Shown: one piece after another, positions 1 to 64,000 of the stretch
Layout of the letters: every line of letters starts with the position of its first letter
Numbering within the stretch: position 1 is the stretch's first letter
Translations under genes and position numbers: made by a program
Assembly: GCA_018267365.1 (NCBI GenBank)
Contig: JAFDYQ010000005.1
Span: forward strand, 124,001 to 188,000
Reading direction: 5' to 3'
Source: Bacteroidota bacterium
GTDB lineage: Bacteria > Bacteroidota > Bacteroidia > Chitinophagales > LD1
Length of the DNA: 64,000 bases
The notes under the pieces: generated by a model
Database searches by the model: none
Told to the model about the DNA's origin: nothing
Seen by the model: the letters and a program-made list of their open reading frames with translations, nothing else

Positions 1-131
1 ACCAGCAAAGATAGGGCTGAATGGGGAAAGTGGAGGGGTCAGATGCGGCATTTGTGAGGGGTGGGATATGGGCTCGTCAGTGTGCTGCCCCCATTTGTGT
101 GCATCAGGCGGGGCTTATAGGGCACGCATAG

Positions 132-165
132 ACCCTTCGCTATCGCTCAGGATGACAAAAAGGGT
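132..165. repeat. REP-like palindromic element
   Basis: The ends CCCTT (133-137) and AAGGG (160-164) are complementary, and the core reads CGCTCAGGATGACA. This core resembles extragenic palindromic elements common in environmental bacterial genomes. Only one copy is in this window, so calling it a repeat rests on that resemblance. Confidence 0.45.
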
Positions 166-289
166 GTGCATGGGTACGTCCGGTTGAGGCCGGGGATTCC
201 TTCCGCCTTATCACGCTTATTTTAAAATAGATGAAAGGCGTCGGAATGACGCGCTTTTGGTGGGATGACGCTCTGTTAAGGCTGTTCAT

Positions 290-317
290 CCGTGGTCCGT
301 GGTCAGTCGTCCGTGGT
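290..317. repeat. 7-bp micro-tandem repeat (CCGTGGT)
   Basis: Four consecutive 7-bp units: CCGTGGT (290-296), CCGTGGT (297-303), a degenerate CAGTCGT (304-310) and CCGTGGT (311-317). It lies just beyond the 3' end of the bactofilin gene. It resembles the other intergenic micro-tandem tracts in this window in design, though not in unit sequence. Confidence 0.65.
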
Positions 318-326
318 CTTAAGCCT

Positions 327-764
327 TTAGACCGCCTTGCTCATCGGGCGGACGTCATTTGTGGTAGACGACTTGGTATTGCCGCTCTCGTCCTGGCGGG
401 ATACCTGTATGCCCATGGTACACTTGCCGTTAAACTTGGCACCTTCCTCTACCACCAGCTTCTTGATCACGATATCACCATTGACAAAGGAGGTCTTGCT
501 CAGGATCAGCAGGTCGGCCACCTCTACGCGGCCGTTGATGCGGCCCTCTACGTAGGCGTTTTCGCTGCGGATATCGCCATCTATCTGGCCCGTAGCGCCG
601 AGCACGATCTTGCCCTTGCTGATCACATTGCCGCGTACGCGGCCATCTATACGGATATCTGCGTCAGAGTTGATCTCGCCTTCTATCACGGTGCCCTGGC
701 CGAGCTGGTTCATAGCCTTGGGGTTGAGGGCGGAGGTTCCTTCTTTCTTGGTAAATACTGACAT
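327..764 (-). CDS. bactofilin (polymer-forming cytoskeletal protein)
   Basis: 145-aa protein of the bactofilin family, which forms nucleotide-independent cytoplasmic or membrane-associated filaments with a right-handed beta-helix core. The central ~100 residues show the repeated short beta-strand pattern (GTVIEGEI, RIDGRVRGNV, ATGQIDGDI, VEGRINGRV, FVNGDIVIKK), flanked by short disordered ends. It lies 17 bp downstream of a membrane-anchored M23 peptidase on the same strand, so the two are probably co-transcribed. Bactofilin with M23 peptidase is a known pairing in cell-shape control, where the filament positions a peptidoglycan hydrolase (for example CcmA with Csd proteins in Helicobacter). 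The family assignment is firm. The role in shape is inferred from context. Confidence 0.93.
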   Translation of the reverse strand: MSVFTKKEGTSALNPKAMNQLGQGTVIEGEINSDADIRIDGRVRGNVISKGKIVLGATGQIDGDIRSENAYVEGRINGRVEVADLLILSKTSFVNGDIVIKKLVVEEGAKFNGKCTMGIQVSRQDESGNTKSSTTNDVRPMSKAV

Positions 765-781
765 AGTGCCTGTTTCAGTGT

Positions 782-1660
782 TTAGTTAAAGATCACGTAG
801 TCACGTGGGTTCAGGCTGGTGCCGCCGTGCCATATCTCAAAGTGGAGATGAGGGCCGGAGCTGAGCTCGCCGGTACTGCCGACTGCCGCGATGACATCGC
901 CCGCATGGACGAAGTTACCAACATTCTTGAATATTTTAGAATTATGCTTGTAGATGCTGACAATGTTGTCTTTATGCTGTATGGCTACCACATATCCGTA
1001 CTCTGCAGACCAGCCGGAGCTGATGATGGTACCATCCAGCGTGGCCTTGACCGGAGCGTCGGCCTTGGCCGCCACATCTATGCCGTAGTGCTCTGCCTGC
1101 GGGTCATACTCCTCTGTGACATAGCCCTCTACCGGGGCAAAGAAGTGGAACTGCCCCAGCTGGGCACCGGCACCGGACTTCTTGTCCTTATAGTTCAGCG
1201 CGTAGCTCTCCTCCTCGTCTACGTCCTTGCGCAGGGCCATCTCGTCCTCACTAGGCGCGCCTACCGAGCGGCTGGTATCGGTAGAGTTGAGCCTTTTGAC
1301 AGGGGGTACATGGCCCGAGGTGTCGGGATTGCCACTGACCACACTGGCTATATCGTCCAGATAGAGGGCGCGCTGCTCCAGCTGCTGCTCCAGTGAGTCG
1401 GTGCGAAAGGTGAGGGATACGATCTGCGAGCGGTAGTTGTAGTCGCCAAAGCCGGGTATGAAGTACTTCAGCGGGGTGTAGATGATGGCGCTGGCAGTGA
1501 GCAGGATGAGTACCACGGCTATGGTGCTGAGAAATACCCAGACATTCATACGGGTGAGCGTAAGGGAGAACTTCTCCTCAAAGGTCTCATCATTCAGCAC
1601 TACGAACCTGAATTTGTTCTTCAGGGTACTGTCGCGTCGTGTTTTGATACGGTCGGCCAT
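782..1660 (-). CDS. membrane-anchored M23 family peptidase (LytM-like)
   Basis: About 292 aa. A short basic cytoplasmic N-terminus is followed by one transmembrane helix (about residues 38-62), a periplasmic linker with a coiled-coil-prone stretch, and a C-terminal M23/LytM domain. The zinc and catalytic motifs are visible as HYGIDV (HxxxD), YKHNS and HLHFE, so it should be an active peptidoglycan endopeptidase. I chose the ATG at 1660 (MADRIKTRR) over the ATG at 1678 because the upstream one abuts a palindromic repeat and the basic start fits the family better. The gene precedes the bactofilin gene, probably in one operon. Confidence 0.9.
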   Translation of the reverse strand: MADRIKTRRDSTLKNKFRFVVLNDETFEEKFSLTLTRMNVWVFLSTIAVVLILLTASAIIYTPLKYFIPGFGDYNYRSQIVSLTFRTDSLEQQLEQRALYLDDIASVVSGNPDTSGHVPPVKRLNSTDTSRSVGAPSEDEMALRKDVDEEESYALNYKDKKSGAGAQLGQFHFFAPVEGYVTEEYDPQAEHYGIDVAAKADAPVKATLDGTIISSGWSAEYGYVVAIQHKDNIVSIYKHNSKIFKNVGNFVHAGDVIAAVGSTGELSSGPHLHFEIWHGGTSLNPRDYVIFN

Positions 1661-1677
1661 TCGTCTTATCCAAACCA

Positions 1678-1762
1678 CAGCCCCAAACCCCCAAAGGGGC
1701 TTAACAGCCAGCTCCCGCTTTATTAAAGCCCCCTTTGGGGGTTTGGGGGCCGAAGGGGGCCG
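1678..1762. repeat. inverted pair of GC-rich palindromic repeats
   Basis: Two copies of the AAGCCCC..TTTGGGGG..TTTGGGG repeat face each other: a reverse copy at 1678-1703 and a forward copy at 1723-1762. They are about 20 bp apart in the divergent spacer between the M23 peptidase gene and the SprE-like gene. Together they could fold as one long hairpin. Further copies occur at about 20571, 20738, 21091 and 46022. Confidence 0.8.
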
Positions 1763-1791
1763 AAGCCTCTTATTTTTCGGTCAAAATGTAA

Positions 1792-1799
1792 TAAATTTG
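1792..1799 (+). promoter_or_regulatory. candidate -7 element for the SprE-like gene
   Basis: TAAATTTG matches the Bacteroidota -7 consensus TAnnTTTG and lies 73 bp before the TTG start at 1873. I see no good TTTG at the -33 spacing, so the call rests on one half-site. Confidence 0.45.
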
Positions 1800-1872
1800 T
1801 TCTTTTACAGTTATTCACTGAACCTGGCGGCTATGGGTATGCCCATACGTGCCGCGTGGCATCTAAAAGACT

Positions 1873-4800
1873 TTGATTTTGCGCTTTACGAAAGTAGTAA
1901 TATTTGCATCATTCTGGGGGTTGCTTTTGCTGGCTGGTTGCTCTACGACCAATCATGCTCCGCTGCCCTCTATGGTGTATCATGATATCACGGGGCACTA
2001 CAATGCCTACTTCAACGCCAATGAGCGGCTGAAGGCGGTCTACGTCACGATGGACAAGACCCATAAGGACAACTACAAAGAGATCATCCCCCTCTATACC
2101 TACTCTGACCCCAAGGAGGCCAGCGCCGTGAGTGGTGAGCTGGACGAGATAGAGAAGCACCTGACCAACTCCGTGCAGATACACAAGGTGTCAAACTGGG
2201 CCGATGATGACTTTCTGATGATGGGCAAGGCGGTGTATATCAAGGGAAACTATGAGCGTGCCCAGAGCTTTTTCAAATACACTACTACGGAGTATAAAAA
2301 CGGCGTAGACTATGTGAAAGAGCGCCGCAAAGAAGGCAAGAATGCCAAGCCTACGCTGAAGAAGAAGCCGGTGAAGAAGCCGAAATTTGTACAGAAGCTG
2401 GACGATAAAGGCAATATGATACTGGTGAAGGTGGACGAGCGGCCACACTATACGGCTATGATCCACGAGCCTGCCCGTGCAGAGGCGCTGCTCTGGCTGG
2501 CCAAGAGCTATGCTGCGCAGAAGAAGTTTACCGAGGCAGCCTCTGTGATCCAGTTTGCCCGCTCAGATGATAAGTTTTACAAGAACCTGGACAAGGAGTT
2601 GGAAGCTACCGAGGCGGAGATCTTTCTGCGGCAGAAAAACTACCATGATGCGATCAAGCCGCTGGAGACCTATGTGGGTATGGAGAAGAAGAAGCTGAAG
2701 CGTGTACGCCCGCTCTTTATCCTGGCTCAGATCTACGAGCGCAATGGAGACTACAAGAATGCCTCTGACTACTACAAGCTGGTACTGAAAAACCGGCCCA
2801 ACTATGACATGGAGTTTTACGCCAAGATCAACCGTGCCAAGCTGGGCAGCCGCGGCGGCAACTCTGATGATATACGCAAGCTGCTCACGCAGATGAGCCG
2901 CGACGGCAAGTACAAAGACTACTACGATCAGGTGTGGTATGAGCTGGGTATGATCGCGCTGAATAGTAATGACCGCACGGCTGCGCGCAAGGACTTTCAA
3001 AAGTCTGTAGCCCTCTCTACCAAGAACGCAGACCAAAAGGCCCTCTCCTACCTCAAGCTGGCTCAGATGGACTATGAGGACGAGGCCTACGTGACCTCAA
3101 AGTACTACTATGACACTACGATGCAGAATATGGCCAAGGAGGACACCTCCTACCCTGCCGTGGAGAGCCGTGACAAAACGCTGGCCAAGCTGGTAAAGCA
3201 GATAGACATCATCACCACAGAAGATAGCCTCCAGCGCATAGCGGGCATGAGCAGTGCAGACAGGCTGAAATTTATACACAAACTGCTGGACCAAAAGCAG
3301 AAGGAGGCTGACGCCAAGGAAGCCTCTAAAGGCATCAAGAGTGTCAACTCTGACTTTATCAAGCCGGGTGCGGGTCAGGCCCCGCCACCGTCAGATGACC
3401 CGGCCAACTTGTTTTACTTTTACAATGTGACGGCCAAGGGCAATGGCTACAGTGAGTTTGTGAGAAAGTGGGGCCGCCGCAAGCTGGAAGACAACTGGCG
3501 CCGCAAAGACAAGAGTATATCCAGTGAGACCACAGATGCTACAGACTCTGCCAAGGCTAAGGCTGATTCCCTTGCCGCTACCATCACGCCCGGCTCCGAA
3601 GATGACAAGATGCTGGCCGGCCTGCCTCTGACCCCGGAAAAGATAGAGAAGTCTAACGCCAAACTGGTAGACGCCTACTACGAGGTCGGTACTGTGTACA
3701 AAGATGACCTGCAGGCCTACCGCAAAGCTATCAATGCCTTTGACGAGCTGAATAAGAGGTTTCCCGGCAATAAGCTGGAGCTGGAGAGCTGGTACCAGCT
3801 ATACCTGCTCTACGGCAAGACAAAGAATAATAACAAGGCTGAGCTATACAAAGGAAAGATACTGGACAAATATCCTGACAGCAAGATAGCTCAGTACCTC
3901 AAAAATCCTGAGTACCTGGCGCAGGAGATGAAAAAGCAGAACTCTCTGAATGACTACTACGACGCTGCCTACAACGACTATGCTACAGGCATGTACGCCT
4001 CTGCAGAGCAGAAGATAGCCGAGGTGGATGCACAGTTTAAGGAAAATCAGATACGCGCAAAGTTTGACCTGCTCAATGCGCAGGTGCTGGCCAAGGAAAA
4101 CCGTCTGGGCGACTATGTACAGGCGCTGAATAAGGTGATCAAAAAATATCCCGGCACTCCTGAGAAGGATGTAGCGCAGACCTGGCTGACTAAGCTCAAC
4201 AGCTCAAAACTGCCTCAGGTAGATATCAGCAAGCTGCCGAAAGACTCTATAGACGCAGCAGATATGGCCAGTGCGCCGGTATTCACAGATACGACAGGCA
4301 ATGCGGATTTTCTCACAAAGGTCAATGCGCAGCGACCTAAGACAGATGCTGTGACTGCCGATGCTGCTACAAAGCCGGGCAAAGCCGGCAAGCCGGATAC
4401 CAAGGCCGTGCCTGCTGCCAAGGATACCGCTGCAGCGCCTCCTGCCAAGCCTTATGTACCACTGACCAAGGCCGAAGCCATGGACAGCGCCATCAAGGCA
4501 CGCAAAGCAATACAAGACTCTATAATAGCCAGGAGCATAGCCGACCGCAAAGCAAAGCAAGACTCTCTCGCTGCTCTCGCTGCCGCCCGCAAGGCCGCTC
4601 AGGACTCTGTGATCGCTCATAATATAGCCGCACGCAAGGCGCATCAGGATTCCATAGCTGCGGCCAATGCTGCGAAACAAAAGGCCCGTGAAGAAGCTAT
4701 AGCCAGAAATATAGCTGAGAAGAAAGCACGTCAGGACTCGATAGCGGCGGCTCAGGCCGCAAAAGCGGGCGCTGCCGGCAATAAACCCGGAGCCAAAACC

Positions 4801-6009
4801 GGCAATACGGCTGCTCAGGACTCGCTGGCTGCACTGGTGGCTGCGCGCAAGGCCAAACAGGACAGCATGATAGCCCGCACCGCTGCGCTGAAGAAGGCCG
4901 CACAAGACTCTATAGACCGGCGGATAGCTGCCCGCAAGGCGCTACAGGATTCCCTCAATGCCGCAAAGAATGCCGCCATCAAAGCAAAACAGGACTCTAT
5001 CAATGCACGTCTGGCAGCCAGGAAGGCTGCACAAGACTCTATCGCTACGGCGAGAGCTGCTGCTGACCGGGCCAGGCAGGATTCTATCAATGCTAAGAAG
5101 GGTATCAAGCCTGCGGCTGCGGCGGGAGCAACTCCTCCTGCCGGCAATAGACCTAAGACGCTGCAAGAGCGCAGAGACTCTATGCTGGCAGCCCGGGCTA
5201 AAGACTCTATAGACAACAAGAATACAGCTGGCAGGCCTAAGACGCTGCAGGAGCGCAGAGACTCCATGCTAGCCGCTAACGCTGCTAAGGCGAGCCATCC
5301 TAAAACACTGCAGGAGCGCCGTGACTCTATGCTAGCAGCGCGCGCCAAGGACTCTCTGGACCGCAAGAACGGTGCCGCTCATCCTAAGACACTGCAGGAG
5401 CGCCGCGACTCTATGCTCGCAGCCAGGGCAGCTCATGTGAAGGACTCTATCGCAGCTGCCAAGAAAGAATCAGCCAAACCAGCCGGCAAACCTGAAACCA
5501 AGCCAGTGGTGAAAGAAACGCCGAAGGCGACTCCTGCTACTGCGAAGGCTACGCCGAAGGACACCGTCAAACCCGCTGCTGCCAAAGGACCGTCTACACC
5601 TGTGGCACAGCGCCCTGCCTTTGATAGTGATACCACTGCTGCCATGTATGGCAAGATGGATAATGCACCGCACGGCGTCGTGATCTGGTTCCTTGACCCG
5701 ATAGCATATAATAGTGCTGTGAGCAGTGCGATAGATAAGTTTGATGCAGAGAATGGCTATACTACGACTACTACCCGTGGTGTGGAAATAGATAAGGACA
5801 GCAAACTGGTCAATATCAAATCCTTTAAGGACAAAGATGCAGCTATGGCCTATATCTCTGCCCTGAAGGCTAAGCTGCATGAAGTACTACCGGCGCTGTC
5901 AGAAGATCAATACTTTATAGGTGCCATCTCTACGCTGAACTACTCTACGCTGGTAGGAAGCAAGGCGATCAATAACTATCGCCACTTCTACAGGGAGAAC
6001 TATAAGTAG
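1873..6009 (+). CDS. sprE: SprE/PorW-like TPR lipoprotein (type IX secretion / gliding)
   Basis: 1378-aa lipoprotein. The N-terminus has a hydrophobic signal ending in a lipobox (LLLAGC), so Cys23 should be lipidated. TPR-like helical repeats fill about residues 60-790. An Ala/Lys/Gln/Asp/Ser-rich repeat region spans about 875-1275. A conserved C-terminal ~110-residue domain follows, ending YRHFYRENY. The N-terminal phrase YHDITGHYNAYFNANERL and the C-terminal domain are typical of SprE (Flavobacterium) and PorW (Porphyromonas), which are needed for T9SS function. Flavobacterium SprE is about 870 aa, so this copy carries a large extra low-complexity block. There is no ATG: the start is TTG at 1873 or 1879. 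The T9SS cargo protein at 9034 supports the system being present. Confidence 0.8.
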   Translation: MILRFTKVVIFASFWGLLLLAGCSTTNHAPLPSMVYHDITGHYNAYFNANERLKAVYVTMDKTHKDNYKEIIPLYTYSDPKEASAVSGELDEIEKHLTNSVQIHKVSNWADDDFLMMGKAVYIKGNYERAQSFFKYTTTEYKNGVDYVKERRKEGKNAKPTLKKKPVKKPKFVQKLDDKGNMILVKVDERPHYTAMIHEPARAEALLWLAKSYAAQKKFTEAASVIQFARSDDKFYKNLDKELEATEAEIFLRQKNYHDAIKPLETYVGMEKKKLKRVRPLFILAQIYERNGDYKNASDYYKLVLKNRPNYDMEFYAKINRAKLGSRGGNSDDIRKLLTQMSRDGKYKDYYDQVWYELGMIALNSNDRTAARKDFQKSVALSTKNADQKALSYLKLAQMDYEDEAYVTSKYYYDTTMQNMAKEDTSYPAVESRDKTLAKLVKQIDIITTEDSLQRIAGMSSADRLKFIHKLLDQKQKEADAKEASKGIKSVNSDFIKPGAGQAPPPSDDPANLFYFYNVTAKGNGYSEFVRKWGRRKLEDNWRRKDKSISSETTDATDSAKAKADSLAATITPGSEDDKMLAGLPLTPEKIEKSNAKLVDAYYEVGTVYKDDLQAYRKAINAFDELNKRFPGNKLELESWYQLYLLYGKTKNNNKAELYKGKILDKYPDSKIAQYLKNPEYLAQEMKKQNSLNDYYDAAYNDYATGMYASAEQKIAEVDAQFKENQIRAKFDLLNAQVLAKENRLGDYVQALNKVIKKYPGTPEKDVAQTWLTKLNSSKLPQVDISKLPKDSIDAADMASAPVFTDTTGNADFLTKVNAQRPKTDAVTADAATKPGKAGKPDTKAVPAAKDTAAAPPAKPYVPLTKAEAMDSAIKARKAIQDSIIARSIADRKAKQDSLAALAAARKAAQDSVIAHNIAARKAHQDSIAAANAAKQKAREEAIARNIAEKKARQDSIAAAQAAKAGAAGNKPGAKTGNTAAQDSLAALVAARKAKQDSMIARTAALKKAAQDSIDRRIAARKALQDSLNAAKNAAIKAKQDSINARLAARKAAQDSIATARAAADRARQDSINAKKGIKPAAAAGATPPAGNRPKTLQERRDSMLAARAKDSIDNKNTAGRPKTLQERRDSMLAANAAKASHPKTLQERRDSMLAARAKDSLDRKNGAAHPKTLQERRDSMLAARAAHVKDSIAAAKKESAKPAGKPETKPVVKETPKATPATAKATPKDTVKPAAAKGPSTPVAQRPAFDSDTTAAMYGKMDNAPHGVVIWFLDPIAYNSAVSSAIDKFDAENGYTTTTTRGVEIDKDSKLVNIKSFKDKDAAMAYISALKAKLHEVLPALSEDQYFIGAISTLNYSTLVGSKAINNYRHFYRENYK
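4480..5445 (+). repeat. coding repeats in the SprE-like protein: (RKAxQDSIAA)n then (PKTLQERRDSMLAA)4
   Basis: Block one (about 4490-5100) encodes at least 12 degenerate 14-15-residue units of the type RKAxQDSIxAxxAA. Block two (5149-5440) encodes four near-identical units beginning PKTLQERRDSMLAA. The alternating K/R, Q/D and A/I pattern predicts long charged helices, possibly a stiff spacer between the TPR part and the C-terminal domain. The repetition at DNA level suggests expansion by slippage or recombination. Confidence 0.85.
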
Positions 6010-6086
6010 AGTCACACCGGCATTCGAGACATCAGAAAAAATCATCATATTCATACTATTATTCAATCTATAAACCAAACATGATC

Positions 6087-6671
6087 ATGAAAACTTTCGC
6101 CTCTCTACTGCTCGCCATTTGCCTATCAGCCAACCTGGCTGCCCAGACAGGTATCTATATGACCTATGATGACTTTAAGGCCGGCAAACTGCTGAAGGCC
6201 GACAACAAAGAGCTCAGCATTAAAATAAAACACGAGATCACTATGAAGACCGGTGGCGAGACCAAGACCTTTGAGACAAAGGACTTCTATGCCATGCTGC
6301 TGGATGGTGAGCTCTATCGCTTCTCTCCTACAGCTATGGGTAATATCTATCTGAAGCTGCAAACCGTAGACGACCACTATGCACTGTGGATGTACTCTGA
6401 GACACGCTACTCTAGTGGCGGCGGCGGTAGCCATACCAATGCGATCTACTACCTGTCAAAAGGCCTCGATGGCAAAATGACAGACATCAGCATGAATGGT
6501 CAGCTGAAAGCGCTGGAGTCAGATAGCGACTTCAAGGATCTGGTAGGCTGCATCCAGAAGAAGGGCAAGCTGACCATGATGCGCCCGCTGGTCAGGAGCG
6601 CAGCTGAGTGCATAGCAGAAGATCCTACCTACAAGAAAGATCCTAAGTCGGTGATCCCTGCCATCAAGTAG
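6087..6671 (+). CDS. exported protein of unknown function
   Basis: About 194 aa with a clear signal peptide (MKTFASLLLAICLSANLAAQ) and no recognised domain. The mature part is small and mixed alpha/beta, with a glycine stretch (SSGGGGS) near residue 115. The ATG at 6081, two codons upstream, is an alternative start. The gene follows the SprE-like gene by about 75 bp on the same strand and may share its transcript. It converges with the HAD phosphatase gene, leaving 3 bp between their ends. Confidence 0.7.
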   Translation: MKTFASLLLAICLSANLAAQTGIYMTYDDFKAGKLLKADNKELSIKIKHEITMKTGGETKTFETKDFYAMLLDGELYRFSPTAMGNIYLKLQTVDDHYALWMYSETRYSSGGGGSHTNAIYYLSKGLDGKMTDISMNGQLKALESDSDFKDLVGCIQKKGKLTMMRPLVRSAAECIAEDPTYKKDPKSVIPAIK

Positions 6672-6674
6672 GCA

Positions 6675-7226
6675 TCAGATCAGGTCGCTGAGCCGCTGCA
6701 GCTTGTAGTCTACCAGCAGGCTCTCTACAGCATCGCTGTGCTCGCGGTCTGAGAGCATGACGGTAAACATACCCGCGTTCCTGCCAAACTGCATATCAGA
6801 GATGGAGTCGCCCACTATGAGTGACTTGGCAAAGTCTATCTCGGGAAAGTCCTGCTGCGCCTGCAGGGCCATACCGATGCGTGGCTTGCGGATACCCTCG
6901 GGGTCATTGTCTGCCATCACTGTAGCGGCGTATATAGAGTCTATACGGCCACCAGCCGCTTCTATCTCGCTGAGCATATTGAGATGGATATTGCGCAGAG
7001 TATCTTCGGTCATCTTGCCTTTGGCCACACCCTGCTGATTGGTCACCACTATGATCTTGCCAAAGATCTGAGAGAAGCGTACGATGGCATCTATAGCCCC
7101 CTCCAGAAAGAAAAATTCATCCCAGGTCTTGACGTAGTCCTTTGGGTAATGCAGATTGATCACACCATCCCTGTCTAGAAACAGCGTCCATTTCTTGTCC
7201 ACCTTCAGTGTGCTGAGTATACTCAC
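6675..7226 (-). CDS. HAD-IIIA family phosphatase (GmhB-like, without zinc cysteines)
   Basis: About 183 aa. HAD motifs are visible: motif I FLDRDGVIN with the nucleophile and acid/base aspartates, motif II VVTNQQGVA, motif III KPRIGM, and motif IV VGDSISD. The closest match by motif order is D-glycero-D-manno-heptose 1,7-bisphosphate phosphatase (GmhB). The zinc-binding Cys/His cluster of classical GmhB before the KP motif is missing here (GIRKPRIGM), so the substrate is uncertain. The GTG at 7226 is chosen because the upstream in-frame 42 codons translate an intergenic micro-repeat and look non-coding. Confidence 0.75.
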   Translation of the reverse strand: MSILSTLKVDKKWTLFLDRDGVINLHYPKDYVKTWDEFFFLEGAIDAIVRFSQIFGKIIVVTNQQGVAKGKMTEDTLRNIHLNMLSEIEAAGGRIDSIYAATVMADNDPEGIRKPRIGMALQAQQDFPEIDFAKSLIVGDSISDMQFGRNAGMFTVMLSDREHSDAVESLLVDYKLQRLSDLI

Positions 7227-7252
7227 GGGTGCAATAATAGGAAATCTGCATT

Positions 7253-7283
7253 TAGTAGTGAGTAGTGAGTATCGCGTATTGAG
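7253..7283. repeat. micro-tandem repeat (AGTAGTG / GAGTA type)
   Basis: The tract reads TAGTAGTGAGTAGTGAGTAT followed by CGCGTATTGAG. Its reverse complement matches the tract at 48598-48624, sharing ATACTCACTACTCA preceded by CGC(G/A). It lies upstream of the HAD gene. Together the two copies define one dispersed family. Confidence 0.6.
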
Positions 7284-7431
7284 ATAATGCCAATAGTGTA
7301 TCGTGTACTTTAATACGGAGTTGATCAACCGCCAAGAACACGGAGAACGCAAAGATTTATAAAATACCTCCGCTTTCTTGGCGGCCTTTGCGGTCCGAAG
7401 GGCACCACGATATCAGATTACTTCATACAAG

Positions 7432-8850
7432 TTAGCCTGTCAGCTGATTAAGCTTTTCCATGATCCAGCCCCGGTCAGCCATGTTAGGTGTGCTTTCTAT
7501 TTCTTTGCGTAGCTGGGTCATCGCTTTTTTGTCTTTCACATCTGAGCGATAGAGTTTCATTACATACCGTGCAAAGTTGCCATAGTTCAGCTGGTTCATC
7601 TCTGAGATCAGCTTCTTTCTACGCAGCAGTATGCGGAAGCTCTCCTTTAGCGACTGTAGTGACTGATACTCGTCCAGTTCATAATAGGTCTTCATGAGCG
7701 TGGTCTTGGAGTCCAGCAGGTAGAAGATATCGCTGTACTCCACATTCTGCAGCAGGCGCAGTACGCGATCGTACTGCTGTGTAGCAAAGTAGTAGCGGGC
7801 ACGGTTGAAAGTATAGGCATTATCCCTTTCCGCCCTTGGTATCTTGTGGCGGTAGTCCTCTATGAACTGCTCCGTCCATTTATAGTCCTTATTGCGCAGA
7901 CCTATGGTCACGATATTCTTGAAATCCCAAGGCGACAGCTCTCCGCGTGTCAGGATAATACTGTGCTCCAATGCCTGCTGGTACAGCTCGAGTATCTGGC
8001 GTAGATAGTTGCCGCTGCCATAGTTGATCCGGTTGATACAATAGTTGATAGCAAAGGCGTAGAGGTCCTTCTGCACCTCTGTGGTAAAGGTGGTAATATG
8101 ATCGAAGAGGATCTGCCTGAGCGCCTCAAAGTGTGCCTCCCGCTCCGGCTCTATGAGCGACATCACGATATAGTAGTAGGCCCTGAGCAGCGGTACATCA
8201 TCATATCGCGCTTCCTGGCAGTGCGCCAGCACCTCCTGAATGAGAGCCACCTCCCCCTGCAAGGAAAGAAAGGCCTGATAGTGCAGCATCGCCGCACAGA
8301 AGCGCAGCTTGGTGATGAGATAGTAGGTGTCCAGTGCGGCCATGGTCTCCAGCAGGTTCTTGTCGGTGCTGCGTTCCTGCTTGCTCTCCAGGTAGTAGTG
8401 ATGGAGCATCTCCATGCGAAAAGTGTGCAGGTAGTAGTCCCCTGACCGGAGTGGCTGGTGGTCATGCAGGCGGCGAACGTACTGGTGCATATCCCCGAAA
8501 TACCTGTCCAGCTGTCGATCGGTCAGTGACTCAAGTATATCCATATGCTCGCGCACAGGCTGGCTGTAGTATTTCTCCAGAGCCAGAAACCCCTCTATGC
8601 GGCGAGCAAAGTTCGTAAAGAGGCGAGCGTAATCCTGATTTGTAAATTTCTTTTGCGGGAAGAGGTGGTGAGCCAGTTGCTCGCGGGTCAGCACCTCACC
8701 TTCACTGCGGAGCAGGGGTAGCATCAGGTCATATAGCCGGATAAAAGTCTGATCTTCATTGTGCAATGGTGAGCAGAGATATTTCCGCAGCCGCTTCAGT
8801 TCATACAGCGAGAGAGATCTCATCAGCCTAAAAAACTTAGTATCCTGCAC
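7432..8850 (-). CDS. conserved helical protein of unknown function
   Basis: 472 aa with no signal peptide and no membrane segment. It is rich in Leu, Tyr, Arg and Gln with a repetitive alpha-helical pattern resembling TPR or other alpha-solenoid proteins. The N-terminus (MQDTKFFRLMRSLSLYELKR) resembles proteins seen widely in Bacteroidota without an assigned role. I recognise no catalytic motif. It stands alone, divergent from the large T9SS cargo gene. A near-consensus leftward -7 element (TATATTTA on the minus strand, 8872-8879) lies just upstream. Confidence 0.72.
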   Translation of the reverse strand: MQDTKFFRLMRSLSLYELKRLRKYLCSPLHNEDQTFIRLYDLMLPLLRSEGEVLTREQLAHHLFPQKKFTNQDYARLFTNFARRIEGFLALEKYYSQPVREHMDILESLTDRQLDRYFGDMHQYVRRLHDHQPLRSGDYYLHTFRMEMLHHYYLESKQERSTDKNLLETMAALDTYYLITKLRFCAAMLHYQAFLSLQGEVALIQEVLAHCQEARYDDVPLLRAYYYIVMSLIEPEREAHFEALRQILFDHITTFTTEVQKDLYAFAINYCINRINYGSGNYLRQILELYQQALEHSIILTRGELSPWDFKNIVTIGLRNKDYKWTEQFIEDYRHKIPRAERDNAYTFNRARYYFATQQYDRVLRLLQNVEYSDIFYLLDSKTTLMKTYYELDEYQSLQSLKESFRILLRRKKLISEMNQLNYGNFARYVMKLYRSDVKDKKAMTQLRKEIESTPNMADRGWIMEKLNQLTG

Positions 8851-8867
8851 TGATTAAAAGTTTACTA

Positions 8868-9019
8868 TGGATAAATATAGACTAATAATCACTTTTTGCA
8901 GGGTAAAATATAAAAAAGCATAGTATATATATCGGATAAAGGCCATAAACTGTACTTTTTTACCTACCCACCGCTATGTTTATTTGTATCGTCTATAAAA
9001 TGTCAAAACGATAAAGAAT
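8868..9019 (+). repeat. copy A of a duplicated upstream-type region
   Basis: This AT-rich region before the NHL/T9SS gene is paralogous to 14360-14512. Both have TGGATAAA, then about 58 bp later GGATAAAGGC.ATAAACTG followed by TACTT, then 22 variable bases, then TTATTTGTA..GTCT. The spacing from GGATAAAGGC to TTATTTGTA is 46 bp in both. The last ~45 bp also align weakly. Position and AT content suggest it contains the promoter of the NHL gene, although no exact TAnnTTTG was found. Confidence 0.65.
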
Positions 9020-9033
9020 AGTTTCAATAAAAT

Positions 9034-12000
9034 ATGGAAGACATGAAATCTATAAGAAACCTCATGACAGCGCTGCTGATAATGATAGGTGCCATCAGTT
9101 ATGGCCAATCTGCCGGTCCGGATCAGATACTATGCAGATCATACTATTCCTCCAGCACTACAGCTACCATGGCCGCTACTGGATCTGGCACCTGGAGCGC
9201 GGTAGCCAGCAATCCGGCGGGCGCGGTCATTATCAATGCCACATCTCCGACGACCAGTATCTTTGGTCTTAGCTCCGATGGACTTTTCAGGTTTATCTGG
9301 ACTACAGCGAGCGGAGCGGATACTATGCAGATCCGTGTGTCCACTCTTGTGGCTCCATACATAGCGGAGTCGGGTTTCTGCGCCGGTACAGACACATTGA
9401 CCATTGCCTCAGCATATACAGCGAGTGATACCTTTCGCTGGTACCGCAATAACGTACTGGTAGCGAGCTATACATCCCAATACAGGCCAGCTACCACAGG
9501 TCAGTACACTGTGGTGGCAAACAACATTTACGGCTGCCAGTCTTTTTCGAGCAACTCGGCTACCATACCGGATTGCAACTGCGGCCTCTCAGCCTTAGAC
9601 TCGGTCAGAGGCGCTACCTGTGGCAATAGTGACGGGGGGGCATATATCTATCCATCATCAGGCAATGCTATCAAATATAAAAACGGACTACATGGTGGCT
9701 GGCAGCCTTTTGGCCAGTTTACAAATCTGGCAGCAGGCGTAGACACATTCTACATGATGGACACCACGACATACTGCGGCGCGTCGGTGATAGTGACTAT
9801 ACCCAATACAAATTCTGTTTCTCCTACAGTATCGATCACGACTTCTCAAAGTACTGTATGCCAGAGCAGCAGTGATACCTTCTATGCTGCTACTACAGGT
9901 AATGTACTGTACACCTACCAGTGGTATGTGAATGATACACCGCAAGGTTCGTATTATTATCAGTATTTCACCGGCTATCCGCATTTCAATGAAGGAGACA
10001 GCGTATGGGTGGTGATCAGCAGTAGCCTGGCCTGCGTATCTCCCTCATCTATCAAGAGCAACGTGATTTATATACATAAGGGTGCTGTATCTCCGCTGTC
10101 ATTATCCCTCACCGCGTCACAGACGGTACTATGCAGCAGTGTCATGGATACCTTCTACGTCACGGCATCTCCTGCAGATGGATACTTTCATCAGTATACA
10201 TGGTACATAGACGACTCTGTCATATCTACCAACAGGTATAATACAGTGCCGGTCAGGTTTCCTATGTATGTGGGTAACGGTGATACTGTGAAAGTCAGGA
10301 TCCAAAGCAGCAGTGAATGTGTATCGCCCAGGGATACTTTCAGCAATGCCATAGTGGTAACTAACGTAACCAGCGCTGCCTCTGTGAGCATCACCGCCAG
10401 CGCTCTAAACATTTGCGGCAATGCGACGGATACATTCCGTGCTACTGCGGTCAATGCCGGATCAGCTCCTACCTATCAGTGGTACCTCAATGGCACGGCA
10501 GCAGGCACCGGCTCCAGCACGTACATCACGAGCACACTGGCGAGTGGCGATAGCATATGGGTAGTACTGCCGGGCACGACCAGCTGCAGCGGTGGGCCTG
10601 CTACGAGCAATCACCTTCACGTGACCGTGACCCCGGCACCTGCTACACCTACCATCACACTGAGCGGTGGCACCTGCTCTACAGATACACTGCATATATC
10701 AGGTGCCACGGGAGCTACAGTGATCACCTGGTATGCTAATGGAGTGCCGATAGGTACAAGTGGCAGTACTTTCACTGGTCCTGTCACTGTAGCCGGAGGC
10801 AACGGATCGGGCAGTGCGGCAAATCAGCTAAACTATCCGTCAGGCATAGCGCTGGACGCTACCGGAAACCTGTATGTGGCTGACGGACTCAACCACCGGG
10901 TGCAAAAATTCGCAGCAGGCAGTACCTCTGCCACCAATGCAGTGACAGTGGCAGGGGGCCTTGGTTCCGGCTCTGCGCTAAACAAACTTTATACCCCACG
11001 CGGCATCTACGTAGACGCTACCGGCAATATATACGTGGGAGAGGAAAATAATAATCGCGTGACAAGGTTCCCGGCGGGAAGTACCGCAGGCAGCTATGGC
11101 ACTATAGTAGCGGGCACAGGCTCACAGAGCAGTGCGGCAAATGGAGTAGGCGCGCCACTAAATGTAGCGCTGGATGCGTCGGGCCAGCTGGTAGTGACGG
11201 ACTTTGACAATCAGAGGATACAGCGCTTCCCGGTAGGAAGTACAGCAGGTACGAATGGTACTACCATAGCTGGTACAGCCGTAGCTGGTGGTACGTCTGC
11301 TCAGCTGAATGGTCCTACCTCATCTTGCTATGATGCAGCAGGCAATCTCTATGTGGCAGACTACAATAATGCACGTGTTCAGAAATTTGCCGCAGGGAGC
11401 AGCGGTGGGAGCAGTGCGGTGACTGTAGCCGGTGGCAATGGCTCAGGTAGCGCACTCAATCAGCTCTATCATCCGGAGGGCGTAGCTGTAGACGCTGCCG
11501 GCAACCTGTTTGTGAGTGATGAGGGCAACTCGCGAGTGTTGATGTTCCCGCCGGGTAGTACCTCTACTACCTATGGTACTGTGGTAGCAGGAGGCAACGG
11601 TGCAGGCAGTGGTGCAAACCAACTAAACCATCCCTATAATCTTGCATTTGATGCGGCAGGCAACCTATATGTAGCCGACCTGAATAATGCCCGTATACAA
11701 AAATATACCCGCTCGGGTGGTACTATTTATATCCCTGCGACAGCAGGCACCTATACGGCTACCTATACGACTGCGGGCGGCTGTACCTCTCCTGTGTCAA
11801 ATAGTATCTCAGTCAGTCCTTCGGTGACTCCTTCCGTAGCTGTCACAGTCAGCAGCGCTACGATCTGCAGCGGCGCGGTTGATACATTTACCGCTCATCC
11901 TACCAATGGTGGCAGCGCCCCATCCTATCAGTGGTACCTGAATGGTGCACCTGTGGGTACCAACAATGCAGTTTACATCAGCAGTGGCCTGCACGACTAT

Positions 12001-14289
12001 GACAGTATAGCAGTGGTCATGACCAGCAATGCGGGCTGCGCGACTACTACCACTGTGAGGAGCATAGCAGTCACCATACGCGTCAATGCATCACCGGCAG
12101 CACCCACACTCTCGGTGATCAGTGCCTGTCCCGGTGCAGACACACTGGTATTATCTGGGGTAAACAGTGCGAGTACTATCACCTGGTACCTGGGTGGTGT
12201 ACCGGTATCATCGGGTACTACATCATTCAGCCCATACACCGTGGCGGGTGGTAACGGCGCAGGAAGTGCTGCAAACCAGTTGCACTATCCATCAGGCATA
12301 TCACTGGATGCTGCAGGTAACCTCTACGTGGCCGATGGCCTCAATAACAGAGTCCAAAAATTCCCCGCTGGCAGCACCGCCGCTACCAATGGTATAACTG
12401 TAGCTGGAGGTAATGGTCAGGGCAGCGCCCTTAATCAACTTTACGTACCGCGTGGACTTTATGCAGATGCGGTAGGCAATATTTATGTAGGAGAAGAGAA
12501 TAATAACCGTGTGACGAGATTTCCGGCTGGTAGCACCTCTGCCACCCTCGGTACAGTAGTGGCAGGTACTGGTGTCAATACCAGTGCTGCCACATCTGTG
12601 AGCGCTCCACTCAATATTTACGTGGACCTGATGGGCCACCTGTATGTTACAGATTTTGACAATCAGCGTGTGATCAAATTCCCTACGGGCAGCACTGCTG
12701 GCACGGCTGGTACCAACATAGCAGGTAGCAATGTGGCGGGCTCGGGCCTCAGCCAGCTCAGCGGACCTACCGCATCATGCTTTGATGCGGCAGGCAACCT
12801 ATATGTCTCGGATTATTACAATCACCGCGTGATGAAGTTTGCTGCCGGCAGCACAGGGGGTGCCAGTGGTATCGTAGCGGCGGGTGGCAATGGCCAGGGC
12901 AGCGCGCTCAATCAGCTATATCATCCGGAGGGTGTAGCACTGGATGCTGCGGGCAATCTCTACGTCAGTGATGAAGGCAACTCACGTATCATCCGCTTCG
13001 CACCGGGCAGCACATCTGCTACCAGCGGCACTGTAGTAGCGGGAGGCAACGGAGTGGGCGCAGCCGCTGATCAGCTGGACCATCCATATAATATCGCATT
13101 TGACCTGGTAGGTAATCTGTATGTGAGCGACCTGAATAACTCCCGCATACAAAAGTGGAGTCTCGTACAGGCCAATACCAGTTATGTACCTACCACACCC
13201 GGCACCTATACAGCTACCTATACCGGTAGCAATGGCTGCGTATCTCCGCCTTCTAACCCTATCACCACTACTCCATGTCTCTCTGACTCCATATGGCCGG
13301 GAGATGCCGATCACAATGGTATAGCAGATCACAATGACTTGCTGCCGATAGGCACGGCCTATGGTCTGAATGGATTCCCGCGTGCCACTACTTCCATCGT
13401 ATGGCAGGCTGACTACTGCCAGGATTGGGGCGTGCAGTTTCTAAACGGCACCAATACCAAACATGCCGACTGCAATGGAAATGGTGTAATAGATGCTAAT
13501 GACACTACGGCAATCCTGGCCAACTTTGGCCTGACACATAATAAGACCGGCGGCAGTGCGTCCTGGCGCACCGGAGCACCTGTACTGGGCCTGCGCTTCT
13601 CTGTAGACACTGCTGCCGCAGGAGACTCCGTTATTGTAAATATTGTACTAGGCGATTCAACTGCTACTGTCGCTAATATCTATGGGCTGGCATTCACCTA
13701 TCACTATGACCCGGCTGTGGTAGATAGCCATAGTGTACAGTTTGGATTTGTCAATTCATTCCTTGGAGGTAGCACTGACAAGATTTCCCTGTACAAAAAC
13801 TTCAATGCGACAGGCGAAATCAAAGCTGCCGTGACGGGCATCAACCATATCAATAAAAACGGATTCGGTCTCATAGCAAAGCTGAACGCCACTATCACTA
13901 CGGGGAATATAAATGGCAAAGACTATAGCTACTATAATAACCTACATTATATCTCTGATATCACGGCTATAGATATAGATGGCTACCCCGTCACAATCAA
14001 TGAAGGCATGGACTCAAATAAGATAGCATACGAGCCTAATGGCATACTACAAACTGACAGGTCTCGCATACAGGTATATCCTAACCCTGTAACAGATATC
14101 CTGATACTGGAGACTGATGGCAGTATGACCAGCAGCCCGTACAGCCTGATAGATGTGACAGGGCGGGTGGTACTGACAGGACAGATGAGTGGCACCCGCA
14201 CCCCTGTATCGCTGGCGACACTCTCTCCCGGTGTATATACACTGCGTGTAGGAGATAAAAAGTATGCGCAAATGATTATAAAAGAATAG
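9034..14289 (+). CDS. T9SS-secreted multidomain NHL-repeat protein with dockerin-like and cohesin-like domains
   Basis: 1751-aa surface or secreted protein. A signal peptide (residues 1-25; ATG at 9043 is an alternative start) is followed by Ig/PKD-like domains. Two copies of a module (two Ig-like units plus six NHL beta-propeller blades of the GxALDxxGNLYVADxxNxRV type) then cover about residues 450-1417. Next come a dockerin-like pair of calcium loops (DADHNGIADHND, DCNGNGVIDAND) near 1420-1500 and a cohesin-like beta domain (about 1515-1665). The last ~70 residues are a type A T9SS sorting domain (IQVYPNPVTDILIL to the Lys-Glu end). It should cross the outer membrane through the T9SS and be surface-attached or released. 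Substrate and partner are unknown. Confidence 0.88.
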   Translation: MEDMKSIRNLMTALLIMIGAISYGQSAGPDQILCRSYYSSSTTATMAATGSGTWSAVASNPAGAVIINATSPTTSIFGLSSDGLFRFIWTTASGADTMQIRVSTLVAPYIAESGFCAGTDTLTIASAYTASDTFRWYRNNVLVASYTSQYRPATTGQYTVVANNIYGCQSFSSNSATIPDCNCGLSALDSVRGATCGNSDGGAYIYPSSGNAIKYKNGLHGGWQPFGQFTNLAAGVDTFYMMDTTTYCGASVIVTIPNTNSVSPTVSITTSQSTVCQSSSDTFYAATTGNVLYTYQWYVNDTPQGSYYYQYFTGYPHFNEGDSVWVVISSSLACVSPSSIKSNVIYIHKGAVSPLSLSLTASQTVLCSSVMDTFYVTASPADGYFHQYTWYIDDSVISTNRYNTVPVRFPMYVGNGDTVKVRIQSSSECVSPRDTFSNAIVVTNVTSAASVSITASALNICGNATDTFRATAVNAGSAPTYQWYLNGTAAGTGSSTYITSTLASGDSIWVVLPGTTSCSGGPATSNHLHVTVTPAPATPTITLSGGTCSTDTLHISGATGATVITWYANGVPIGTSGSTFTGPVTVAGGNGSGSAANQLNYPSGIALDATGNLYVADGLNHRVQKFAAGSTSATNAVTVAGGLGSGSALNKLYTPRGIYVDATGNIYVGEENNNRVTRFPAGSTAGSYGTIVAGTGSQSSAANGVGAPLNVALDASGQLVVTDFDNQRIQRFPVGSTAGTNGTTIAGTAVAGGTSAQLNGPTSSCYDAAGNLYVADYNNARVQKFAAGSSGGSSAVTVAGGNGSGSALNQLYHPEGVAVDAAGNLFVSDEGNSRVLMFPPGSTSTTYGTVVAGGNGAGSGANQLNHPYNLAFDAAGNLYVADLNNARIQKYTRSGGTIYIPATAGTYTATYTTAGGCTSPVSNSISVSPSVTPSVAVTVSSATICSGAVDTFTAHPTNGGSAPSYQWYLNGAPVGTNNAVYISSGLHDYDSIAVVMTSNAGCATTTTVRSIAVTIRVNASPAAPTLSVISACPGADTLVLSGVNSASTITWYLGGVPVSSGTTSFSPYTVAGGNGAGSAANQLHYPSGISLDAAGNLYVADGLNNRVQKFPAGSTAATNGITVAGGNGQGSALNQLYVPRGLYADAVGNIYVGEENNNRVTRFPAGSTSATLGTVVAGTGVNTSAATSVSAPLNIYVDLMGHLYVTDFDNQRVIKFPTGSTAGTAGTNIAGSNVAGSGLSQLSGPTASCFDAAGNLYVSDYYNHRVMKFAAGSTGGASGIVAAGGNGQGSALNQLYHPEGVALDAAGNLYVSDEGNSRIIRFAPGSTSATSGTVVAGGNGVGAAADQLDHPYNIAFDLVGNLYVSDLNNSRIQKWSLVQANTSYVPTTPGTYTATYTGSNGCVSPPSNPITTTPCLSDSIWPGDADHNGIADHNDLLPIGTAYGLNGFPRATTSIVWQADYCQDWGVQFLNGTNTKHADCNGNGVIDANDTTAILANFGLTHNKTGGSASWRTGAPVLGLRFSVDTAAAGDSVIVNIVLGDSTATVANIYGLAFTYHYDPAVVDSHSVQFGFVNSFLGGSTDKISLYKNFNATGEIKAAVTGINHINKNGFGLIAKLNATITTGNINGKDYSYYNNLHYISDITAIDIDGYPVTINEGMDSNKIAYEPNGILQTDRSRIQVYPNPVTDILILETDGSMTSSPYSLIDVTGRVVLTGQMSGTRTPVSLATLSPGVYTLRVGDKKYAQMIIKE
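10381..13284 (+). repeat. exact-period tandem duplication (2 x 1452 bp) inside the NHL gene
   Basis: Aligned codons in the two halves (10381-11832 and 11833-13284) are offset by exactly 1452 bp (484 codons), for example SVSITASAL with SVAVTVSSA, and VAGGNGSGSAANQL with VAGGNGAGSAANQL. Each unit holds two Ig-like segments and six NHL blades. The copies have diverged at both protein and codon level without length change, so the duplication is not very recent. Confidence 0.9.
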
Positions 14290-14312
14290 CCCCACTTTAT
14301 CCTGAAAACCAG

Positions 14313-14339
14313 AAAACCCCTCTCGGAGGGGTTTTTTTA
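14313..14339 (+). terminator. intrinsic terminator of the NHL gene
   Basis: The stem AAAACCCCTC with GAGGGGTTTT, closed by a 3-nt loop, is followed by a run of T. It begins 24 bp after the stop codon. Confidence 0.88.
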
Positions 14340-14359
14340 TTCCCTATTATATAATATAA

Positions 14360-14512
14360 TGGATAAACACACAGGTAAAAACCAATAAAAATAGGGGACA
14401 CAAGCTAGTAAAACTAAAAATACACTGGATAAAGGCGATAAACTGTACTTAGATACATTATCAGGTCTTTGCTTATTTGTACTGTCTCTCAGATATGAAC
14501 ACTCAAAGAGAT
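14360..14512 (+). repeat. copy B of the duplicated upstream-type region, with no gene behind it
   Basis: The counterpart of 8868-9019 lies in the 302-bp gene-free stretch between the NHL gene and hppD. GGATAAAGGC at 14427 and TTATTTGTA at 14473 keep the same 46-bp spacing as copy A. Rightward transcription from here would run only about 60-90 nt before the terminator at 14549. It is therefore either the relic of a deleted second cargo gene or the promoter of a very short RNA. Confidence 0.6.
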
Positions 14513-14548
14513 AACAACCCAATCGGCCACTTTGCTTATCAAAACGAA

Positions 14549-14577
14549 AAGCCCCTCATGGAGGGGCTTTTGATTTT
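14549..14577. terminator. bidirectional terminator after hppD
   Basis: AAGCCCCTC / GAGGGGCTT hairpin with an ATG loop and T-rich flanks on both strands. It lies 15-40 bp past the hppD stop on the minus strand and would also stop rightward transcripts from copy B. Confidence 0.82.
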
Positions 14578-14591
14578 TATGGTGCTGATAA

Positions 14592-15722
14592 TCAGAGATT
14601 GCCGCGTAGCTCCTGCTCCCGCTCTATGGATTCAAAGAGGGCTTTAAAATTGCCTTTGCCAAAAGACTTGGCGCCGGCGCGCTGGATGATCTCAAAGAAG
14701 AAAGTAGGACGATCCTGTATCGGCTTGGAGAAAAGCTGCAGCAGGTAGCCCTCGTCATCGCGGTCCACCAGAATATTGAGGTGCTTGATCTTGTCACGGT
14801 CTTCTTTGATCACGCCTACACGGTCCCATACCTCGTCATAGTACACATCCGGCACTTTCAGAAACTCTACACCACGGGACCGCAGCTCTGCCACGGTAGC
14901 GATGATATCATCTGTAGCGATAGCCATGTGCTGCACACCTGAGCCGTGGTAGAAATCTATATACTCTTCTATCTGTGACTTCCTGCGGCCCTCTGCCGGC
15001 TCATTGATCGGGAACTTCACGTAGCCGTTGCCATTGCTCACTACCTTGCTCATCAGGGCGGAGTACTCGGTAGAGATATCCTTATCATCAAAGGTGAGTA
15101 GCAACTTGAAGCCCATCACATCTTCGTAGAACTTTACCCATTCATTCATCTGGCCCAGCTCCACATTACCCACGCAGTGGTCTACATGCTTCAGGCCTAC
15201 CGGTTTGACAGGTACGCTTGATTTCCATGCCTGATAGCCTGGCAGGAAAGCCCCTTTGTAGTTCTTGCGCTCTATAAATTTGTGGATCGTCTCGCCATAG
15301 GTCTGTATGGCGGCAATCACCACCTCACCGTGCTCATCGGTGATAGTCTCAGGTTTCAGTACCGGTTTTGCGCCGCGCTTTGTCGTTTCTTCAAATGACT
15401 TCTTAGCATCATCTACCCAGAGCGCCAGCACCTTCACCCCATCACCATGCTTGATCTGGTGGGCTGCTATCTCATGATCCGGCTGCATAGCCGTGGTGAG
15501 TACGATGCGGATCTTGCCCTGCTGGAGCACATAGCTGGCGCGGTCGCGCACGCCCGTCTCAGGTCCGGCATAAGCCACCAGCTCATAGCCCCAGGCGGAC
15601 TGATAATAGTATGCAGACTGCTTGGCATTGCCCACATAAAACTCTACGTGATCGGTGCCATTCAGCGGCAGAAAATCCTGTGTGGGCTGTGAGGCCGGTT
15701 TATTAGCTGTCAGTGTATCCAT
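14592..15722 (-). CDS. hppD: 4-hydroxyphenylpyruvate dioxygenase
   Basis: 376 aa, the usual length. It catalyses the Fe(II)-dependent conversion of 4-hydroxyphenylpyruvate to homogentisate in tyrosine catabolism, in the cytoplasm. Two vicinal-oxygen-chelate domains are visible. The metal ligands fit His182 (in HVDHCVGN), His265 (in VQHMAIATDD) and Glu344 (in FFFEIIQR). The C-terminal helix that gates the active site (KGNFKALFESIEREQELRG) is present. It is monocistronic here, with no homogentisate dioxygenase or other tyrosine-degradation gene adjacent, and is divergent from a small exported-protein gene. Confidence 0.96.
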   Translation of the reverse strand: MDTLTANKPASQPTQDFLPLNGTDHVEFYVGNAKQSAYYYQSAWGYELVAYAGPETGVRDRASYVLQQGKIRIVLTTAMQPDHEIAAHQIKHGDGVKVLALWVDDAKKSFEETTKRGAKPVLKPETITDEHGEVVIAAIQTYGETIHKFIERKNYKGAFLPGYQAWKSSVPVKPVGLKHVDHCVGNVELGQMNEWVKFYEDVMGFKLLLTFDDKDISTEYSALMSKVVSNGNGYVKFPINEPAEGRRKSQIEEYIDFYHGSGVQHMAIATDDIIATVAELRSRGVEFLKVPDVYYDEVWDRVGVIKEDRDKIKHLNILVDRDDEGYLLQLFSKPIQDRPTFFFEIIQRAGAKSFGKGNFKALFESIEREQELRGNL

Positions 15723-15744
15723 TTCTTTATTGATTTAGCTAGCG

Positions 15745-15773
15745 TAAAGGTATAAAGAAATGGGCTAAAGGTA
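15745..15773 (-). promoter_or_regulatory. candidate hppD promoter with a repeated TACCTTTA
   Basis: On the minus strand TACCTTTA occurs twice, 21 bp apart (15766-15773 and 15745-15752). Each differs from TAnnTTTG only at the last base. The downstream copy would serve as -7 and the upstream one as a -33-like element, or both may form a direct-repeat operator. Confidence 0.35.
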
Positions 15774-15787
15774 TGTTATGAAAAGTA

Positions 15788-15795
15788 TAGCTTTG
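15788..15795 (+). promoter_or_regulatory. candidate -7 element giving a leaderless transcript
   Basis: TAGCTTTG matches TAnnTTTG and ends only 4 bp before the ATG at 15800. Initiation at the usual distance would start the mRNA at or next to the start codon. No -33 TTTG was seen. Confidence 0.45.
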
Positions 15796-15799
15796 ACAT

Positions 15800-16522
15800 A
15801 TGACTCAAAAGAAAACCGTAGCGCTTGTCTTACTGATATTTATCAGTCTAGGTTCGATAGGCCAAAGCTCCGTGAAGCTAGGCTGGCAAGAAATGCAAAA
15901 GACAACATCGCTGCCACAGCTTCAGCGTGTGGGCATCAAATATCCTCCGCGAGTCAGCTATCGCTGTCATGATAAAGCCGGCGAATGGTACATCGTACTG
16001 GCCGAGAGTGCAGACTCGATATCTGCCACTGACACCTGCAGCCATATTTTGCAAGGTGCCTTTATCCGGCCTGAAGGCGACTCTCTGAGGTTACTATATT
16101 TCTGGCACGACTTTACCATAAACAATCCAAACTCAGAAGAATACTCGATCTGGTTTTGGAGCCGCTATTGCACCATAGAAGATATAGACAAGGATGGTTA
16201 TCTCGACCCTATCATCATTTATGGCAGTGCTGGCATGAACTACACCGGTGACGGGCGAATCAAAATAATGGTAAAGCATGGTGCTAGATCTGTAAGCTTT
16301 ATCCGCCATCAGAATGGGACATTGGATTATGACAGAAAGACAACGGTAGATAATGCATTTTATCTATTGCCTTCAGCTATCACGCAGCGTGTAAAGGGGA
16401 TAATGACACAGATACAAAAAGACAAAAACGCAATTTTCCCATACGGATGGCAGCAAGCGATGGACAAGCACAAAACCTACTTTGATGAAATGCCATTTTT
16501 GAACGACCTGAAAGGGCGCTAA
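15800..16522 (+). CDS. exported protein of unknown function
   Basis: 240 aa with an N-terminal signal (KKTVALVLLIFISLGSIG, cleavage near residue 20). The mature part is a single alpha/beta domain with acidic, aspartate-rich phrases (IEDIDKDGYLDPIIIYGSAG) resembling a calcium-binding or FG-GAP-like loop, but only one such segment is seen. The gene may be leaderless because the -7-like element lies directly before the ATG. It converges with the TPR gene, leaving 5 bp between them. Confidence 0.7.
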   Translation: MTQKKTVALVLLIFISLGSIGQSSVKLGWQEMQKTTSLPQLQRVGIKYPPRVSYRCHDKAGEWYIVLAESADSISATDTCSHILQGAFIRPEGDSLRLLYFWHDFTINNPNSEEYSIWFWSRYCTIEDIDKDGYLDPIIIYGSAGMNYTGDGRIKIMVKHGARSVSFIRHQNGTLDYDRKTTVDNAFYLLPSAITQRVKGIMTQIQKDKNAIFPYGWQQAMDKHKTYFDEMPFLNDLKGR

Positions 16523-16527
16523 CCCCA

Positions 16528-17811
16528 TCACTTACTTCCCTCCTGCTCCTTTGCCAGCTGGGCAAAGTAGTCGCGGATATGCTGCTTATTGCCCTCGGCA
16601 AATTGCTTGTACTGATCGTAAAAATCCTGATGAAAGCAGCTGACCATGACATAGCAATCCAGGAAACCCTTTGCCTGCATGCGGCGTGCAAAGTCGAGGC
16701 TCTCGTCTTTTGATTTGCTAAGCATGTACTCCCAGCAATAGACCTCCAGGTAGCGCTGGCGTGTGATATCACCTACACCAGATAGCACACCATGCTCATC
16801 ATAGTGGCCCTGCACTTTGTCTTTTGCCTCGGTGTAATACTGCCACGGGCTGCCCTGAGGTGCTTTGTAGTATTTTTCCTCCTCCTTATTGACCAGGCCC
16901 GTCCTGGGCCCGGCAGGATCAGTGGGCAGGACCTCACGCGGTAGGCGATGCAGTGTGAAGGCATGTTTATCTGCCTCGGCAGCATCAGCCAGTTTGGCCA
17001 GCATAGACAGGTCAGGGTACATGATCACAGCATCTTCGGCTGTTCTGTATGCCTTGTCATAGACACCGGCATTGTAGTAGGCATCTGCCAGGTATTTCAG
17101 GGGTTCCTGCAGTTCAGGATGTGCCGCTACAGCCTCGCGGAAAACTTCTATGGCATCATTATAGCGCTTGGTAGCATAATATACATCGCCCAGATACAGA
17201 CGGGCCTTATAGATAGACGGATCTGCCTCTATCGCCTTGCGGTAGTATTCGGCCGCCTTGTTATAGTTGCGACTGCCAAACTCCTGCTCTGCCTGAGCGA
17301 AATATTTACGAGCCTCCTTATTAATATTTGTATCGGTCTTCGCATCCACATACACATTGCGCAGCTCGATAGAGCAGCCCCATGCGGAGCCGCTGCTCAT
17401 GCAGGCCCGCCGGCAGTCCAGCAGCATTTTGTTGCGTGCCGTATTGGATGGCTTAAAGCTTTTCAGCATTTCTGCCAGGCTATTAGCCAGTGAGTCGTCT
17501 TTGCCTTTGACCGGGGATCCGTCTTTGGTATTGACCGTCACAGTGAGCCCACCCAGCATACCATCCATCTTCTTTGCATTATTGTATTGGATGGTGCGTA
17601 TCTCCAGCAGCTTATCCCATGCCTTGCCATAGCGCGGGTATTTAGCGAGCAGGTCATTGAGGTCCTCTACAGCGTCGTCGTATTTTTCTTTGTCTTCCAG
17701 CTTATTGATCTTCTCCATGCGGGAGGCTACTTCGGCTTCGGGGTCTTTGGCAGCTGTGGCGGAGAGGGTACAGGCGAGCAGTGCCCAGATACTGAGGAGG
17801 ATAGTTTTCAT
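16528..17811 (-). CDS. exported TPR protein
   Basis: 427 aa with a signal peptide (MKTILLSIWALLACTLSATAA). TPR units occur near residues 30-75 (EKYDDAVEDLNDLLAKYP) and 175-290 (RNYNKAAEYYRKAIEADPS, KRYNDAIEVFREAVAAHPE, GVYDKAYRTAEDAVIMYPD). The C-terminal ~130 residues lack TPRs and carry no motif I recognise. A periplasmic scaffolding role is likely from the repeats. It is followed at 17857 by a same-strand gene for a formylglycine-generating-enzyme-like domain, 45 bp upstream, so the two probably form an operon. Confidence 0.78.
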   Translation of the reverse strand: MKTILLSIWALLACTLSATAAKDPEAEVASRMEKINKLEDKEKYDDAVEDLNDLLAKYPRYGKAWDKLLEIRTIQYNNAKKMDGMLGGLTVTVNTKDGSPVKGKDDSLANSLAEMLKSFKPSNTARNKMLLDCRRACMSSGSAWGCSIELRNVYVDAKTDTNINKEARKYFAQAEQEFGSRNYNKAAEYYRKAIEADPSIYKARLYLGDVYYATKRYNDAIEVFREAVAAHPELQEPLKYLADAYYNAGVYDKAYRTAEDAVIMYPDLSMLAKLADAAEADKHAFTLHRLPREVLPTDPAGPRTGLVNKEEEKYYKAPQGSPWQYYTEAKDKVQGHYDEHGVLSGVGDITRQRYLEVYCWEYMLSKSKDESLDFARRMQAKGFLDCYVMVSCFHQDFYDQYKQFAEGNKQHIRDYFAQLAKEQEGSK

Positions 17812-17856
17812 GATGTCTTGATTTTAGATAAATGTAGGCAAACAATTTTATCTATG

Positions 17857-18732
17857 CTAGTGCTGCGAGGCATCCCACCTCTTCCATTCACACACACAGC
17901 GGAAACCCGTCCAGGCATTGGATCCCTTGGTCTCGATGATAGGGTGTTGCCTGACTAGTTCTGCACTATCTCTCCAGCCACCTCCGGCCGTCAGGTCCTT
18001 CTCAGCAAGCCACTCCCGCACATTACCATAGATGTCATCCGGATTTTTTGCATTCTCCATATGCTCTGCCGGGCGTGTTGGCGGGTTATTTTTGTTTGCC
18101 TTGTCGCAGGGATGTACATCCAGTATCTGCCTGCTAGATCGAGGATTTTTTTTTCTAAGAGAATCGAGGTGGGCGGCCATCTGCTGCCATTCCTGCACGG
18201 TAGGCAGGCGATACTGCGGGTAATACATAAATGCGGTATCAGGCTTTTTACCTTTGTACTGCCCTGTGAAATATTTATCTATAGTGAAATGCTTATCTCT
18301 ATTTTGAGTAGAATCTTCTTCGATCACTTGATGCAGGATGAGCGTACGCTCCATGACCCTATCTGACCGCCAGCGCGCAAATGCTTCGGCCTGTTGCTGC
18401 GTGATGCCTACCAAGGGATAATAATAGTAAGTTGGCGGCTTCAGATATACATCCCTGTAGCCATGGAGGCAGCTGTCCTCCCTTTCCCAGACTTTCTGAT
18501 CGGGTAGCGCCGCCATATACTCCTTGGAGTTCTCACCGAATATCCTTTTGGTCCAGTACAGATACTCCAGCCAGTGCACGTTGGCTACTTCTGTCTCGTC
18601 GTAGAAATAGTTTTCTGAAATACGAATAACACCGGGTGGAGTTTTTTGCCAATATGCGTGTTTGCCCTTCGGCGGAGCCGCTACAGACGAGAGGCTCAGC
18701 ACAAGCATGATCAGCAGGATTGGATTTCTCAT
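17857..18732 (-). CDS. exported SUMF1/FGE-like domain protein (GldK/GldJ-type fold)
   Basis: 291 aa with a signal peptide (MRNPILLIMLVLSLSSVAA). The remainder shows hallmarks of the formylglycine-generating-enzyme (SUMF1) fold: DETEVANVHWLEYLYW, the YPLVGITQQQAEAFARW helix, RLPTVQEW, IYGNVREWL, TAGGGW and TGFRCV. The active-site cysteine pair expected for sulfatase maturation is not apparent, so it is more like the non-catalytic GldJ/GldK lipoproteins of Bacteroidota gliding and T9SS machinery. It lacks a lipobox and is shorter than true GldK. It is probably co-transcribed with the downstream TPR gene. Confidence 0.75.
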   Translation of the reverse strand: MRNPILLIMLVLSLSSVAAPPKGKHAYWQKTPPGVIRISENYFYDETEVANVHWLEYLYWTKRIFGENSKEYMAALPDQKVWEREDSCLHGYRDVYLKPPTYYYYPLVGITQQQAEAFARWRSDRVMERTLILHQVIEEDSTQNRDKHFTIDKYFTGQYKGKKPDTAFMYYPQYRLPTVQEWQQMAAHLDSLRKKNPRSSRQILDVHPCDKANKNNPPTRPAEHMENAKNPDDIYGNVREWLAEKDLTAGGGWRDSAELVRQHPIIETKGSNAWTGFRCVCEWKRWDASQH

Positions 18733-18891
18733 AGTGAGCTAAAGCTACATAAAAGTCCAATGACATAGTTATTTCTCCCACTTCCTCCCCTCCAGATCAC
18801 TTCCCTCCCACTTTCTACCCCAGTTTCCGGCCCCTTTTAGCCGATTTCCCTATTTCCCCAAAAGGCAGAAAGTTTAAAACCAGTCCGTTTC

Positions 18892-18958
18892 TGTGGATAA
18901 ACTGTTAAAAACCATGTGGAGAAAGCAACAATAATCCACACCAAATCGTTTATCCACT
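18892..18958. promoter_or_regulatory. cluster of four DnaA-box-like sites upstream of mraZ
   Basis: Within 67 bp there are TGTGGATAA (18892, perfect reverse box), TGTGGAGAA (18915), TAATCCACA (18932, one mismatch) and TTATCCACT (18950, one mismatch). Two face left and two face right. The 385-bp gene-free stretch 18733-19117 continues with AT-rich sequence to the mraZ promoter. This could be a DnaA-responsive control region for the division cluster or part of a replication origin. The sequence alone does not separate these. Confidence 0.6.
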
Positions 18959-19017
18959 AAAGCTACCACTTTTTACCACCTCTGAAACCATTGATTTTGC
19001 TCATTTATCTGAGATTT

Positions 19018-19050
19018 TTTGATGTGTTGAAAAGAATTTGTATAGTTTTG
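19018..19050 (+). promoter_or_regulatory. mraZ / dcw cluster promoter
   Basis: TTTG at 19018-19021 and TAGTTTTG at 19043-19050, separated by 21 bp, match the Bacteroidota TTTG-N19-21-TAnnTTTG consensus. The expected start near 19056 lies inside the MraZ repeats. This is the best promoter for the whole mraZ-ftsZ run. Confidence 0.8.
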
Positions 19051-19075
19051 TGGTAAGAAGTGGTGAGTAGTGGGA
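19050..19075 (+). promoter_or_regulatory. MraZ operator (three direct repeats, 10-bp spacing)
   Basis: GTGGT, GTGGT and GTGGG start at 19050, 19060 and 19070, exactly one helical turn apart. E. coli MraZ binds direct TGGGN repeats separated by 5 nt upstream of its own gene, and this array has the same geometry. It overlaps the predicted transcription start, which fits autorepression. Confidence 0.72.
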
Positions 19076-19117
19076 AATACTCATAATTTTGGTGGTGTAA
19101 ATCAGTAAAAGACCCAA

Positions 19118-19576
19118 ATGCGCTTTTTAGGCGAAATAAACTGCAGTGTAGACGACAAAGGGCGTGTCAAGATGCCCGTGTCCTTCAGCAGGCAATTTCC
19201 CGAGGGTGACAAGGGGAGGTTTATGATCGCCAGAGACCTGGATGACTGTCTCGTGATCTACCCCCTCGAAACCTGGAAGGCGCAAGAGGAGAAACTGAGG
19301 CAGCTAAACCCATTCAACCCCACGCACCGCGCCTTCACCAATGCTATCACTGTAGGCCTCACTGAAGTGGAAATGGATAGTGCCGATCGTTTCCTGATCT
19401 CTAAGCAACTGATGAGATACATCGGCAGTGCGAAAGAAGTGGTCCTCAAGGGCCAGTTTGACCGCATACAGGTGTGGGAGGCTACCAAGTACGAGCAGTA
19501 CATAGCAGGCCATCTCTCCAATGTGCAGCAGCTCGCTGCCGAAGTATCACAGTATCTGGACGCGAAGACCAATTGA
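19118..19576 (+). CDS. mraZ: transcriptional regulator MraZ
   Basis: 152 aa, the usual length. MraZ has two SpoVT/AbrB-like swapped-hairpin domains and forms a ring that binds the repeats at its own promoter. Both signature motifs are visible: DDKGRVKMP near residue 13 and DSADRFLIS near residue 87. It is the first gene of the dcw cluster. Its TGA stop (19574-19576) is embedded in the left arm of an inverted repeat, so the final Asn codon and the stop come from repeat sequence. Confidence 0.96.
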   Translation: MRFLGEINCSVDDKGRVKMPVSFSRQFPEGDKGRFMIARDLDDCLVIYPLETWKAQEEKLRQLNPFNPTHRAFTNAITVGLTEVEMDSADRFLISKQLMRYIGSAKEVVLKGQFDRIQVWEATKYEQYIAGHLSNVQQLAAEVSQYLDAKTN

Positions 19577-19669
19577 TAATTAATAATTGATAATTGACAA
19601 CGGCGCGGAAGCGTTACGATCAATACAATCAAATCTTAATTGTCCATTGTCAATTATACATTATCAATT
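19571..19669. repeat. long imperfect inverted repeat between mraZ and rsmH
   Basis: The left arm 19571-19600 (AATTGATAATTAATAATTGA and following) and right arm 19640-19669 are reverse complements at 26 of 30 positions, with a 39-bp spacer. The arms are built from degenerate AATTGATAATTGACAA units. The left arm contains the mraZ stop, and the right arm ends 9 bp before the rsmH GTG. Transcribed, it could form a long hairpin in the polycistronic mRNA. Confidence 0.85.
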
Positions 19670-19677
19670 GAAAAATT

Positions 19678-20583
19678 GTGAGCTATCACATACCCGTTCT
19701 TTTACATGAGTGTATAGATGGCCTGGCCATACAGCCTGACGGCATATACATCGATGCGACCTTTGGCGGCGGCGGTCACTCGCGCGAGATCATGAAGCAT
19801 CTCGGTGCCGAGGGCAGGCTGATCGGATTTGACCAGGATGCGGATGCGGCGCGCAACGTGATAGATGATGAGCGCTTCACCCTGATCCGGGCCAATTTCC
19901 GCCACATGCGCCGCTTCCTCCGGCTGGAGGGTATCACGCGGGTAGATGGCATACTGGCCGATCTGGGTGTGAGTTCCTTTCAGTTTGATGAGGCATCGCG
20001 GGGATTCAGCTACCGCTTTGAGGGACCACTGGATATGCGCATGAGCCAGAGCGACAGCCTGACGGCGGCAGAGATACTGAATACGTACGACGCCGATAGC
20101 CTGCAGGAGATGTTTGGCGAATATGGCGAGGTGCGCAATGCACGCACCTTGGCGCAGGCCATCGTAGCGCACCGGGCGCAGAGCAGCTTCCGGACTACTG
20201 CCGATCTGCGCGCGATATGCGAACAGGAGGGCCGCGGCGAGATACACCGCTACATGGCGCAGGTGTACCAGGCGCTGCGGATGGAGGTGAATGACGAGCT
20301 GGGTGCGCTGAAAGATGTGCTGACAGAGAGCAAGGAACTACTGGACGAGGGGGGCAGGCTGGCAGTGATCACCTTCCACTCGCTGGAAGACAGACTGGTG
20401 AAGAACTATATGAAGCACGGGGCCTTTGATGACGAGCCGGTGAAGGACTTCTTCGGAAACTTCGAAAGACCCTGGAAGCTGATCACAAAGAAGCCAGTGG
20501 TAGCGAGTGAAGAAGAAGCAAAGAGAAATAGCAGGTCATTATCGGCCAAGCTAAGAGTAGCAGAGAGGTACAAGCCCCTCTAA
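19678..20583 (+). CDS. rsmH: 16S rRNA (cytosine1402-N4)-methyltransferase RsmH (MraW)
   Basis: 301 aa. It methylates C1402 of 16S rRNA using S-adenosylmethionine. The SAM-binding motif is ATFGGGGHSREI, followed by LIGFDQDADA, and the family phrase DGILADLGVSSFQFDEASRG is intact. The start is GTG at 19678 (VSYHIPVLLHE), matching the usual family N-terminus. The last codons and the TAA stop (RYKPL-stop) fall in a palindromic repeat copy beginning about 20571. Confidence 0.96.
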   Translation: MSYHIPVLLHECIDGLAIQPDGIYIDATFGGGGHSREIMKHLGAEGRLIGFDQDADAARNVIDDERFTLIRANFRHMRRFLRLEGITRVDGILADLGVSSFQFDEASRGFSYRFEGPLDMRMSQSDSLTAAEILNTYDADSLQEMFGEYGEVRNARTLAQAIVAHRAQSSFRTTADLRAICEQEGRGEIHRYMAQVYQALRMEVNDELGALKDVLTESKELLDEGGRLAVITFHSLEDRLVKNYMKHGAFDDEPVKDFFGNFERPWKLITKKPVVASEEEAKRNSRSLSAKLRVAERYKPL

Positions 20584-20655
20584 ATCTCCCCAAGGGGAGA
20601 CTTGAAAACAAAAGAAGAATGTCTCTTAAGCCCCCTTGGGGGATTGGGGGCTGAG
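20571..20655. repeat. composite GC-rich repeat spanning the rsmH stop codon
   Basis: The half AAGCCCCTCTAAATCTCCCC / AAGGGGAGACTTGAAAAC (20571-20609) is followed by the half TTAAGCCCCCTTGGGGGATT (20626-20655). The TAA in CTCTAAAT is the rsmH stop. It is the same composite family as 21091-21156. Confidence 0.85.
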
Positions 20656-20664
20656 AAATAAAAA

Positions 20665-21102
20665 ATGACAAAAGAAAAAGACATATCAAAAGAAGCACAC
20701 GACGAGGAGGTGCCATTTCCAGTCGACGAAGCCGCTGTTAAAGCCCCCTCTGGGGGTTTGGGGGCTAAATCGCCAAAAGGCTTCCGCCGCTTCCTCCAGG
20801 TGTTTGACATAGTAGGTGGTGACAATATGCGTGGCATCATGACCAGCCTGCCATTTGTGGGCTTTCTGGTCATACTGGGCTTCCTGCACATAGCCAATAA
20901 TAACCTGGCTGAGAACTATGCCCGCCGCATCTCCAGGACTGAAAAGGATGTGCGTGACCTGCGCTGGCACTACATGGAATCCTCTAACCGCCTGATGAAA
21001 AAGAGCCGGCTGAGCGAGGTCTCAAAACTGGTACAGGAGCAAGGACTAAAGGAACTAAGGCAACCACCATATATCATAGAAGAAAAGAAGAAGGCCCCCT
21101 AA
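20665..21102 (+). CDS. ftsL: FtsL-like bitopic cell division protein
   Basis: 145 aa located between rsmH and the division transpeptidase gene, the FtsL position. A cytoplasmic N-terminus of about 70 residues is followed by one transmembrane helix (about 72-93, SLPFVGFLVILGFLHIA) and a short periplasmic coiled coil (ISRTEKDVRDLRWHYMESSNRLMK). FtsL joins FtsB and FtsQ in the divisome. Residues 26-35 (KAPSGGLGAK) are encoded by a palindromic repeat copy, and the C-terminal KAP-stop is encoded by another. Identity rests on position and topology, since FtsL is poorly conserved. Confidence 0.82.
   Translation: MTKEKDISKEAHDEEVPFPVDEAAVKAPSGGLGAKSPKGFRRFLQVFDIVGGDNMRGIMTSLPFVGFLVILGFLHIANNNLAENYARRISRTEKDVRDLRWHYMESSNRLMKKSRLSEVSKLVQEQGLKELRQPPYIIEEKKKAP
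20738..20770. repeat. GC-rich palindromic repeat inside the ftsL coding region
   Basis: TTAAAGCCCCCTCTGGGGGT continuing to TTTGGGGGCTAAAT is a forward copy of the family seen at 1723 and 46022. It is in frame and read as KAPSGGLGAK in the cytoplasmic tail of FtsL. Confidence 0.88.
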
Positions 21103-21156
21103 ATCCCCAAAGGGGGACTTGAAAGCCTCCCCCTTTGGGGAGGTTTGGAGGGGCAG
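21091..21156. repeat. composite GC-rich repeat spanning the ftsL stop codon
   Basis: The half AAGGCCCCCTAAATCCCC / AAAGGGGGACTTGAAAGC is joined to the half CTCCCCCTTTGGGGAGG / TTTGGAGGGG. The TAA in CCCCTAAAT is the ftsL stop (21100-21102). The tail continues as GACAACTAAG..GACTACTAAAT, a micro-repeat-like run just before the ftsI ATG. Confidence 0.87.
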
Positions 21157-21181
21157 ACAACTAAGAACAGACTACTAAATA

Positions 21182-23272
21182 ATGGCGAGCAACAACATAA
21201 AAAGAGAGGTGATGATCAGGATCTACGTAGGGTTCCTGTTTATCGCGCTGCTCAGTGTGGGTATCCTCGCCAAGGTGGTACATACACAGCTCTATGAGGC
21301 ACATGAACTCATAGCGCAATCTGATAGTACGAGCATTTTCTCCAAGACCATCGTAGCCGAGCGCGGCAATATCTATTCTGCCGATGGTAAGCTGCTGGCT
21401 ACTTCCCTCCCACTGTTTGATGTGCATATAGACTTCAATGCAGATGGCCTGACGGATGATGTCTTCACCCCACGAAATGTAGATTCAGTGGCCATGCTGA
21501 TGTCTGCCAAATACCACGACAAGACTGCGGCAGACTACAGGGCTGAATTCTTTAAGCATCATAAGAAGGCGGATACTTACTTCCTGCTGAAGAGAGATAT
21601 CTCGCTGGCCGATCTCAATGAGATGAAGACCTGGCCATGGTTTCGCCTGAGCCGCAATAAATCCGGCCTCATAGTAGAGACCAAGGAAATGCGCGACCAT
21701 CCGTTCGGCGATATAGCGCTGCGCACACTGGGTATAGATGAAAATCATGACGGCACCTACTCCTCCGGCCTGGAGCTGAAGTATGACAAAGACCTGACCG
21801 GTGAGGCTGTCAAGAAACTCTACCGCAAGCTCTCTGCCGGGGTAGCCAAGCCGCTGGACACAAAAGAAGAATCTGCCAACTCCGGCAAGGACATCTATAC
21901 TACCTTGGACATCAATATACAGGATGTGGCCGAAGATGCCCTGCGCAAGGCACTGACCCGCCACGATGCGGAGCACGGCTGTGTGATACTGATGGAGGTC
22001 AAGACCGGCAAGATCCGTGCGATAGCCAATCTGGGCAAACGCGACTCTGCTGACTATCGTGAGCTGTATAACTATGCCGTGGGTGAGGCCACCGAGCCGG
22101 GCTCTGTGATGAAACTCGCCACCGTAGCCTCTCTCATGGAGGATAAGCTGGTAGACAAAAATACGCCGGTAGAGTGTGGCAACGGCGTACTCATGATCCG
22201 CGGCCTGACCATCAAGGATCATGAGGCACCGGAGTCACCGCAGCTCACCGTGCAGAGGGCAGTAGAAGTCTCGTCTAATGTGGCCATGGCCGAGCTGGCA
22301 AAGGACTACTACATCGCTAAGCCGTCGCAATTCTATGATCACCTGAAGACATTTGGCTTTACCCAGCCCGTGCAGATCGAAATAGGTGGTGCGGCCAGGC
22401 CAGTACTGGCAGATCCTAAGAAGTGGTCCGGTGTGTCAGCGCCTTTCATTGCGCATGGCTATGAACTACAGATCACACCACTGCACACGCTGCAGTTTTA
22501 TAATGCTATAGCAAACAATGGCGTGATGGTAAAGCCTACGCTGATCGAAAAGATACGAGAGTATAATCAGACGGTAGACTCACCGGGCACCGTCGTGCTA
22601 AATGACAAGCTACTCAGCCAGGGGACCGTAAAACAACTACAGGAAATACTCGACGGTGTGGTAGAAAACGGCACCGCCAAGAACCTGAAAACCACCTACC
22701 TCAAAATAGCCGGCAAAACAGGAACAGCGGTCATATCTAATCATGGTTATAAAGTAAACAAGAAGTACCAGGCATCATTTGTCGGCTACTTCCCGGCAGA
22801 TAAGCCTGAGTACTCGATGATCATCGTGGTCAACTCTCCCGGACAGGGCGGCTACTATGGCAATGTGGTGGCAGGTGAGGTTTTCCGCGAGGTAGCGGAC
22901 AAAGTCTACTCCCTCTCTCTGGAGATGCAGCCCGCGGTGAATAACCCTGCTGTCACAGAGAATGATATACCGGTGATAAAGAATGCTGCCCGCGAAGACA
23001 TCGCGCGGATCTATGCCATGTTTGGCGCGCAGGCACCGGCTGGTGGCGATGACTGGATGATGGTCGGTGATGATCATAGCTATGTAGCCAATGATATCAA
23101 AATAGATATGGTGCCTGATGTGAAAGGCATGGGGCTGAAAGATGCGCTCTACCTGCTGGAGTCACACGGGCTGAGGGTAGAGTTTAAAGGAAAAGGAAAT
23201 GTGATCGGGCAGTCTATAGACGCCGGCACCAAAATATCAAAGGGACAAACCATAACACTGCAACTGAGCTGA
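21182..23272 (+). CDS. ftsI: division-specific class B penicillin-binding protein with one PASTA domain (FtsI)
   Basis: 696 aa. A short cytoplasmic tail and one transmembrane anchor (about 10-32) precede the pedestal/dimerisation domain and the transpeptidase domain with all three catalytic motifs: SVMK (Ser308-Lys311), SSN (364-366) and KTGT (512-515). A single C-terminal PASTA unit (about 635-696, MVPDVKGMGLKDAL) ends the protein. It cross-links septal peptidoglycan in the periplasm with FtsW as partner. Its TGA overlaps the murE ATG by one base, indicating translational coupling. Confidence 0.95.
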   Translation: MASNNIKREVMIRIYVGFLFIALLSVGILAKVVHTQLYEAHELIAQSDSTSIFSKTIVAERGNIYSADGKLLATSLPLFDVHIDFNADGLTDDVFTPRNVDSVAMLMSAKYHDKTAADYRAEFFKHHKKADTYFLLKRDISLADLNEMKTWPWFRLSRNKSGLIVETKEMRDHPFGDIALRTLGIDENHDGTYSSGLELKYDKDLTGEAVKKLYRKLSAGVAKPLDTKEESANSGKDIYTTLDINIQDVAEDALRKALTRHDAEHGCVILMEVKTGKIRAIANLGKRDSADYRELYNYAVGEATEPGSVMKLATVASLMEDKLVDKNTPVECGNGVLMIRGLTIKDHEAPESPQLTVQRAVEVSSNVAMAELAKDYYIAKPSQFYDHLKTFGFTQPVQIEIGGAARPVLADPKKWSGVSAPFIAHGYELQITPLHTLQFYNAIANNGVMVKPTLIEKIREYNQTVDSPGTVVLNDKLLSQGTVKQLQEILDGVVENGTAKNLKTTYLKIAGKTGTAVISNHGYKVNKKYQASFVGYFPADKPEYSMIIVVNSPGQGGYYGNVVAGEVFREVADKVYSLSLEMQPAVNNPAVTENDIPVIKNAAREDIARIYAMFGAQAPAGGDDWMMVGDDHSYVANDIKIDMVPDVKGMGLKDALYLLESHGLRVEFKGKGNVIGQSIDAGTKISKGQTITLQLS

Positions 23273-24738
23273 TGCTGTCGCTAAATGAAATACTGAAAGA
23301 TGTGGCTGTGATAGATATCGCAGGTAGCAGCATCATGAGCGTAGGCGAGCTGCGCATTGACTCGCGGGCAGTGGAGAGCGGCGACACCTTCATTGCGGTG
23401 AAAGGCACGCATGCTGATGGCCACTCATATATCCCATCAGTGATAGAGAAAGGCGCCCGCCTGATAATCTGCGAGGTATTGCCTGATGGCCTGCTCCAGA
23501 CCGTGACCTATGTGCAGGTAGAAAGTTCCGCTTCAGCGCTGGGCCAGATAGCATCTAACTATTATGGCCGTCCATCGGAGAAACTGAAACTGGTCGGTGT
23601 GACCGGTACGAATGGCAAGACCTCTACGGTCACGCTGCTCTATCGCCTTTTCCGCCAGCTGAATTATAAGGTAGGCATGCTCTCTACCGTAGAGAATCAG
23701 ATCAACGGCGAGGCGATACCTAGCACGCACACCACACCAGACGCGATCAATCTCAATAAGCTGCTCCGCCAAATGGTAGAGGCAGGCTGCGAGTATTGCT
23801 TCATGGAGGTGAGCAGCCATGCAGTGGATCAGCACAGGATAGGCGGGTTGGATTTCACAGGAGCGGTATTTACCAATATCACCCACGACCACCTGGATTA
23901 CCACAAGACTTTTGACAACTATCTCAAGGCTAAGAAGAAGTTCTTTGACGGCCTGGGCAAGAAAGCCTTTGCGCTGACCAATATAGACGACCGCAGTGGG
24001 AACATCATGCTGCAAAATACAAAGGCAGCAAAGCACTCTTACGCGCTGAAATCACCTGCTGATTTCAAAGCAAAGATCGTGAGCGACACTGTGCAGGGCC
24101 TGGAGCTGGATATAGATGGCCAGGAGATGCACACCCGCCTGATCGGCGAGTTTAACGCCTACAATCTGCTGGCAGTGTATGCTACTACGGTACTGCTCGG
24201 CGTGGACAAAATAGAAGCACTGACCATCCTTAGCGCACTGACTCCACCGGAGGGCCGCTTTGACCAGATCGTATCTGCACATGACAAGATTGTAGGCATA
24301 GTGGATTACGCGCATACACCTGACGCGCTGAAGAATGTGCTTCACACGATCAATGCCATCCGCCAGGGCAATGAGACGCTGATCAGCATCGTAGGGTGCG
24401 GTGGTGACCGCGATGCAGCCAAGCGCCCTGTAATGGCTCAGGTAGCGGCACACCTGAGCGATAAGTGCATCCTGACCTCAGACAATCCGCGCTCGGAAGA
24501 TCCCAACGAGATACTGCGCCAGATGAATGAAGGTGTAGAGATCACAGAGCGCCGCAAGGTACTCTCTATCACTGATCGCCGCGAAGCCATCCGCACGGCC
24601 TGTATGATGGCCAATAAGGGTGATATCATCCTGCTGGCGGGCAAGGGACATGAAAAGTATCAGGAGATAAAGGGTGTGAAACACTCTTTTGACGATAAAG
24701 CTGTGTTGAAAGAATTGTTTAACGAACTCGGTAAATAA
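23272..24738 (+). CDS. murE: UDP-MurNAc-L-Ala-D-Glu:meso-diaminopimelate ligase MurE
   Basis: 488 aa. It adds the third residue of the peptidoglycan stem peptide in an ATP-dependent reaction. The Mur-ligase P-loop is GTNGKT (residues 112-117), and the central-domain phrase [10 protein letters not shown] is present. The motif DNPR (404-407), which marks meso-diaminopimelate rather than lysine as substrate, is intact, so the wall is DAP-type. It starts at the ATG overlapping the ftsI stop. Confidence 0.97.
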
Positions 24739-24739
24739 A

Positions 24740-25993
24740 ATGCTGTACTACCTATTCAACTATCTGAGGTCGCATTACAATATGCCGGGTGCAAACCTGT
24801 TCACGTATATCTCTTTCCGTGCGGCCACTGCTATGATCCTCTCTCTGGTCATCTCTATGATCTATGGCGGCAAGATCATAGCCTATCTGAAGCATAAGCA
24901 AATAGGCGAGACCATCCGAGAGTTAGGTCTCCAAGGAGAAAACCAAAAGAAAGGTACACCTACTATGGGTGGCCTGATCATACTCGGCGCGATACTCGTG
25001 CCAACACTGCTCCTGGCTCGCCTGGATAACGTATACATCATACTAAGCCTTATCACTACAGTATGGCTAGGCGCTATAGGGTTTGCAGATGACTACATCA
25101 AGGTATTCAAGAAAGATAAAAAGGGACTTGCCGGGACATTCAAGATCATCGGCCAGGTGGGCCTCGGCCTCATAGTAGGAGCCGTCCTGTATTTCAATAA
25201 GAACGTTTACACCAAAGAGGAGATTCCGGCTACTGCGGTTTCTTCCTATCAGCAGTCACAGTTATCTCAGGTGCGTGATGATCGCGGGCAGGTACACTAT
25301 CTGGTACAGGTGCGCGACCAGACTACATCACTCCCTTTTATTAAGACCCATGAGTTTGACTACTCTATGATCCTGAGTGCGATCAATCCTGATTGGGTTA
25401 AATACTCATGGCTGATCTTTATTCCCGTAGTGATCTTCATCATCACCGCCGTATCCAATGGTGCAAACCTGACGGATGGTATAGATGGGCTGGCCACAGG
25501 TACGTCTGCTATCGTGGGTTCGACCTTGTTAGTATTCGCTTACCTGTCTGGCAACATCATCTTCGCCGACTACCTGAATATTATGTACATCCCAAACTCA
25601 GGTGAGCTGACCATCTTCCTCGCGGCCTTTATCGGGGCTTGTGTTGGCTTCCTCTGGTGGAATGCATATCCGGCACAGGTCTTCATGGGAGACACCGGGT
25701 CCCTGGCACTGGGTGGCATCATAGCCACACTGGCTATCGCTACGCGCAAAGAACTCCTGCTCCCCCTGATGTGCGGCATATTCCTGATAGAAAATGTATC
25801 TGTGATGATGCAGGTTTCTTATTTCAAATACACGAAGAAGAAGTATGGCGAAGGCAGGAGGATATTTCTCATGTCGCCGCTACACCATCACTATCAGAAG
25901 CTGGGCTGGCATGAGAGCAAGATCGTATCGCGCTTTTGGATCATAGGAATTTTGCTGGCGGTGCTTTCCATAGTGACATTAAAGATTAGGTAA
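24740..25993 (+). CDS. mraY: phospho-MurNAc-pentapeptide transferase MraY
   Basis: 417 aa, an integral membrane enzyme that makes lipid I from UDP-MurNAc-pentapeptide and undecaprenyl phosphate. Family motifs include TPTMGGL, the aspartate pair [17 protein letters not shown] and [12 protein letters not shown], plus the late cytoplasmic [12 protein letters not shown]. It is longer than the ~360-residue norm because of a hydrophilic insert of about 55 residues near 155-210 ([12 protein letters not shown] to HEFDYS), a type of insert I associate with Bacteroidota MraY. Confidence 0.97.
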
Positions 25994-25995
25994 AA

Positions 25996-27336
25996 GTGAG
26001 TAAGAGGCTCGTCATATTAGGTGGAGGTGAGAGTGGGGCTGGTACTGCGGTACTAGGCCTCAAGCAGGGCTATGACGTATTCCTGAGTGATAAGGGCAAA
26101 ATAGCTGACAAGCACAAAGCTATACTAAACGAATACAAAGTGGACTATGAAGAGGAGCAGCATACAGAGGCTAAGATCCTGAATGCTGACCTCGTGATGA
26201 AGAGCCCCGGCATACCAGAGAAAGCAGACCTCATAAAAAAGCTGCGCGCACAAAATACGCGCATCGTATCTGAGATAGAGTTTGCGAGCTGGTATACGGA
26301 TGCTAAGATCGTAGGTATCACAGGTGCCAATGGTAAGACCACGGTGACCTCGCTCACCTATCATATCATGAAGGAGGGCGGTATGAATGTCGGACTCGGC
26401 GGCAATATCGGGAGGAGCTTTGCCATGCAGGTGGCCACGGAAAACTATGAGCACTATGTGCTGGAGATATCGAGTTTTCAGCTGGATGATATAGAGACTT
26501 TTCGTCCGCATATCTCCATTCTGACCAATATCACTCCCGACCATCTGGACCGCTACAACTATGAGCTGCAAAACTATGTGACAGCAAAATTTGCTATCGC
26601 AAAGAACCAGACGGCAGAAGACTATTTTATCTACTGCGCGGAAGATGAGATCACGATGCAGAACATAGATAAGTATCCGACTGCTGCAAAGAAAATACCA
26701 TTCGCCTATGATCAGGTGATCACAGAGGGCGCTTATGTCAAAGACGAAACCATTCAAATATCTATAAACAACAACAACCCTTTTACTATGTCAATCCAAG
26801 AACTCGGGATCAGAGGTAGGCACAATGTCTACAACTCTATGGCTGCTGGGATAGTAGCAAACATTTACGGCCTCCGCAAGGAGCAGATACGCGAGAGCCT
26901 CGCCAACTTCAAAAGCCTCGAGCATCGCCTCGAGACTGTGACGAAGATCCGTGGCGTCGAGTTTATCAATGACTCTAAGGCCACTAACGTAAACTCTACC
27001 TGGTATGCACTGGAGTCGGTGAGCAAGCCGATCATCTGGATAGCCGGTGGTGTGGACAAGGGCAACGACTACTCTGTACTGGAGGGCCTGGTCAAAAAGA
27101 AGGTGCGCGCCATGATCTGCCTCGGTGTAGACAATACGAAGCTACACTCTGCATTCAGCAAGCATGTAGACATCGTGATCAACTGCACGAATATGCGGGA
27201 CGCCGTACGCATGGGCTACCAACTCAGCAATCCTGGTGATGCCGTGCTGCTGTCACCGGCCTGCGCTTCCTTCGACCTCTTCCAAAACTATGAGGACAGG
27301 GGCAAGAAATTTAAAGATGCTGTGATACAGCTCTAA
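25996..27336 (+). CDS. murD: UDP-MurNAc-L-alanine:D-glutamate ligase MurD
   Basis: 446 aa. It adds D-glutamate to UDP-MurNAc-L-Ala. An N-terminal Rossmann-type UDP-binding domain (VILGGGESGAGTA) leads to the ATP-binding GITGANGKTT and the central VLEISSFQLDDIE and ITPDHLDRY motifs, then the C-terminal ligase domain (GVEFINDSKATN). The start is GTG at 25996, 2 bp after the mraY stop. About 76 bp separate it from ftsW, with no recognisable terminator. Confidence 0.96.
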   Translation: MSKRLVILGGGESGAGTAVLGLKQGYDVFLSDKGKIADKHKAILNEYKVDYEEEQHTEAKILNADLVMKSPGIPEKADLIKKLRAQNTRIVSEIEFASWYTDAKIVGITGANGKTTVTSLTYHIMKEGGMNVGLGGNIGRSFAMQVATENYEHYVLEISSFQLDDIETFRPHISILTNITPDHLDRYNYELQNYVTAKFAIAKNQTAEDYFIYCAEDEITMQNIDKYPTAAKKIPFAYDQVITEGAYVKDETIQISINNNNPFTMSIQELGIRGRHNVYNSMAAGIVANIYGLRKEQIRESLANFKSLEHRLETVTKIRGVEFINDSKATNVNSTWYALESVSKPIIWIAGGVDKGNDYSVLEGLVKKKVRAMICLGVDNTKLHSAFSKHVDIVINCTNMRDAVRMGYQLSNPGDAVLLSPACASFDLFQNYEDRGKKFKDAVIQL

Positions 27337-27412
27337 GCTGCGCTTTTGTGAAAACGACAAATTGAATGGTTGTGCTGTCCTATAGGGCACTAGCCCAAAA
27401 TGTAGTAACGAT

Positions 27413-28603
27413 ATGAAGGAGACTGTCAATAAAACATTTGAATACCTGAGGGGTGATCGTATCATCTGGCTCGTGGTGATCGTGCTTTTTGTCTTCTCCA
27501 TGCTGGCCGTATATAGCGCATCAAGTAGCCTCGCATTCAAAAATGCTGATGGCAACTCATCCCACTATCTCTACAAGCAGATACTGAGTGCGCTGGGTGG
27601 CATCCTGCTCATGTACTTTGCACACATGGTAGACTACAGGTACTTCTCGCGCATCGCGCAGATCCTGTGGATCATCTGTGTGCCGCTGCTGCTGTACACC
27701 ATGTTCTGGGGTACGAGTATCAATCATGCCAGCCGCTGGATCAGGCTGCCGCTGATAGGCTGGACCTTTCAGACGTCAGACCTGGCCAAACTCGCAGTGA
27801 TCATGCTTTTAGCACGTATGCTCTCCAAGAATCAGGACAAGATGGATGACTTCCGCAAGACGGTGCTGCCTATGCTCGGCGTAGTGCTGGTACCCTGCAT
27901 GATGATCGCCAAGGACAACCTGTCCACCGCGCTCATCCTGTTTTTCACTTCGGTATTCATCCTTTTTATAGGCCGTCTGGCTATCAAGCATCTGGCGCTG
28001 CTCTTTGCGGCCAGTGCGGTGGTGATCGGGTTGTTCCTCGCCGTACTGCTGCTCACGCCGGACAGCGTGCTGGCCCACATGGGCCGTATGCCTACGTGGA
28101 AGAAACGTATACAAACACATTTCATCAATAAAGAGCCAAATGCTGACGATGATTATCAGCAGCGCCAGGCGCGCACGGCCATCGCACGCGGCGGTATTCT
28201 GCCAAACGGTCCTGGCAACTCGATGCAGAAGCACTTCCTGCCAGAGGCATATTCGGATTTCATTTTCGCCATCATCATAGAGGAGTATGGACTGATCGGT
28301 GGGATCTTCATCGTCTTCATCTACCTACTGCTACTCTATCGCTGCATCAGGATCGTGATGGATGCACCGAAAGCCTTCGGAGCTTTCCTGGCCGTAGGCC
28401 TAGGCGTAAGCCTCGTACTACAGGCTATGATCAATATGGCGGTAGCGGTGGGATTGTTTCCCGTCACCGGTGTGACATTGCCACTGGTAAGCATGGGCGG
28501 TAGCTCTGTGGTATTTACAAGTATAGCCTTTGGAATTATTCTCAGTGTAAGTAGAAATATAGAGGCAAGTCAAGAACAAGAAGAAGAGCTGGCGACAGCA
28601 TAA
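27413..28603 (+). CDS. ftsW: lipid II glycosyltransferase FtsW (SEDS family)
   Basis: 396-aa polytopic membrane protein with about ten transmembrane helices. SEDS signatures include SSLAFKNADG after TM1, the ASRWIRLPLIGWTFQTSDLAKL segment, and the C-terminal PLVSMGGSSVVFTSIAFGII. It polymerises lipid II at the septum together with the FtsI-type PBP encoded upstream. It ends 4 bp before murG. Confidence 0.95.
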   Translation: MKETVNKTFEYLRGDRIIWLVVIVLFVFSMLAVYSASSSLAFKNADGNSSHYLYKQILSALGGILLMYFAHMVDYRYFSRIAQILWIICVPLLLYTMFWGTSINHASRWIRLPLIGWTFQTSDLAKLAVIMLLARMLSKNQDKMDDFRKTVLPMLGVVLVPCMMIAKDNLSTALILFFTSVFILFIGRLAIKHLALLFAASAVVIGLFLAVLLLTPDSVLAHMGRMPTWKKRIQTHFINKEPNADDDYQQRQARTAIARGGILPNGPGNSMQKHFLPEAYSDFIFAIIIEEYGLIGGIFIVFIYLLLLYRCIRIVMDAPKAFGAFLAVGLGVSLVLQAMINMAVAVGLFPVTGVTLPLVSMGGSSVVFTSIAFGIILSVSRNIEASQEQEEELATA

Positions 28604-28607
28604 ATAT

Positions 28608-29693
28608 ATGTCAGGCAAAAGGTTCATAATAAGTGGTGGTGGTACCGGGGGGCATATCTTCCCTGCGATAGCTATTGCCAATATGCTGAAGAAGCAGTTG
28701 CCTGACTGCGAGATACTTTTCGTCGGTGCGGATGACCGCATGGAGATGCAGCGTGTACCAGAGGCCGGCTATAAGATCAAGGGATTGACCATCGCCGGTT
28801 TTCAGAGAGGACAAATCCTGTCTAACCTCGGCCTGCCTTTCAAAGTGATCGGCAGCCTCAGCGCGGCGCGCAGCATCGTGAAAGAATTTAAGCCAAGTGC
28901 AGCGATAGGTGTAGGCGGCTATGCCAGCGGCCCGCTGCTGATGGCTGCAAGCCTCTCGGGTGTGCCATGCATCATACAGGAGCAGAATTCCTTTGCAGGA
29001 ATCACCAATAAGATCCTTGCCCGTAGGGCAAAGAAAATATGTGTGGCCTATGATGGTATGGAGACTGTTTTCCCTGCGGAGAAGATCGTACTGACGGGCA
29101 ATCCGATTCGTGCAGAGATCATACATGATGACATCAGCCACAAAGATGCCTACTCTTACTTTGATCTGGATGAAAACAAAAAGACCATCCTCATCATAGG
29201 CGGTAGCCTCGGTGCGCGGACGATCAATGAGAGTATTTATGCATTTGCAGATAAGATAAAAGGCACAGGCACACAGCTACTGTGGCAGACTGGCAAAGTC
29301 TGGGCAAAAGAGAACCCTGATACAGAGAACATTCATCAGACGCAATTCATAGTGAGGATGGACTATGCGTATGCAGCGGCAGACATTATCATCTCGCGCG
29401 CTGGTGCGCTGTCTATAGCAGAGCTGCAGAATATAGGCAAGCCTGTGGTACTCGTGCCATCGCCCAACGTGACAGAAGACCATCAGACGCACAATGCGAT
29501 GGCGCTGGTCAATAAAAACGCCGCCATACTGGTGCGCGACAGCGAGGCAAAAGTCAAGCTGATGACTACGGCCATGCAGCTACTCAGAGATGAAGCGAAG
29601 AAAACTGAATTGAGTAATAACATAAAAAAAATGGCGATCACTGACGCAGCCGAGCGCATCGTGCGTGAGATCTTGGAGGTCGCCAAAGATTAG
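28608..29693 (+). CDS. murG: UDP-GlcNAc:lipid I N-acetylglucosaminyltransferase MurG
   Basis: 361 aa, GT-B fold, family GT28. The N-terminal lipid-I-binding loop GGGTGGHIFPAIAIA is intact, as are GVGGYASGPLL, EQNSFAGITN and the UDP-GlcNAc-binding C-terminal region (IISRAGALSIAEL, VLVPSPNVTEDHQTHNA). It converts lipid I to lipid II at the inner face of the cytoplasmic membrane. Confidence 0.97.
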   Translation: MSGKRFIISGGGTGGHIFPAIAIANMLKKQLPDCEILFVGADDRMEMQRVPEAGYKIKGLTIAGFQRGQILSNLGLPFKVIGSLSAARSIVKEFKPSAAIGVGGYASGPLLMAASLSGVPCIIQEQNSFAGITNKILARRAKKICVAYDGMETVFPAEKIVLTGNPIRAEIIHDDISHKDAYSYFDLDENKKTILIIGGSLGARTINESIYAFADKIKGTGTQLLWQTGKVWAKENPDTENIHQTQFIVRMDYAYAAADIIISRAGALSIAELQNIGKPVVLVPSPNVTEDHQTHNAMALVNKNAAILVRDSEAKVKLMTTAMQLLRDEAKKTELSNNIKKMAITDAAERIVREILEVAKD

Positions 29694-29732
29694 GATTGAA
29701 ATTGATAAACAAATAAAAAGCGCCCTGTATTT

Positions 29733-29765
29733 ACCCTCTCCTTTGGAGAGGGCAGGGTGAGGTGA
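29733..29765. repeat. palindromic repeat (CCCTCTCC/GGAGAGGG type) before murC
   Basis: TACCCTCTCCTTTGGAGAGG followed by GCAGGGTGAGGTGAT ends 1 bp before the murC ATG. The stem CCCTCTC/GAGAGGG has a 5-nt loop. The same family occurs at about 48680 and 58111. It fills most of the murG-murC spacer and thus forms the murC translation initiation region. Confidence 0.8.
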
Positions 29766-29766
29766 T

Positions 29767-31122
29767 ATGAATCTGAAAGACATAAAGAAGATCTACTTCC
29801 TCGGTATCGGCGGGATAGGCATGTCGGCCCTGGCACGTTATTTCAAATCTATCGGTGCGGAGGTGAGCGGCTATGACCGTACGCCTACTGCGCTCACGGA
29901 TCAGCTGAAAGCAGAAGGCATCGAAGTGATATTTGAAGATAAGGTAGAGCTGATGCCAAAGGAGCTGGATATGGTGGTCTATACACCGGCCATACCTAAG
30001 GATCACAAGGGCTTCAACTTTTACAAAGACAACAACTACAACCTCAAGAAGCGCAGCGAAGTACTCGGCATCATTAGTGCAGACAATTTTGCGATCTGTG
30101 TAGCCGGCTCTCATGGCAAGACGACTGTATCTGCTATGATCGCGCACATCCTGACGGATAGCGGCTATGGCTGCAGTGCCTTCCTGGGAGGTATCGCTAC
30201 CAACTACAACTCTAACTACATCAAACACGCTAACGATGTAGTAGTGATAGAAGCCGATGAGTTTGACCGGTCCTTCCACCGTCTCTCGCCGGATATGGCG
30301 GTGATCACTGCGGTAGATACTGATCACCTGGATATCTATGGCTCTAAGGAAAAGATTGAGGATGCCTTTGTCGAGTTTACGGAGAAGATAGCAGAAGATG
30401 GTCTGCTGGTGATCAAGCAAAGTTCGCCTATAGAGGATCGTCTGCCTACGCTGGACAAAGCTTTCTACAGCCTGTCAGATGAGAACGCGGATGTATACTG
30501 CTCCAAGTACTGGGTAGTAGATGGCGGCTATGTTTTCAATATCATGTACTATGGCAAAGAGCTGATCGCCTTCCGTCTGAATATCGGTGGCTTCCACAAT
30601 ATCGAGAATGCACTGGCTGCCTTTACTATTGCCAAAGAGCTGAAGATATCTAACGAGAATATTAAGACGGCACTCGCTTCTTTTAAGGGCATCAAGCGCA
30701 GGTTTGAGACCATTGTAAAGAATGACAAGGTTGTTTTCATAGATGACTATGCACATCACCCCGAGGAGATCAGGGTATTCCTCGCATCAGTGCGCGAGAT
30801 GTACCCGAACAAGAAGATCACCGCGATCTTCCAGCCGCATCTCTTCTCACGCACCAAGGACCTGGCCGATGGCTTTGCAGAGCAACTAAGCATAGCAGAT
30901 GAAGTGATCCTGCTGGACATCTATCCTGCTCGTGAACTGCCTATGGAGGGCGTGACGAGCGCTTTGATCTATGACAAAGTAAGCAGCAAGAGCAAACTGA
31001 ATATTAAAAAAGACGAGCTACTGGATACGCTAAAAGGTAAACAACTGGAGGTGGTAGTGACGATTGGTGCAGGGGACATTGACAAACTGGTGCAGCCGAT
31101 CAAGGAACTTTTAACCAAATAA
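29767..31122 (+). CDS. murC: UDP-N-acetylmuramate:L-alanine ligase MurC
   Basis: 451 aa. It joins L-alanine to UDP-MurNAc. The N-terminal FLGIGGIGMSALA dinucleotide-type loop, ATP-binding AGSHGKTT, VIEADEFDRSF and the C-terminal DDYAHHPEEI and FQPHLFSRTKDL motifs are all present. It is followed within 3-9 bp by two small exported-protein genes rather than directly by ftsQ. MurB is absent from the cluster. Confidence 0.97.
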   Translation: MNLKDIKKIYFLGIGGIGMSALARYFKSIGAEVSGYDRTPTALTDQLKAEGIEVIFEDKVELMPKELDMVVYTPAIPKDHKGFNFYKDNNYNLKKRSEVLGIISADNFAICVAGSHGKTTVSAMIAHILTDSGYGCSAFLGGIATNYNSNYIKHANDVVVIEADEFDRSFHRLSPDMAVITAVDTDHLDIYGSKEKIEDAFVEFTEKIAEDGLLVIKQSSPIEDRLPTLDKAFYSLSDENADVYCSKYWVVDGGYVFNIMYYGKELIAFRLNIGGFHNIENALAAFTIAKELKISNENIKTALASFKGIKRRFETIVKNDKVVFIDDYAHHPEEIRVFLASVREMYPNKKITAIFQPHLFSRTKDLADGFAEQLSIADEVILLDIYPARELPMEGVTSALIYDKVSSKSKLNIKKDELLDTLKGKQLEVVVTIGAGDIDKLVQPIKELLTK

Positions 31123-31131
31123 TAAATGGAC

Positions 31132-31455
31132 ATGAAAACAGTAAAATTATTAATCGCAGTCATTTTTACAATGGCGGTTTCTATTGGAGTAAAGGCTCAG
31201 GAAAAATATGAGTATGCATCCGTAAAATTAGTAGCGACAGGTATGGGGCAAAAAGGATATGTCGCCGTTTCGCAAGAGAATAAATATGAAGAAATAGAGG
31301 TAAAAGTAACTCAGGGCATTCTTCCTGACAATCTATCTCCAGCTATCGAGGTGGTAAATAAAATGTCACTGCAGGGATGGGAAGTATATAACACAACTGG
31401 ATATGCAAGTCCCAATTATTGTGTTCACTATTTCCTCAGAAAAAAGAAAAACTAA
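31132..31455 (+). CDS. small exported DUF4177-like protein, first of a tandem pair
   Basis: 107 aa from ATG 31132 (or 109 from ATG 31126). The signal peptide is MKTVKLLIAVIFTMAVSIGVKAQ. The mature ~85 residues have the layout EKYEYASVKL ... AIEVVNKMSLQGWEVY ... YFLRKKKN, which resembles the DUF4177 pattern (YEYKVV ... LN..G..GWEL ... L.R). The start is set by alignment with its neighbour, which begins MKTVKLL. The gene is visibly AT-richer than the flanking murC and ftsQ. Function is unknown. Confidence 0.75.
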   Translation: MKTVKLLIAVIFTMAVSIGVKAQEKYEYASVKLVATGMGQKGYVAVSQENKYEEIEVKVTQGILPDNLSPAIEVVNKMSLQGWEVYNTTGYASPNYCVHYFLRKKKN

Positions 31456-31458
31456 ATC

Positions 31459-31785
31459 ATGAAAACAGTAAAACTATTAGTCGCCGTCATTTTTTTAATG
31501 ACAATCTCCATTGGAGCCCAGGCTCAGGATAAGTATGAGTATGCGACAGTATCATATCGTTGCGGGAGTTTTTTATCAAAAGGTACAATTTCTATTTCGC
31601 AACAAGGCAAATATGAAACGATAGAGTTCAAATTATCTGAAGGTGGGGTTTTCGACAATTTCACACCTGTAATCGAGGTTGTCAATAAACTGAGTCAAGA
31701 AGGATGGGAAGTTTATGGCACTACAATAGCAGTTTCCGACAAATATCCTACGACTCTTTATTATCTCAGAAAAAAGAAAAATTAA
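31459..31785 (+). CDS. small exported DUF4177-like protein, second of a tandem pair
   Basis: 108 aa and a clear paralogue of the gene 3 bp upstream. The signal peptide is nearly identical (MKTVKLLVAVIFLMTISIG), and the mature segments align across EVVNKLSQEGWEVYGTT and YLRKKKN. The central portion differs more, so the duplication is old or under diversifying change. It is AT-rich, on the same strand as the dcw genes and almost certainly on the dcw transcript. Confidence 0.75.
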   Translation: MKTVKLLVAVIFLMTISIGAQAQDKYEYATVSYRCGSFLSKGTISISQQGKYETIEFKLSEGGVFDNFTPVIEVVNKLSQEGWEVYGTTIAVSDKYPTTLYYLRKKKN

Positions 31786-31791
31786 AAAAAT

Positions 31792-31834
31792 CCGAGTCGG
31801 AGTCTCACGTCTCTAGTCTCTTATCTCAAGTCTT
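31792..31834. repeat. micro-tandem repeat (TCTCACG / TCTCTTA type)
   Basis: GAGTCGGAGTCTCACGTCTC then TAGTCTCTTATCTCAAGTCT. It lies between the second small paralogue and ftsQ. The reverse complement of 57132-57170 shares GTCGG(A/G)(G/A)TCTCACGTCTC and TTATCTCA, and 63949-63982 shares TCTCAAGTCT. Confidence 0.7.
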
Positions 31835-31843
31835 AAAAAAGAA

Positions 31844-32914
31844 ATGAAAAAATTCTGGAACATATTCAAGAAGGTGATGCTGGTGCTCTCAGTGACTGCA
31901 TTTGTGGTCCTGTTTGTCTTCACGCTCACATCTGCCGTGCAGCAGAAAAAATCGCTTGTATGTTCTTCTATACAGGTAAAGATCGATTATGAGTCTGGTG
32001 TGAGTTTCCTTACCACAGATGAAATCACAGCCAAAGTGAACTCTTTGGCCGGAGGCCAGATCACCGGCAAACCCTTGTCAGCACTGGATTTCAGGGCGAT
32101 AGAGATGGGCTTGCAAAAGGATCCATTTGTGCAGCATGCACGGGTATATATAGATCATGCGCGTGTGATACACGCAGAGATCACGCAGAAGCAGCCTATC
32201 ATACGGATAATCAACAACGACGGTGTGGGTTACTATCTATCAGATATGAATGATAGGATACCGCTCAGCGGTAAATTTACAGCACATGTGCCCGTGGCTA
32301 TCGGTGAGGTGGAGACGCGCGAGGACCTTTATGGAGACAGTATCATCCTCTCTGAGATCTACGGACTGGCCAAGTACTTGCAGCATGACTCGCTGATGGG
32401 ATCTATGATAGACCACGTGTATGTGCAGCCCGGAGGCGACCTGGACCTGTACACCAAGATGGGCTACCACACGATTCAGTTCGGCAGGGCAGATGCCTCG
32501 ATGCAGGAGAAGTTTGACAAGCTGAAGACCTTCTACCGCGAGGGCCTGACCAAGGTGGGCTGGGAGCGCTACAGCGTGATCAACCTGAAGTACAAAGGGC
32601 AAGTGATAGGCGTACGCCGCGGAGGAGAGATAGCAGCCCGCGCCGAGGTAACCGAAAACAAGCCTGCAGAACCTACAGCAGATAAACCTGAACCGGTAGC
32701 AGACGAACAGCCAGCCGCCGAGCCAACAGAAAAACCCGCAGCAGTCCCAACAGACAAAGCGGCGAAACCTGCAGCAGATAAACCAAGGAAACCAGCAGCA
32801 GGCAAACCGGCTAAACCGGTAGCCGGCGCGGCAGCAGAAGAGGACAAACAGAGAGCAGACGAACCAAAGAAACCAAGATCAAGAGCTAAAAAAACCAACC
32901 ATAAACGCAACTAG
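31844..32914 (+). CDS. ftsQ: cell division protein FtsQ with a charged C-terminal extension
   Basis: 356 aa. A cytoplasmic tail and transmembrane helix (about 11-32) are followed by a POTRA-like segment (about 40-110, LTTDEITAKVNSLAGG) and a beta domain (to about 255). The last ~95 residues are a low-complexity K/P/A/E tail (TEKPAAVPTDKAAKPAADKP style) absent from standard FtsQ. FtsQ scaffolds FtsB and FtsL in the divisome. Identification rests on topology and on the position before ftsA. Confidence 0.88.
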   Translation: MKKFWNIFKKVMLVLSVTAFVVLFVFTLTSAVQQKKSLVCSSIQVKIDYESGVSFLTTDEITAKVNSLAGGQITGKPLSALDFRAIEMGLQKDPFVQHARVYIDHARVIHAEITQKQPIIRIINNDGVGYYLSDMNDRIPLSGKFTAHVPVAIGEVETREDLYGDSIILSEIYGLAKYLQHDSLMGSMIDHVYVQPGGDLDLYTKMGYHTIQFGRADASMQEKFDKLKTFYREGLTKVGWERYSVINLKYKGQVIGVRRGGEIAARAEVTENKPAEPTADKPEPVADEQPAAEPTEKPAAVPTDKAAKPAADKPRKPAAGKPAKPVAGAAAEEDKQRADEPKKPRSRAKKTNHKRN

Positions 32915-32915
32915 T

Positions 32916-34349
32916 ATGCAGACCGTCAAAGAAAATCCGATCGTAGTAGGCCTGGACATAGGCACGACTAAAATAGCCGCCATAGTAGGTCAGCAGGACC
33001 AGTATGGCAAGATAAAAGTGCTCGGTATAGGCCGTGCAGACAGTCAGGGTGTAGCCCGCGGCGAGGTAGTGAATATCGAGATGACGGTCAATGCCATCAA
33101 GGATGCTGTAGCGCAGGCAGAGCAGCAGTCCGGCGTGGAGATCCGCTCCGTATACGTGGGCATAGCCGGTGAGCATATCTCCAGCAAGCAGAACCGCGAT
33201 ATCTACACACTGGCAGATCAGGATACCGAGGTATCTGACACAGACATCAAGGCCATGATCCAGAATATGCACCGCCTGGCGCTGGAGCCTGGAGAGCGTA
33301 TCATCCATGTGCTGCCACAGGAGTTTTTCATAGACGGCAATCCGGTGGCCAAGACGCCTATCGGCATGTGTGGCAGCAGGCTGGAGGCCAATTTCCACAT
33401 CATCACCGGCAAGGTGGCCGCTGCGCAGAATATCAAGAAGTGCGTAGAGCGCTCTGGCCTACAGATGATAGGCCTGATCCTCGAGCCGCTGGCATCCTCC
33501 GCCTCTGTACTGAGCGAGGAGGAGATGGAGGCTGGTGTGTGCCTCGTAGATATAGGCGGCGGCACGACAGACATCGCCATCTTCCAGGATAATATCATCC
33601 GCCATACAGCTGTGATACCTTTCGCAGGCAATATCATCACTGAGGATATCAAGACCGGCTGCATGGTGCTGAAGAAGCAAGCCGAGAAACTCAAGGTACG
33701 TTTTGGCAGCGCACTGCCACAGGAAAATCAGGAAAATGAGATCATCTCTATACCTGGTATCAATGGCCGCGAGCGCAAGGAGATCTCTATGCAGATGCTG
33801 GCCAAGATCATCAACGCCCGTATGGAGGAGATCGTGCAGCAGGTGTACTTTGAGATACGCAGCAGTGGCTACGCCAATAAGCTGATAGGCGGTGTGGTGA
33901 TCACCGGTGGCGGCTCACAGCTGAAGCACCTCAAGCAACTCGTAGAATATCACACAGGCCTCAGTGCACGCATCGGCCTGCCTACTGAGTACCTGGCCAA
34001 GGATACGAAGGAAGACCTCAAGAATCCAATGTACTCTACAGCCATTGGCCTCATCATAGAGGGCATCAAGGAGCTGGAAGATCAGCAGCGCGGCGCCAAT
34101 AAGCGTAGGGCTGAGGTCCTGGCCAAAGAGAAGGAAATGGCCGAGGCCGCCCTGCTGGCAGAAGCTGCAGCAGCTGCTACCGCTACTACTGTGGAGATAC
34201 CCGAGGAGGTAGCGCCGCCGGTACACTTTGAGATGCAGCCGGAGCCTGAGGCAGTGAAGAAGCCGAAGAAAGACTCATGGGTCAAAGGCCTGCTCACAAA
34301 TGTGAAGGATTGGTTTGAAGATGAAAGCGTGAACAACGATTTCCAGTAA
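32916..34349 (+). CDS. ftsA: cell division protein FtsA
   Basis: 477 aa, actin-fold ATPase that tethers FtsZ to the membrane. ATP-site motifs are visible: GLDIGTTKIAAIVG (phosphate 1), LVDIGGGTTDIAIF (phosphate 2) and VVITGGGSQLKHL (adenosine). The SHS2/1C subdomain follows the first strand block. A linker of about 60 residues leads to an amphipathic C-terminal helix (WVKGLLTNVKDWFEDE) that should bind the inner membrane. It starts 1 bp after the ftsQ stop. Confidence 0.96.
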   Translation: MQTVKENPIVVGLDIGTTKIAAIVGQQDQYGKIKVLGIGRADSQGVARGEVVNIEMTVNAIKDAVAQAEQQSGVEIRSVYVGIAGEHISSKQNRDIYTLADQDTEVSDTDIKAMIQNMHRLALEPGERIIHVLPQEFFIDGNPVAKTPIGMCGSRLEANFHIITGKVAAAQNIKKCVERSGLQMIGLILEPLASSASVLSEEEMEAGVCLVDIGGGTTDIAIFQDNIIRHTAVIPFAGNIITEDIKTGCMVLKKQAEKLKVRFGSALPQENQENEIISIPGINGRERKEISMQMLAKIINARMEEIVQQVYFEIRSSGYANKLIGGVVITGGGSQLKHLKQLVEYHTGLSARIGLPTEYLAKDTKEDLKNPMYSTAIGLIIEGIKELEDQQRGANKRRAEVLAKEKEMAEAALLAEAAAAATATTVEIPEEVAPPVHFEMQPEPEAVKKPKKDSWVKGLLTNVKDWFEDESVNNDFQ

Positions 34350-34404
34350 AAAGTGAAGAACAAAACAAGAATAAAAATTCCCCTAACGATTAAAACTTAG
34401 AGAT

Positions 34405-36201
34405 ATGACTAACCTCCAATTTGATCTGCCAAAAGACCAATCTTCTATCATCAAGGTAGTAGGTGTAGGCGGCGGCGGCAGCAACGCTGTAAACCACATG
34501 TATGAGCAAGGTATCATCGGTGTGAACTTTGTGATAGGCAATACCGACTCACAGGCGCTCGACACCAGCAAGGTGCCTAATAAAATACAACTCGGACCAA
34601 AGCTGACGCAAGGCCTCGGCGCAGGATCTAATCCTGAGTGTGGCGCACAGGCTACGGAGGAGTCTATCGAAGAGATCCGTGAGATACTGAGCAAGAATAC
34701 CAAGATGGTATTTGTCACAGCCGGTATGGGCGGCGGTACCGGTACCGGCGGCGCTCCTGTAGTAGCGCGTGTAGCACGCGAGCTGGGTATCCTCACTGTG
34801 GGTATCGTGACCACACCATTCTCGTTTGAGGGAAAAAGAAAATACAACCAGGCGCTGCAAGGTATAGAGCGTCTGAAAGAACAGGTAGATACGATCCTCG
34901 TGATCTCTAATGATAAGATCCGCGAGATGTATGGCAACGCGCGCCAGTCAGACGCATTCAACCATGCCAATAACATCCTGACCATGGCTGCCAAAAGCAT
35001 CTCTGAGATCATCACCGTACCGGGTTATATCAACGTAGACTTCGCTGACGTGAAATACGTGATGACCAGCGGTGGTGCTGCGATCATGGGTTCTGCGATA
35101 GCAGAAGGCAATGGCCGTGCGATGAAAGCCGTACAAGGTGCACTGAACTCACCACTGCTGAATGATAACGATGTACGCGGCGCCAAGAAGATACTTGTCA
35201 ATATCTCTTCCGGCCTGGACGAGCAGGTGACCATAGACGAGATCACTGAGATCAACGAATACATACAGGAAGTAGCCAAGGATACTGACATCATTTTCGG
35301 TACTTGTGATGATGCCAGCCTCGGCTCTAAGCTGTCAGTGACTATCATCGCTACAGGTTTTGAGGCTACTTACAGGCCTGCATTTCTCACTCCGGTGAAT
35401 AAGGTGGTACGCGACCTGAATGAAGAAGTGAAAGCACCTGAGGCTAAACCAGCAGTAAAGGAATCACAACTCAACCTCATCAATCTGGAGGCGGAGCCGG
35501 TAGCTAAAAAGCCGGTACGTGAGACCCCGGTAGTAGCAGCTACGCCTACCCCACCGGTAGAGGAGAAAGTCACCCTCAACTTGGAGGAAGAAGAGCCATA
35601 CACCCTCTTCTCTATGCTGGACACCAAGACGGAAGAAGTAGCCAGTGAGAATGTGGTAGTATTTGAGTTTGAGACAGCTGAAGTGGCTGAAACTACAGTA
35701 AGCGAAGAACTCATAGAGCAGGAGCGGCTGCATGAGGAAGTAATAGTAGAGGAAACTATAGTGGTAGAAGAACTGCCGGTGGTGGAAGAAACTTTCGTGG
35801 CTGAACCGATGGCAGAGGTACAGGAAGACATCATAGAGGTGACTACTGCTCCTGAGGCAGAGGCCGTAGCAGGTGAAGAAAAGGAAGAAGAAAACTTCGT
35901 AGTATTCAATGTCAAGAGCTACGAGACTGCGGCTAATGAGCCAGTAAGCAAAGAGTCTCTGGACCGCCAGCTCAATGACCGTAAGCGTATCCTGTCTCAG
36001 CTCAGCTACCGCTCTATGAATAAGGGCAACATGAACGAGATGGAGAGCACACCTGCCTACCTCCGCAAAGGTGTAGAAGTGCAAAACACCATGCACTCAA
36101 ACAATACCGACCTGTCGCGCTACTCCATAGGCGAGGATACGATGAATCAGCGCCCGGAGGTCAAGAAGAATAACTCCTTCCTGCACGACAATGTAGACTA
36201 G
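34405..36201 (+). CDS. ftsZ: cell division GTPase FtsZ
   Basis: 598 aa, longer than the ~380 of E. coli because of a C-terminal acidic linker. The tubulin-like GTPase core (about 1-320) has GVGGGGSNAVNHM, the tubulin signature GMGGGTGTGGAP and the synergy loop NVDFADVKYV. A Val/Glu-rich linker (about 330-500) follows. Near 550 the phrase STPAYLRKG resembles the FtsA-binding C-terminal peptide (IPAFLRKQ in E. coli), but about 45 more residues follow, ending NNSFLHDNVD. It is the last gene of the dcw cluster and is closed by a terminator. Confidence 0.97.
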   Translation: MTNLQFDLPKDQSSIIKVVGVGGGGSNAVNHMYEQGIIGVNFVIGNTDSQALDTSKVPNKIQLGPKLTQGLGAGSNPECGAQATEESIEEIREILSKNTKMVFVTAGMGGGTGTGGAPVVARVARELGILTVGIVTTPFSFEGKRKYNQALQGIERLKEQVDTILVISNDKIREMYGNARQSDAFNHANNILTMAAKSISEIITVPGYINVDFADVKYVMTSGGAAIMGSAIAEGNGRAMKAVQGALNSPLLNDNDVRGAKKILVNISSGLDEQVTIDEITEINEYIQEVAKDTDIIFGTCDDASLGSKLSVTIIATGFEATYRPAFLTPVNKVVRDLNEEVKAPEAKPAVKESQLNLINLEAEPVAKKPVRETPVVAATPTPPVEEKVTLNLEEEEPYTLFSMLDTKTEEVASENVVVFEFETAEVAETTVSEELIEQERLHEEVIVEETIVVEELPVVEETFVAEPMAEVQEDIIEVTTAPEAEAVAGEEKEEENFVVFNVKSYETAANEPVSKESLDRQLNDRKRILSQLSYRSMNKGNMNEMESTPAYLRKGVEVQNTMHSNNTDLSRYSIGEDTMNQRPEVKKNNSFLHDNVD

Positions 36202-36227
36202 TAATACAAATTCTTGTTTAGTTTTGA

Positions 36228-36257
36228 AACCGGCGCCTGTGGTGCCGGTTTTTTTAT
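36228..36257 (+). terminator. terminator of the dcw cluster
   Basis: AACCGGCGCC / GGTGCCGGTT stem with a TGT loop and one G-T pair, followed by TTTTTATTTT. It lies 27 bp after the ftsZ stop. Confidence 0.92.
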
Positions 36258-36334
36258 TTTTACTTCACAGAGGTCAAAAGTAATTTGGCTTTGACGACCA
36301 TGACTTTTGAGGGTACAGAGAATACAATAGCGTA

Positions 36335-36754
36335 ATGGCGAGTATAGCAGAGATAGAAGCGGAAATCATTGACGAGTTTGATCAGTTTGAAGATCAGATG
36401 GACAAGTATGAGTATATCATAGAGCAGGGCAGGTTGCTGCCCGCCTATCCGGAGGAATACCGCACCGAAGATTTTATTGTGAAAGGCTGCCAGTCTAAAG
36501 TATGGATGAGGGCTCAGATAGTAGATGGTCTCGTACACATACAGGTAGACTCCAATACAGCAATCACCAAGGGGCTTGCTGCATTGCTATGGCGTGTGCT
36601 GTCGGGCCAAAAGCCACAGGATATAGTAAATGCAAAGCTGGAATTTATAGACAAGACCGATCTGCGCTCGCACCTTTCCTCGCAGCGCTCCAATGGCCTC
36701 AGCGCCATGATCATCAAGATCAAGAACTACGCGGGGTTATACTTAAATCATTGA
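36335..36754 (+). CDS. sufE: SufE cysteine-desulfuration protein
   Basis: 139 aa. SufE accepts persulfide sulfur from the desulfurase SufS and passes it to the Fe-S assembly scaffold. The sulfur-accepting cysteine is Cys52 in VKGCQSKVW, and the partner segment SNTAITKGLAALL and the C-terminal LSSQRSNGLSAM motif are present. It is a stand-alone gene with no suf operon alongside, separated from ftsZ by a terminator. Confidence 0.94.
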   Translation: MASIAEIEAEIIDEFDQFEDQMDKYEYIIEQGRLLPAYPEEYRTEDFIVKGCQSKVWMRAQIVDGLVHIQVDSNTAITKGLAALLWRVLSGQKPQDIVNAKLEFIDKTDLRSHLSSQRSNGLSAMIIKIKNYAGLYLNH

Positions 36755-36776
36755 GAAGACAGCGATGGCATCGCTC

Positions 36777-37079
36777 CTACTGCCCACCTACACCGATATT
36801 CAGCTTCATTGGAGTGTGCAGTTGCACGTATTCTTCCAGACGGCACACTACATTGCCTTTGGGCAGCGCGTATCTCGGCAAAACATCTACACGAGATACC
36901 ACATGCGACATATTACTTTCCTTTACTATCTCAGATGACCTGACCGGAGCGGAGTGAATCCTGAATCGGGATTCTACCAATAAAAACTGTACTACCTTCT
37001 CTCTATTCGCAGACTGTGCGAAAGAGTTTCCTGCTGTGAATATCAGCAGGCAAAATCCGATCCATTGCAGCTTTTTCAT
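36777..37079 (-). CDS. small exported protein of unknown function
   Basis: 100 aa with a signal peptide (MKKLQWIGFCLLIFTAGNSFAQ). The mature ~77 residues show no recognised domain. Its ATG overlaps the stop of the upstream glycosyltransferase gene by 4 bp (ATGA), so it is translationally coupled to it and probably acts in the same surface process. Confidence 0.65.
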   Translation of the reverse strand: MKKLQWIGFCLLIFTAGNSFAQSANREKVVQFLLVESRFRIHSAPVRSSEIVKESNMSHVVSRVDVLPRYALPKGNVVCRLEEYVQLHTPMKLNIGVGGQ

Positions 37080-39001
37080 TTGCCCAGTGCAGACAGATTC
37101 TTTACCAGTACATTCAGGTCTTCTGTGACTGTATAGTGCTTAGCATAAAGATAGTTCAATTTGCGTACATCTTCCGGCAGATGGCGTTGCGTTTGATGGG
37201 CCCCTATATGGCTGATCACAGCGGGTTTCAAAGCAGGTAAGCTTTTCTGTGATTCGCTCCCTTCCACCCAGTAGCCGACCCATGTATTTGAGCCGATCAA
37301 AACCTTAAACCATCTTGAGAAAATGCCTCCACCAGATACAAACAATAGTACAGGGAGAAAAGGCAGCATCACGAGGCTCGAGAGTATATCAAACAAGCGC
37401 TTCTGCCTGCGCGTGATGGGACGCGACAGATTCAAATTTATATCAGCAGCATATAGGTCGCCTGCCTGATTCTTGGAGTTACTTCCTATCAGCGTGTCGG
37501 CTGTTTCGTTGAGTATCTTATAGTCATACTGATCGCCTAGTGTTACTATATCGCTGATAATATCTTTAAAAGACAAAGCTTCTGAGCAGAAGACAACCTC
37601 TTTCGGCTTATATAAACCAAGCGTATCAGCAATGCTATTGCCCTCGCTTTTCACATCGACCTCTGATACGAGTTCGCTGGATGGAGAGACTAGCCGTAGC
37701 ACCTGTCTGGCACGCGGTAGTGTATCATCAGAGCCTACTATTACCACGCGATGATTGTCTACCCGCTCAAAGGATAGCTGCTGATAGCGAAGCACATTGT
37801 GCAAAAGTCGCGTGACCAGCATCACAAATCCCGTACACACAGCACCCAGCAATATAATAGCACGCGAGAAGCGCCACTCCTCCGGCAGGAAGCCATACAG
37901 TGCAGCTATTACCAAAGTGCCAGCTGCCATGCCCCGGAATATGGGACTAATGCGATAAGGTTTCTCATAGCCGCCGCTAAAATAAGTAGAGACGATCCAG
38001 ATGATGATATAAGCAGGCACTACCCCACCGATGAAAATTTGCGGATAATATTCTTGCGCATTCTTCACATTGCCCGCCCAGAAGTGCACCAGGTAAAATA
38101 TACCCGCAAAACTGAGCAGCCCATCTATCAGCAGCAGGGCAGATGATGACAGCACATTTAGCGCCAGCGTGACCAGTGCGCGGAATACTACCGCCATATT
38201 GATCAGGAAAGAAAACAATCCGGCACCTGCAGACGCAAAGTGTTTCTTTGCAAAGATGATCATAGCCTGATAGAAGACGCGCACATAGTTCAGACTCCCT
38301 TTCTTGGTAGATTCCCCTTTGTAGTGGATGATAGTGGTTTCAGCGAGATAGTAGTTTTTATACCCACCAAGTAGCACGCGGTAGCTGAGGTCTATATCCT
38401 CGCCGTACATAAAGAAGGTCTCATCAAAATAGCCGATCTGATCCAGCACTTCCTTGCGGAAAAACATAAAGGCCCCCGACAGTATATCCACCGCATGCGT
38501 CTCCGTTTCCGGCAGGTAGCTCAGGTGATAGCGGCCAAAGCGCGGTGAGTTTCTGAAGATAGACGCCAGCCCAAACATCTTATAAAAAGCTACCTCGGGA
38601 GTAGGCAGTGCGCGCTTGGATTCAGGCAGGAATATTCCTTTGCCATCTATCATTCGTACGCCCAGCGCACCTGCGTCCGTATGTCTCTTCATAAAACGTA
38701 TACATACCTCAAAGGTATCTTCGGCTACGACAGTATCAGGGTTCAATATCAGTACATACTCTCCTTTAGCGATAGCGATAGCCTGATTGTTGGCCTTGGA
38801 GAAGCCCGGATTATCCTTATTGGCTATCACAGTGACCGTGGGAAATTTGGATCGGATATAGTCCACCGAGCCATCGCAGGAGTTATTGTCTACCACCAGC
38901 ACCTCTACCTCCATACCTCGTGATGCACGAAGCACAGATAGCAGACATTGCTCCAGAAAGTACCGGACATTATAGTTGACTATGACTACGCTGAGTCTCA
39001 A
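37076..39001 (-). CDS. GT2 glycosyltransferase fused to a degenerate polyprenyl-phosphate sugar-transferase-like region
   Basis: 641 aa. Residues 1-250 are a GT2 domain of the rhamnosyltransferase/WbbL kind (VVIVNYNVRYFLEQCL, VDNNSCDGSVDYI, NPDTV as the DxD-like site, GEDIDLSYRVLLGGYK). About 4-5 transmembrane helices follow (260-400). A nucleotide-binding-like segment (VVIVGSDDTLPRARQVLR) and a WcaJ-like stretch (RQKRLFDILSSLVMLPFLPVLL) then resemble the N-terminal parts of bacterial sugar transferases, but the catalytic C-terminus of that family is missing. The start is TTG at 39001. It likely builds a surface polysaccharide. Substrate is unknown. Confidence 0.8.
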   Translation of the reverse strand: MRLSVVIVNYNVRYFLEQCLLSVLRASRGMEVEVLVVDNNSCDGSVDYIRSKFPTVTVIANKDNPGFSKANNQAIAIAKGEYVLILNPDTVVAEDTFEVCIRFMKRHTDAGALGVRMIDGKGIFLPESKRALPTPEVAFYKMFGLASIFRNSPRFGRYHLSYLPETETHAVDILSGAFMFFRKEVLDQIGYFDETFFMYGEDIDLSYRVLLGGYKNYYLAETTIIHYKGESTKKGSLNYVRVFYQAMIIFAKKHFASAGAGLFSFLINMAVVFRALVTLALNVLSSSALLLIDGLLSFAGIFYLVHFWAGNVKNAQEYYPQIFIGGVVPAYIIIWIVSTYFSGGYEKPYRISPIFRGMAAGTLVIAALYGFLPEEWRFSRAIILLGAVCTGFVMLVTRLLHNVLRYQQLSFERVDNHRVVIVGSDDTLPRARQVLRLVSPSSELVSEVDVKSEGNSIADTLGLYKPKEVVFCSEALSFKDIISDIVTLGDQYDYKILNETADTLIGSNSKNQAGDLYAADINLNLSRPITRRQKRLFDILSSLVMLPFLPVLLFVSGGGIFSRWFKVLIGSNTWVGYWVEGSESQKSLPALKPAVISHIGAHQTQRHLPEDVRKLNYLYAKHYTVTEDLNVLVKNLSALGK

Positions 39002-39058
39002 GTATCTTTGGGTTTTTTAGACTGGTAAACGTAAGAATACTACCTGTATTTTTTACTA

Positions 39059-39682
39059 TCAGGATGATTTGATGGAAGCATTTTCATAAGGCAGCCGGGT
39101 AGCTATGGACCTGCCTAGCGTTAGCTCATCTGTATACTCCAGTTCGCCGCCAAATGACACTCCTCTGGCTATCGATGTGATCTGTACATCATAGTCCTTC
39201 AGCTTGCGAGAGATATAGAAGATCGTAGTATCTCCCTCTATAGTGGGGCTCAGGGCCATGATCACTTCTTTGATTCCTCCCGCCTGCACACGCTCCAGCA
39301 GACCCGGTATATTGAGCTGGTCGGGTCCTACCCCGTCTATAGGAGATATGACGCCACCTATCACATGGTAGGTGCCTCGATAGGTATTAGTATTTTCTAT
39401 AGCTATGATGTCACGGATGCTTTCTACCAGGCATATCTGCGTCTGATCGCGCATATTATTGCCACAGATATCGCAGAGCTCATGGTCTGATACGTTCTGG
39501 CACCTGGTACAAAATTTTATCTCACTACGCATCCTGTTCACCGCCTCGCTGAAGTAAGCTACTTTTTGCTTATCCTGCTTGAGCAGGTGCAGCACGAGCC
39601 GGAGAGCCGTTTTCTCGCCGATACCAGGTAACTTTTGAAACTCGGAGACCGCATCAGCTATGAGTTTGGAGGAGTATTTCAT
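39059..39682 (-). CDS. recR: recombination protein RecR
   Basis: 207 aa. RecR works with RecO and RecF in loading RecA at single-strand gaps. The helix-hairpin-helix (FQKLPGIGEKTALRLVLHLL), the C4 zinc finger (Cys58, Cys61, Cys70, Cys73) and the TOPRIM domain are in the usual order. The N-terminus is normal for the family, so the ATG at 39682 is secure. A leftward -7 element (TATTTTTG on the minus strand) sits only 8 bp upstream, implying a near-leaderless mRNA. Confidence 0.96.
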   Translation of the reverse strand: MKYSSKLIADAVSEFQKLPGIGEKTALRLVLHLLKQDKQKVAYFSEAVNRMRSEIKFCTRCQNVSDHELCDICGNNMRDQTQICLVESIRDIIAIENTNTYRGTYHVIGGVISPIDGVGPDQLNIPGLLERVQAGGIKEVIMALSPTIEGDTTIFYISRKLKDYDVQITSIARGVSFGGELEYTDELTLGRSIATRLPYENASIKSS

Positions 39683-39688
39683 GCGCCC

Positions 39689-39731
39689 GGCAAAAATAGT
39701 GGTTTAATCCGACATAAAACCTATTTTTGCC
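39689..39731. promoter_or_regulatory. mirror-image divergent promoters between recR and a GT2 gene
   Basis: GGCAAAAATAG (39689-39699) and CTATTTTTGCC (39721-39731) form a perfect 11-bp inverted repeat. Each arm contains the -7 consensus TATTTTTG in the outward direction: leftward for recR (39691-39698) and rightward for the glycosyltransferase (39722-39729). The inner bases GGTTTA and TAAAAC extend the symmetry. Clear -33 TTTG elements are not visible. Confidence 0.6.
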
Positions 39732-39754
39732 CCCCAGCATAAACCCATACCTGC

Positions 39755-40468
39755 ATGAAATTATCTATTGTCATACCGGCCTACAATGAAGGTAGAACCA
39801 TACACCTGATCCTGGACAAGGTAAAGGCCGTACAGCTCATCGGTGGCTTTGAGAAGGAAGTCATCATAGTCAATGATTGCTCTAAAGACAATACAGAAGA
39901 AGCTATATTAAACTACCAGAAAGCTAATCCTGAACTCAATATCCAGTACCGCAAGCATGAGATCAACGCGGGCAAAGGTGCTGCCCTGCATACCGGTATC
40001 CGCGAGGCCACAGGAGAGTACCTGATCATACAGGATGCCGACCTGGAGTACGATCCTCAGGAATACAATATCCTCCTCAAGCCGGTCATAGATGGTTTTG
40101 CGGATGTAGTATACGGTTCGCGCTTCATGGGTGGGCGTCCACACAGGATACTCTTCTTTTGGCACACCATCGGAAATAAATATGTGCTGACTTTCCTCTC
40201 CAATATGCTGTCAAATCTCAACCTGACTGATATGGAGACCTGCTATAAGCTTTTCCGATCAGACATCATCAAATCCCTGGATCTAAAGGAAAAACGTTTC
40301 GGCTTTGAGCCGGAGGTCACTGCCAAGATGGCCCGGTATCCCAAGGTCCGCATCTATGAGGTAGGTATCTCCTACTATGGGCGCACCTACGAAGAAGGCA
40401 AAAAGATAGGCTGGCGCGATGGTGTACGGGCTATTTATTGCATCCTCAGGTATAACCTTTTCTCTTAA
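39755..40468 (+). CDS. GT2 polyprenyl-phosphate glycosyltransferase (DPM1-like)
   Basis: 237 aa, soluble GT-A fold with no transmembrane tail. Motifs are SIVIPAYNEGRTIHLIL, IVNDCSKDNTEE, KGAALHTGI, the metal/nucleotide site QDADLEYDP and the catalytic region YKLFRSDI. This order matches dolichyl/undecaprenyl-phosphate mannose or glucose synthases, which load a sugar onto a lipid carrier for membrane GT-C enzymes. Two GT-C-like proteins are encoded nearby (41209, 52457). It converges with another GT2 gene, leaving 20 bp. Confidence 0.88.
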   Translation: MKLSIVIPAYNEGRTIHLILDKVKAVQLIGGFEKEVIIVNDCSKDNTEEAILNYQKANPELNIQYRKHEINAGKGAALHTGIREATGEYLIIQDADLEYDPQEYNILLKPVIDGFADVVYGSRFMGGRPHRILFFWHTIGNKYVLTFLSNMLSNLNLTDMETCYKLFRSDIIKSLDLKEKRFGFEPEVTAKMARYPKVRIYEVGISYYGRTYEEGKKIGWRDGVRAIYCILRYNLFS

Positions 40469-40488
40469 ATCGTGTTACTTTAAGGCGT

Positions 40489-41187
40489 TTAGCTTCTTAG
40501 CCATATCCTTGCCAGATCACGTAGCTCCGAGAGGATCATGCGTGGATTCATTTTGCGAAAACTGACATTCTCCCTCAGGTGGACCTCTAAGGTTTCTATC
40601 CTGACATCTTGCCTTTGGGCTAGTAGCACCATAAAATCAAGGTCGAACAGGTATCTGCGTATGACGGTATTCATAAAAACTTCCTTGCCTTTGATATTAA
40701 ATCCTTTCAGTCCGCACATAAAATCATCTGTGGGAATGCGAAAAAAGAGCCTGACTACAGACCGTAGCGACTTTGATGCAAAACGCCTGAACCAAGGTAC
40801 CCTGTCGTAGTAGCTCCTGTCCTTTACACCGATCACTACATCACTCCGGTCTGAGCGGAGCACTTCTATCACATCAGCTATACTCGCGATGGTATACGGG
40901 AAATCAATATCTGTATACACTATCATATCGCCATCTGCTGCTGCTACTCCCTGCCGGAGTGCCTCACCCTTACCTTTATTGGGGGCATATTCTATCAGCT
41001 GGATATGGCCTTCTGTTATCTGTTCCTTTCCTCCCCGATAGATCTCGCTATCTGAGCCATCATTTACGATGATAAATTGCAGATCTGCATCATGTATATG
41101 CTCACGCAGGGTCTGCGCAGTATTGATCGCATGCTCCGCCCAGCCGGCAGATGGATTATAGACAGGAAGAATGATACTGATCCTCAT
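40489..41187 (-). CDS. GT2 glycosyltransferase (DPM1-like)
   Basis: 232 aa. SIILPVYNPSAGWAEHAI, IIVNDGSDSEI, NKGKGEALRQGV and the TDIDFPY site place it in GT2 near polyprenyl-phosphate sugar synthases. No membrane helices are seen. It is the third gene of the leftward polA operon, 21 bp after the GT-C-like gene, suggesting that its lipid-linked sugar product serves that membrane protein. The donor and acceptor cannot be read from the sequence. Confidence 0.85.
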   Translation of the reverse strand: MRISIILPVYNPSAGWAEHAINTAQTLREHIHDADLQFIIVNDGSDSEIYRGGKEQITEGHIQLIEYAPNKGKGEALRQGVAAADGDMIVYTDIDFPYTIASIADVIEVLRSDRSDVVIGVKDRSYYDRVPWFRRFASKSLRSVVRLFFRIPTDDFMCGLKGFNIKGKEVFMNTVIRRYLFDLDFMVLLAQRQDVRIETLEVHLRENVSFRKMNPRMILSELRDLARIWLRS

Positions 41188-41208
41188 ACAGAGCCAAGCT
41201 GTAAATCA

Positions 41209-43032
41209 TCACTTATTCTCATACACCTCTACCTTTACATCGTCCACACAGATGTCAGGCCCATTTTTATGCTCCACATACACCAGGAGTTCATCATCCG
41301 GCTCCATGTCCTGTGGTACCTGAGAGTAGAAATATACATAACCCCATTTATTCACAGTGAAGTGCCATATCTTATGCTCCGGGTTATCTATTTTATTCTG
41401 CAGAGCCAGAATGCGCCATTTACTTTTGCGATGCCCCTTTTCACTAAACATCATTACCAGCGGCGATTTGTGCCAGTTGTTATTCGTATAGTCTTTTGCC
41501 AGAGTCATGACAGATGCCTTGATCCACTGTCCTCCCTTTAGGCCCGCTTCCCGGGCAGTGGTCTTAAAGAGCAGTACTGTAGAATCCTTGGCTATGCATA
41601 CGGACTGGTGGCCGCTATATGCTACAGTAGAATCCGCTCCCGGTCTGCTGTCTTCCAGGCTATCAGATAGCAAAGTTTTCAGGTACACAGGATGCGAAGG
41701 CTGAAATTCTTTAGTATCCAGCACAATGGACTCTTCATAGGTCAGTTTAGTTTTTCCAAATGACACTACATTAAAGTACCAGTTATTGAATTCGCTATTA
41801 AAAATATCCTCTGCCATCTGGTATGTCTGCATCATGACCTGAAATGTACACAACCCGAGGAATAGAATAAAAACTGCTGCACGGCGCCAGGAGCGCAGTA
41901 GCCACTGTATAGAATAGGCCAGAGGGATGCTGAGCAGAGGGTAGGCCTCGGTCATCGGGCGTGATCCGTAGCTACCCATATAAAAAAAGCACCACCAGCT
42001 GTAGATCACATATACATGGACTACAAAATAGACCAGCAATGGTATCCTGCCCGCATGTCTCTGCCGGAAGGTCGGCAAAAAGCCTATCAGAGAGAATATC
42101 ATAATAGGACTGTAAGGCAGCCAGCCATTTCCTATACTGGTCAATCCTTCCCAGATATGAGGATGCAGAAAATCAAATTTTTCATCCGTATAGCTATAAT
42201 ATAAATAGTGCCCTACAGATATTTTCCAGTAGATTATTTGCGGCAGCAGACACACGGCACCGGTCACTGCGGCACCGATCAGCCATAGCCAGTTTTTTTT
42301 CAGGAGTGCTACCCGCTCTCTGATACTCGCTACATCAGCCAGTCCCCAAAGCAATGGTATCAGTACACAGTAGAGCTCATTGAATCTGGTCAGCGTGATC
42401 ATACCACATATAAACCCTATCAGAATGACATAGCTGCTACGCTCCGTTTCATAAAATTTTATTGAAACGTACACGAGCAGGGCATACCAAAAAAACAGGT
42501 ATGCATGGCTCATCGGTGCTTGCCCTACTACCAGAAAGTAAAGATTAGTAGCCAGCCCTATACTGACTATCACTAATGCTGTGACACCGTCACTGAAATA
42601 TCGTCGTAAAAATATGCTGATCAAACAGAGACCCATCCATGCCCAAAAGATACAGGAGAAGCTGCCCAGTACCATATATATCATGGAGAAACCATCTGCC
42701 GGCTGCCCGAATGGTTTAGCTAATAGATGTGCCAGAAAAAAAAATGGCGCCTGCAAAACTGCCACCCCGGCAAAGTACTTATTAAAGTATTTTACCTCCG
42801 CATGCTGCCACGGAGAGGAGTGGCTATATTTTACGGTCCACGTCCGGTGCTGGCTATCCAGATCGTGATAAATAAACGCTGACGGGAGATAGGTATAATA
42901 TCCCATAGCGTCCCCACCATCCGCGTAGTAGAATTTCTGATAAGGCTTCAGGCCATACATGGCTATCAGATATACGATAGCTACCAGCAGCAGAGCGAGA
43001 TTAGATTTTAGATTTTTCATAGTGATGGCCAT
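41209..43032 (-). CDS. polytopic membrane protein, probable GT-C glycosyltransferase
   Basis: 607 aa. About 10-12 transmembrane helices fill residues 10-430, followed by a soluble beta-rich domain of ~170 residues that should face the periplasm. The long first loop (YADGGDAMGYYTYLPSAFIY) with acidic residues after TM1 resembles the catalytic loop of GT-C enzymes that use polyprenyl-phosphate sugars. ATG 43020 (MKNLKSN) is an alternative start. It begins 3 bp after the polA stop and is followed by a GT2 gene, so the three form one operon. Family assignment is by topology. Confidence 0.72.
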   Translation of the reverse strand: MAITMKNLKSNLALLLVAIVYLIAMYGLKPYQKFYYADGGDAMGYYTYLPSAFIYHDLDSQHRTWTVKYSHSSPWQHAEVKYFNKYFAGVAVLQAPFFFLAHLLAKPFGQPADGFSMIYMVLGSFSCIFWAWMGLCLISIFLRRYFSDGVTALVIVSIGLATNLYFLVVGQAPMSHAYLFFWYALLVYVSIKFYETERSSYVILIGFICGMITLTRFNELYCVLIPLLWGLADVASIRERVALLKKNWLWLIGAAVTGAVCLLPQIIYWKISVGHYLYYSYTDEKFDFLHPHIWEGLTSIGNGWLPYSPIMIFSLIGFLPTFRQRHAGRIPLLVYFVVHVYVIYSWWCFFYMGSYGSRPMTEAYPLLSIPLAYSIQWLLRSWRRAAVFILFLGLCTFQVMMQTYQMAEDIFNSEFNNWYFNVVSFGKTKLTYEESIVLDTKEFQPSHPVYLKTLLSDSLEDSRPGADSTVAYSGHQSVCIAKDSTVLLFKTTAREAGLKGGQWIKASVMTLAKDYTNNNWHKSPLVMMFSEKGHRKSKWRILALQNKIDNPEHKIWHFTVNKWGYVYFYSQVPQDMEPDDELLVYVEHKNGPDICVDDVKVEVYENK

Positions 43033-43035
43033 GGA

Positions 43036-45882
43036 TTAATGTGCATCGAGCCAGTTGCTCCCTACTCCTGTGCCTATTTCTATCGGTACATTCGTCTTGA
43101 TAGCATTTACCATTTTATCAGAGATGATCGGTTTGATCTCCTCCAGTTCATCTTTATGCGCATCAAACACCAATTCATCGTGTACCTGTAGTGTCATTCG
43201 GCTTTTCAAATTGCGCTTCTTAAACTCGTCATAAATACCGATCATGGCTATCTTGATCATATCTGCTGCCGAACCCTGTACAGGCGCATTGATCGCATTT
43301 CGCTCCGCAAAACCACGCACAGTAAAGTTGCCGGAGTTAATATCCTTGAGGTAACGCCTGCGGCCCATCATTGTTTTCACGTATCCATTCTTGCGCGCAA
43401 ACTCAATATTATTATTCATGTATTCCTTTATACCTGGAAACTGGACAAAATAATTATCAATGATAGCCTTGGCCTCGCTGCGCGGTATGCCCAGATTCTC
43501 TGCCAGGCCAAATGCTCCCTGTCCGTAGATGATGCCGAAGTTGACACTCTTAGCCTTATAGCGCATCTCCTTTGTCACCTCGTCATAAGCTACGCCATAT
43601 ACTTTTGCCGCGGTAGCTGTGTGGATATCCAGCTTCTGCTGAAAAGCTTCCATCATACCCTTATCGCCACTCATCTCTGCCACGAGCCGCAGCTCTATCT
43701 GCGAGTAGTCGGCAGAGAGCAAGACATGATCTGCATCACGCGCTATAAATGCCTTGCGCATCATGCGTCCGCGCTCCGTACGCACCGGTATATTTTGCAG
43801 GTTGGGTGCTATGGAGCTGAGGCGGCCTGTAGCCGCGATAGTCTGATTAAAGGTCGTGTGTATGCGACCTGTCTTGGGATTGATGAGCTCCGGCAGTGCG
43901 TCTACATAGGTTGACTTTAGCTTGGCTATCTCACGATAGTCGAGTATCCTGGCTACGATCGGATATTCTCCCGCCAGTTTGGAAAGGACAGCTTCATTAG
44001 TAGACGCTTGTCCCGTAGCGGTCTTTTTATCCTGAGGGATATTGAGATGCTTAAAGAGTACCTCACCCATCTGCTTAGGCGAGTCAATATTAAACTTGAG
44101 ACCCGCCAGCGTGTATATCTGATCCTCTAGCGCTGTGAGGTCCACTTGCAGCACTTTGGAGTACTCCCGCAGAAACTCTTCATCCACTTTCACACCCTCT
44201 CTCTCCATTCCGGCCAGCACAGGGATCAGTGGATGCTCTATATTATTCAGCACAGAGGTCAGCTCACGTGCCTCTACCATCGGTGCTATCACGCTCTTCA
44301 GTTGCCATGTGATATCGGCATCTTCTGAGGCGTACTCCGCTATTTTATCCAGCGGCACATCTCGCATATTCCCCTGGTTCTTGCCTTTCTTGCCTATCAG
44401 CTCTTCGATAGATACTGGTGTATAGCCCAGATATGTTTCGCTGAGGTAGTCCATGCCATGCTTCAGGTCCGGCTCAGCTATATAGTGGCCCACCATTGTA
44501 TCATAGATCGGCAGGTTTACCTCCACGCCGTACTTATATAGCACATGCATATCGTATTTTACATTCTGCCCTATCTTTAGCTTTGTGGTATCTTCCAGTA
44601 GGGGTTTCAGCTTATTGATGATCGCCATCGTACCTGCCTCGTCAGCAGGGCAAGGCACATAGTATGCTTCACCATTGTGAAATGAAAACGACAGTCCTAC
44701 GATATCCAGCACAAAATAATCCAGCCCCGTGGTCTCAGTGTCAAAACAATACTCCGGCTGTGCCTCTAGCCTTGCCACCAGTTCATCCAATGTCAGATCC
44801 AGGCCCTCCCCTACCTTCAGGTACTTATGCTCTGTATTAGTGATATTCCTCCCATGCGTTACTATAGGGAGCATATCTTCTTTTGCGTCCGCAGCAGCGG
44901 CCTTAGGCGGCTCCACAGTTCCGCCAAAAAGATCCGCTTGTCCGTTGGCGGCCGGGACGCCTTTTGTGCGCGCTATATCAGAGTTTGCAGTATAGGTGTC
45001 GCCCAGTATCCGCTTGCCCAGCGTGCGAAACTCCAGCTCTGCAAACAACTCCGTCAGCCTCTCCTTATTCGGCTCGTCTATATGCAGCTCCTCATCTGTC
45101 ACGTCTATCGGTACATCGAGCTGTATGGTGGCGAGCTTCTTAGAGATCAGGCCCTGCTCTGCATGCGCCTTGATATTCTCGCCCATCTTACCTTTGATCT
45201 TATCGGCATTGGCTATGATGTTTTCCATCGAGCCATATTCCTGCATGAGTTTCTTGGCAGTCTTCTCTCCTACTCCGGGTATGCCTGGTATATTGTCTAC
45301 TGAGTCGCCCCAGAGGCCCAGTATGTCTATCACCTGCTCGGGACGCTCTACCTCCCAGTTCTTTTTGATATCCTCCAGTCCCAGTATCTCTACATCGCTG
45401 CCCTGCCTGCCCGGCTTGTAGATGAAGATATTCTCTCCCACCAGCTGCGCATAGTCCTTATCGGGTGTCACCATATAGACCAGATGGCCCTCTGCCGCCT
45501 TCTTTTTGGCTATGGTGCCTATGATATCATCCGCCTCGTAGCCCTCCAGCTGGAGGATCGGAATATTCATTGCCTTGATGATTTCGCAGATCCACGGCAC
45601 GGAGGCCTTGATATCCTCAGGCGTATCGGCGCGATTGGCTTTGTAGAACTCGTGCTCTATCTCCCTGTTCGTTTTGCCGAGGTCAAAGACCACGGCCATA
45701 TGCGTCGGTTTTTCCTTATTGATCAGCTCTATCAGCGTACTGGTGAAGCCGCTGATAGCAGATACATTCATGCCCTTGCTATTGACCAGCGGCGTGCGGA
45801 TCAGCGCATAGTACGCGCGGAATATCAACGCATAGGCATCGAGTAAGAATAATTTATTGTCAGTCCAGTCTTGACTTTTCAT
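43036..45882 (-). CDS. polA: DNA polymerase I
   Basis: 948 aa with all three activities intact by motif. The N-terminal 5'-3' exonuclease (about 1-300) has VFDLGKTNREIEHEFYKANR, GYEADDIIGT and the IPGVGEKTAKKLM helix-hairpin-helix. The 3'-5' proofreading domain keeps DTET (Asp381). The polymerase domain has motif A DYSQIELRL (Asp725), motif B KAKSVNFGIIYGQGAFGL and motif C HDE (Asp902). It is the first gene of a leftward operon with two glycosylation-type genes, which is an unusual partnership. Confidence 0.97.
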   Translation of the reverse strand: MKSQDWTDNKLFLLDAYALIFRAYYALIRTPLVNSKGMNVSAISGFTSTLIELINKEKPTHMAVVFDLGKTNREIEHEFYKANRADTPEDIKASVPWICEIIKAMNIPILQLEGYEADDIIGTIAKKKAAEGHLVYMVTPDKDYAQLVGENIFIYKPGRQGSDVEILGLEDIKKNWEVERPEQVIDILGLWGDSVDNIPGIPGVGEKTAKKLMQEYGSMENIIANADKIKGKMGENIKAHAEQGLISKKLATIQLDVPIDVTDEELHIDEPNKERLTELFAELEFRTLGKRILGDTYTANSDIARTKGVPAANGQADLFGGTVEPPKAAAADAKEDMLPIVTHGRNITNTEHKYLKVGEGLDLTLDELVARLEAQPEYCFDTETTGLDYFVLDIVGLSFSFHNGEAYYVPCPADEAGTMAIINKLKPLLEDTTKLKIGQNVKYDMHVLYKYGVEVNLPIYDTMVGHYIAEPDLKHGMDYLSETYLGYTPVSIEELIGKKGKNQGNMRDVPLDKIAEYASEDADITWQLKSVIAPMVEARELTSVLNNIEHPLIPVLAGMEREGVKVDEEFLREYSKVLQVDLTALEDQIYTLAGLKFNIDSPKQMGEVLFKHLNIPQDKKTATGQASTNEAVLSKLAGEYPIVARILDYREIAKLKSTYVDALPELINPKTGRIHTTFNQTIAATGRLSSIAPNLQNIPVRTERGRMMRKAFIARDADHVLLSADYSQIELRLVAEMSGDKGMMEAFQQKLDIHTATAAKVYGVAYDEVTKEMRYKAKSVNFGIIYGQGAFGLAENLGIPRSEAKAIIDNYFVQFPGIKEYMNNNIEFARKNGYVKTMMGRRRYLKDINSGNFTVRGFAERNAINAPVQGSAADMIKIAMIGIYDEFKKRNLKSRMTLQVHDELVFDAHKDELEEIKPIISDKMVNAIKTNVPIEIGTGVGSNWLDAH

Positions 45883-46021
45883 ACATCACATGATAAGGTG
45901 ACGAATATAGGGAATGCCCTGCGGCTAAAGAACCCAGGTGAATAAGTCAAACTAGATGCAATCATGCTTACTCAATTTCTTTGCCATCAGGCGGGAAAGT
46001 TATATGCATTCATGTATTGGT

Positions 46022-46052
46022 CTAAAGCCCCCTTTGGGGGTTTGGGGGCCGC
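46022..46052. repeat. GC-rich palindromic repeat before the gamma-CA gene
   Basis: CTAAAGCCCCCTTTGGGGGT followed by TTGGGGGCCGC, nearly identical to 1723-1752 and 20738-20770. It sits 17 bp before the ATG at 46070. In-frame translation through it (KPPLGVWGP) would be an artefact of calling the start too far upstream. Confidence 0.85.
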
Positions 46053-46069
46053 AATGTATCTTAGCACCC

Positions 46070-46579
46070 ATGGGCAGATTCACTGACAAGCTGGCCGGTA
46101 TGGTCAAAAAGGGCAAGGATGTTTTCATCGCGCCCAATGCCACCCTGCTGGGAGATATCACGCTGGGAGACAACTGCTCCGTCTGGTATGGCGCCATCAT
46201 CCGTGCAGATATGGAGAAGATCGTGATAGGCGACCGCACCAATATACAGGACGGCGTCATCTTTCACACCGATCCGGGCGTGACCGTGACCGTGGGCCAG
46301 GAGAATATCATCGGCCATGGTGCTGTGATACATGGCTGTACCATAGGGGATAATAACCTCATAGGCATTCGAGCCGTGATACTCAATAATGCAAAGATCG
46401 GCAACTGCTGCATCATCGGTGCCAATGCACTGGTCACTGAGGGTATGGAGGTGCCGGACTACTCGATGGTACTCGGATCGCCGGGAAAAATCGTAAAGAC
46501 ACTCCCTCCGGAAACCATAGATCGCATGAAACTCGGTGCCGCCTTCTACGTGCATGAGGCCGGCCAATACATGGAATAA
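46070..46579 (+). CDS. gamma-carbonic-anhydrase-like hexapeptide protein (YrdA family)
   Basis: 169 aa. Left-handed beta-helix built from hexapeptide repeats (VFIAPNATLLGDITLGDNCSV, IGDRTNIQDGVIF, VTVGQENIIGHG). Three potential metal-binding histidines are in IFHTDPG, IGHGAV and VIHGC, matching the zinc/iron site of the gamma-CA/YrdA group. Enzymatic activity of many YrdA-like members is unproven. The start at 46070 (MGRFTDKLAG) is preferred over 45956 because the upstream extension is repeat sequence. Confidence 0.88.
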   Translation: MGRFTDKLAGMVKKGKDVFIAPNATLLGDITLGDNCSVWYGAIIRADMEKIVIGDRTNIQDGVIFHTDPGVTVTVGQENIIGHGAVIHGCTIGDNNLIGIRAVILNNAKIGNCCIIGANALVTEGMEVPDYSMVLGSPGKIVKTLPPETIDRMKLGAAFYVHEAGQYME

Positions 46580-46585
46580 GCTACA

Positions 46586-47590
46586 GTGAAAATACTCGTC
46601 ATACGTTTCTCGTCTATAGGTGATATCGTCCTCACCACGCCTGTAGTCCGCTGCCTCAAGCAGCAAACAGGTGCAGAGGTGCATTTTCTCACCAAGCGCA
46701 GCTTTGAAAAGCTGGCCAGCAGCAATCCCTATATCGACAAAGTACAACTATATGGCGATAGCCTTCAGCGCTGCATACGCCGCCTGAGAGAAGAAAACTA
46801 TGACCTGATCATAGACCTGCATCACAACCTGCGCACGTTCATTATCAAGCAGCAGATACGCAAAAAGTCTTATTCCTTCAATAAGCTCAACGTACAAAAG
46901 TGGCTGCTCACTACTTTCAAGATCGACCGCCTGCCTGATGAGCATATCGTAGATCGTTACCTGGATACTTGCCGTCCGCTCGGAGTGGCCAATGATGGCG
47001 CGGGGCTGGACTATTTCATCCCTGAGAAAGATGTGGTAGACATCTCCACCCTCCCTGCCGATTTTCACAACGGCTACATAGCCTGGGTGGTGGGAGCCAA
47101 GCAGGCCACCAAGCAGTTTCCCAATGACAAGATCATAGAGGTAATAGATAAAGTGCGTAAGCCTGTGATCCTGCTCGGTGGCAAGGAAGATCGCGCGTAT
47201 GCTAAATTTGTGATGAATGGACTCATAGCAGGACGCATACCCGCCTACAATGCCTGCGGGGAGTTCACGCTCAATCAGTCAGCCTCCGTGGTGCAGCAGT
47301 CCCAGCTCGTAGTGACCAATGACACCGGTCTGATGCATATAGCCGCTGCGTTGAAAAAGAAGATCATTTCCCTCTGGGGCAATACCGTGCCTGAGTTTGG
47401 CATGTATCCCTACTATGGTCACACGCTCATAGATAATAAGATCATGCAGGTCCCGGGTCTCAGCTGCCGGCCCTGCTCCAAGATAGGCTACGATGAGTGC
47501 CCCAAGGGCCATTTTAGGTGCATGAGAAATATTTCTGACAAGGAGATAGCAGCAGCTATCAATATGCTGTACGAACCAAAACAATCTTAG
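46586..47590 (+). CDS. glycosyltransferase family 9 (heptosyltransferase-like)
   Basis: 334 aa, GT-B fold. ILVIRFSSIGDIVLTTPVVR at the N-terminus and the C-terminal donor-binding signature VVTNDTGLMHIAAALKKKII are typical of ADP-heptose:LPS heptosyltransferases. A cysteine-rich tail (SCRPCSKIGYDECPKGHFRCM) near the end is common in Bacteroidota members. It should add a sugar to the lipopolysaccharide inner core in the cytoplasm. The start is GTG at 46586, 6 bp after the gamma-CA stop. Its stop overlaps the convergent DUF4294 gene. Confidence 0.9.
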   Translation: MKILVIRFSSIGDIVLTTPVVRCLKQQTGAEVHFLTKRSFEKLASSNPYIDKVQLYGDSLQRCIRRLREENYDLIIDLHHNLRTFIIKQQIRKKSYSFNKLNVQKWLLTTFKIDRLPDEHIVDRYLDTCRPLGVANDGAGLDYFIPEKDVVDISTLPADFHNGYIAWVVGAKQATKQFPNDKIIEVIDKVRKPVILLGGKEDRAYAKFVMNGLIAGRIPAYNACGEFTLNQSASVVQQSQLVVTNDTGLMHIAAALKKKIISLWGNTVPEFGMYPYYGHTLIDNKIMQVPGLSCRPCSKIGYDECPKGHFRCMRNISDKEIAAAINMLYEPKQS

Positions 47591-48162
47591 TTAGGATCGT
47601 ACTCAGGTCCCAGCGCCTTGATGGCCAGCTCCAGTATCCACTCTTTGTGCGGATCGTATTCTTCCTTCAGATCATAGCTGTAGTGCCGGGCCACTATCTG
47701 CCAGGTGAAGGCTGAGAAACCTCCCTTGACGTCTTTGATGATCTTATAGCAGTTATTGCCCGTCTCCCGGTTGATGAGTTTGACCATCACCTTGCCCTGG
47801 CTGATGGTCAGGTCCTTTAGTTCTTTTTCAAACTTAGCTTTCATATCCTTCTCCAGATCCTTGCGGAAATGGCGATAGCCGCGCCGGCTGTCATTGGACT
47901 TTTCATCCTGTAGCTGGGCGTAGAGCTTCTTGGATGCGCGCACGTAGGGGAGCACCACACGGATACGCGATATATCCTTCCAGTACTCCATCTGGTCGTC
48001 CTTATTTTTAAAGGTGATGTAGTTGACCTGATGTAGTTCGATGGTTGTGTCTTTGGTAGCATCCGGTATCATACCACTGATGCGGGAGGTAGTGTCACGC
48101 TGAGCCGCTACAGCAGCACAGGCCATCATGGCAAGCACCAGTGATGAGATAAGGCGTTTCAT
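47587..48162 (-). CDS. exported DUF4294 protein
   Basis: 191 aa from the ATG at 48162. A signal peptide (MKRLISSLVLAMMACAAVAAQ) precedes a domain I recognise as DUF4294: VNYITFKNKDDQMEYWKDISRIRVVLPYV, FRKDLEKDMKAKFEKELKDLTISQGKVMVKLINRETG. The family is restricted to Bacteroidota and its function is unknown. The stop overlaps the GT9 stop by 3 bp in convergent orientation, so no terminator separates them. Confidence 0.83.
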   Translation of the reverse strand: MKRLISSLVLAMMACAAVAAQRDTTSRISGMIPDATKDTTIELHQVNYITFKNKDDQMEYWKDISRIRVVLPYVRASKKLYAQLQDEKSNDSRRGYRHFRKDLEKDMKAKFEKELKDLTISQGKVMVKLINRETGNNCYKIIKDVKGGFSAFTWQIVARHYSYDLKEEYDPHKEWILELAIKALGPEYDPN

Positions 48163-48255
48163 ACAGAAATAGTTGTATAAAGATACGCTATTCCAACGGT
48201 GTGCCAAAAGCTTTAGTATGAATAAGAAAGGCCTTGTTAAACAAACTTAATCGGA

Positions 48256-48591
48256 TCAAAGCTGCTCCTTCAGCTCCTCCAGAAACCCGCGCAGTTTTTT
48301 TAGTGACTCGATGAGCTTCATCTTCTTCATTGCATCATCCGTACCGCCCTTCAGTTTAGACTTTGCACCTTCTATAGTAAAGCCTTTTTCCTTCACCAGA
48401 TGGTGTATCAGCCGGATGGTCTCTATATCTTCTTTGGTGAAAAGCCGGTTACCCTTCCGGTCTTTCTTAGGTTTCAATTCTCCAAACTCCGTCTCCCAAT
48501 ACCGTATCTGCGAGGCATTCAATCCCAGCATCTCACTCACCTCACCGATGGTGTAGTAGAGTTTTTCTATTTCTTTTTCCTTGTAGGGCAA
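48256..48591 (-). CDS. MerR family transcriptional regulator
   Basis: 111 aa. The N-terminal winged helix-turn-helix (YTIGEVSEMLGLNASQIRYWETEF, then the wing GNRLFTKEDIETIRLI) is standard MerR. The protein ends with a coiled coil (LIESLKKLRGFLEELKEQL) for dimerisation and lacks an effector domain, as in the small MerR-like regulators found next to cell-envelope genes in Bacteroidota. The start is TTG at 48591. It lies downstream of the leftward M23 peptidase gene, separated by repeats. Confidence 0.9.
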   Translation of the reverse strand: MPYKEKEIEKLYYTIGEVSEMLGLNASQIRYWETEFGELKPKKDRKGNRLFTKEDIETIRLIHHLVKEKGFTIEGAKSKLKGGTDDAMKKMKLIESLKKLRGFLEELKEQL

Positions 48592-48597
48592 GCCCGG

Positions 48598-48624
48598 GTA
48601 TTGAGTAGTGAGTATTGCGAATTG
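48598..48624. repeat. micro-tandem repeat (GAGTAGTGAGTATTGCG)
   Basis: GTATTGAGTAGTGAGTATTG CGAATTG. It is the same family as 7253-7283, which carries GAGTAGTGAGTATCGCG. Here it lies directly upstream of the MerR start. Confidence 0.65.
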
Positions 48625-48679
48625 AAATATTGCTCAACAAATATAACGGTTGATACCAAAAATTATGCGTTGGCTGTTA

Positions 48680-48713
48680 AGCCCTCTACTTTGGAGAGGG
48701 TTGAGAGAGGTGA
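48680..48713. repeat. palindromic repeat (CCCTCT/AGAGGG type) abutting the M23 stop
   Basis: AAGCCCTCTACTTTGGAGAG GGTTGAGAGAGGTGA. Read on the minus strand, the M23 stop TGA is followed immediately by TCACCTCTCTCAACCCTCTC. The same family as 29733 and 58111. It may act as a hairpin at the mRNA 3' end. Confidence 0.75.
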
Positions 48714-49685
48714 TCAATCGAGTGTCTGTCCAGCATTCTGCGACCTGTCCACGATCTTCGCAAACATCGCATCAGTCACATCATTGTAGAAGAAGTAGAT
48801 CGGATTGATGGCCGCATTCGTCTTCAGTACCTCATAGTGCACGTGCGGGCCGGTAGATTTACCGGTACTGCCTACATAGCCTATCACCTCGCCGCGCTTC
48901 ACCTTTTGGCCCACGCGCGCCTTGGTGCGGCTCATGTGCGCATAGCGGGTCTTGTAGCCATAGCCGTGGTTGATCACCACCTCATTGCCATAGCCTCCAT
49001 AGTCAAAACCCACCATCTCTACCGTACCATCACCTGTGGCGAAGATCTCCGTGCCGATAGAGGCTGTAAAGTCCAGCCCCGAGTGGAATTTGGTCACCTT
49101 ATACACCGGGTCTACCCGGTAGCCAAAACCGGAGGCGATCCGCTCCAGGTCGTGGTTCTTGACCGGCTGTATGGATGGGATGGATGCCAGCATCTGCTCC
49201 TTACCTTTGATCAGCGTGGCTATCTCATCGTAGCTCTTGGACTGTATGGCCATCTGGTGGCGCAGCTTGTCTACCTTCTTGGATACATCCACCATCAGCT
49301 CGCCGTTGTCATAGCGCTCCAGCTTCTTGTATTTATTCACGCCGCCAGCGCCGCCCTCCCAGACAGACTCCGGTATCGGATCACTCTCAAAGAGCACCCG
49401 GTAGATATTACCGTCCCTGTACTGCAGGCCGTCCAGCACGGCATTGAGACGGTTCACCTCCTTGTCCAGTATCTTATACTGATCCTGCAAACCCTTGATC
49501 TCAGCCTTCAGCATTTTATCTTTTGGTGAGTCAAAGAAATTATAGAGGATAGAGGATATGAGTATAGAAAAAACCAGGGACGCACAGATGAACATAAACA
49601 CGTTCAGCAGCCTCTTGCCCCAGCCTACTACGGCCTTCTCGTACTTGAGCGTTTGCGCGTTGAATATGTATTTTTCATTCTTCAT
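48714..49685 (-). CDS. membrane-anchored M23 family peptidase (LytM-like)
   Basis: 323 aa from the ATG at 49685 (MKNEKYIFNAQTLKYEK); an upstream start at 49733 adds 16 residues that look non-coding. A cytoplasmic segment and one transmembrane helix (about 27-50) precede a periplasmic coiled coil (about 55-90, EIKGLQDQYKILDKEVNRLN) and a C-terminal M23 domain with FHSGLDFT, RYAHMS and HVHYE, all ligands intact. It resembles DipM/NlpD-type envelope endopeptidases in layout. It is divergent from alaS. Confidence 0.9.
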   Translation of the reverse strand: MKNEKYIFNAQTLKYEKAVVGWGKRLLNVFMFICASLVFSILISSILYNFFDSPKDKMLKAEIKGLQDQYKILDKEVNRLNAVLDGLQYRDGNIYRVLFESDPIPESVWEGGAGGVNKYKKLERYDNGELMVDVSKKVDKLRHQMAIQSKSYDEIATLIKGKEQMLASIPSIQPVKNHDLERIASGFGYRVDPVYKVTKFHSGLDFTASIGTEIFATGDGTVEMVGFDYGGYGNEVVINHGYGYKTRYAHMSRTKARVGQKVKRGEVIGYVGSTGKSTGPHVHYEVLKTNAAINPIYFFYNDVTDAMFAKIVDRSQNAGQTLD

Positions 49686-49771
49686 GATAAGAACCGTTAA
49701 TGAGAGAAATGAAACACAGGTTCTCGCAGGCAAAAGGCCTATAAATCGTCCTCTTTTCTGCTATTTTTACA

Positions 49772-49791
49772 CCCCGCTCACAAATGCGGGG
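49772..49791 (+). other. hairpin in the alaS leader
   Basis: CCCCGC / GCGGGG stem with an 8-nt loop, 42 bp before the alaS ATG. No T-run follows, so it is not an intrinsic terminator. A near-consensus -7 element (TATTTTTA, 49762-49769) lies just upstream. Confidence 0.4.
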
Positions 49792-49832
49792 GCGACAAGA
49801 TTACAAAAAATTATCCTTAGAGACCAAGACAC

Positions 49833-52451
49833 ATGACATCCAGCGAGATACGCCAGGCCTTTTTAGATTTTTTTAAAAGCAAAGGACACAAGATCGTGCC
49901 CTCCGCCCCTATCGTGGTCAAAAACGACCCGACCCTGATGTTTATCAACTCGGGTATGGCACCCTTTAAGGATTTTTTCCTCGGCAATCAGACGCCCCCT
50001 GCCAAACGTATAGCAGACACCCAAAAGTGCCTCCGCGTATCGGGCAAACACAATGACCTGGAGGAAGTGGGGGTAGACACCTACCACCACACCATGTTTG
50101 AAATGCTGGGCAACTGGAGCTTTGGCGACTACTTCAAAAAAGAAGCCATCCAGTGGAGCTGGGAGCTGCTCACCGAGGTCTACAAACTGGATAAGGACCG
50201 TCTCTATGTCACCGTCTTTGAAGGTGATGCAAAGGAAAATCTCGGCTTCGATCAGGACTCCTACAATGAGTGGAAGAAATACGTAGCAGAAGACCGCATC
50301 CTGAAAGGCAACAAGAAGGACAACTTCTGGGAGATGGGCGATACCGGTCCCTGCGGCCCCTGCTCTGAGATACACATAGACCTCCGCGACGACAGCGAGC
50401 GCGCCAAGGTACCGGGAGACCAGCTCGTCAATCAGTCTGATCCACAAGTGATCGAGATATGGAACAACGTCTTCATGGAGTTTCAGCGCAAGGCCGATGG
50501 CTCTCTGGAGAAACTGCCTGCACAGCACGTAGACACCGGCATGGGCTTCGAGCGTCTCTGCGTGGCGATACAGAAGAAGAAATCTAACTACGACACCGAC
50601 GTCTTCCAGCCTACCATCCAGCACATAGCGGCCAAGGCAGGCAAGAAATACGGCGAGTCAGAGCGTACAGATATAGCCATGCGCGTCATAGCAGACCACA
50701 TCCGGGCTATCTCCTTCACTATCGCAGATGGACAGTTGCTCTCCAGCACCGGTGCAGGCTACGTGATACGCCGTATCCTCCGTCGTGCGGTACGCTATGG
50801 CTACTCTTACCTCGGCTTTGAGCAGCCGTTTCTATTCGAGCTCGTGGGCCTCATCGCAGAGCAGTTTGCATCTGTCTTCCCGGAGCTGAAAGCGCAAAAA
50901 GATTTTGTAGCAAAAGTGATCTTTGAGGAGGAGGCGTCTTTCCTCCGCACCCTCAGCCAAGGCATCCGCAAGTTTGAATCATTGGAGAAAGAAACTGGTA
51001 AAACGCAACGCGTCTCGGGTCGCGATGCTTTTGAGTTGTACGACACTTTCGGCTTCCCGCTGGATCTCACGCAGCTGATGGCAACAGAGCGCGGCTGGTC
51101 TGTAGATCACCTGGAGTTTGACAAGGAGCTACAGATACAAAAAGAGCGCTCCCGCCGGGCTGCGACCTCTGAGACGGGCGACTGGATCACCGTCGGCGAT
51201 GAGACACCGACACAATTCATAGGCTACGATCACCACCAGAGCGATGCCCACCTCGTGAAGTACCGCAAGGTAAAAGCAAAGGATGCAGAAGTATATCAAC
51301 TCGTACTGGACAAAACGCCTTTTTACGCAGAGAGTGGTGGCCAGGTAGGTGATACAGGTGTCCTCGATTTTGGCGGCGAGAAAATAGACGTGCTCGATAC
51401 CAAGAAAGAGAACGACCTCATCATCCACTTTACCAAGAAACTCCCATCTAAACTGGAAGTAGAAGTAGCGGCAAAAATCAACGTACCACGCCGCAACGAT
51501 ACGATCAAGAATCACTCGGCCACGCACCTTCTGCAGGCTGCCCTGCGCCAGGTGCTCGGCCACCACGTACAGCAGAAAGGCTCGCTGGTCAATGCTGACT
51601 ACCTTCGCTTTGACTTCTCACACTTCTCCAAGGTGACCACCGAAGAACTCGCTCAGGTAGAGAAGATCGTAAACGACAAGATCATGGAGAATGTTCATCT
51701 GGAGGAGCAGCGCAATGTGCCGTTTCAAAAGGCAGTGGACAGTGGTGTCACAGCACTCTTTGGAGAGAAGTACGGCGAGTTCGTACGCGTCATCACTTTT
51801 GACCGCAATTTCTCTAGTGAGCTATGTGGTGGCTGCCACGTACCCGCTACGGGCGCTATCGGCCTCTTCAAGATCGTATCAGAAAGCTCTACCGCTGCCG
51901 GCGTGCGCCGCATAGAGGCCGTGACTGGCCGCAAGGCGCTGGAGTACGTCAATAAGAACATAGCAGACCTCACAGCTATCTCCGAGATACTCAATAATCC
52001 AAAGAACATCATCAAGTCGGTAGAAGAACTCAGCCGCGATAATGATGCGCTCAAAAAAGAAGTAGAAGCTTTTATCACCAAGGAAACTACTACCGTCAAA
52101 AATGAGCTGCTGGCTAAGAAGCAAAACATAGGTGGCATCACCTTCATCGGTGAGATCGTATCACTCAGCTCGGCTGACGCTGTAAAGAACCTCTGCTATA
52201 TGCTGAAGGGTGAGAGTACTGATTTCGTCTTTGCTATCGGTGCCAATATTGGCGGCAAGGCAAGCCTGCACATCATGATAGCCGAGAATCTGGTAAAAGA
52301 TAAAAACTGGAATGCCGGTGCCTGGATCAAAGAGGTATCTCCGCTCATCAAGGGCGGCGGCGGCGGCCAACCATTCTACGCCAGCGCCGGTGGGACCAAT
52401 GCAGACGGCCTGCAGGCTGCTGTAGAGGTGGTGCGCACTAAACTCGCCTAA
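49833..52451 (+). CDS. alaS: alanyl-tRNA synthetase
   Basis: 872 aa, full length. The catalytic domain begins with SSEIRQAFLDFFKSKGHKIVPSAP and contains GPCGPCSEIHID. The tRNA-recognition region (GAGYVIRRILRRAVRYG), the editing domain (HSATHLLQAALRQVLG and CGGCHVPATGAIG zinc ligands) and the C-Ala oligomerisation domain follow (ending GGGGGQPFYASAGG). It charges tRNA-Ala in the cytoplasm. The next gene begins 6 bp later, so alaS is co-transcribed with a GT-C-like membrane protein. Confidence 0.97.
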   Translation: MTSSEIRQAFLDFFKSKGHKIVPSAPIVVKNDPTLMFINSGMAPFKDFFLGNQTPPAKRIADTQKCLRVSGKHNDLEEVGVDTYHHTMFEMLGNWSFGDYFKKEAIQWSWELLTEVYKLDKDRLYVTVFEGDAKENLGFDQDSYNEWKKYVAEDRILKGNKKDNFWEMGDTGPCGPCSEIHIDLRDDSERAKVPGDQLVNQSDPQVIEIWNNVFMEFQRKADGSLEKLPAQHVDTGMGFERLCVAIQKKKSNYDTDVFQPTIQHIAAKAGKKYGESERTDIAMRVIADHIRAISFTIADGQLLSSTGAGYVIRRILRRAVRYGYSYLGFEQPFLFELVGLIAEQFASVFPELKAQKDFVAKVIFEEEASFLRTLSQGIRKFESLEKETGKTQRVSGRDAFELYDTFGFPLDLTQLMATERGWSVDHLEFDKELQIQKERSRRAATSETGDWITVGDETPTQFIGYDHHQSDAHLVKYRKVKAKDAEVYQLVLDKTPFYAESGGQVGDTGVLDFGGEKIDVLDTKKENDLIIHFTKKLPSKLEVEVAAKINVPRRNDTIKNHSATHLLQAALRQVLGHHVQQKGSLVNADYLRFDFSHFSKVTTEELAQVEKIVNDKIMENVHLEEQRNVPFQKAVDSGVTALFGEKYGEFVRVITFDRNFSSELCGGCHVPATGAIGLFKIVSESSTAAGVRRIEAVTGRKALEYVNKNIADLTAISEILNNPKNIIKSVEELSRDNDALKKEVEAFITKETTTVKNELLAKKQNIGGITFIGEIVSLSSADAVKNLCYMLKGESTDFVFAIGANIGGKASLHIMIAENLVKDKNWNAGAWIKEVSPLIKGGGGGQPFYASAGGTNADGLQAAVEVVRTKLA

Positions 52452-52456
52452 GGCTC

Positions 52457-54010
52457 ATGGAATCCGGAAAACGCTTCACCTTACCAGACCGCATAGCCGG
52501 CCTGATCATACTGTCGTATCTGATCATCGGCTTCTTCGCAGTAGCAGACTATGGGCTAAACTGGGATGACAGTTTTCAGCGGGACAATGGTCTCAACAAC
52601 TGGAAATATCTCAGTGGTGAGGATAGGCACTTACTGCCCGCTTCGCTGGACCGGTATCATGGCCCGGTAGTAGAACTGATGATGATAGGGATGGAAAAGG
52701 CACTACATCTCGATGATAAACACGATATCTTTCTGGCGCGTCATAGATTCTGCTTCATACTATACATGCTGGGCGTATTAGTATTTTACTTGCTATGCCG
52801 GAGGCTTTTCGGTTCAGGCTGGCTTGCATTGACAGGTATGCTACTCCTCATATTGGCACCCAGGATGTTTGGCGAGGCTTTTTACAATCCTAAAGACACT
52901 CCATTTCTGGCTGCTAATATTTTTGCGTTTTTCACTCTGCTGTTGCTTTGCTCCAGCCTGGCGTGGCGTTATGTGATTCTCCATGCTTTCACCTGCGCAT
53001 TTGCCATTGATATACGGATCGTGGCGCTGTTGTTTATTCCGGTCACTATCATAGCAGTATTTTACTATCATGAGATGTGGCAGCGGCAGCGTAGATATCT
53101 GACTATCCGGTTGGTCGTTTATGCCGTTTTCTGTCTCGGTATGATGGTATGCATGTGGCCCATTTTGACATTGGGGCCTTTTACACAGTTGTATCTGGCT
53201 TATCATCAGCTTAGCCACTATGTAGCGTGGAATGGCCTGGTAAAATATCTCGGCACCTGCTACAGGGCTGCCGCATTGCCATGGCACTATCATTGGGTAT
53301 ATATTCTGGTCACCCTGCCTGAGACCCGGACGGTACTCTTCATATCCGGCGCCGGTATGATTCTTTATGATTTTATCAGGCATCGCGCCTGGAGAGATAT
53401 CCGGATGGGATTCCTTTTTATCAGTCTCTTTTTTGCGCTTTTCCCTCTCGTGTTTCGCAGTCTGTCCCACGCTATCGTACTGGATGGCTGGCGGCATGTA
53501 TACTATATATATCCCTACCTGGTACTGATCGGAGTCTACGCTGTCGCGCGTATTTTGACGATACATAGTGCAGCATTACGATTCATACTGCTCGGCTGTA
53601 TCGGCTTGAGTCTGGCAGATGATATGTCACAGATCATCAGTATGCACCCATTTGAGAATGTCTATTTCAACCATACTGCTCTGTATGCCTTAAAACCTGT
53701 AGATGAAAAATTTGAAATAGACTACTGGGGCCTGAGCTACCGTCAGGGCCTCGCATATCTTATATCCCATCACACAGCGCCTGTGAAAGTAGCCGTCAAG
53801 AATTATCCCGGTATGCTAAATGCCCAAGCGCTGCCTCCGTCAGAGAGGGTGGCGATAGAACTCATGCCGGATACTGCCGGGGCCGATTACTTCCTGACTA
53901 CCTACAGAGACGCTGATAAATGCCCCGGTAGCTATCTCCAGCCCGGGCGTGCATATCATATCATAAGGGCCCAGGGCAATAAGGTGATGGGTATCTATAA
54001 ACTGCATTAG
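52457..54010 (+). CDS. polytopic membrane protein, probable GT-C (GT39-like) glycosyltransferase
   Basis: 517 aa with about 10-11 transmembrane helices across residues 12-400 and a C-terminal ~110-residue soluble part. The first extracytoplasmic loop holds an acidic motif (YGLNWDDSFQ), and the phrase FGEAFYNPKDTPFLAANIF lies in the second. This arrangement fits GT-C transferases such as ArnT/PMT relatives that take sugars from polyprenyl phosphate. The substrate is unknown. It follows alaS by 6 bp. The 246 bp after it hold a palindrome (CTTAAATTTAAG, 54124-54135) but no clear gene or terminator. Confidence 0.75.
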   Translation: MESGKRFTLPDRIAGLIILSYLIIGFFAVADYGLNWDDSFQRDNGLNNWKYLSGEDRHLLPASLDRYHGPVVELMMIGMEKALHLDDKHDIFLARHRFCFILYMLGVLVFYLLCRRLFGSGWLALTGMLLLILAPRMFGEAFYNPKDTPFLAANIFAFFTLLLLCSSLAWRYVILHAFTCAFAIDIRIVALLFIPVTIIAVFYYHEMWQRQRRYLTIRLVVYAVFCLGMMVCMWPILTLGPFTQLYLAYHQLSHYVAWNGLVKYLGTCYRAAALPWHYHWVYILVTLPETRTVLFISGAGMILYDFIRHRAWRDIRMGFLFISLFFALFPLVFRSLSHAIVLDGWRHVYYIYPYLVLIGVYAVARILTIHSAALRFILLGCIGLSLADDMSQIISMHPFENVYFNHTALYALKPVDEKFEIDYWGLSYRQGLAYLISHHTAPVKVAVKNYPGMLNAQALPPSERVAIELMPDTAGADYFLTTYRDADKCPGSYLQPGRAYHIIRAQGNKVMGIYKLH

Positions 54011-54256
54011 CATTAAAAAAAATACACCGCATCAGAAGGCTACCGTCTTCCACGATTGGGATTTTAAATCTACATATCAGAGATATGCCCCTTTAGCTGG
54101 TGACTCCCGTATTTTTTGAATTACTTAAATTTAAGGGTCTGTATGTCTGATGTTTTACGGCGTATGCGGCCTCTGATTCGGTCAATACCCTTGCGCTGGC
54201 ATTGATTTGGATTTATCTTCGTAGTCCTATTTATTGCAAACCAAACTCTACTATTT

Positions 54257-55228
54257 ATGAAGAAAAATCTCCTCTTCACTGCGTGTACGGTATTCCTGCT
54301 CGCAGCAATGGTATCTTGCAAGAAAGATACCCCCGCACCGACCTCTGACCCTCAAAACATCTCAAAATGTGGCCATCCGCGTACGCCGCCTTCCTGCCAT
54401 CCGACTCCGCCGCCTCCTACGGCAGACTGTGGCCCGGCTACTATAGTAGACCTCAAGTCCGGTCAGGGTCAGACTGTAGGCTCTGTATCTGTATCCAATG
54501 ATCCTGACTACCTCAAGGTGACCTACACTACTACCGGAAACTATAAACTGGATGACGTACATCTATATGTAGGCAATGCTAATCAGGTGCCCACACGCTA
54601 CGGCAGTATCAATTTGAGTCAGTTCCCATACTCACACGATTTCAATAACAACAATACCACTACTTACACCTTTACCATCCCTATGGCGGCGCTGGGTAGC
54701 TGCTTCAGCGTATTTGCAGAGGCATCAGTACGGACCTCATACGGTGGCTGGGGCGGATGCTATGGAGGTGGCAGTACACAGGCCTGGGGCAGTGGCACGC
54801 GCTATACCGGCAGCGGCTGTGGTTACCACTCTTATGCTTACTACTTCAGCTACTGCAAGGCTACCTGCACGAGCGATACATGTCTGACCCCCGCAGCAGT
54901 TCTTTTCAATGGTGAGTCTTCATGGCCATATGGTACCAGCTCTGTGTCTGTAGGTGGCTATACATATACTGCCTCTCAGGTAGCTACTCAATACTATAGC
55001 CCGGACAATGACGCCAAGACAGCCCTGCTCCTCCTGGCTACACTGAAAATATATGGTACCAATATCACCATACCATCTAATATCAGCGCAGATGCTGCTA
55101 CAGTAGAAAACTGGCTCGCCACACTCGGCCAGCTCACATCTACATCCAACTTCACTGCTCCTGCCAACGTAGAAACGGCTATAGCCAATGTGCAGGCATG
55201 GGAATCCAGCAAAACCTGCAATCAATAA
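54257..55228 (+). CDS. lipoprotein of unknown function
   Basis: 323 aa. The signal peptide MKKNLLFTACTVFLLAAMVSC places the lipidated Cys at residue 21. A proline- and cysteine-rich linker follows (CGHPRTPPSCHPTPPPPTADC), then a beta-sandwich-like domain (about 60-190) with Gly/Tyr/Cys-rich loops (GGWGGCYGGGSTQAWGSG), and a C-terminal helical portion. Eight or more cysteines in the mature part suggest disulfides. It is likely exposed at the outer membrane. I recognise no named family. Confidence 0.75.
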   Translation: MKKNLLFTACTVFLLAAMVSCKKDTPAPTSDPQNISKCGHPRTPPSCHPTPPPPTADCGPATIVDLKSGQGQTVGSVSVSNDPDYLKVTYTTTGNYKLDDVHLYVGNANQVPTRYGSINLSQFPYSHDFNNNNTTTYTFTIPMAALGSCFSVFAEASVRTSYGGWGGCYGGGSTQAWGSGTRYTGSGCGYHSYAYYFSYCKATCTSDTCLTPAAVLFNGESSWPYGTSSVSVGGYTYTASQVATQYYSPDNDAKTALLLLATLKIYGTNITIPSNISADAATVENWLATLGQLTSTSNFTAPANVETAIANVQAWESSKTCNQ

Positions 55229-55246
55229 GTAGATCAAAATATCACT

Positions 55247-55281
55247 TAAAAAAATGCGATCCTCCTGGATCGCATTTTTTT
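55247..55281. terminator. bidirectional terminator between convergent genes
   Basis: AAAAAATGCGATCC / GGATCGCATTTTTT stem with a TCCT loop and runs of A and T on both sides. It serves the rightward lipoprotein gene and the leftward YcaQ-like gene, whose TAA overlaps the last bases. Confidence 0.92.
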
Positions 55282-56467
55282 ATTTAAGAAGCTCCTTCAA
55301 AGCTGTATGCGAAGCGCGATCCAGGCTTGTCTTTGCCAGTTTGACCATCTCACATCTGTTGAATGCAGCAAACTTTTTCAACGCTTTAGCAAAAGCTTTC
55401 AGGAAAGTCTCCGAAACTCTAAATCCTTCTTTTACCCACATATTGCGTATGATAAAAGTTTGCGTTGCCGCATCTGCCTTGGCATCCAGCCTGCCTGCAA
55501 ACGTATCTCCATATAGCACAGGCAGTACAAAGTATCCGTACACCCGCTTCGGCTCGGGCACATAGCACTCTATGGTATAGTCAAAGTCAAATAGATTGAC
55601 CAGTCGCCTTCGCTGAATGATAGCATTATCAAAAGGTGACAGGATATGTATTCCCTTTTGCGCGCGGATGGAGTCCAGCTCTTCCAGCTTCTCAGCAGTT
55701 GTGTAGAGTGTATCCTTGAGGCCGTTCACTTTCAGTTCTTGCAGTTCGCCGCTTTTGAGCATGGCAGCGAGCGCCTTTCGCACCGGCTCCTGCTGCGCGC
55801 GCCTCAGGTAGCTGATCTCTGCTGCCGCGGCAAACCCGCTCGCATCTATAGCCCCCAGTATGAGATGCCGCGCCATCTCCCGCTCTGTAGGCATACTGGC
55901 GTCTACCCACTGAGGCAGCACGCGCTCCGTCAGGTCATACACCTTCTGAAAGTTTCTCCGCCCTGCCACCATCAGCTGGCCGGCCATAAAGAGCTGCTCC
56001 AGGGCCTGCTTGGTGGTCTTCCACTCGTACCAGCCTTTTGCAGCTCTCTTTTCTTCAAAGTCCTTTGACTGCAGTGCCCCTTCTGCTTTGATACGGTCAT
56101 AGACATATTGTACCGGCTTCTGCCCTTTAAACCAATGCTGCTTGCCATCCGCAAAAAGCTTCTTGCGTGGCAGGGAGTACCGGTAGTCGCGCATGGGCAG
56201 GTATGCGGCCGCATGGCTCCAGTACTCGAAGATGGCCTTATCCTTCTCCATCAGTTCATCCAGGTAGCTCTTCTTGTAGTCCTTCACCCTGGTGAAGAGC
56301 GTATGATGATGTGCCCGCTCCACTACCGCTATCGTATCTATCTGCACATAGCCTATGTGCTCTATCACATTCAGTGCGCCGGCCTTGCCGCGGCCATAGT
56401 CACGGCCATAGAGTCCCTGTGAGTGTAGGTACAGCCTGCGCGCTTCAGATGGGGTGATCGTATTCAC
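55280..56467 (-). CDS. winged-helix DNA glycosylase-like protein (YcaQ family)
   Basis: About 395 aa of the YcaQ/AlkX family (HTH_42), some members of which unhook DNA interstrand crosslinks. The hallmark region is near the N-terminus: LGYVQIDT-like phrase GYVQIDTIAVVERAHHHTLF, which carries the catalytic QxD. EYWSHAAAYLPMRDYRY and the later ILSPFDNAIIQRRR are also typical. The GTG at 56467 is chosen because an extension to 56542 would run through the atp terminator. It lies downstream of atpH on the same strand but is separated by that terminator. Confidence 0.88.
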   Translation of the reverse strand: MNTITPSEARRLYLHSQGLYGRDYGRGKAGALNVIEHIGYVQIDTIAVVERAHHHTLFTRVKDYKKSYLDELMEKDKAIFEYWSHAAAYLPMRDYRYSLPRKKLFADGKQHWFKGQKPVQYVYDRIKAEGALQSKDFEEKRAAKGWYEWKTTKQALEQLFMAGQLMVAGRRNFQKVYDLTERVLPQWVDASMPTEREMARHLILGAIDASGFAAAAEISYLRRAQQEPVRKALAAMLKSGELQELKVNGLKDTLYTTAEKLEELDSIRAQKGIHILSPFDNAIIQRRRLVNLFDFDYTIECYVPEPKRVYGYFVLPVLYGDTFAGRLDAKADAATQTFIIRNMWVKEGFRVSETFLKAFAKALKKFAAFNRCEMVKLAKTSLDRASHTALKELLK

Positions 56468-56495
56468 AGACTGAATGTAGGAAAGCCCCGCAAAA

Positions 56496-56520
56496 GAAAA
56501 AACCCCGCGTGGGCGGGGTT
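56496..56520 (-). terminator. terminator of the atp operon
   Basis: On the minus strand AACCCCGC / GCGGGGTT with a CCAC loop is followed by TTTTTT. It lies 36 bp after the atpH stop and separates the operon from the YcaQ-like gene. Confidence 0.9.
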
Positions 56521-56555
56521 GATAAAAGAAGGTAAGGGTCATCGGGTCAAAGATC

Positions 56556-57116
56556 TTAGTGGATCTTCTTGATGTAGGAGTCGTCGCTCACCAGGTTGCG
56601 CAGCTTCATGAGCGAGGTGCGTACACTGGTGTCGATCTGCTTGTCACCATACAGTAGTACGAATCCTCCCATGAGGCTCTCGTCTATCGTTTCGGTGAGC
56701 TGCACATCGCCGAGGTGTTCTCTCTTTCTGAGATCGGCGATCAGCGTGTCGATTGTAGCTTGATCTAACTTCACAGCAGAGGTCAATTTAATAGGGGTTA
56801 TATTTTTCAGTGTGTTATACTGCGTGTTGAATGCCTGGGCCACTTCATACAGGAAAGCTTCACGGCCTTTGTTTACCAGCAGGGTGATAAACTTGCTGGT
56901 GATCTCGCTGATAGAGCCAGCGAAAACCTTATTGAGCACAGCTATCTTCTTGTCAGCAGCTACGATAGGACTTTTGAGAAATACCCGCAGCTCTGGGCTG
57001 GAGCGTATCACGCTCTCTATAGATGCCATATCCTTGTGGGCTGCTTCTAGCTGGCCTTTCTCCTGGGCCAGGTCCAGGAGGGATTTAGCATATCTGGTGG
57101 CGAGACGGTATGACAT
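56556..57116 (-). CDS. atpH: ATP synthase F1 subunit delta
   Basis: 186 aa. The delta subunit (OSCP-type) joins F1 to the peripheral stalk. The N-terminal six-helix domain begins LATRYAKSLLDLAQEKGQLE, and the C-terminal signature TSAVKLDQATIDTLIADLRK and ETIDESLMGGFVLLYGDKQIDTSVRTSLMKL are present. It is the last gene of this atp operon: a terminator follows, and neither atpA nor atpG is next, unlike the usual order. Confidence 0.95.
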   Translation of the reverse strand: MSYRLATRYAKSLLDLAQEKGQLEAAHKDMASIESVIRSSPELRVFLKSPIVAADKKIAVLNKVFAGSISEITSKFITLLVNKGREAFLYEVAQAFNTQYNTLKNITPIKLTSAVKLDQATIDTLIADLRKREHLGDVQLTETIDESLMGGFVLLYGDKQIDTSVRTSLMKLRNLVSDDSYIKKIH

Positions 57117-57131
57117 TATTCTTTCTTTTTA

Positions 57132-57170
57132 GTATTGAGATATGAGATAAGAGACGTGAGATCCCGACGG
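57132..57170. repeat. micro-tandem repeat (GAGATATGAGATAAGAGACG)
   Basis: Lies in the atpF-atpH spacer. Its reverse complement (CGGGATCTCACGTCTCTTAT CTCAT) matches the tract at 31792-31834, including the CGG flank, so these are two copies of one dispersed element. Confidence 0.7.
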
Positions 57171-57190
57171 CTCTTTCCCTTTACCGAATC

Positions 57191-57715
57191 TTAGTTAGCG
57201 TTAGTTTCCTTTACCAGTTTTTCTACCAGCTCTTTTTGTGCAGAGTCACTGGCCAGGTCCTTGCGTACTACCTTCTCAGCTATCTGCAGCGCCATCTGGC
57301 CCACGGTATTCTTGATCTCTACGATCGCAGCCTTCTTCTGCGTATCTATCTCACGCATGGCATCAGAGAGCTTTTTGGCAGACTCAGCCTGTGCTTTGTC
57401 CAGTATCTCAGCCTTGATCTTCTCAGCTGCATCACGTGCCTCGGCCAGTATCTTGTTGCGTTCTTCGCGGGCCTGGTTCAGCAGGTCTTCATTCTTGGCA
57501 GTGAGAGAGGCCATCTCTGCGCGTGCGCGCTCAGCCTGGGCCAGAGAGTCCGCTATAGAGTTTTCACGTTCTTTCAGTGAGTTGGCTATTGGCTTGAATC
57601 CAAATTTGCCCAGTATCAATATGAGCAGCACAAAGATGATCAGGGCCCAGATAGCCATACCCGGATCTGGTTTTACGAGGCTGAATGCATCTGCTGCGAG
57701 GAGGACTGTGTTCAT
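57191..57715 (-). CDS. atpF: ATP synthase F0 subunit b
   Basis: 174 aa. One N-terminal membrane helix (about 20-40, GMAIWALIIFVLLILILGKF) is followed by a long, almost uninterrupted helix rich in Ala, Glu, Lys and Arg (KERENSIADSLAQAERARAEM onward) that dimerises as the peripheral stalk. It sits between atpE and atpH as expected. A perfect intrinsic-terminator hairpin separates it from atpE. Confidence 0.95.
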   Translation of the reverse strand: MNTVLLAADAFSLVKPDPGMAIWALIIFVLLILILGKFGFKPIANSLKERENSIADSLAQAERARAEMASLTAKNEDLLNQAREERNKILAEARDAAEKIKAEILDKAQAESAKKLSDAMREIDTQKKAAIVEIKNTVGQMALQIAEKVVRKDLASDSAQKELVEKLVKETNAN

Positions 57716-57770
57716 TTTGACGACGTTTATTTGTGTTTGACTACTTTCTTACAAAACCATTTTTGAGTGT

Positions 57771-57809
57771 AAAAACACTTCCGCAGGCAATCCCCTTGGA
57801 AGTGTTTTT
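57771..57809 (-). terminator. internal terminator/attenuator between atpE and atpF
   Basis: AAAAACACTTCC (57771-57782) and GGAAGTGTTTTT (57798-57809) are a perfect 12-bp inverted repeat with a 15-nt loop. Read leftward it starts 10 nt after the atpE stop and ends in a T-run, the form of an intrinsic terminator. Partial termination would give more atpE than atpF-atpH message, matching c-ring stoichiometry. Confidence 0.85.
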
Positions 57810-57819
57810 ATCTTTTAGA

Positions 57820-58071
<252 letters not shown>

Positions 58072-58110
58072 TTAAAAAATCGATTACCTTACCCATCTGC
58101 CTTCGGCATC

Positions 58111-58133
58111 TTCCCTCTCCTTGGGAGAGGGAA
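58111..58133. repeat. palindromic repeat between atpB and atpE
   Basis: TTCCCTCTCC / GGAGAGGGAA, a perfect 10-bp stem with a 3-nt loop. It belongs to the CCCTCTCC family (29733, 48680). The 253-bp atpB-atpE spacer is otherwise gene-free. Confidence 0.75.
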
Positions 58134-58229
58134 GAACCTCTTGGGTTCCCTTTGCCATGATTAGCATTTTTCAATACTTATCGTAGCTATATCCTACAGG
58201 CCTCACTATCTCCCTACCGTCAGGCAGGC

Positions 58230-58290
58230 TCCATACGCACTACTCCATACCTGCCTTTTCTAAATACTTAATACTAACTACTAAATACCT
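58230..58290. repeat. micro-tandem repeats in the atpB-atpE spacer
   Basis: CCATACGCACTACTCCATAC (58231-58250), then from 58261 TAAATACTTAATACTAACTA CTAAATACC. The 7-8-bp units of ACTA/AATAC resemble the tail after the ftsL stop (GACAACTAAG..ACTACTAAAT, 21155-21180). Confidence 0.5.
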
Positions 58291-58306
58291 TTTACTTCAA
58301 ATACTA

Positions 58307-59368
58307 TTAATCTACTGTATGGTGTCCCTCGCTATGGTCCTCCAGCGCCAGTCCGATGAATGTAGCGGTGAGCATAGCAAAAATGAACGCCTGGATAAAT
58401 GCTACCAGTACCTCTATCGTGCTGATGAAAAGCGCAAATGGCACCGCGATCGCCGCACCTACTCCGGAGCCCGCCATGCTCTCACCCGCCTTGCCAAATA
58501 CGAAGATCAGACTGATGAGGGATAGAACGATGATGTGGCCTGCGGTCATGTTCGCAAAAAGACGCACCATCAGGGCTATAGGCTTGGTGAAGAGGCCGAT
58601 CACTTCGATGATCGCCAGGAAAAGCTTCATCGGCACTGCTACACCGGGCATCCAGAAGATGTGGCCCCAGTAGTGCTTGGTACCGCTCACATTGATAGCC
58701 AGAAAGGCTACGATAGCCAGTACCATGGTGAAGGCGATATTACCTGTCACATTAGCGCCACCCGGAAAGATGGGCAGCAGGCCCAGCAGGTTCAGCATGA
58801 GGATAAAGAAAAAGATCGTCATGATATATGGCAGGTACGCCTCATACTTAGGGCCTATATTCGGCTTAGCCACATCGTCTCGTATGAATACAAACAGTGG
58901 CTCTACCAGAGCCTGCAGGCCCTTAGGCGCCTTGCCGTGATTCTTCTTGTATGCACCTGCTACGGATGTGAAGATCACTATCAGGATGATAGCCGCCAGC
59001 AGCATGGTAAATACGTTCTTGGTGATAGACATATCCAGAAAGAAAGCGCCGTCTTCCTTTACTATCTTTCCTTCTTCACACTTGTAGCCGTTCACTTCTT
59101 TGCCTTCGGCATAAAGGAAGGTGGTCACTCCACTCTCCTTGGATATCAGGATACATGGCAGCGGTATCTGCGCCATCTCGAGTATATCAAACTCATGCGA
59201 GTCTGCGATGTGCTCCATGATGGCCGGCTTAGGGTCATAGTTGCCATCCTCTCTTTCAGCGGTGGTTTCTATCTTCTCCAGCTTAGTCTCCCCTTGGGCC
59301 ATAGCAGCGGTAGCTGATACGAGCATCAGGGCGGCGATCATGAGGCGTATGTAGGATGTAAATTTCAC
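58307..59368 (-). CDS. atpB: ATP synthase F0 subunit a
   Basis: 353 aa. A signal-peptide-like start (GTG 59368: KFTSYIRLMIAALMLVSATAAMAQ) and a periplasmic N-terminal extension of ~100 residues, common in Bacteroidota AtpB, precede the standard helices. The essential arginine is in MVRLFANMTAGHIIVLS, and FNLLGLLP-type FILMLNLLGLLPIFPGGANVTGN is present. It provides the proton half-channels. In-frame codons upstream of 59368 are rejected because the -7 element at 59393-59400 would lie inside them. Confidence 0.94.
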   Translation of the reverse strand: MKFTSYIRLMIAALMLVSATAAMAQGETKLEKIETTAEREDGNYDPKPAIMEHIADSHEFDILEMAQIPLPCILISKESGVTTFLYAEGKEVNGYKCEEGKIVKEDGAFFLDMSITKNVFTMLLAAIILIVIFTSVAGAYKKNHGKAPKGLQALVEPLFVFIRDDVAKPNIGPKYEAYLPYIMTIFFFILMLNLLGLLPIFPGGANVTGNIAFTMVLAIVAFLAINVSGTKHYWGHIFWMPGVAVPMKLFLAIIEVIGLFTKPIALMVRLFANMTAGHIIVLSLISLIFVFGKAGESMAGSGVGAAIAVPFALFISTIEVLVAFIQAFIFAMLTATFIGLALEDHSEGHHTVD

Positions 59369-59392
59369 GTGAAGGCTTGTTTTAACGCGGTG

Positions 59393-59422
59393 CAAAAATA
59401 TTCCTTTTGACGGCATTTCAAA
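59393..59422 (-). promoter_or_regulatory. atp operon promoter
   Basis: On the minus strand TTTG (59422-59419), 18 bp, then TATTTTTG (59400-59393), close to the Bacteroidota consensus. Initiation near 59386 leaves a leader of about 18 nt before the GTG at 59368. Confidence 0.68.
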
Positions 59423-59507
59423 ACAAAAAATAGCCCCCGTCAGTCCGTGTGGGAAACTCGTGAATATCAGTATCTCACATCCTCGCCAAACCCGCACCGC
59501 CACAACG

Positions 59508-59534
59508 AAAAAAGCCCCCTCAGAGAGGGAGCTT
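59508..59534 (-). terminator. terminator of the phasin/histone-like gene
   Basis: On the minus strand AAGCTCCCTC / GAGGGGGCTT (one G-T pair, TCT loop) followed by TTTTTC. It lies about 78 bp beyond the stop at 59612. Confidence 0.85.
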
Positions 59535-59611
59535 TCCTTACAATGAATAACAGAAAAACATTATCCATCATTTATCCCGACTGGTCGGGGCAAAGGCAGA
59601 CAGCAAAAATA

Positions 59612-60067
59612 TTATGCTTGGGCTGGAGCAGCAGCTTTAGGAGCGGCCTTCTTGGCAGCCTTCTTAGAGGCAGCCTTCTTGGCGGCCTTCTTAGGAGCGG
59701 CCTTCTTAGCAGCCTTTTTAGGGGCAGCAGCTTTGGCAGCTGGCTTAGCGCCACCTACATGTACGCGCTTCTGCAGCTCACCTTCCAGCTTCTGGATCTT
59801 CTTGGTCAGGCTTTGTACCTGGTTCATGCCGGCTTTGCCGTACTTGTCTACTACCTTATTGAGCTTGGTCTCGAGTTCTTTCCTCTTAGCTTCAGCGTTG
59901 GTCACTACGTGGTCTACGATCTTCTTGCCTTCACGCTCGTTGATCTTGCCCTTTTTCACGAGGTCGTCCACATTTTTTTGTACCCTCTCAGATGTCTTGG
60001 CTGCGTAGCCTACACCTGCATACAGGAGGCTCTTGAGTGTCTCCTGGAGTTTCTTGTTGTCTGCCAT
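59612..60067 (-). CDS. phasin-like protein with a histone-H1-like Lys/Ala tail
   Basis: 151 aa. The N-terminal ~105 residues form amphipathic helices (LQETLKSLLYAGVGYAAKTSERVQKNVDDLVKKG, VVTNAEAKRKELETKLNKVV) resembling phasin/PhaF-type polyhydroxyalkanoate-granule proteins. The tail has repeated AAPKKAAKKAAPKKAAKKA units like histone H1 and could bind DNA. Both roles occur together in PhaF of Pseudomonas. No PHA synthase is nearby, so a nucleoid or structural role is equally possible. It has its own promoter and terminator. Confidence 0.78.
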   Translation of the reverse strand: MADNKKLQETLKSLLYAGVGYAAKTSERVQKNVDDLVKKGKINEREGKKIVDHVVTNAEAKRKELETKLNKVVDKYGKAGMNQVQSLTKKIQKLEGELQKRVHVGGAKPAAKAAAPKKAAKKAAPKKAAKKAASKKAAKKAAPKAAAPAQA

Positions 60068-60099
60068 GATGTTGTCTTGTTTAGTTGGTTTAAAAAATT

Positions 60100-60128
60100 A
60101 ATGTGTTTTATTTGTTATAAAACACATT
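60100..60128. promoter_or_regulatory. perfect palindrome at the phasin-like gene transcription start
   Basis: AATGTGTTTTAT (60100-60111) and ATAAAACACATT (60117-60128) form a perfect 12-bp inverted repeat with a TTGTT spacer. It directly follows the -7 element and so covers the predicted start of transcription. It could be a repressor operator or a 5'-end mRNA hairpin. Confidence 0.7.
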
Positions 60129-60129
60129 G

Positions 60130-60137
60130 CAAATATA
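60130..60137 (-). promoter_or_regulatory. -7 element of the phasin-like gene
   Basis: TATATTTG on the minus strand matches TAnnTTTG exactly, 62 bp upstream of the ATG. A weak TTG-like -33 may lie near 60155. Confidence 0.6.
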
Positions 60138-60233
60138 AGTGCGTTTCGCTAATTGTCAATGAAAATTCAATAAAACCAATGATTTTAACTAAAAATTAAT
60201 ACCTGATACTCCTCACCGGTTTCCTTTATTACT

Positions 60234-60360
60234 TTATCCACAGGTCATGAGATGGATCATCAGAAAGCTCAAAAACACAATAAAACCATTGCTATCACTG
60301 CATCTCAGTAAATTAAATTAATATTTAATTCAAAATTATAATAATTTGAATAGTGGATAA
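60234..60360. other. AT-rich segment flanked by DnaA boxes (origin-like)
   Basis: A perfect DnaA box TTATCCACA (60234-60242) and a one-mismatch inverted box AGTGGATAA (60352-60360) flank an ~50-bp run of almost pure A/T (60308-60352). It lies in the ~350-bp gene-free stretch between a leftward and a rightward gene. The layout resembles a small replication origin with an unwinding element. The rest of the stretch (60138-60233) is AT-rich with no other feature that I can see. Confidence 0.45.
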
Positions 60361-60420
60361 ATCATTTGCATTTCGCCGGAAAATGTTTTGCTTTATCACC
60401 CCATAGCTGATCCGTATTAC

Positions 60421-61110
60421 GTGAATATTACAGCCGCATTATATCTCCTCACCGGCCTGGTAGATGTCTACGCAGAGTATGCGCACCTGCGCAGTGTCAC
60501 GCTCATCTCCCGCCCGCTGCTCATGCCGCTGCTGCTGGCCTGCTACCTCTCCGCTACCGGGCTGCGCCTCACCGCGCGCGACAGGCTCATGGCTGGTGCC
60601 ATTGCCTTCTCATGGATAGGAGATGTCGTGCTCATGAGTGCTCGGGGCCGGGAGTTGTGGTTTCTGGGCGGGCTGGTCGCGTTTCTCATTGCACACCTCT
60701 TTTATATAGTCGCTTTCATGCAGGTAGCGGACAGAGAGGCACAGCCGGTACTCAGGCGGCATATCTGGCTGGCACTACCCCTGGCGGCATACTTAGCTGG
60801 TCTCCTGAGCGTTCTTATACCGGCAGTAGAGGTACATATGCGCGCGCCTATCGCCATCTATAGCCTGGTCATAGGTACCATGGTCCTCTTTAGCATCAAT
60901 AGGTTCAAACGAGTCAATAACAGGAGCTTTGCTCTCGTATTTGGCGGAGCGGTACTATTTATGCTGTCAGATTCATTGATCGCGATCAATAAGTTTCTCT
61001 GCCACGGAGACATGTGGCTGTCAGGAGTATGGATCATGATCCTCTATATACTAGGGCAGTATTGTATCACACAGGGCATGATCAGGAACGATAAGCCTAT
61101 TTTAACGTAA
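60421..61110 (+). CDS. YhhN/TMEM86 family membrane protein (lysoplasmalogenase-like)
   Basis: About 229 aa with 7-8 transmembrane helices. The order of segments SRPLLMPLLLACYL, FSWIGDVVLM, FLIAHLFYIVAF and FMLSDSLIAINKF matches the YhhN family, whose eukaryotic member TMEM86B hydrolyses lysoplasmalogens. The conserved acidic residues in GDVVL and SDSLIA are present. The start is uncertain: GTG 60421 or TTG 60388. A hydrolase gene follows on the same strand after 84 bp. Confidence 0.82.
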   Translation: MNITAALYLLTGLVDVYAEYAHLRSVTLISRPLLMPLLLACYLSATGLRLTARDRLMAGAIAFSWIGDVVLMSARGRELWFLGGLVAFLIAHLFYIVAFMQVADREAQPVLRRHIWLALPLAAYLAGLLSVLIPAVEVHMRAPIAIYSLVIGTMVLFSINRFKRVNNRSFALVFGGAVLFMLSDSLIAINKFLCHGDMWLSGVWIMILYILGQYCITQGMIRNDKPILT

Positions 61111-61194
61111 AACAGTAAAACAAGTATTGCATAACACAGTGACAAATTGTATTTTGTCAGACGGCTCCGGCCTCAAAAAACAGAAGAAGAAAGA

Positions 61195-62145
61195 ATGATC
61201 TCTACCAGGAATAAGAACTTTGCGAAAATAGAAGACTACTTTGACTATATGGCCGAGACACTCGGCTATCCGCCGTATCATCACCATTTCAGCGCAGAGA
61301 CCATCGTATCTGATGGCCTGAAACTGCATGTAGACGTGTACGAACATGACAAAAAAGCCCCTACGATCGTCTTTGTGCCCGGTACAGCTATCTACGCGCT
61401 CTGCTATGCAGAGATGATGTACAAGCTGGGCGAGGCAGGTTACAATGTCATAGGCCTCGATCCCCGTGGCCATGGCCAGAGCGAGGGCCCTCGCGGCGAC
61501 TACACTATACCTGAGCTCCTGCGCGATGTGGAGGCTGCTATAGACTTCGCACACAAGCGTTTTGGCCGGCGGGTGAGCCTCATGGGCAGCTCCCAGGGAG
61601 GCATCATTTCACTCTATATGGCTGCCAAAGACGCACGTATAGACTCCGTGATCTGTCAGAACTTTGCTGACCTGACCGGAGAGGAGACCACCAAGCTGAC
61701 CCGCCATCCCGTCCTCTTCAAGTACATGCGCATGCTGATCAGCAATAGCAAAGCCAGCGAGCTGATACCCAACGCCATGATCCCGATGTCAGCCTACATA
61801 GATATAGAGAGCATCCACGTGCGCTACTTTGGCAATCTGAGGCAGTTTATAGAAAATGACCCGCTCGCTCTAAAGAACATATCTATCCGCGCCCTCCAGA
61901 GCCTGGGCCAGACGGCTATGGACCGGCCGATAGAGAAGATCACGATCCCGGTCATGGTTTTCCAGGGAGATGCAGATACCATCTTCTCAGTGGGTTATAC
62001 TAAAAAATTATATGATAAACTCACATGCCAAAAGAAAATGACCGTCTTCCGTGGTATGTCTCATGCGCTCATGAGTGAAAATGTAGATGATATCCTGCCG
62101 GATATACTGGACTGGCTGCGCCAGATCTATCCATCTAAGGCATAG
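61195..62145 (+). CDS. alpha/beta hydrolase (lysophospholipase/monoacylglycerol-lipase-like)
   Basis: 316 aa from ATG 61195. The catalytic triad fits Ser133 in GSSQG, Asp259 in QGDADTIF and His290 in GMSHALM. The oxyanion region (VPGTAIYALC) and LDPRGHGQSEGPRGDY are typical of the serine aminopeptidase S33/monoacylglycerol lipase group. No signal peptide is seen, so it is cytoplasmic. Its position after a YhhN-type lipid enzyme gene suggests a lipid substrate, but this is inference. Confidence 0.85.
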   Translation: MISTRNKNFAKIEDYFDYMAETLGYPPYHHHFSAETIVSDGLKLHVDVYEHDKKAPTIVFVPGTAIYALCYAEMMYKLGEAGYNVIGLDPRGHGQSEGPRGDYTIPELLRDVEAAIDFAHKRFGRRVSLMGSSQGGIISLYMAAKDARIDSVICQNFADLTGEETTKLTRHPVLFKYMRMLISNSKASELIPNAMIPMSAYIDIESIHVRYFGNLRQFIENDPLALKNISIRALQSLGQTAMDRPIEKITIPVMVFQGDADTIFSVGYTKKLYDKLTCQKKMTVFRGMSHALMSENVDDILPDILDWLRQIYPSKA

Positions 62146-62205
62146 TTTTTGTAAGTAAAGCAGTACAGTTTGCGTCTTAATAGCTTTTTTCAAAAGGAGA
62201 CAATT

Positions 62206-62307
62206 ATGGCATTTAAAGACTTCCCCGGTGGGAGTTTGGATGGGGATGAATTAGCAGATTTTATGACGAACCCCATAAACTTTTTCTTCGTATCAATCGT
62301 TTTATAA
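62206..62307 (+). CDS. possible 33-aa small protein with a strong ribosome-binding site
   Basis: ATG at 62206 is preceded by AAAAGGAGACAATT, an unusually good Shine-Dalgarno for this genome. The frame encodes 33 residues (MAFKDFPGGSLDGDELADF and a hydrophobic end) and stops at TAA 62307. It lies in the 259-bp spacer before rpoD. There is no homology evidence, so it may be a real small gene, a leader peptide or chance. Confidence 0.3.
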   Translation: MAFKDFPGGSLDGDELADFMTNPINFFFVSIVL

Positions 62308-62313
62308 TCTATA

Positions 62314-62346
62314 TTGCCCCACGGTCCGATTATTTTCCTATTTTTG
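62314..62346 (+). promoter_or_regulatory. rpoD promoter
   Basis: TTG at 62314-62316 and TATTTTTG at 62339-62346 with a 22-bp spacer. The start near 62353 gives a leader of about 50 nt before the ATG at 62405. Confidence 0.65.
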
Positions 62347-62404
62347 CAGGCTATTTGACCGGACCTGCGCATTTTTTGATCAGATAAAGTAAGTACATCC
62401 ATAA

Positions 62405-63274
62405 ATGAGACAACTCAAGATATCCAAGTCCATCACGAACCGCGAAAGCCAATCTATAGAGAAATATCTCCAGGAGATCGGCAAGGAGGACCTCCTCACA
62501 CCGGAGGAGGAGGTGGATCTGGCCCGCCGCATCCGTCAGGGCGACCAGCTGGCACTCGAGAAGCTGACCCGCGCCAATCTCCGATTTGTAGTATCCGTAG
62601 CCAAGCAATACCAGAATAACTCTCTCTCGCTCAATGACCTCATCAACGAGGGCAATCTCGGCCTCGTAAAGGCGGCTCAGAAGTTTGATGAAACGAGGGG
62701 TTTCAAGTTTATATCCTACGCCGTATGGTGGATCCGTCAGTCTATCATCCAGGCGCTGGCAGAGCACAGCCGTCTGGTGCGCCTCCCGCTGAATAAGGTA
62801 GGCTCCCTGACCAAGATCAATAAAGCATTCTCAGACCTCGAGCAGAAATACCAGCGCGAGCCTACTCCGGAGGAGCTGGCAGAGATGCTGGAGATACCGG
62901 TAGAGGAGGTAGAGGCTACCCTCGGTATATCAGCGCGTCACGTATCTATGGATGCCCCATTCACAGAGGGCGAGAGCAATGCACTGATAGACGTGCTCAA
63001 TAACCCTAACGCAGAGAAGACCGACCTCGGCCTGGAGTACAAGGAATCCCTGCAGATGGAGACTGACCGTATCCTCGCTACCCTCACAGACCGTGAGCGT
63101 GAGGTGATCAAGCTCTTCTTTGGCATCGGTGTGGAGCACCCTATGACACTGGAAGACATCGGTGAGAGCCTCGGCATCACCCGTGAGCGTATCCGCCAGA
63201 TCAAGGACAAGGCCATCACCAAGCTCCGTACTCAGAGCCGCAGCAAAGCCCTCAAAGCCTACCTGGGCCAATAA
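62405..63274 (+). CDS. rpoD: primary sigma factor RpoD (Bacteroidota sigma-A type)
   Basis: 289 aa, the short housekeeping sigma of Bacteroidota that lacks the long region 1.1. Region 1.2 begins [20 protein letters not shown]. Region 2 has RLVKANLRF-type [53 protein letters not shown]. Regions 3 and 4 follow, with the -33-binding helix [28 protein letters not shown]. It directs transcription from TAnnTTTG-type promoters like those seen in this window. Confidence 0.96.
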
Positions 63275-63300
63275 CCAGATCACACATCATGACTATACCG

Positions 63301-63323
63301 AAAGCCTCTATGCAGAGGCTTTT
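63301..63323. terminator. terminator after rpoD
   Basis: AAGCCTCT / AGAGGCTT stem with an ATGC loop followed by TTGTATTT, 27 bp past the rpoD stop. The A-run on the other side lets it also serve the convergent acetyltransferase gene weakly. Confidence 0.8.
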
Positions 63324-63329
63324 GTATTT

Positions 63330-63896
63330 CTATAGCTTATCTATCAACCGCCGGCGCGCGATCTTCCAGTCGCTCTGCAGCAGGCCGTACATATTCAGCG
63401 TATGTATCTTGTTGGTAGCGAGACTTCGCGCTGCCTGCCGCATCGTGCCTTCATGTACATAGCCCAGCTTCTTTTGCGTAGCGTTTGAGGCTGCATTGCC
63501 TACATTGACTGTCGAGTTCAGCCGCCTGAGCCTTAGTGCGTCAAATGCAAAATCATTGATCGCTATCTTAGCTTCGGTGATGTATCCTTGCCGCCAGTAC
63601 TGCTTATTGATCCATGAGCCGGTGGTCGCTGTACCGGCAAATGTATTGATAGCCTCCAGGCTCATGATGCCTATCACCTTCTTCTCACTTTTCAGCTCTA
63701 TGGCAAAGGCGTAGCTCGTCTTGCCCCAGTTCTTCAGAGACTTTTTGATGTAGGCTTCTCCATCTGCGCTGCTATATGGATACGGCACATTGGCCGTCTG
63801 CCGGGCCACATCATACTGGCCCACTCCTTCCACTATATCGGCACAGTCGCTCAGCCTCGGCTTGCGCAGTATCAGCCTTTCCGTTTCTATTCTCAT
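63330..63896 (-). CDS. GNAT family acetyltransferase (RimJ/RimL-like)
   Basis: 188 aa from ATG 63896 (MRIETERLILRKPRLSD); the ATG at 63905 is an alternative. It has the RimJ/RimL-type GNAT order: TERLILRKP strand, IGIMSLEAI, the acetyl-CoA loop region YWRQGYITEAKIAI, and RLNSTVNVGNAASNATQKKLGYVHEGTMRQ. Members acetylate ribosomal protein N-termini or small molecules; the substrate here is unknown. An extension further upstream would read through a terminator hairpin and is rejected. Confidence 0.87.
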   Translation of the reverse strand: MRIETERLILRKPRLSDCADIVEGVGQYDVARQTANVPYPYSSADGEAYIKKSLKNWGKTSYAFAIELKSEKKVIGIMSLEAINTFAGTATTGSWINKQYWRQGYITEAKIAINDFAFDALRLRRLNSTVNVGNAASNATQKKLGYVHEGTMRQAARSLATNKIHTLNMYGLLQSDWKIARRRLIDKL

Positions 63897-63908
63897 ATGT
63901 ATCATTAT

Positions 63909-63932
63909 TAAAAAAGCCCCTGACGGGGCTTT
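63909..63932 (-). terminator. terminator of a leftward gene beyond the right edge
   Basis: On the minus strand AAAGCCCC / GGGGCTTT with a GTCA loop is followed by TTTTTAAT. It ends just upstream of the acetyltransferase start and implies a same-strand gene to the right of this window. Confidence 0.75.
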
Positions 63933-63948
63933 AAAATGTATTTGCATG

Positions 63949-63982
63949 GTCTCTTGTCTCAAGTCTAATGTCTCAAGTCTCG
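63949..63982. repeat. micro-tandem repeat (GTCTCAAGTCT units)
   Basis: GTCTCTTGTCTCAAGTCTAA TGTCTCAAGTCTCG with unit TCTCAAG/TCTAATG of 7-8 bp. It belongs to the family at 31792 and 57132. No gene was seen between it and the window end. Confidence 0.7.
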
Positions 63983-64000
63983 TTTAGAACTTCGGACAGA

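Follow-up and report, generated by a model that had tools for sequence, protein, structure and literature searches.

REP-like repeats of Bacteroidota abut gene stop codons in one orientation and encode the C-termini of RsmH and FtsL in a dcw cluster

Three consecutive genes of a dcw cluster, mraZ, rsmH and ftsL, have stop codons that lie inside repeats, raising the question of whether such repeats reach gene ends by chance, by directed insertion, or because selection keeps them there. The window, by which we mean the whole stretch of DNA analyzed (64,000 nucleotides), is contig C55:124001-188000 of a 76-contig, 4.61 Mb Bacteroidota assembly (G000, the host genome). The ORF list and Pfam give the gene order mraZ, rsmH, ftsL, and ftsI with short spacers; the Pfam match in ftsL is to FtsL_2, the FtsL family of Bacteroidetes, and the ORF after ftsI looks, by eye, like murE. 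The features, in window coordinates, are as follows:

19118..19576, + strand: mraZ (ORF; Pfam MraZ, 4.7e-26), with its TGA at 19574-19576 inside the AT-rich left arm
19570..19600, + strand: left arm of the AT-rich inverted repeat, which fills the mraZ-rsmH spacer and belongs to a family distinct from the GC-rich REP-like one
19640..19670, − strand: AT-rich inverted repeat, right arm; the rsmH start follows ~7 nt later
19678..20583, + strand: rsmH (ORF; Pfam Methyltransf_5, 7e-97), with its TAA at 20581-20583 and its last two codons (PL) repeat-encoded
20574..20606, + strand: REP-like unit GCCCCTCTAAATCTCCCCAAGGGGAGACTTGAA at the rsmH stop (nhmmer)
20628..20652, − strand: inverted partner REP-like unit in the rsmH-ftsL gap; predicted joint hairpin −41.3 kcal/mol, z −4.8
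20665..21102, + strand: ftsL (ORF; Pfam FtsL_2, 4.7e-23), with its TAA at 21100-21102 and its last two codons (AP) repeat-encoded
20738..20765, − strand: REP-like unit within the ftsL reading frame (KAPSGGLGAK, N-terminal region; profile catalogue)
21094..21123, + strand: REP-like unit GCCCCCTAAATCCCCAAAGGGGGACTTGAA at the ftsL stop (profile catalogue)
21122..21153, − strand: inverted partner REP-like unit before ftsI; predicted joint hairpin −42.9 kcal/mol, z −4.0
21182..23272, + strand: ftsI/PBP gene (ORF; Pfam)

The first-pass annotation had treated the three gene ends as instances of one phenomenon. The coordinates confirm this for two of them, as the rsmH TAA lies in GCCCCTCTAAATCTCCCC and the ftsL TAA in GCCCCCTAAATCCCC, at the matching place in two copies of one GC-rich repeat. 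The mraZ TGA does lie in the left arm of an inverted repeat, as had been described; the arms measure 31 nt and are 87% complementary (predicted RNA fold −31.7 kcal/mol, z −5.6). This repeat is not dispersed in the manner of the GC-rich one: an nhmmer model of the arms found no locus other than mraZ's own in 2.42 Mb, and a genome-wide pattern search returned one other full copy, at C74:135584-135666 (L387, about 1494-1580). That copy sits ~7-8 nt upstream of a start codon and not at a stop, and the mraZ-rsmH copy likewise lies ~7 nt before a start. The AT-rich repeat was therefore ruled out as part of the GC-rich stop phenomenon and is regarded as a separate low-copy family, so mraZ is not supported as a third instance in the host genome.

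The elements at the rsmH and ftsL ends are composites in which a + unit is followed by an inverted − partner. The unit has the consensus (R)CCCC(CT)TAAAT(CT)CCCCnnnGGGG(GA)ACTT and is dispersed, with inverted pairs frequent. Units are 25-33 nt long with a CCCC-loop-GGGG stem, and are thus imperfect hairpin palindromes in the 20-40 nt range of REPs, and the pairs of + and − units in G000, G004, and G021 form mosaics of alternating orientation like those of BIMEs. As REPs do, they lie 3′ of genes in tandem or convergent gaps and are interspersed and mostly intergenic, although the 43 units that nhmmer found in 2.42 Mb of the host genome are fewer than the hundreds in classical REP genomes; G021 holds 82 exact cores. 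By analogy, the family resembles REP repeats known from other bacteria. The rsmH- and ftsL-end pairs are predicted to form strong RNA hairpins (about −41 and −43 kcal/mol), and no T-tract was seen in the dcw copies. Several composites of G021, located between convergent genes, consist of a unit, a central T-tract hairpin, and an inverted unit; with predicted folding energies of −70 and −74 kcal/mol (z −12 to −13), they resemble a two-way terminator. Nothing in the window matched Rfam above the gathering score, and the family scoring highest for a dcw element, whalefall-1, reached 20 bits against a cut-off of 37. A known RNA family was also discarded for the G021 composites, whose miRNA matches fell below the cut-off and reflect long hairpins.

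GC-rich elements lie at gene stops more often than expected by chance. Placement was analyzed in 2.42 of the 4.61 Mb of the host genome and in family loci picked by the exact core CCCCTAAATCCCC; the ORF-stop counts were made without a gene caller, the gap analyses rest on a home-made one, and some events among the counted copies may be shared by descent. A long-ORF stop was found within −12..+6 nt of the CCCCTAAAT end in 38/75 units compared with 3/75 at the other end (p=4e-11), made up of 33/63 versus 3/63 in the family and 5/12 versus 0/12 in the host genome. Loci from named genomes, nearly all Bacteroidota, gave 24/154 versus 0/154, and single units at stops are oriented 28:1 (28 of 29 alike). 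Convergent gaps hold 20 of the 83 placed elements compared with 12% of the host-genome intergenic length, and divergent gaps hold fewer than their length predicts. The only conservation outside the element is a purine beside CCCC, and TAA or TAG is not favored alongside copies located away from stops. A DNA target that includes the stop codon is therefore unlikely, and a stop-codon target motif for insertion was rejected on flank composition.

In most stop-adjacent copies, an intact host stop precedes the element by 0-8 nt, making adjacency to gene 3′ ends the main pattern, and in the remaining ones the element's own TAA is the stop. Where elements reach into the coding end, 11/14 use the TAA frame when one third is expected (p=0.0007; orthologous copies counted once), and leaving out the one case from a named genome outside the family gives 10/13. 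The other three are read through, lengthening the protein by ~10-15 residues. The TAA-frame excess fits selection for short, harmless protein ends. It had been proposed earlier that the repeats either target gene ends or are selected when they bring a stop. This is supported in part: random placement relative to stops, which would have refuted it, is not what the copies show, and the TAA frame is in excess, whereas supplying the stop turns out to be the minority case.

The mraZ, rsmH, and ftsL ends were then read through in loci from six species of the genus and from another 22 genomes belonging to its family and order. Without the element, RsmH ends mostly in ..AKLRVAEKI or close variants, and with it in ..PL* or ..TL* (G000, G004, G005, G003, G002, and G016, which belongs to another genus). 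FtsL without the element ends in ..KKxKK or similar in this genus; the element is found at its end only in G000 (..KKKAP*) and G004 (..KKQAP*), with none there in G001, G006, G003, and G002, and G005 carries a pair in opposite orientation directly after the ftsL TAG. Protein lengths are nearly constant with or without the element, indicating that every insertion hit a point no more than a few codons from the old stop. Since the proteins of relatives without the repeat are about equally long but have other terminal residues, PL* and AP* are encoded by the repeat. The first-pass annotation had assigned KPL and KAP to the repeat, which holds for PL of RsmH and AP of FtsL but not for the K codons, which are host or shared, and the differing terminal residues of relatives without the repeat are in line with its reading. 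C-termini ending in PL or AP here should be annotated with the warning that they are repeat-encoded. At mraZ, a GC-rich element is found at the stop in G004 (KT, TAG) and G002 (KTTAP*), the AT-rich repeat in G000, G005, and G001, and neither in G003 and G006.

The dcw gaps of the genus have thus gained and lost elements repeatedly at the same sites. The rsmH-end element occurs throughout the genus except in G001, and since it is decayed in G006 and gone in G001, it is not strictly required. G016 has a unit at the rsmH end and a similar stretch in the ftsL N-terminus, and because the ftsL N-terminal unit is also shared, its rsmH-end copy may be inherited and not independent. The in-frame N-terminal unit of ftsL (20738-20765) is also present in G004, G006, G003, and G002 and is eroded in G005 and G001. 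A composite between convergent genes (L005, G000:C33:68055-68131, and its G004 counterpart, L347) stands in opposite orientations in the two genomes, reflecting either an inversion or two insertions at one site.

The rsmH and ftsL ends thus carry copies of a REP/BIME-like family with a polar CCCCTAAAT end lying 0-10 nt from the preceding stop, and we propose as the probable explanation that the bias arises mainly from selection on top of a polar insertion process. An element would insert with its CCCCTAAAT terminus toward the stop of the preceding gene, in a single orientation, and would usually come to sit after an intact stop; where it landed in the last codons, it would push the old stop out of place, and, given a fitting frame, translation would end at the TAA that lies a few bases into the element, with one to three terminal residues replaced. 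Insertions at such places may be harmless or useful as 3′-end RNA hairpins, and selection would keep those in the stop frame. Such polarity points to an insertion process or a function that is itself polar, and selection on the hairpin alone fails to explain 28:1, because a symmetric RNA hairpin needs no strict polarity. Mere tolerance also predicts less than is observed, as elements abut the stop even in the many gaps that leave 100-500 nt free beyond the element. Coincidence in compact operons, where any insert in a 25-80 nt spacer falls near a stop, would be helped by the short dcw spacers, and gap lengths alone, with uniform position, predict 7.6 of 49 tandem-gap elements within 10 nt of the upstream stop; however, 25/49 were found there (P<1e-5) and only 2/49 within 10 nt of the next start. 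Coincidence is very improbable and is rejected for the family as a whole, and it could still account for single cases.

Directed insertion, in which a machinery that is HuH/RAYT-like or tied to transcription or replication puts the CCCCTAAAT end at or just after stops, appears possible but doubtful. It would account for the polarity, for a 0-10 nt spacing that is tight even in long gaps, and for opposite orientations at one site, as in G000 versus G005 at ftsL and G000 versus G004 at the convergent pair on C33. However, neither TAA/TAG nor another motif is found beside copies away from stops, and none of the RAYT-like Y1 transposase genes that were examined (G000, G004, G016, and G021) has GC-rich units up to 1.5 kb on either side, several carrying other palindromes. 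Mobilization by a resident RAYT copy was therefore set aside. There are nine RAYT-like Y1 transposase genes in the host genome, and L039, L041, L042, L043, and L044 are flanked by other palindrome families, such as cttccggattTGCaatccggaag and ttcaagcgTCCTcgcttgaa. We regard as improbable a polar insertion process that recognizes the 3′ end of a gene as such, for instance by way of terminated transcription or translation, and sets the CCCCTAAAT end against stops without a DNA target motif. Elements kept as portable 3′-end or terminator modules, for ending or protecting transcripts, are an explanation we entertain only tentatively. The T-tract composites of G021, the central ACAGCCG..CGGCTGTTTGTATTT common to several elements of that genome, and the excess in convergent gaps point to such a role, but the dcw elements lack a T-tract and lie between co-directional essential genes, where a terminator would exert polarity on ftsI and the genes beyond.

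Several known systems are close to the family. GTAG REPs, described in 2013, have termini beside stops, often supply a TAG stop, and in some cases lie within ORFs (PMC3733652). The GC-rich family is like the GTAG/CGTC REPs of that study in stop adjacency and stop supply; in contrast, it has no GTAG or CGTC tag, with only a purine before CCCC, and ends in RCCCCTAAAT, its stop is an internal TAA, its polarity is strict, and no cognate RAYT was found. In E. coli, according to work cited in PMC12306157, about half of the REPs lie near enough to a stop for ribosomes to stall, and only REPs <16 nt from the stop lower translation. Our family shares the near-stop location with these elements, in our case as read from sequence alone, although its sequence is unrelated and its phylum another. 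REPs of Bacteroidetes linked to RAYTs belong with TnpA-Y1 subclasses 2.4 and 2.6 (PMC6006769) and are, like the family studied here, palindromes with dispersed copies in the same phylum; unlike them, the GC-rich units do not flank the RAYT-like genes examined in their host, which carry other palindromes. Literature queries with ATTTAGGGG and CCCCTAAAT gave only unrelated papers among the first 20 of 247 matches, and no paper on the family was found in the library searched, which does not show that none exists. Our findings extend the closeness of REPs to stops to a Bacteroidota-wide repeat whose orientation is fixed and for which no resident RAYT partner was found. In the dcw cluster of this genus, filled and empty sites stand side by side at three essential-cluster genes, so that insertion bias versus selection becomes testable.

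Elsewhere in the window, positions 1681-1750 and 46023-46049 carry units of the GC-rich family that belong to a CCCCCAAACCCCC subtype without TAA; these lie between divergent genes, ~20 nt from a start codon and away from stops. The core CCCCTAAATCCCC..GGGGACTT, whether through transfer, mis-binning, or convergence, is also present in records L251, L263, L265, L264, L280, and L293, which are labelled Thiotrichaceae, Acholeplasmataceae, Spirochaetae, and Onion yellows phytoplasma.
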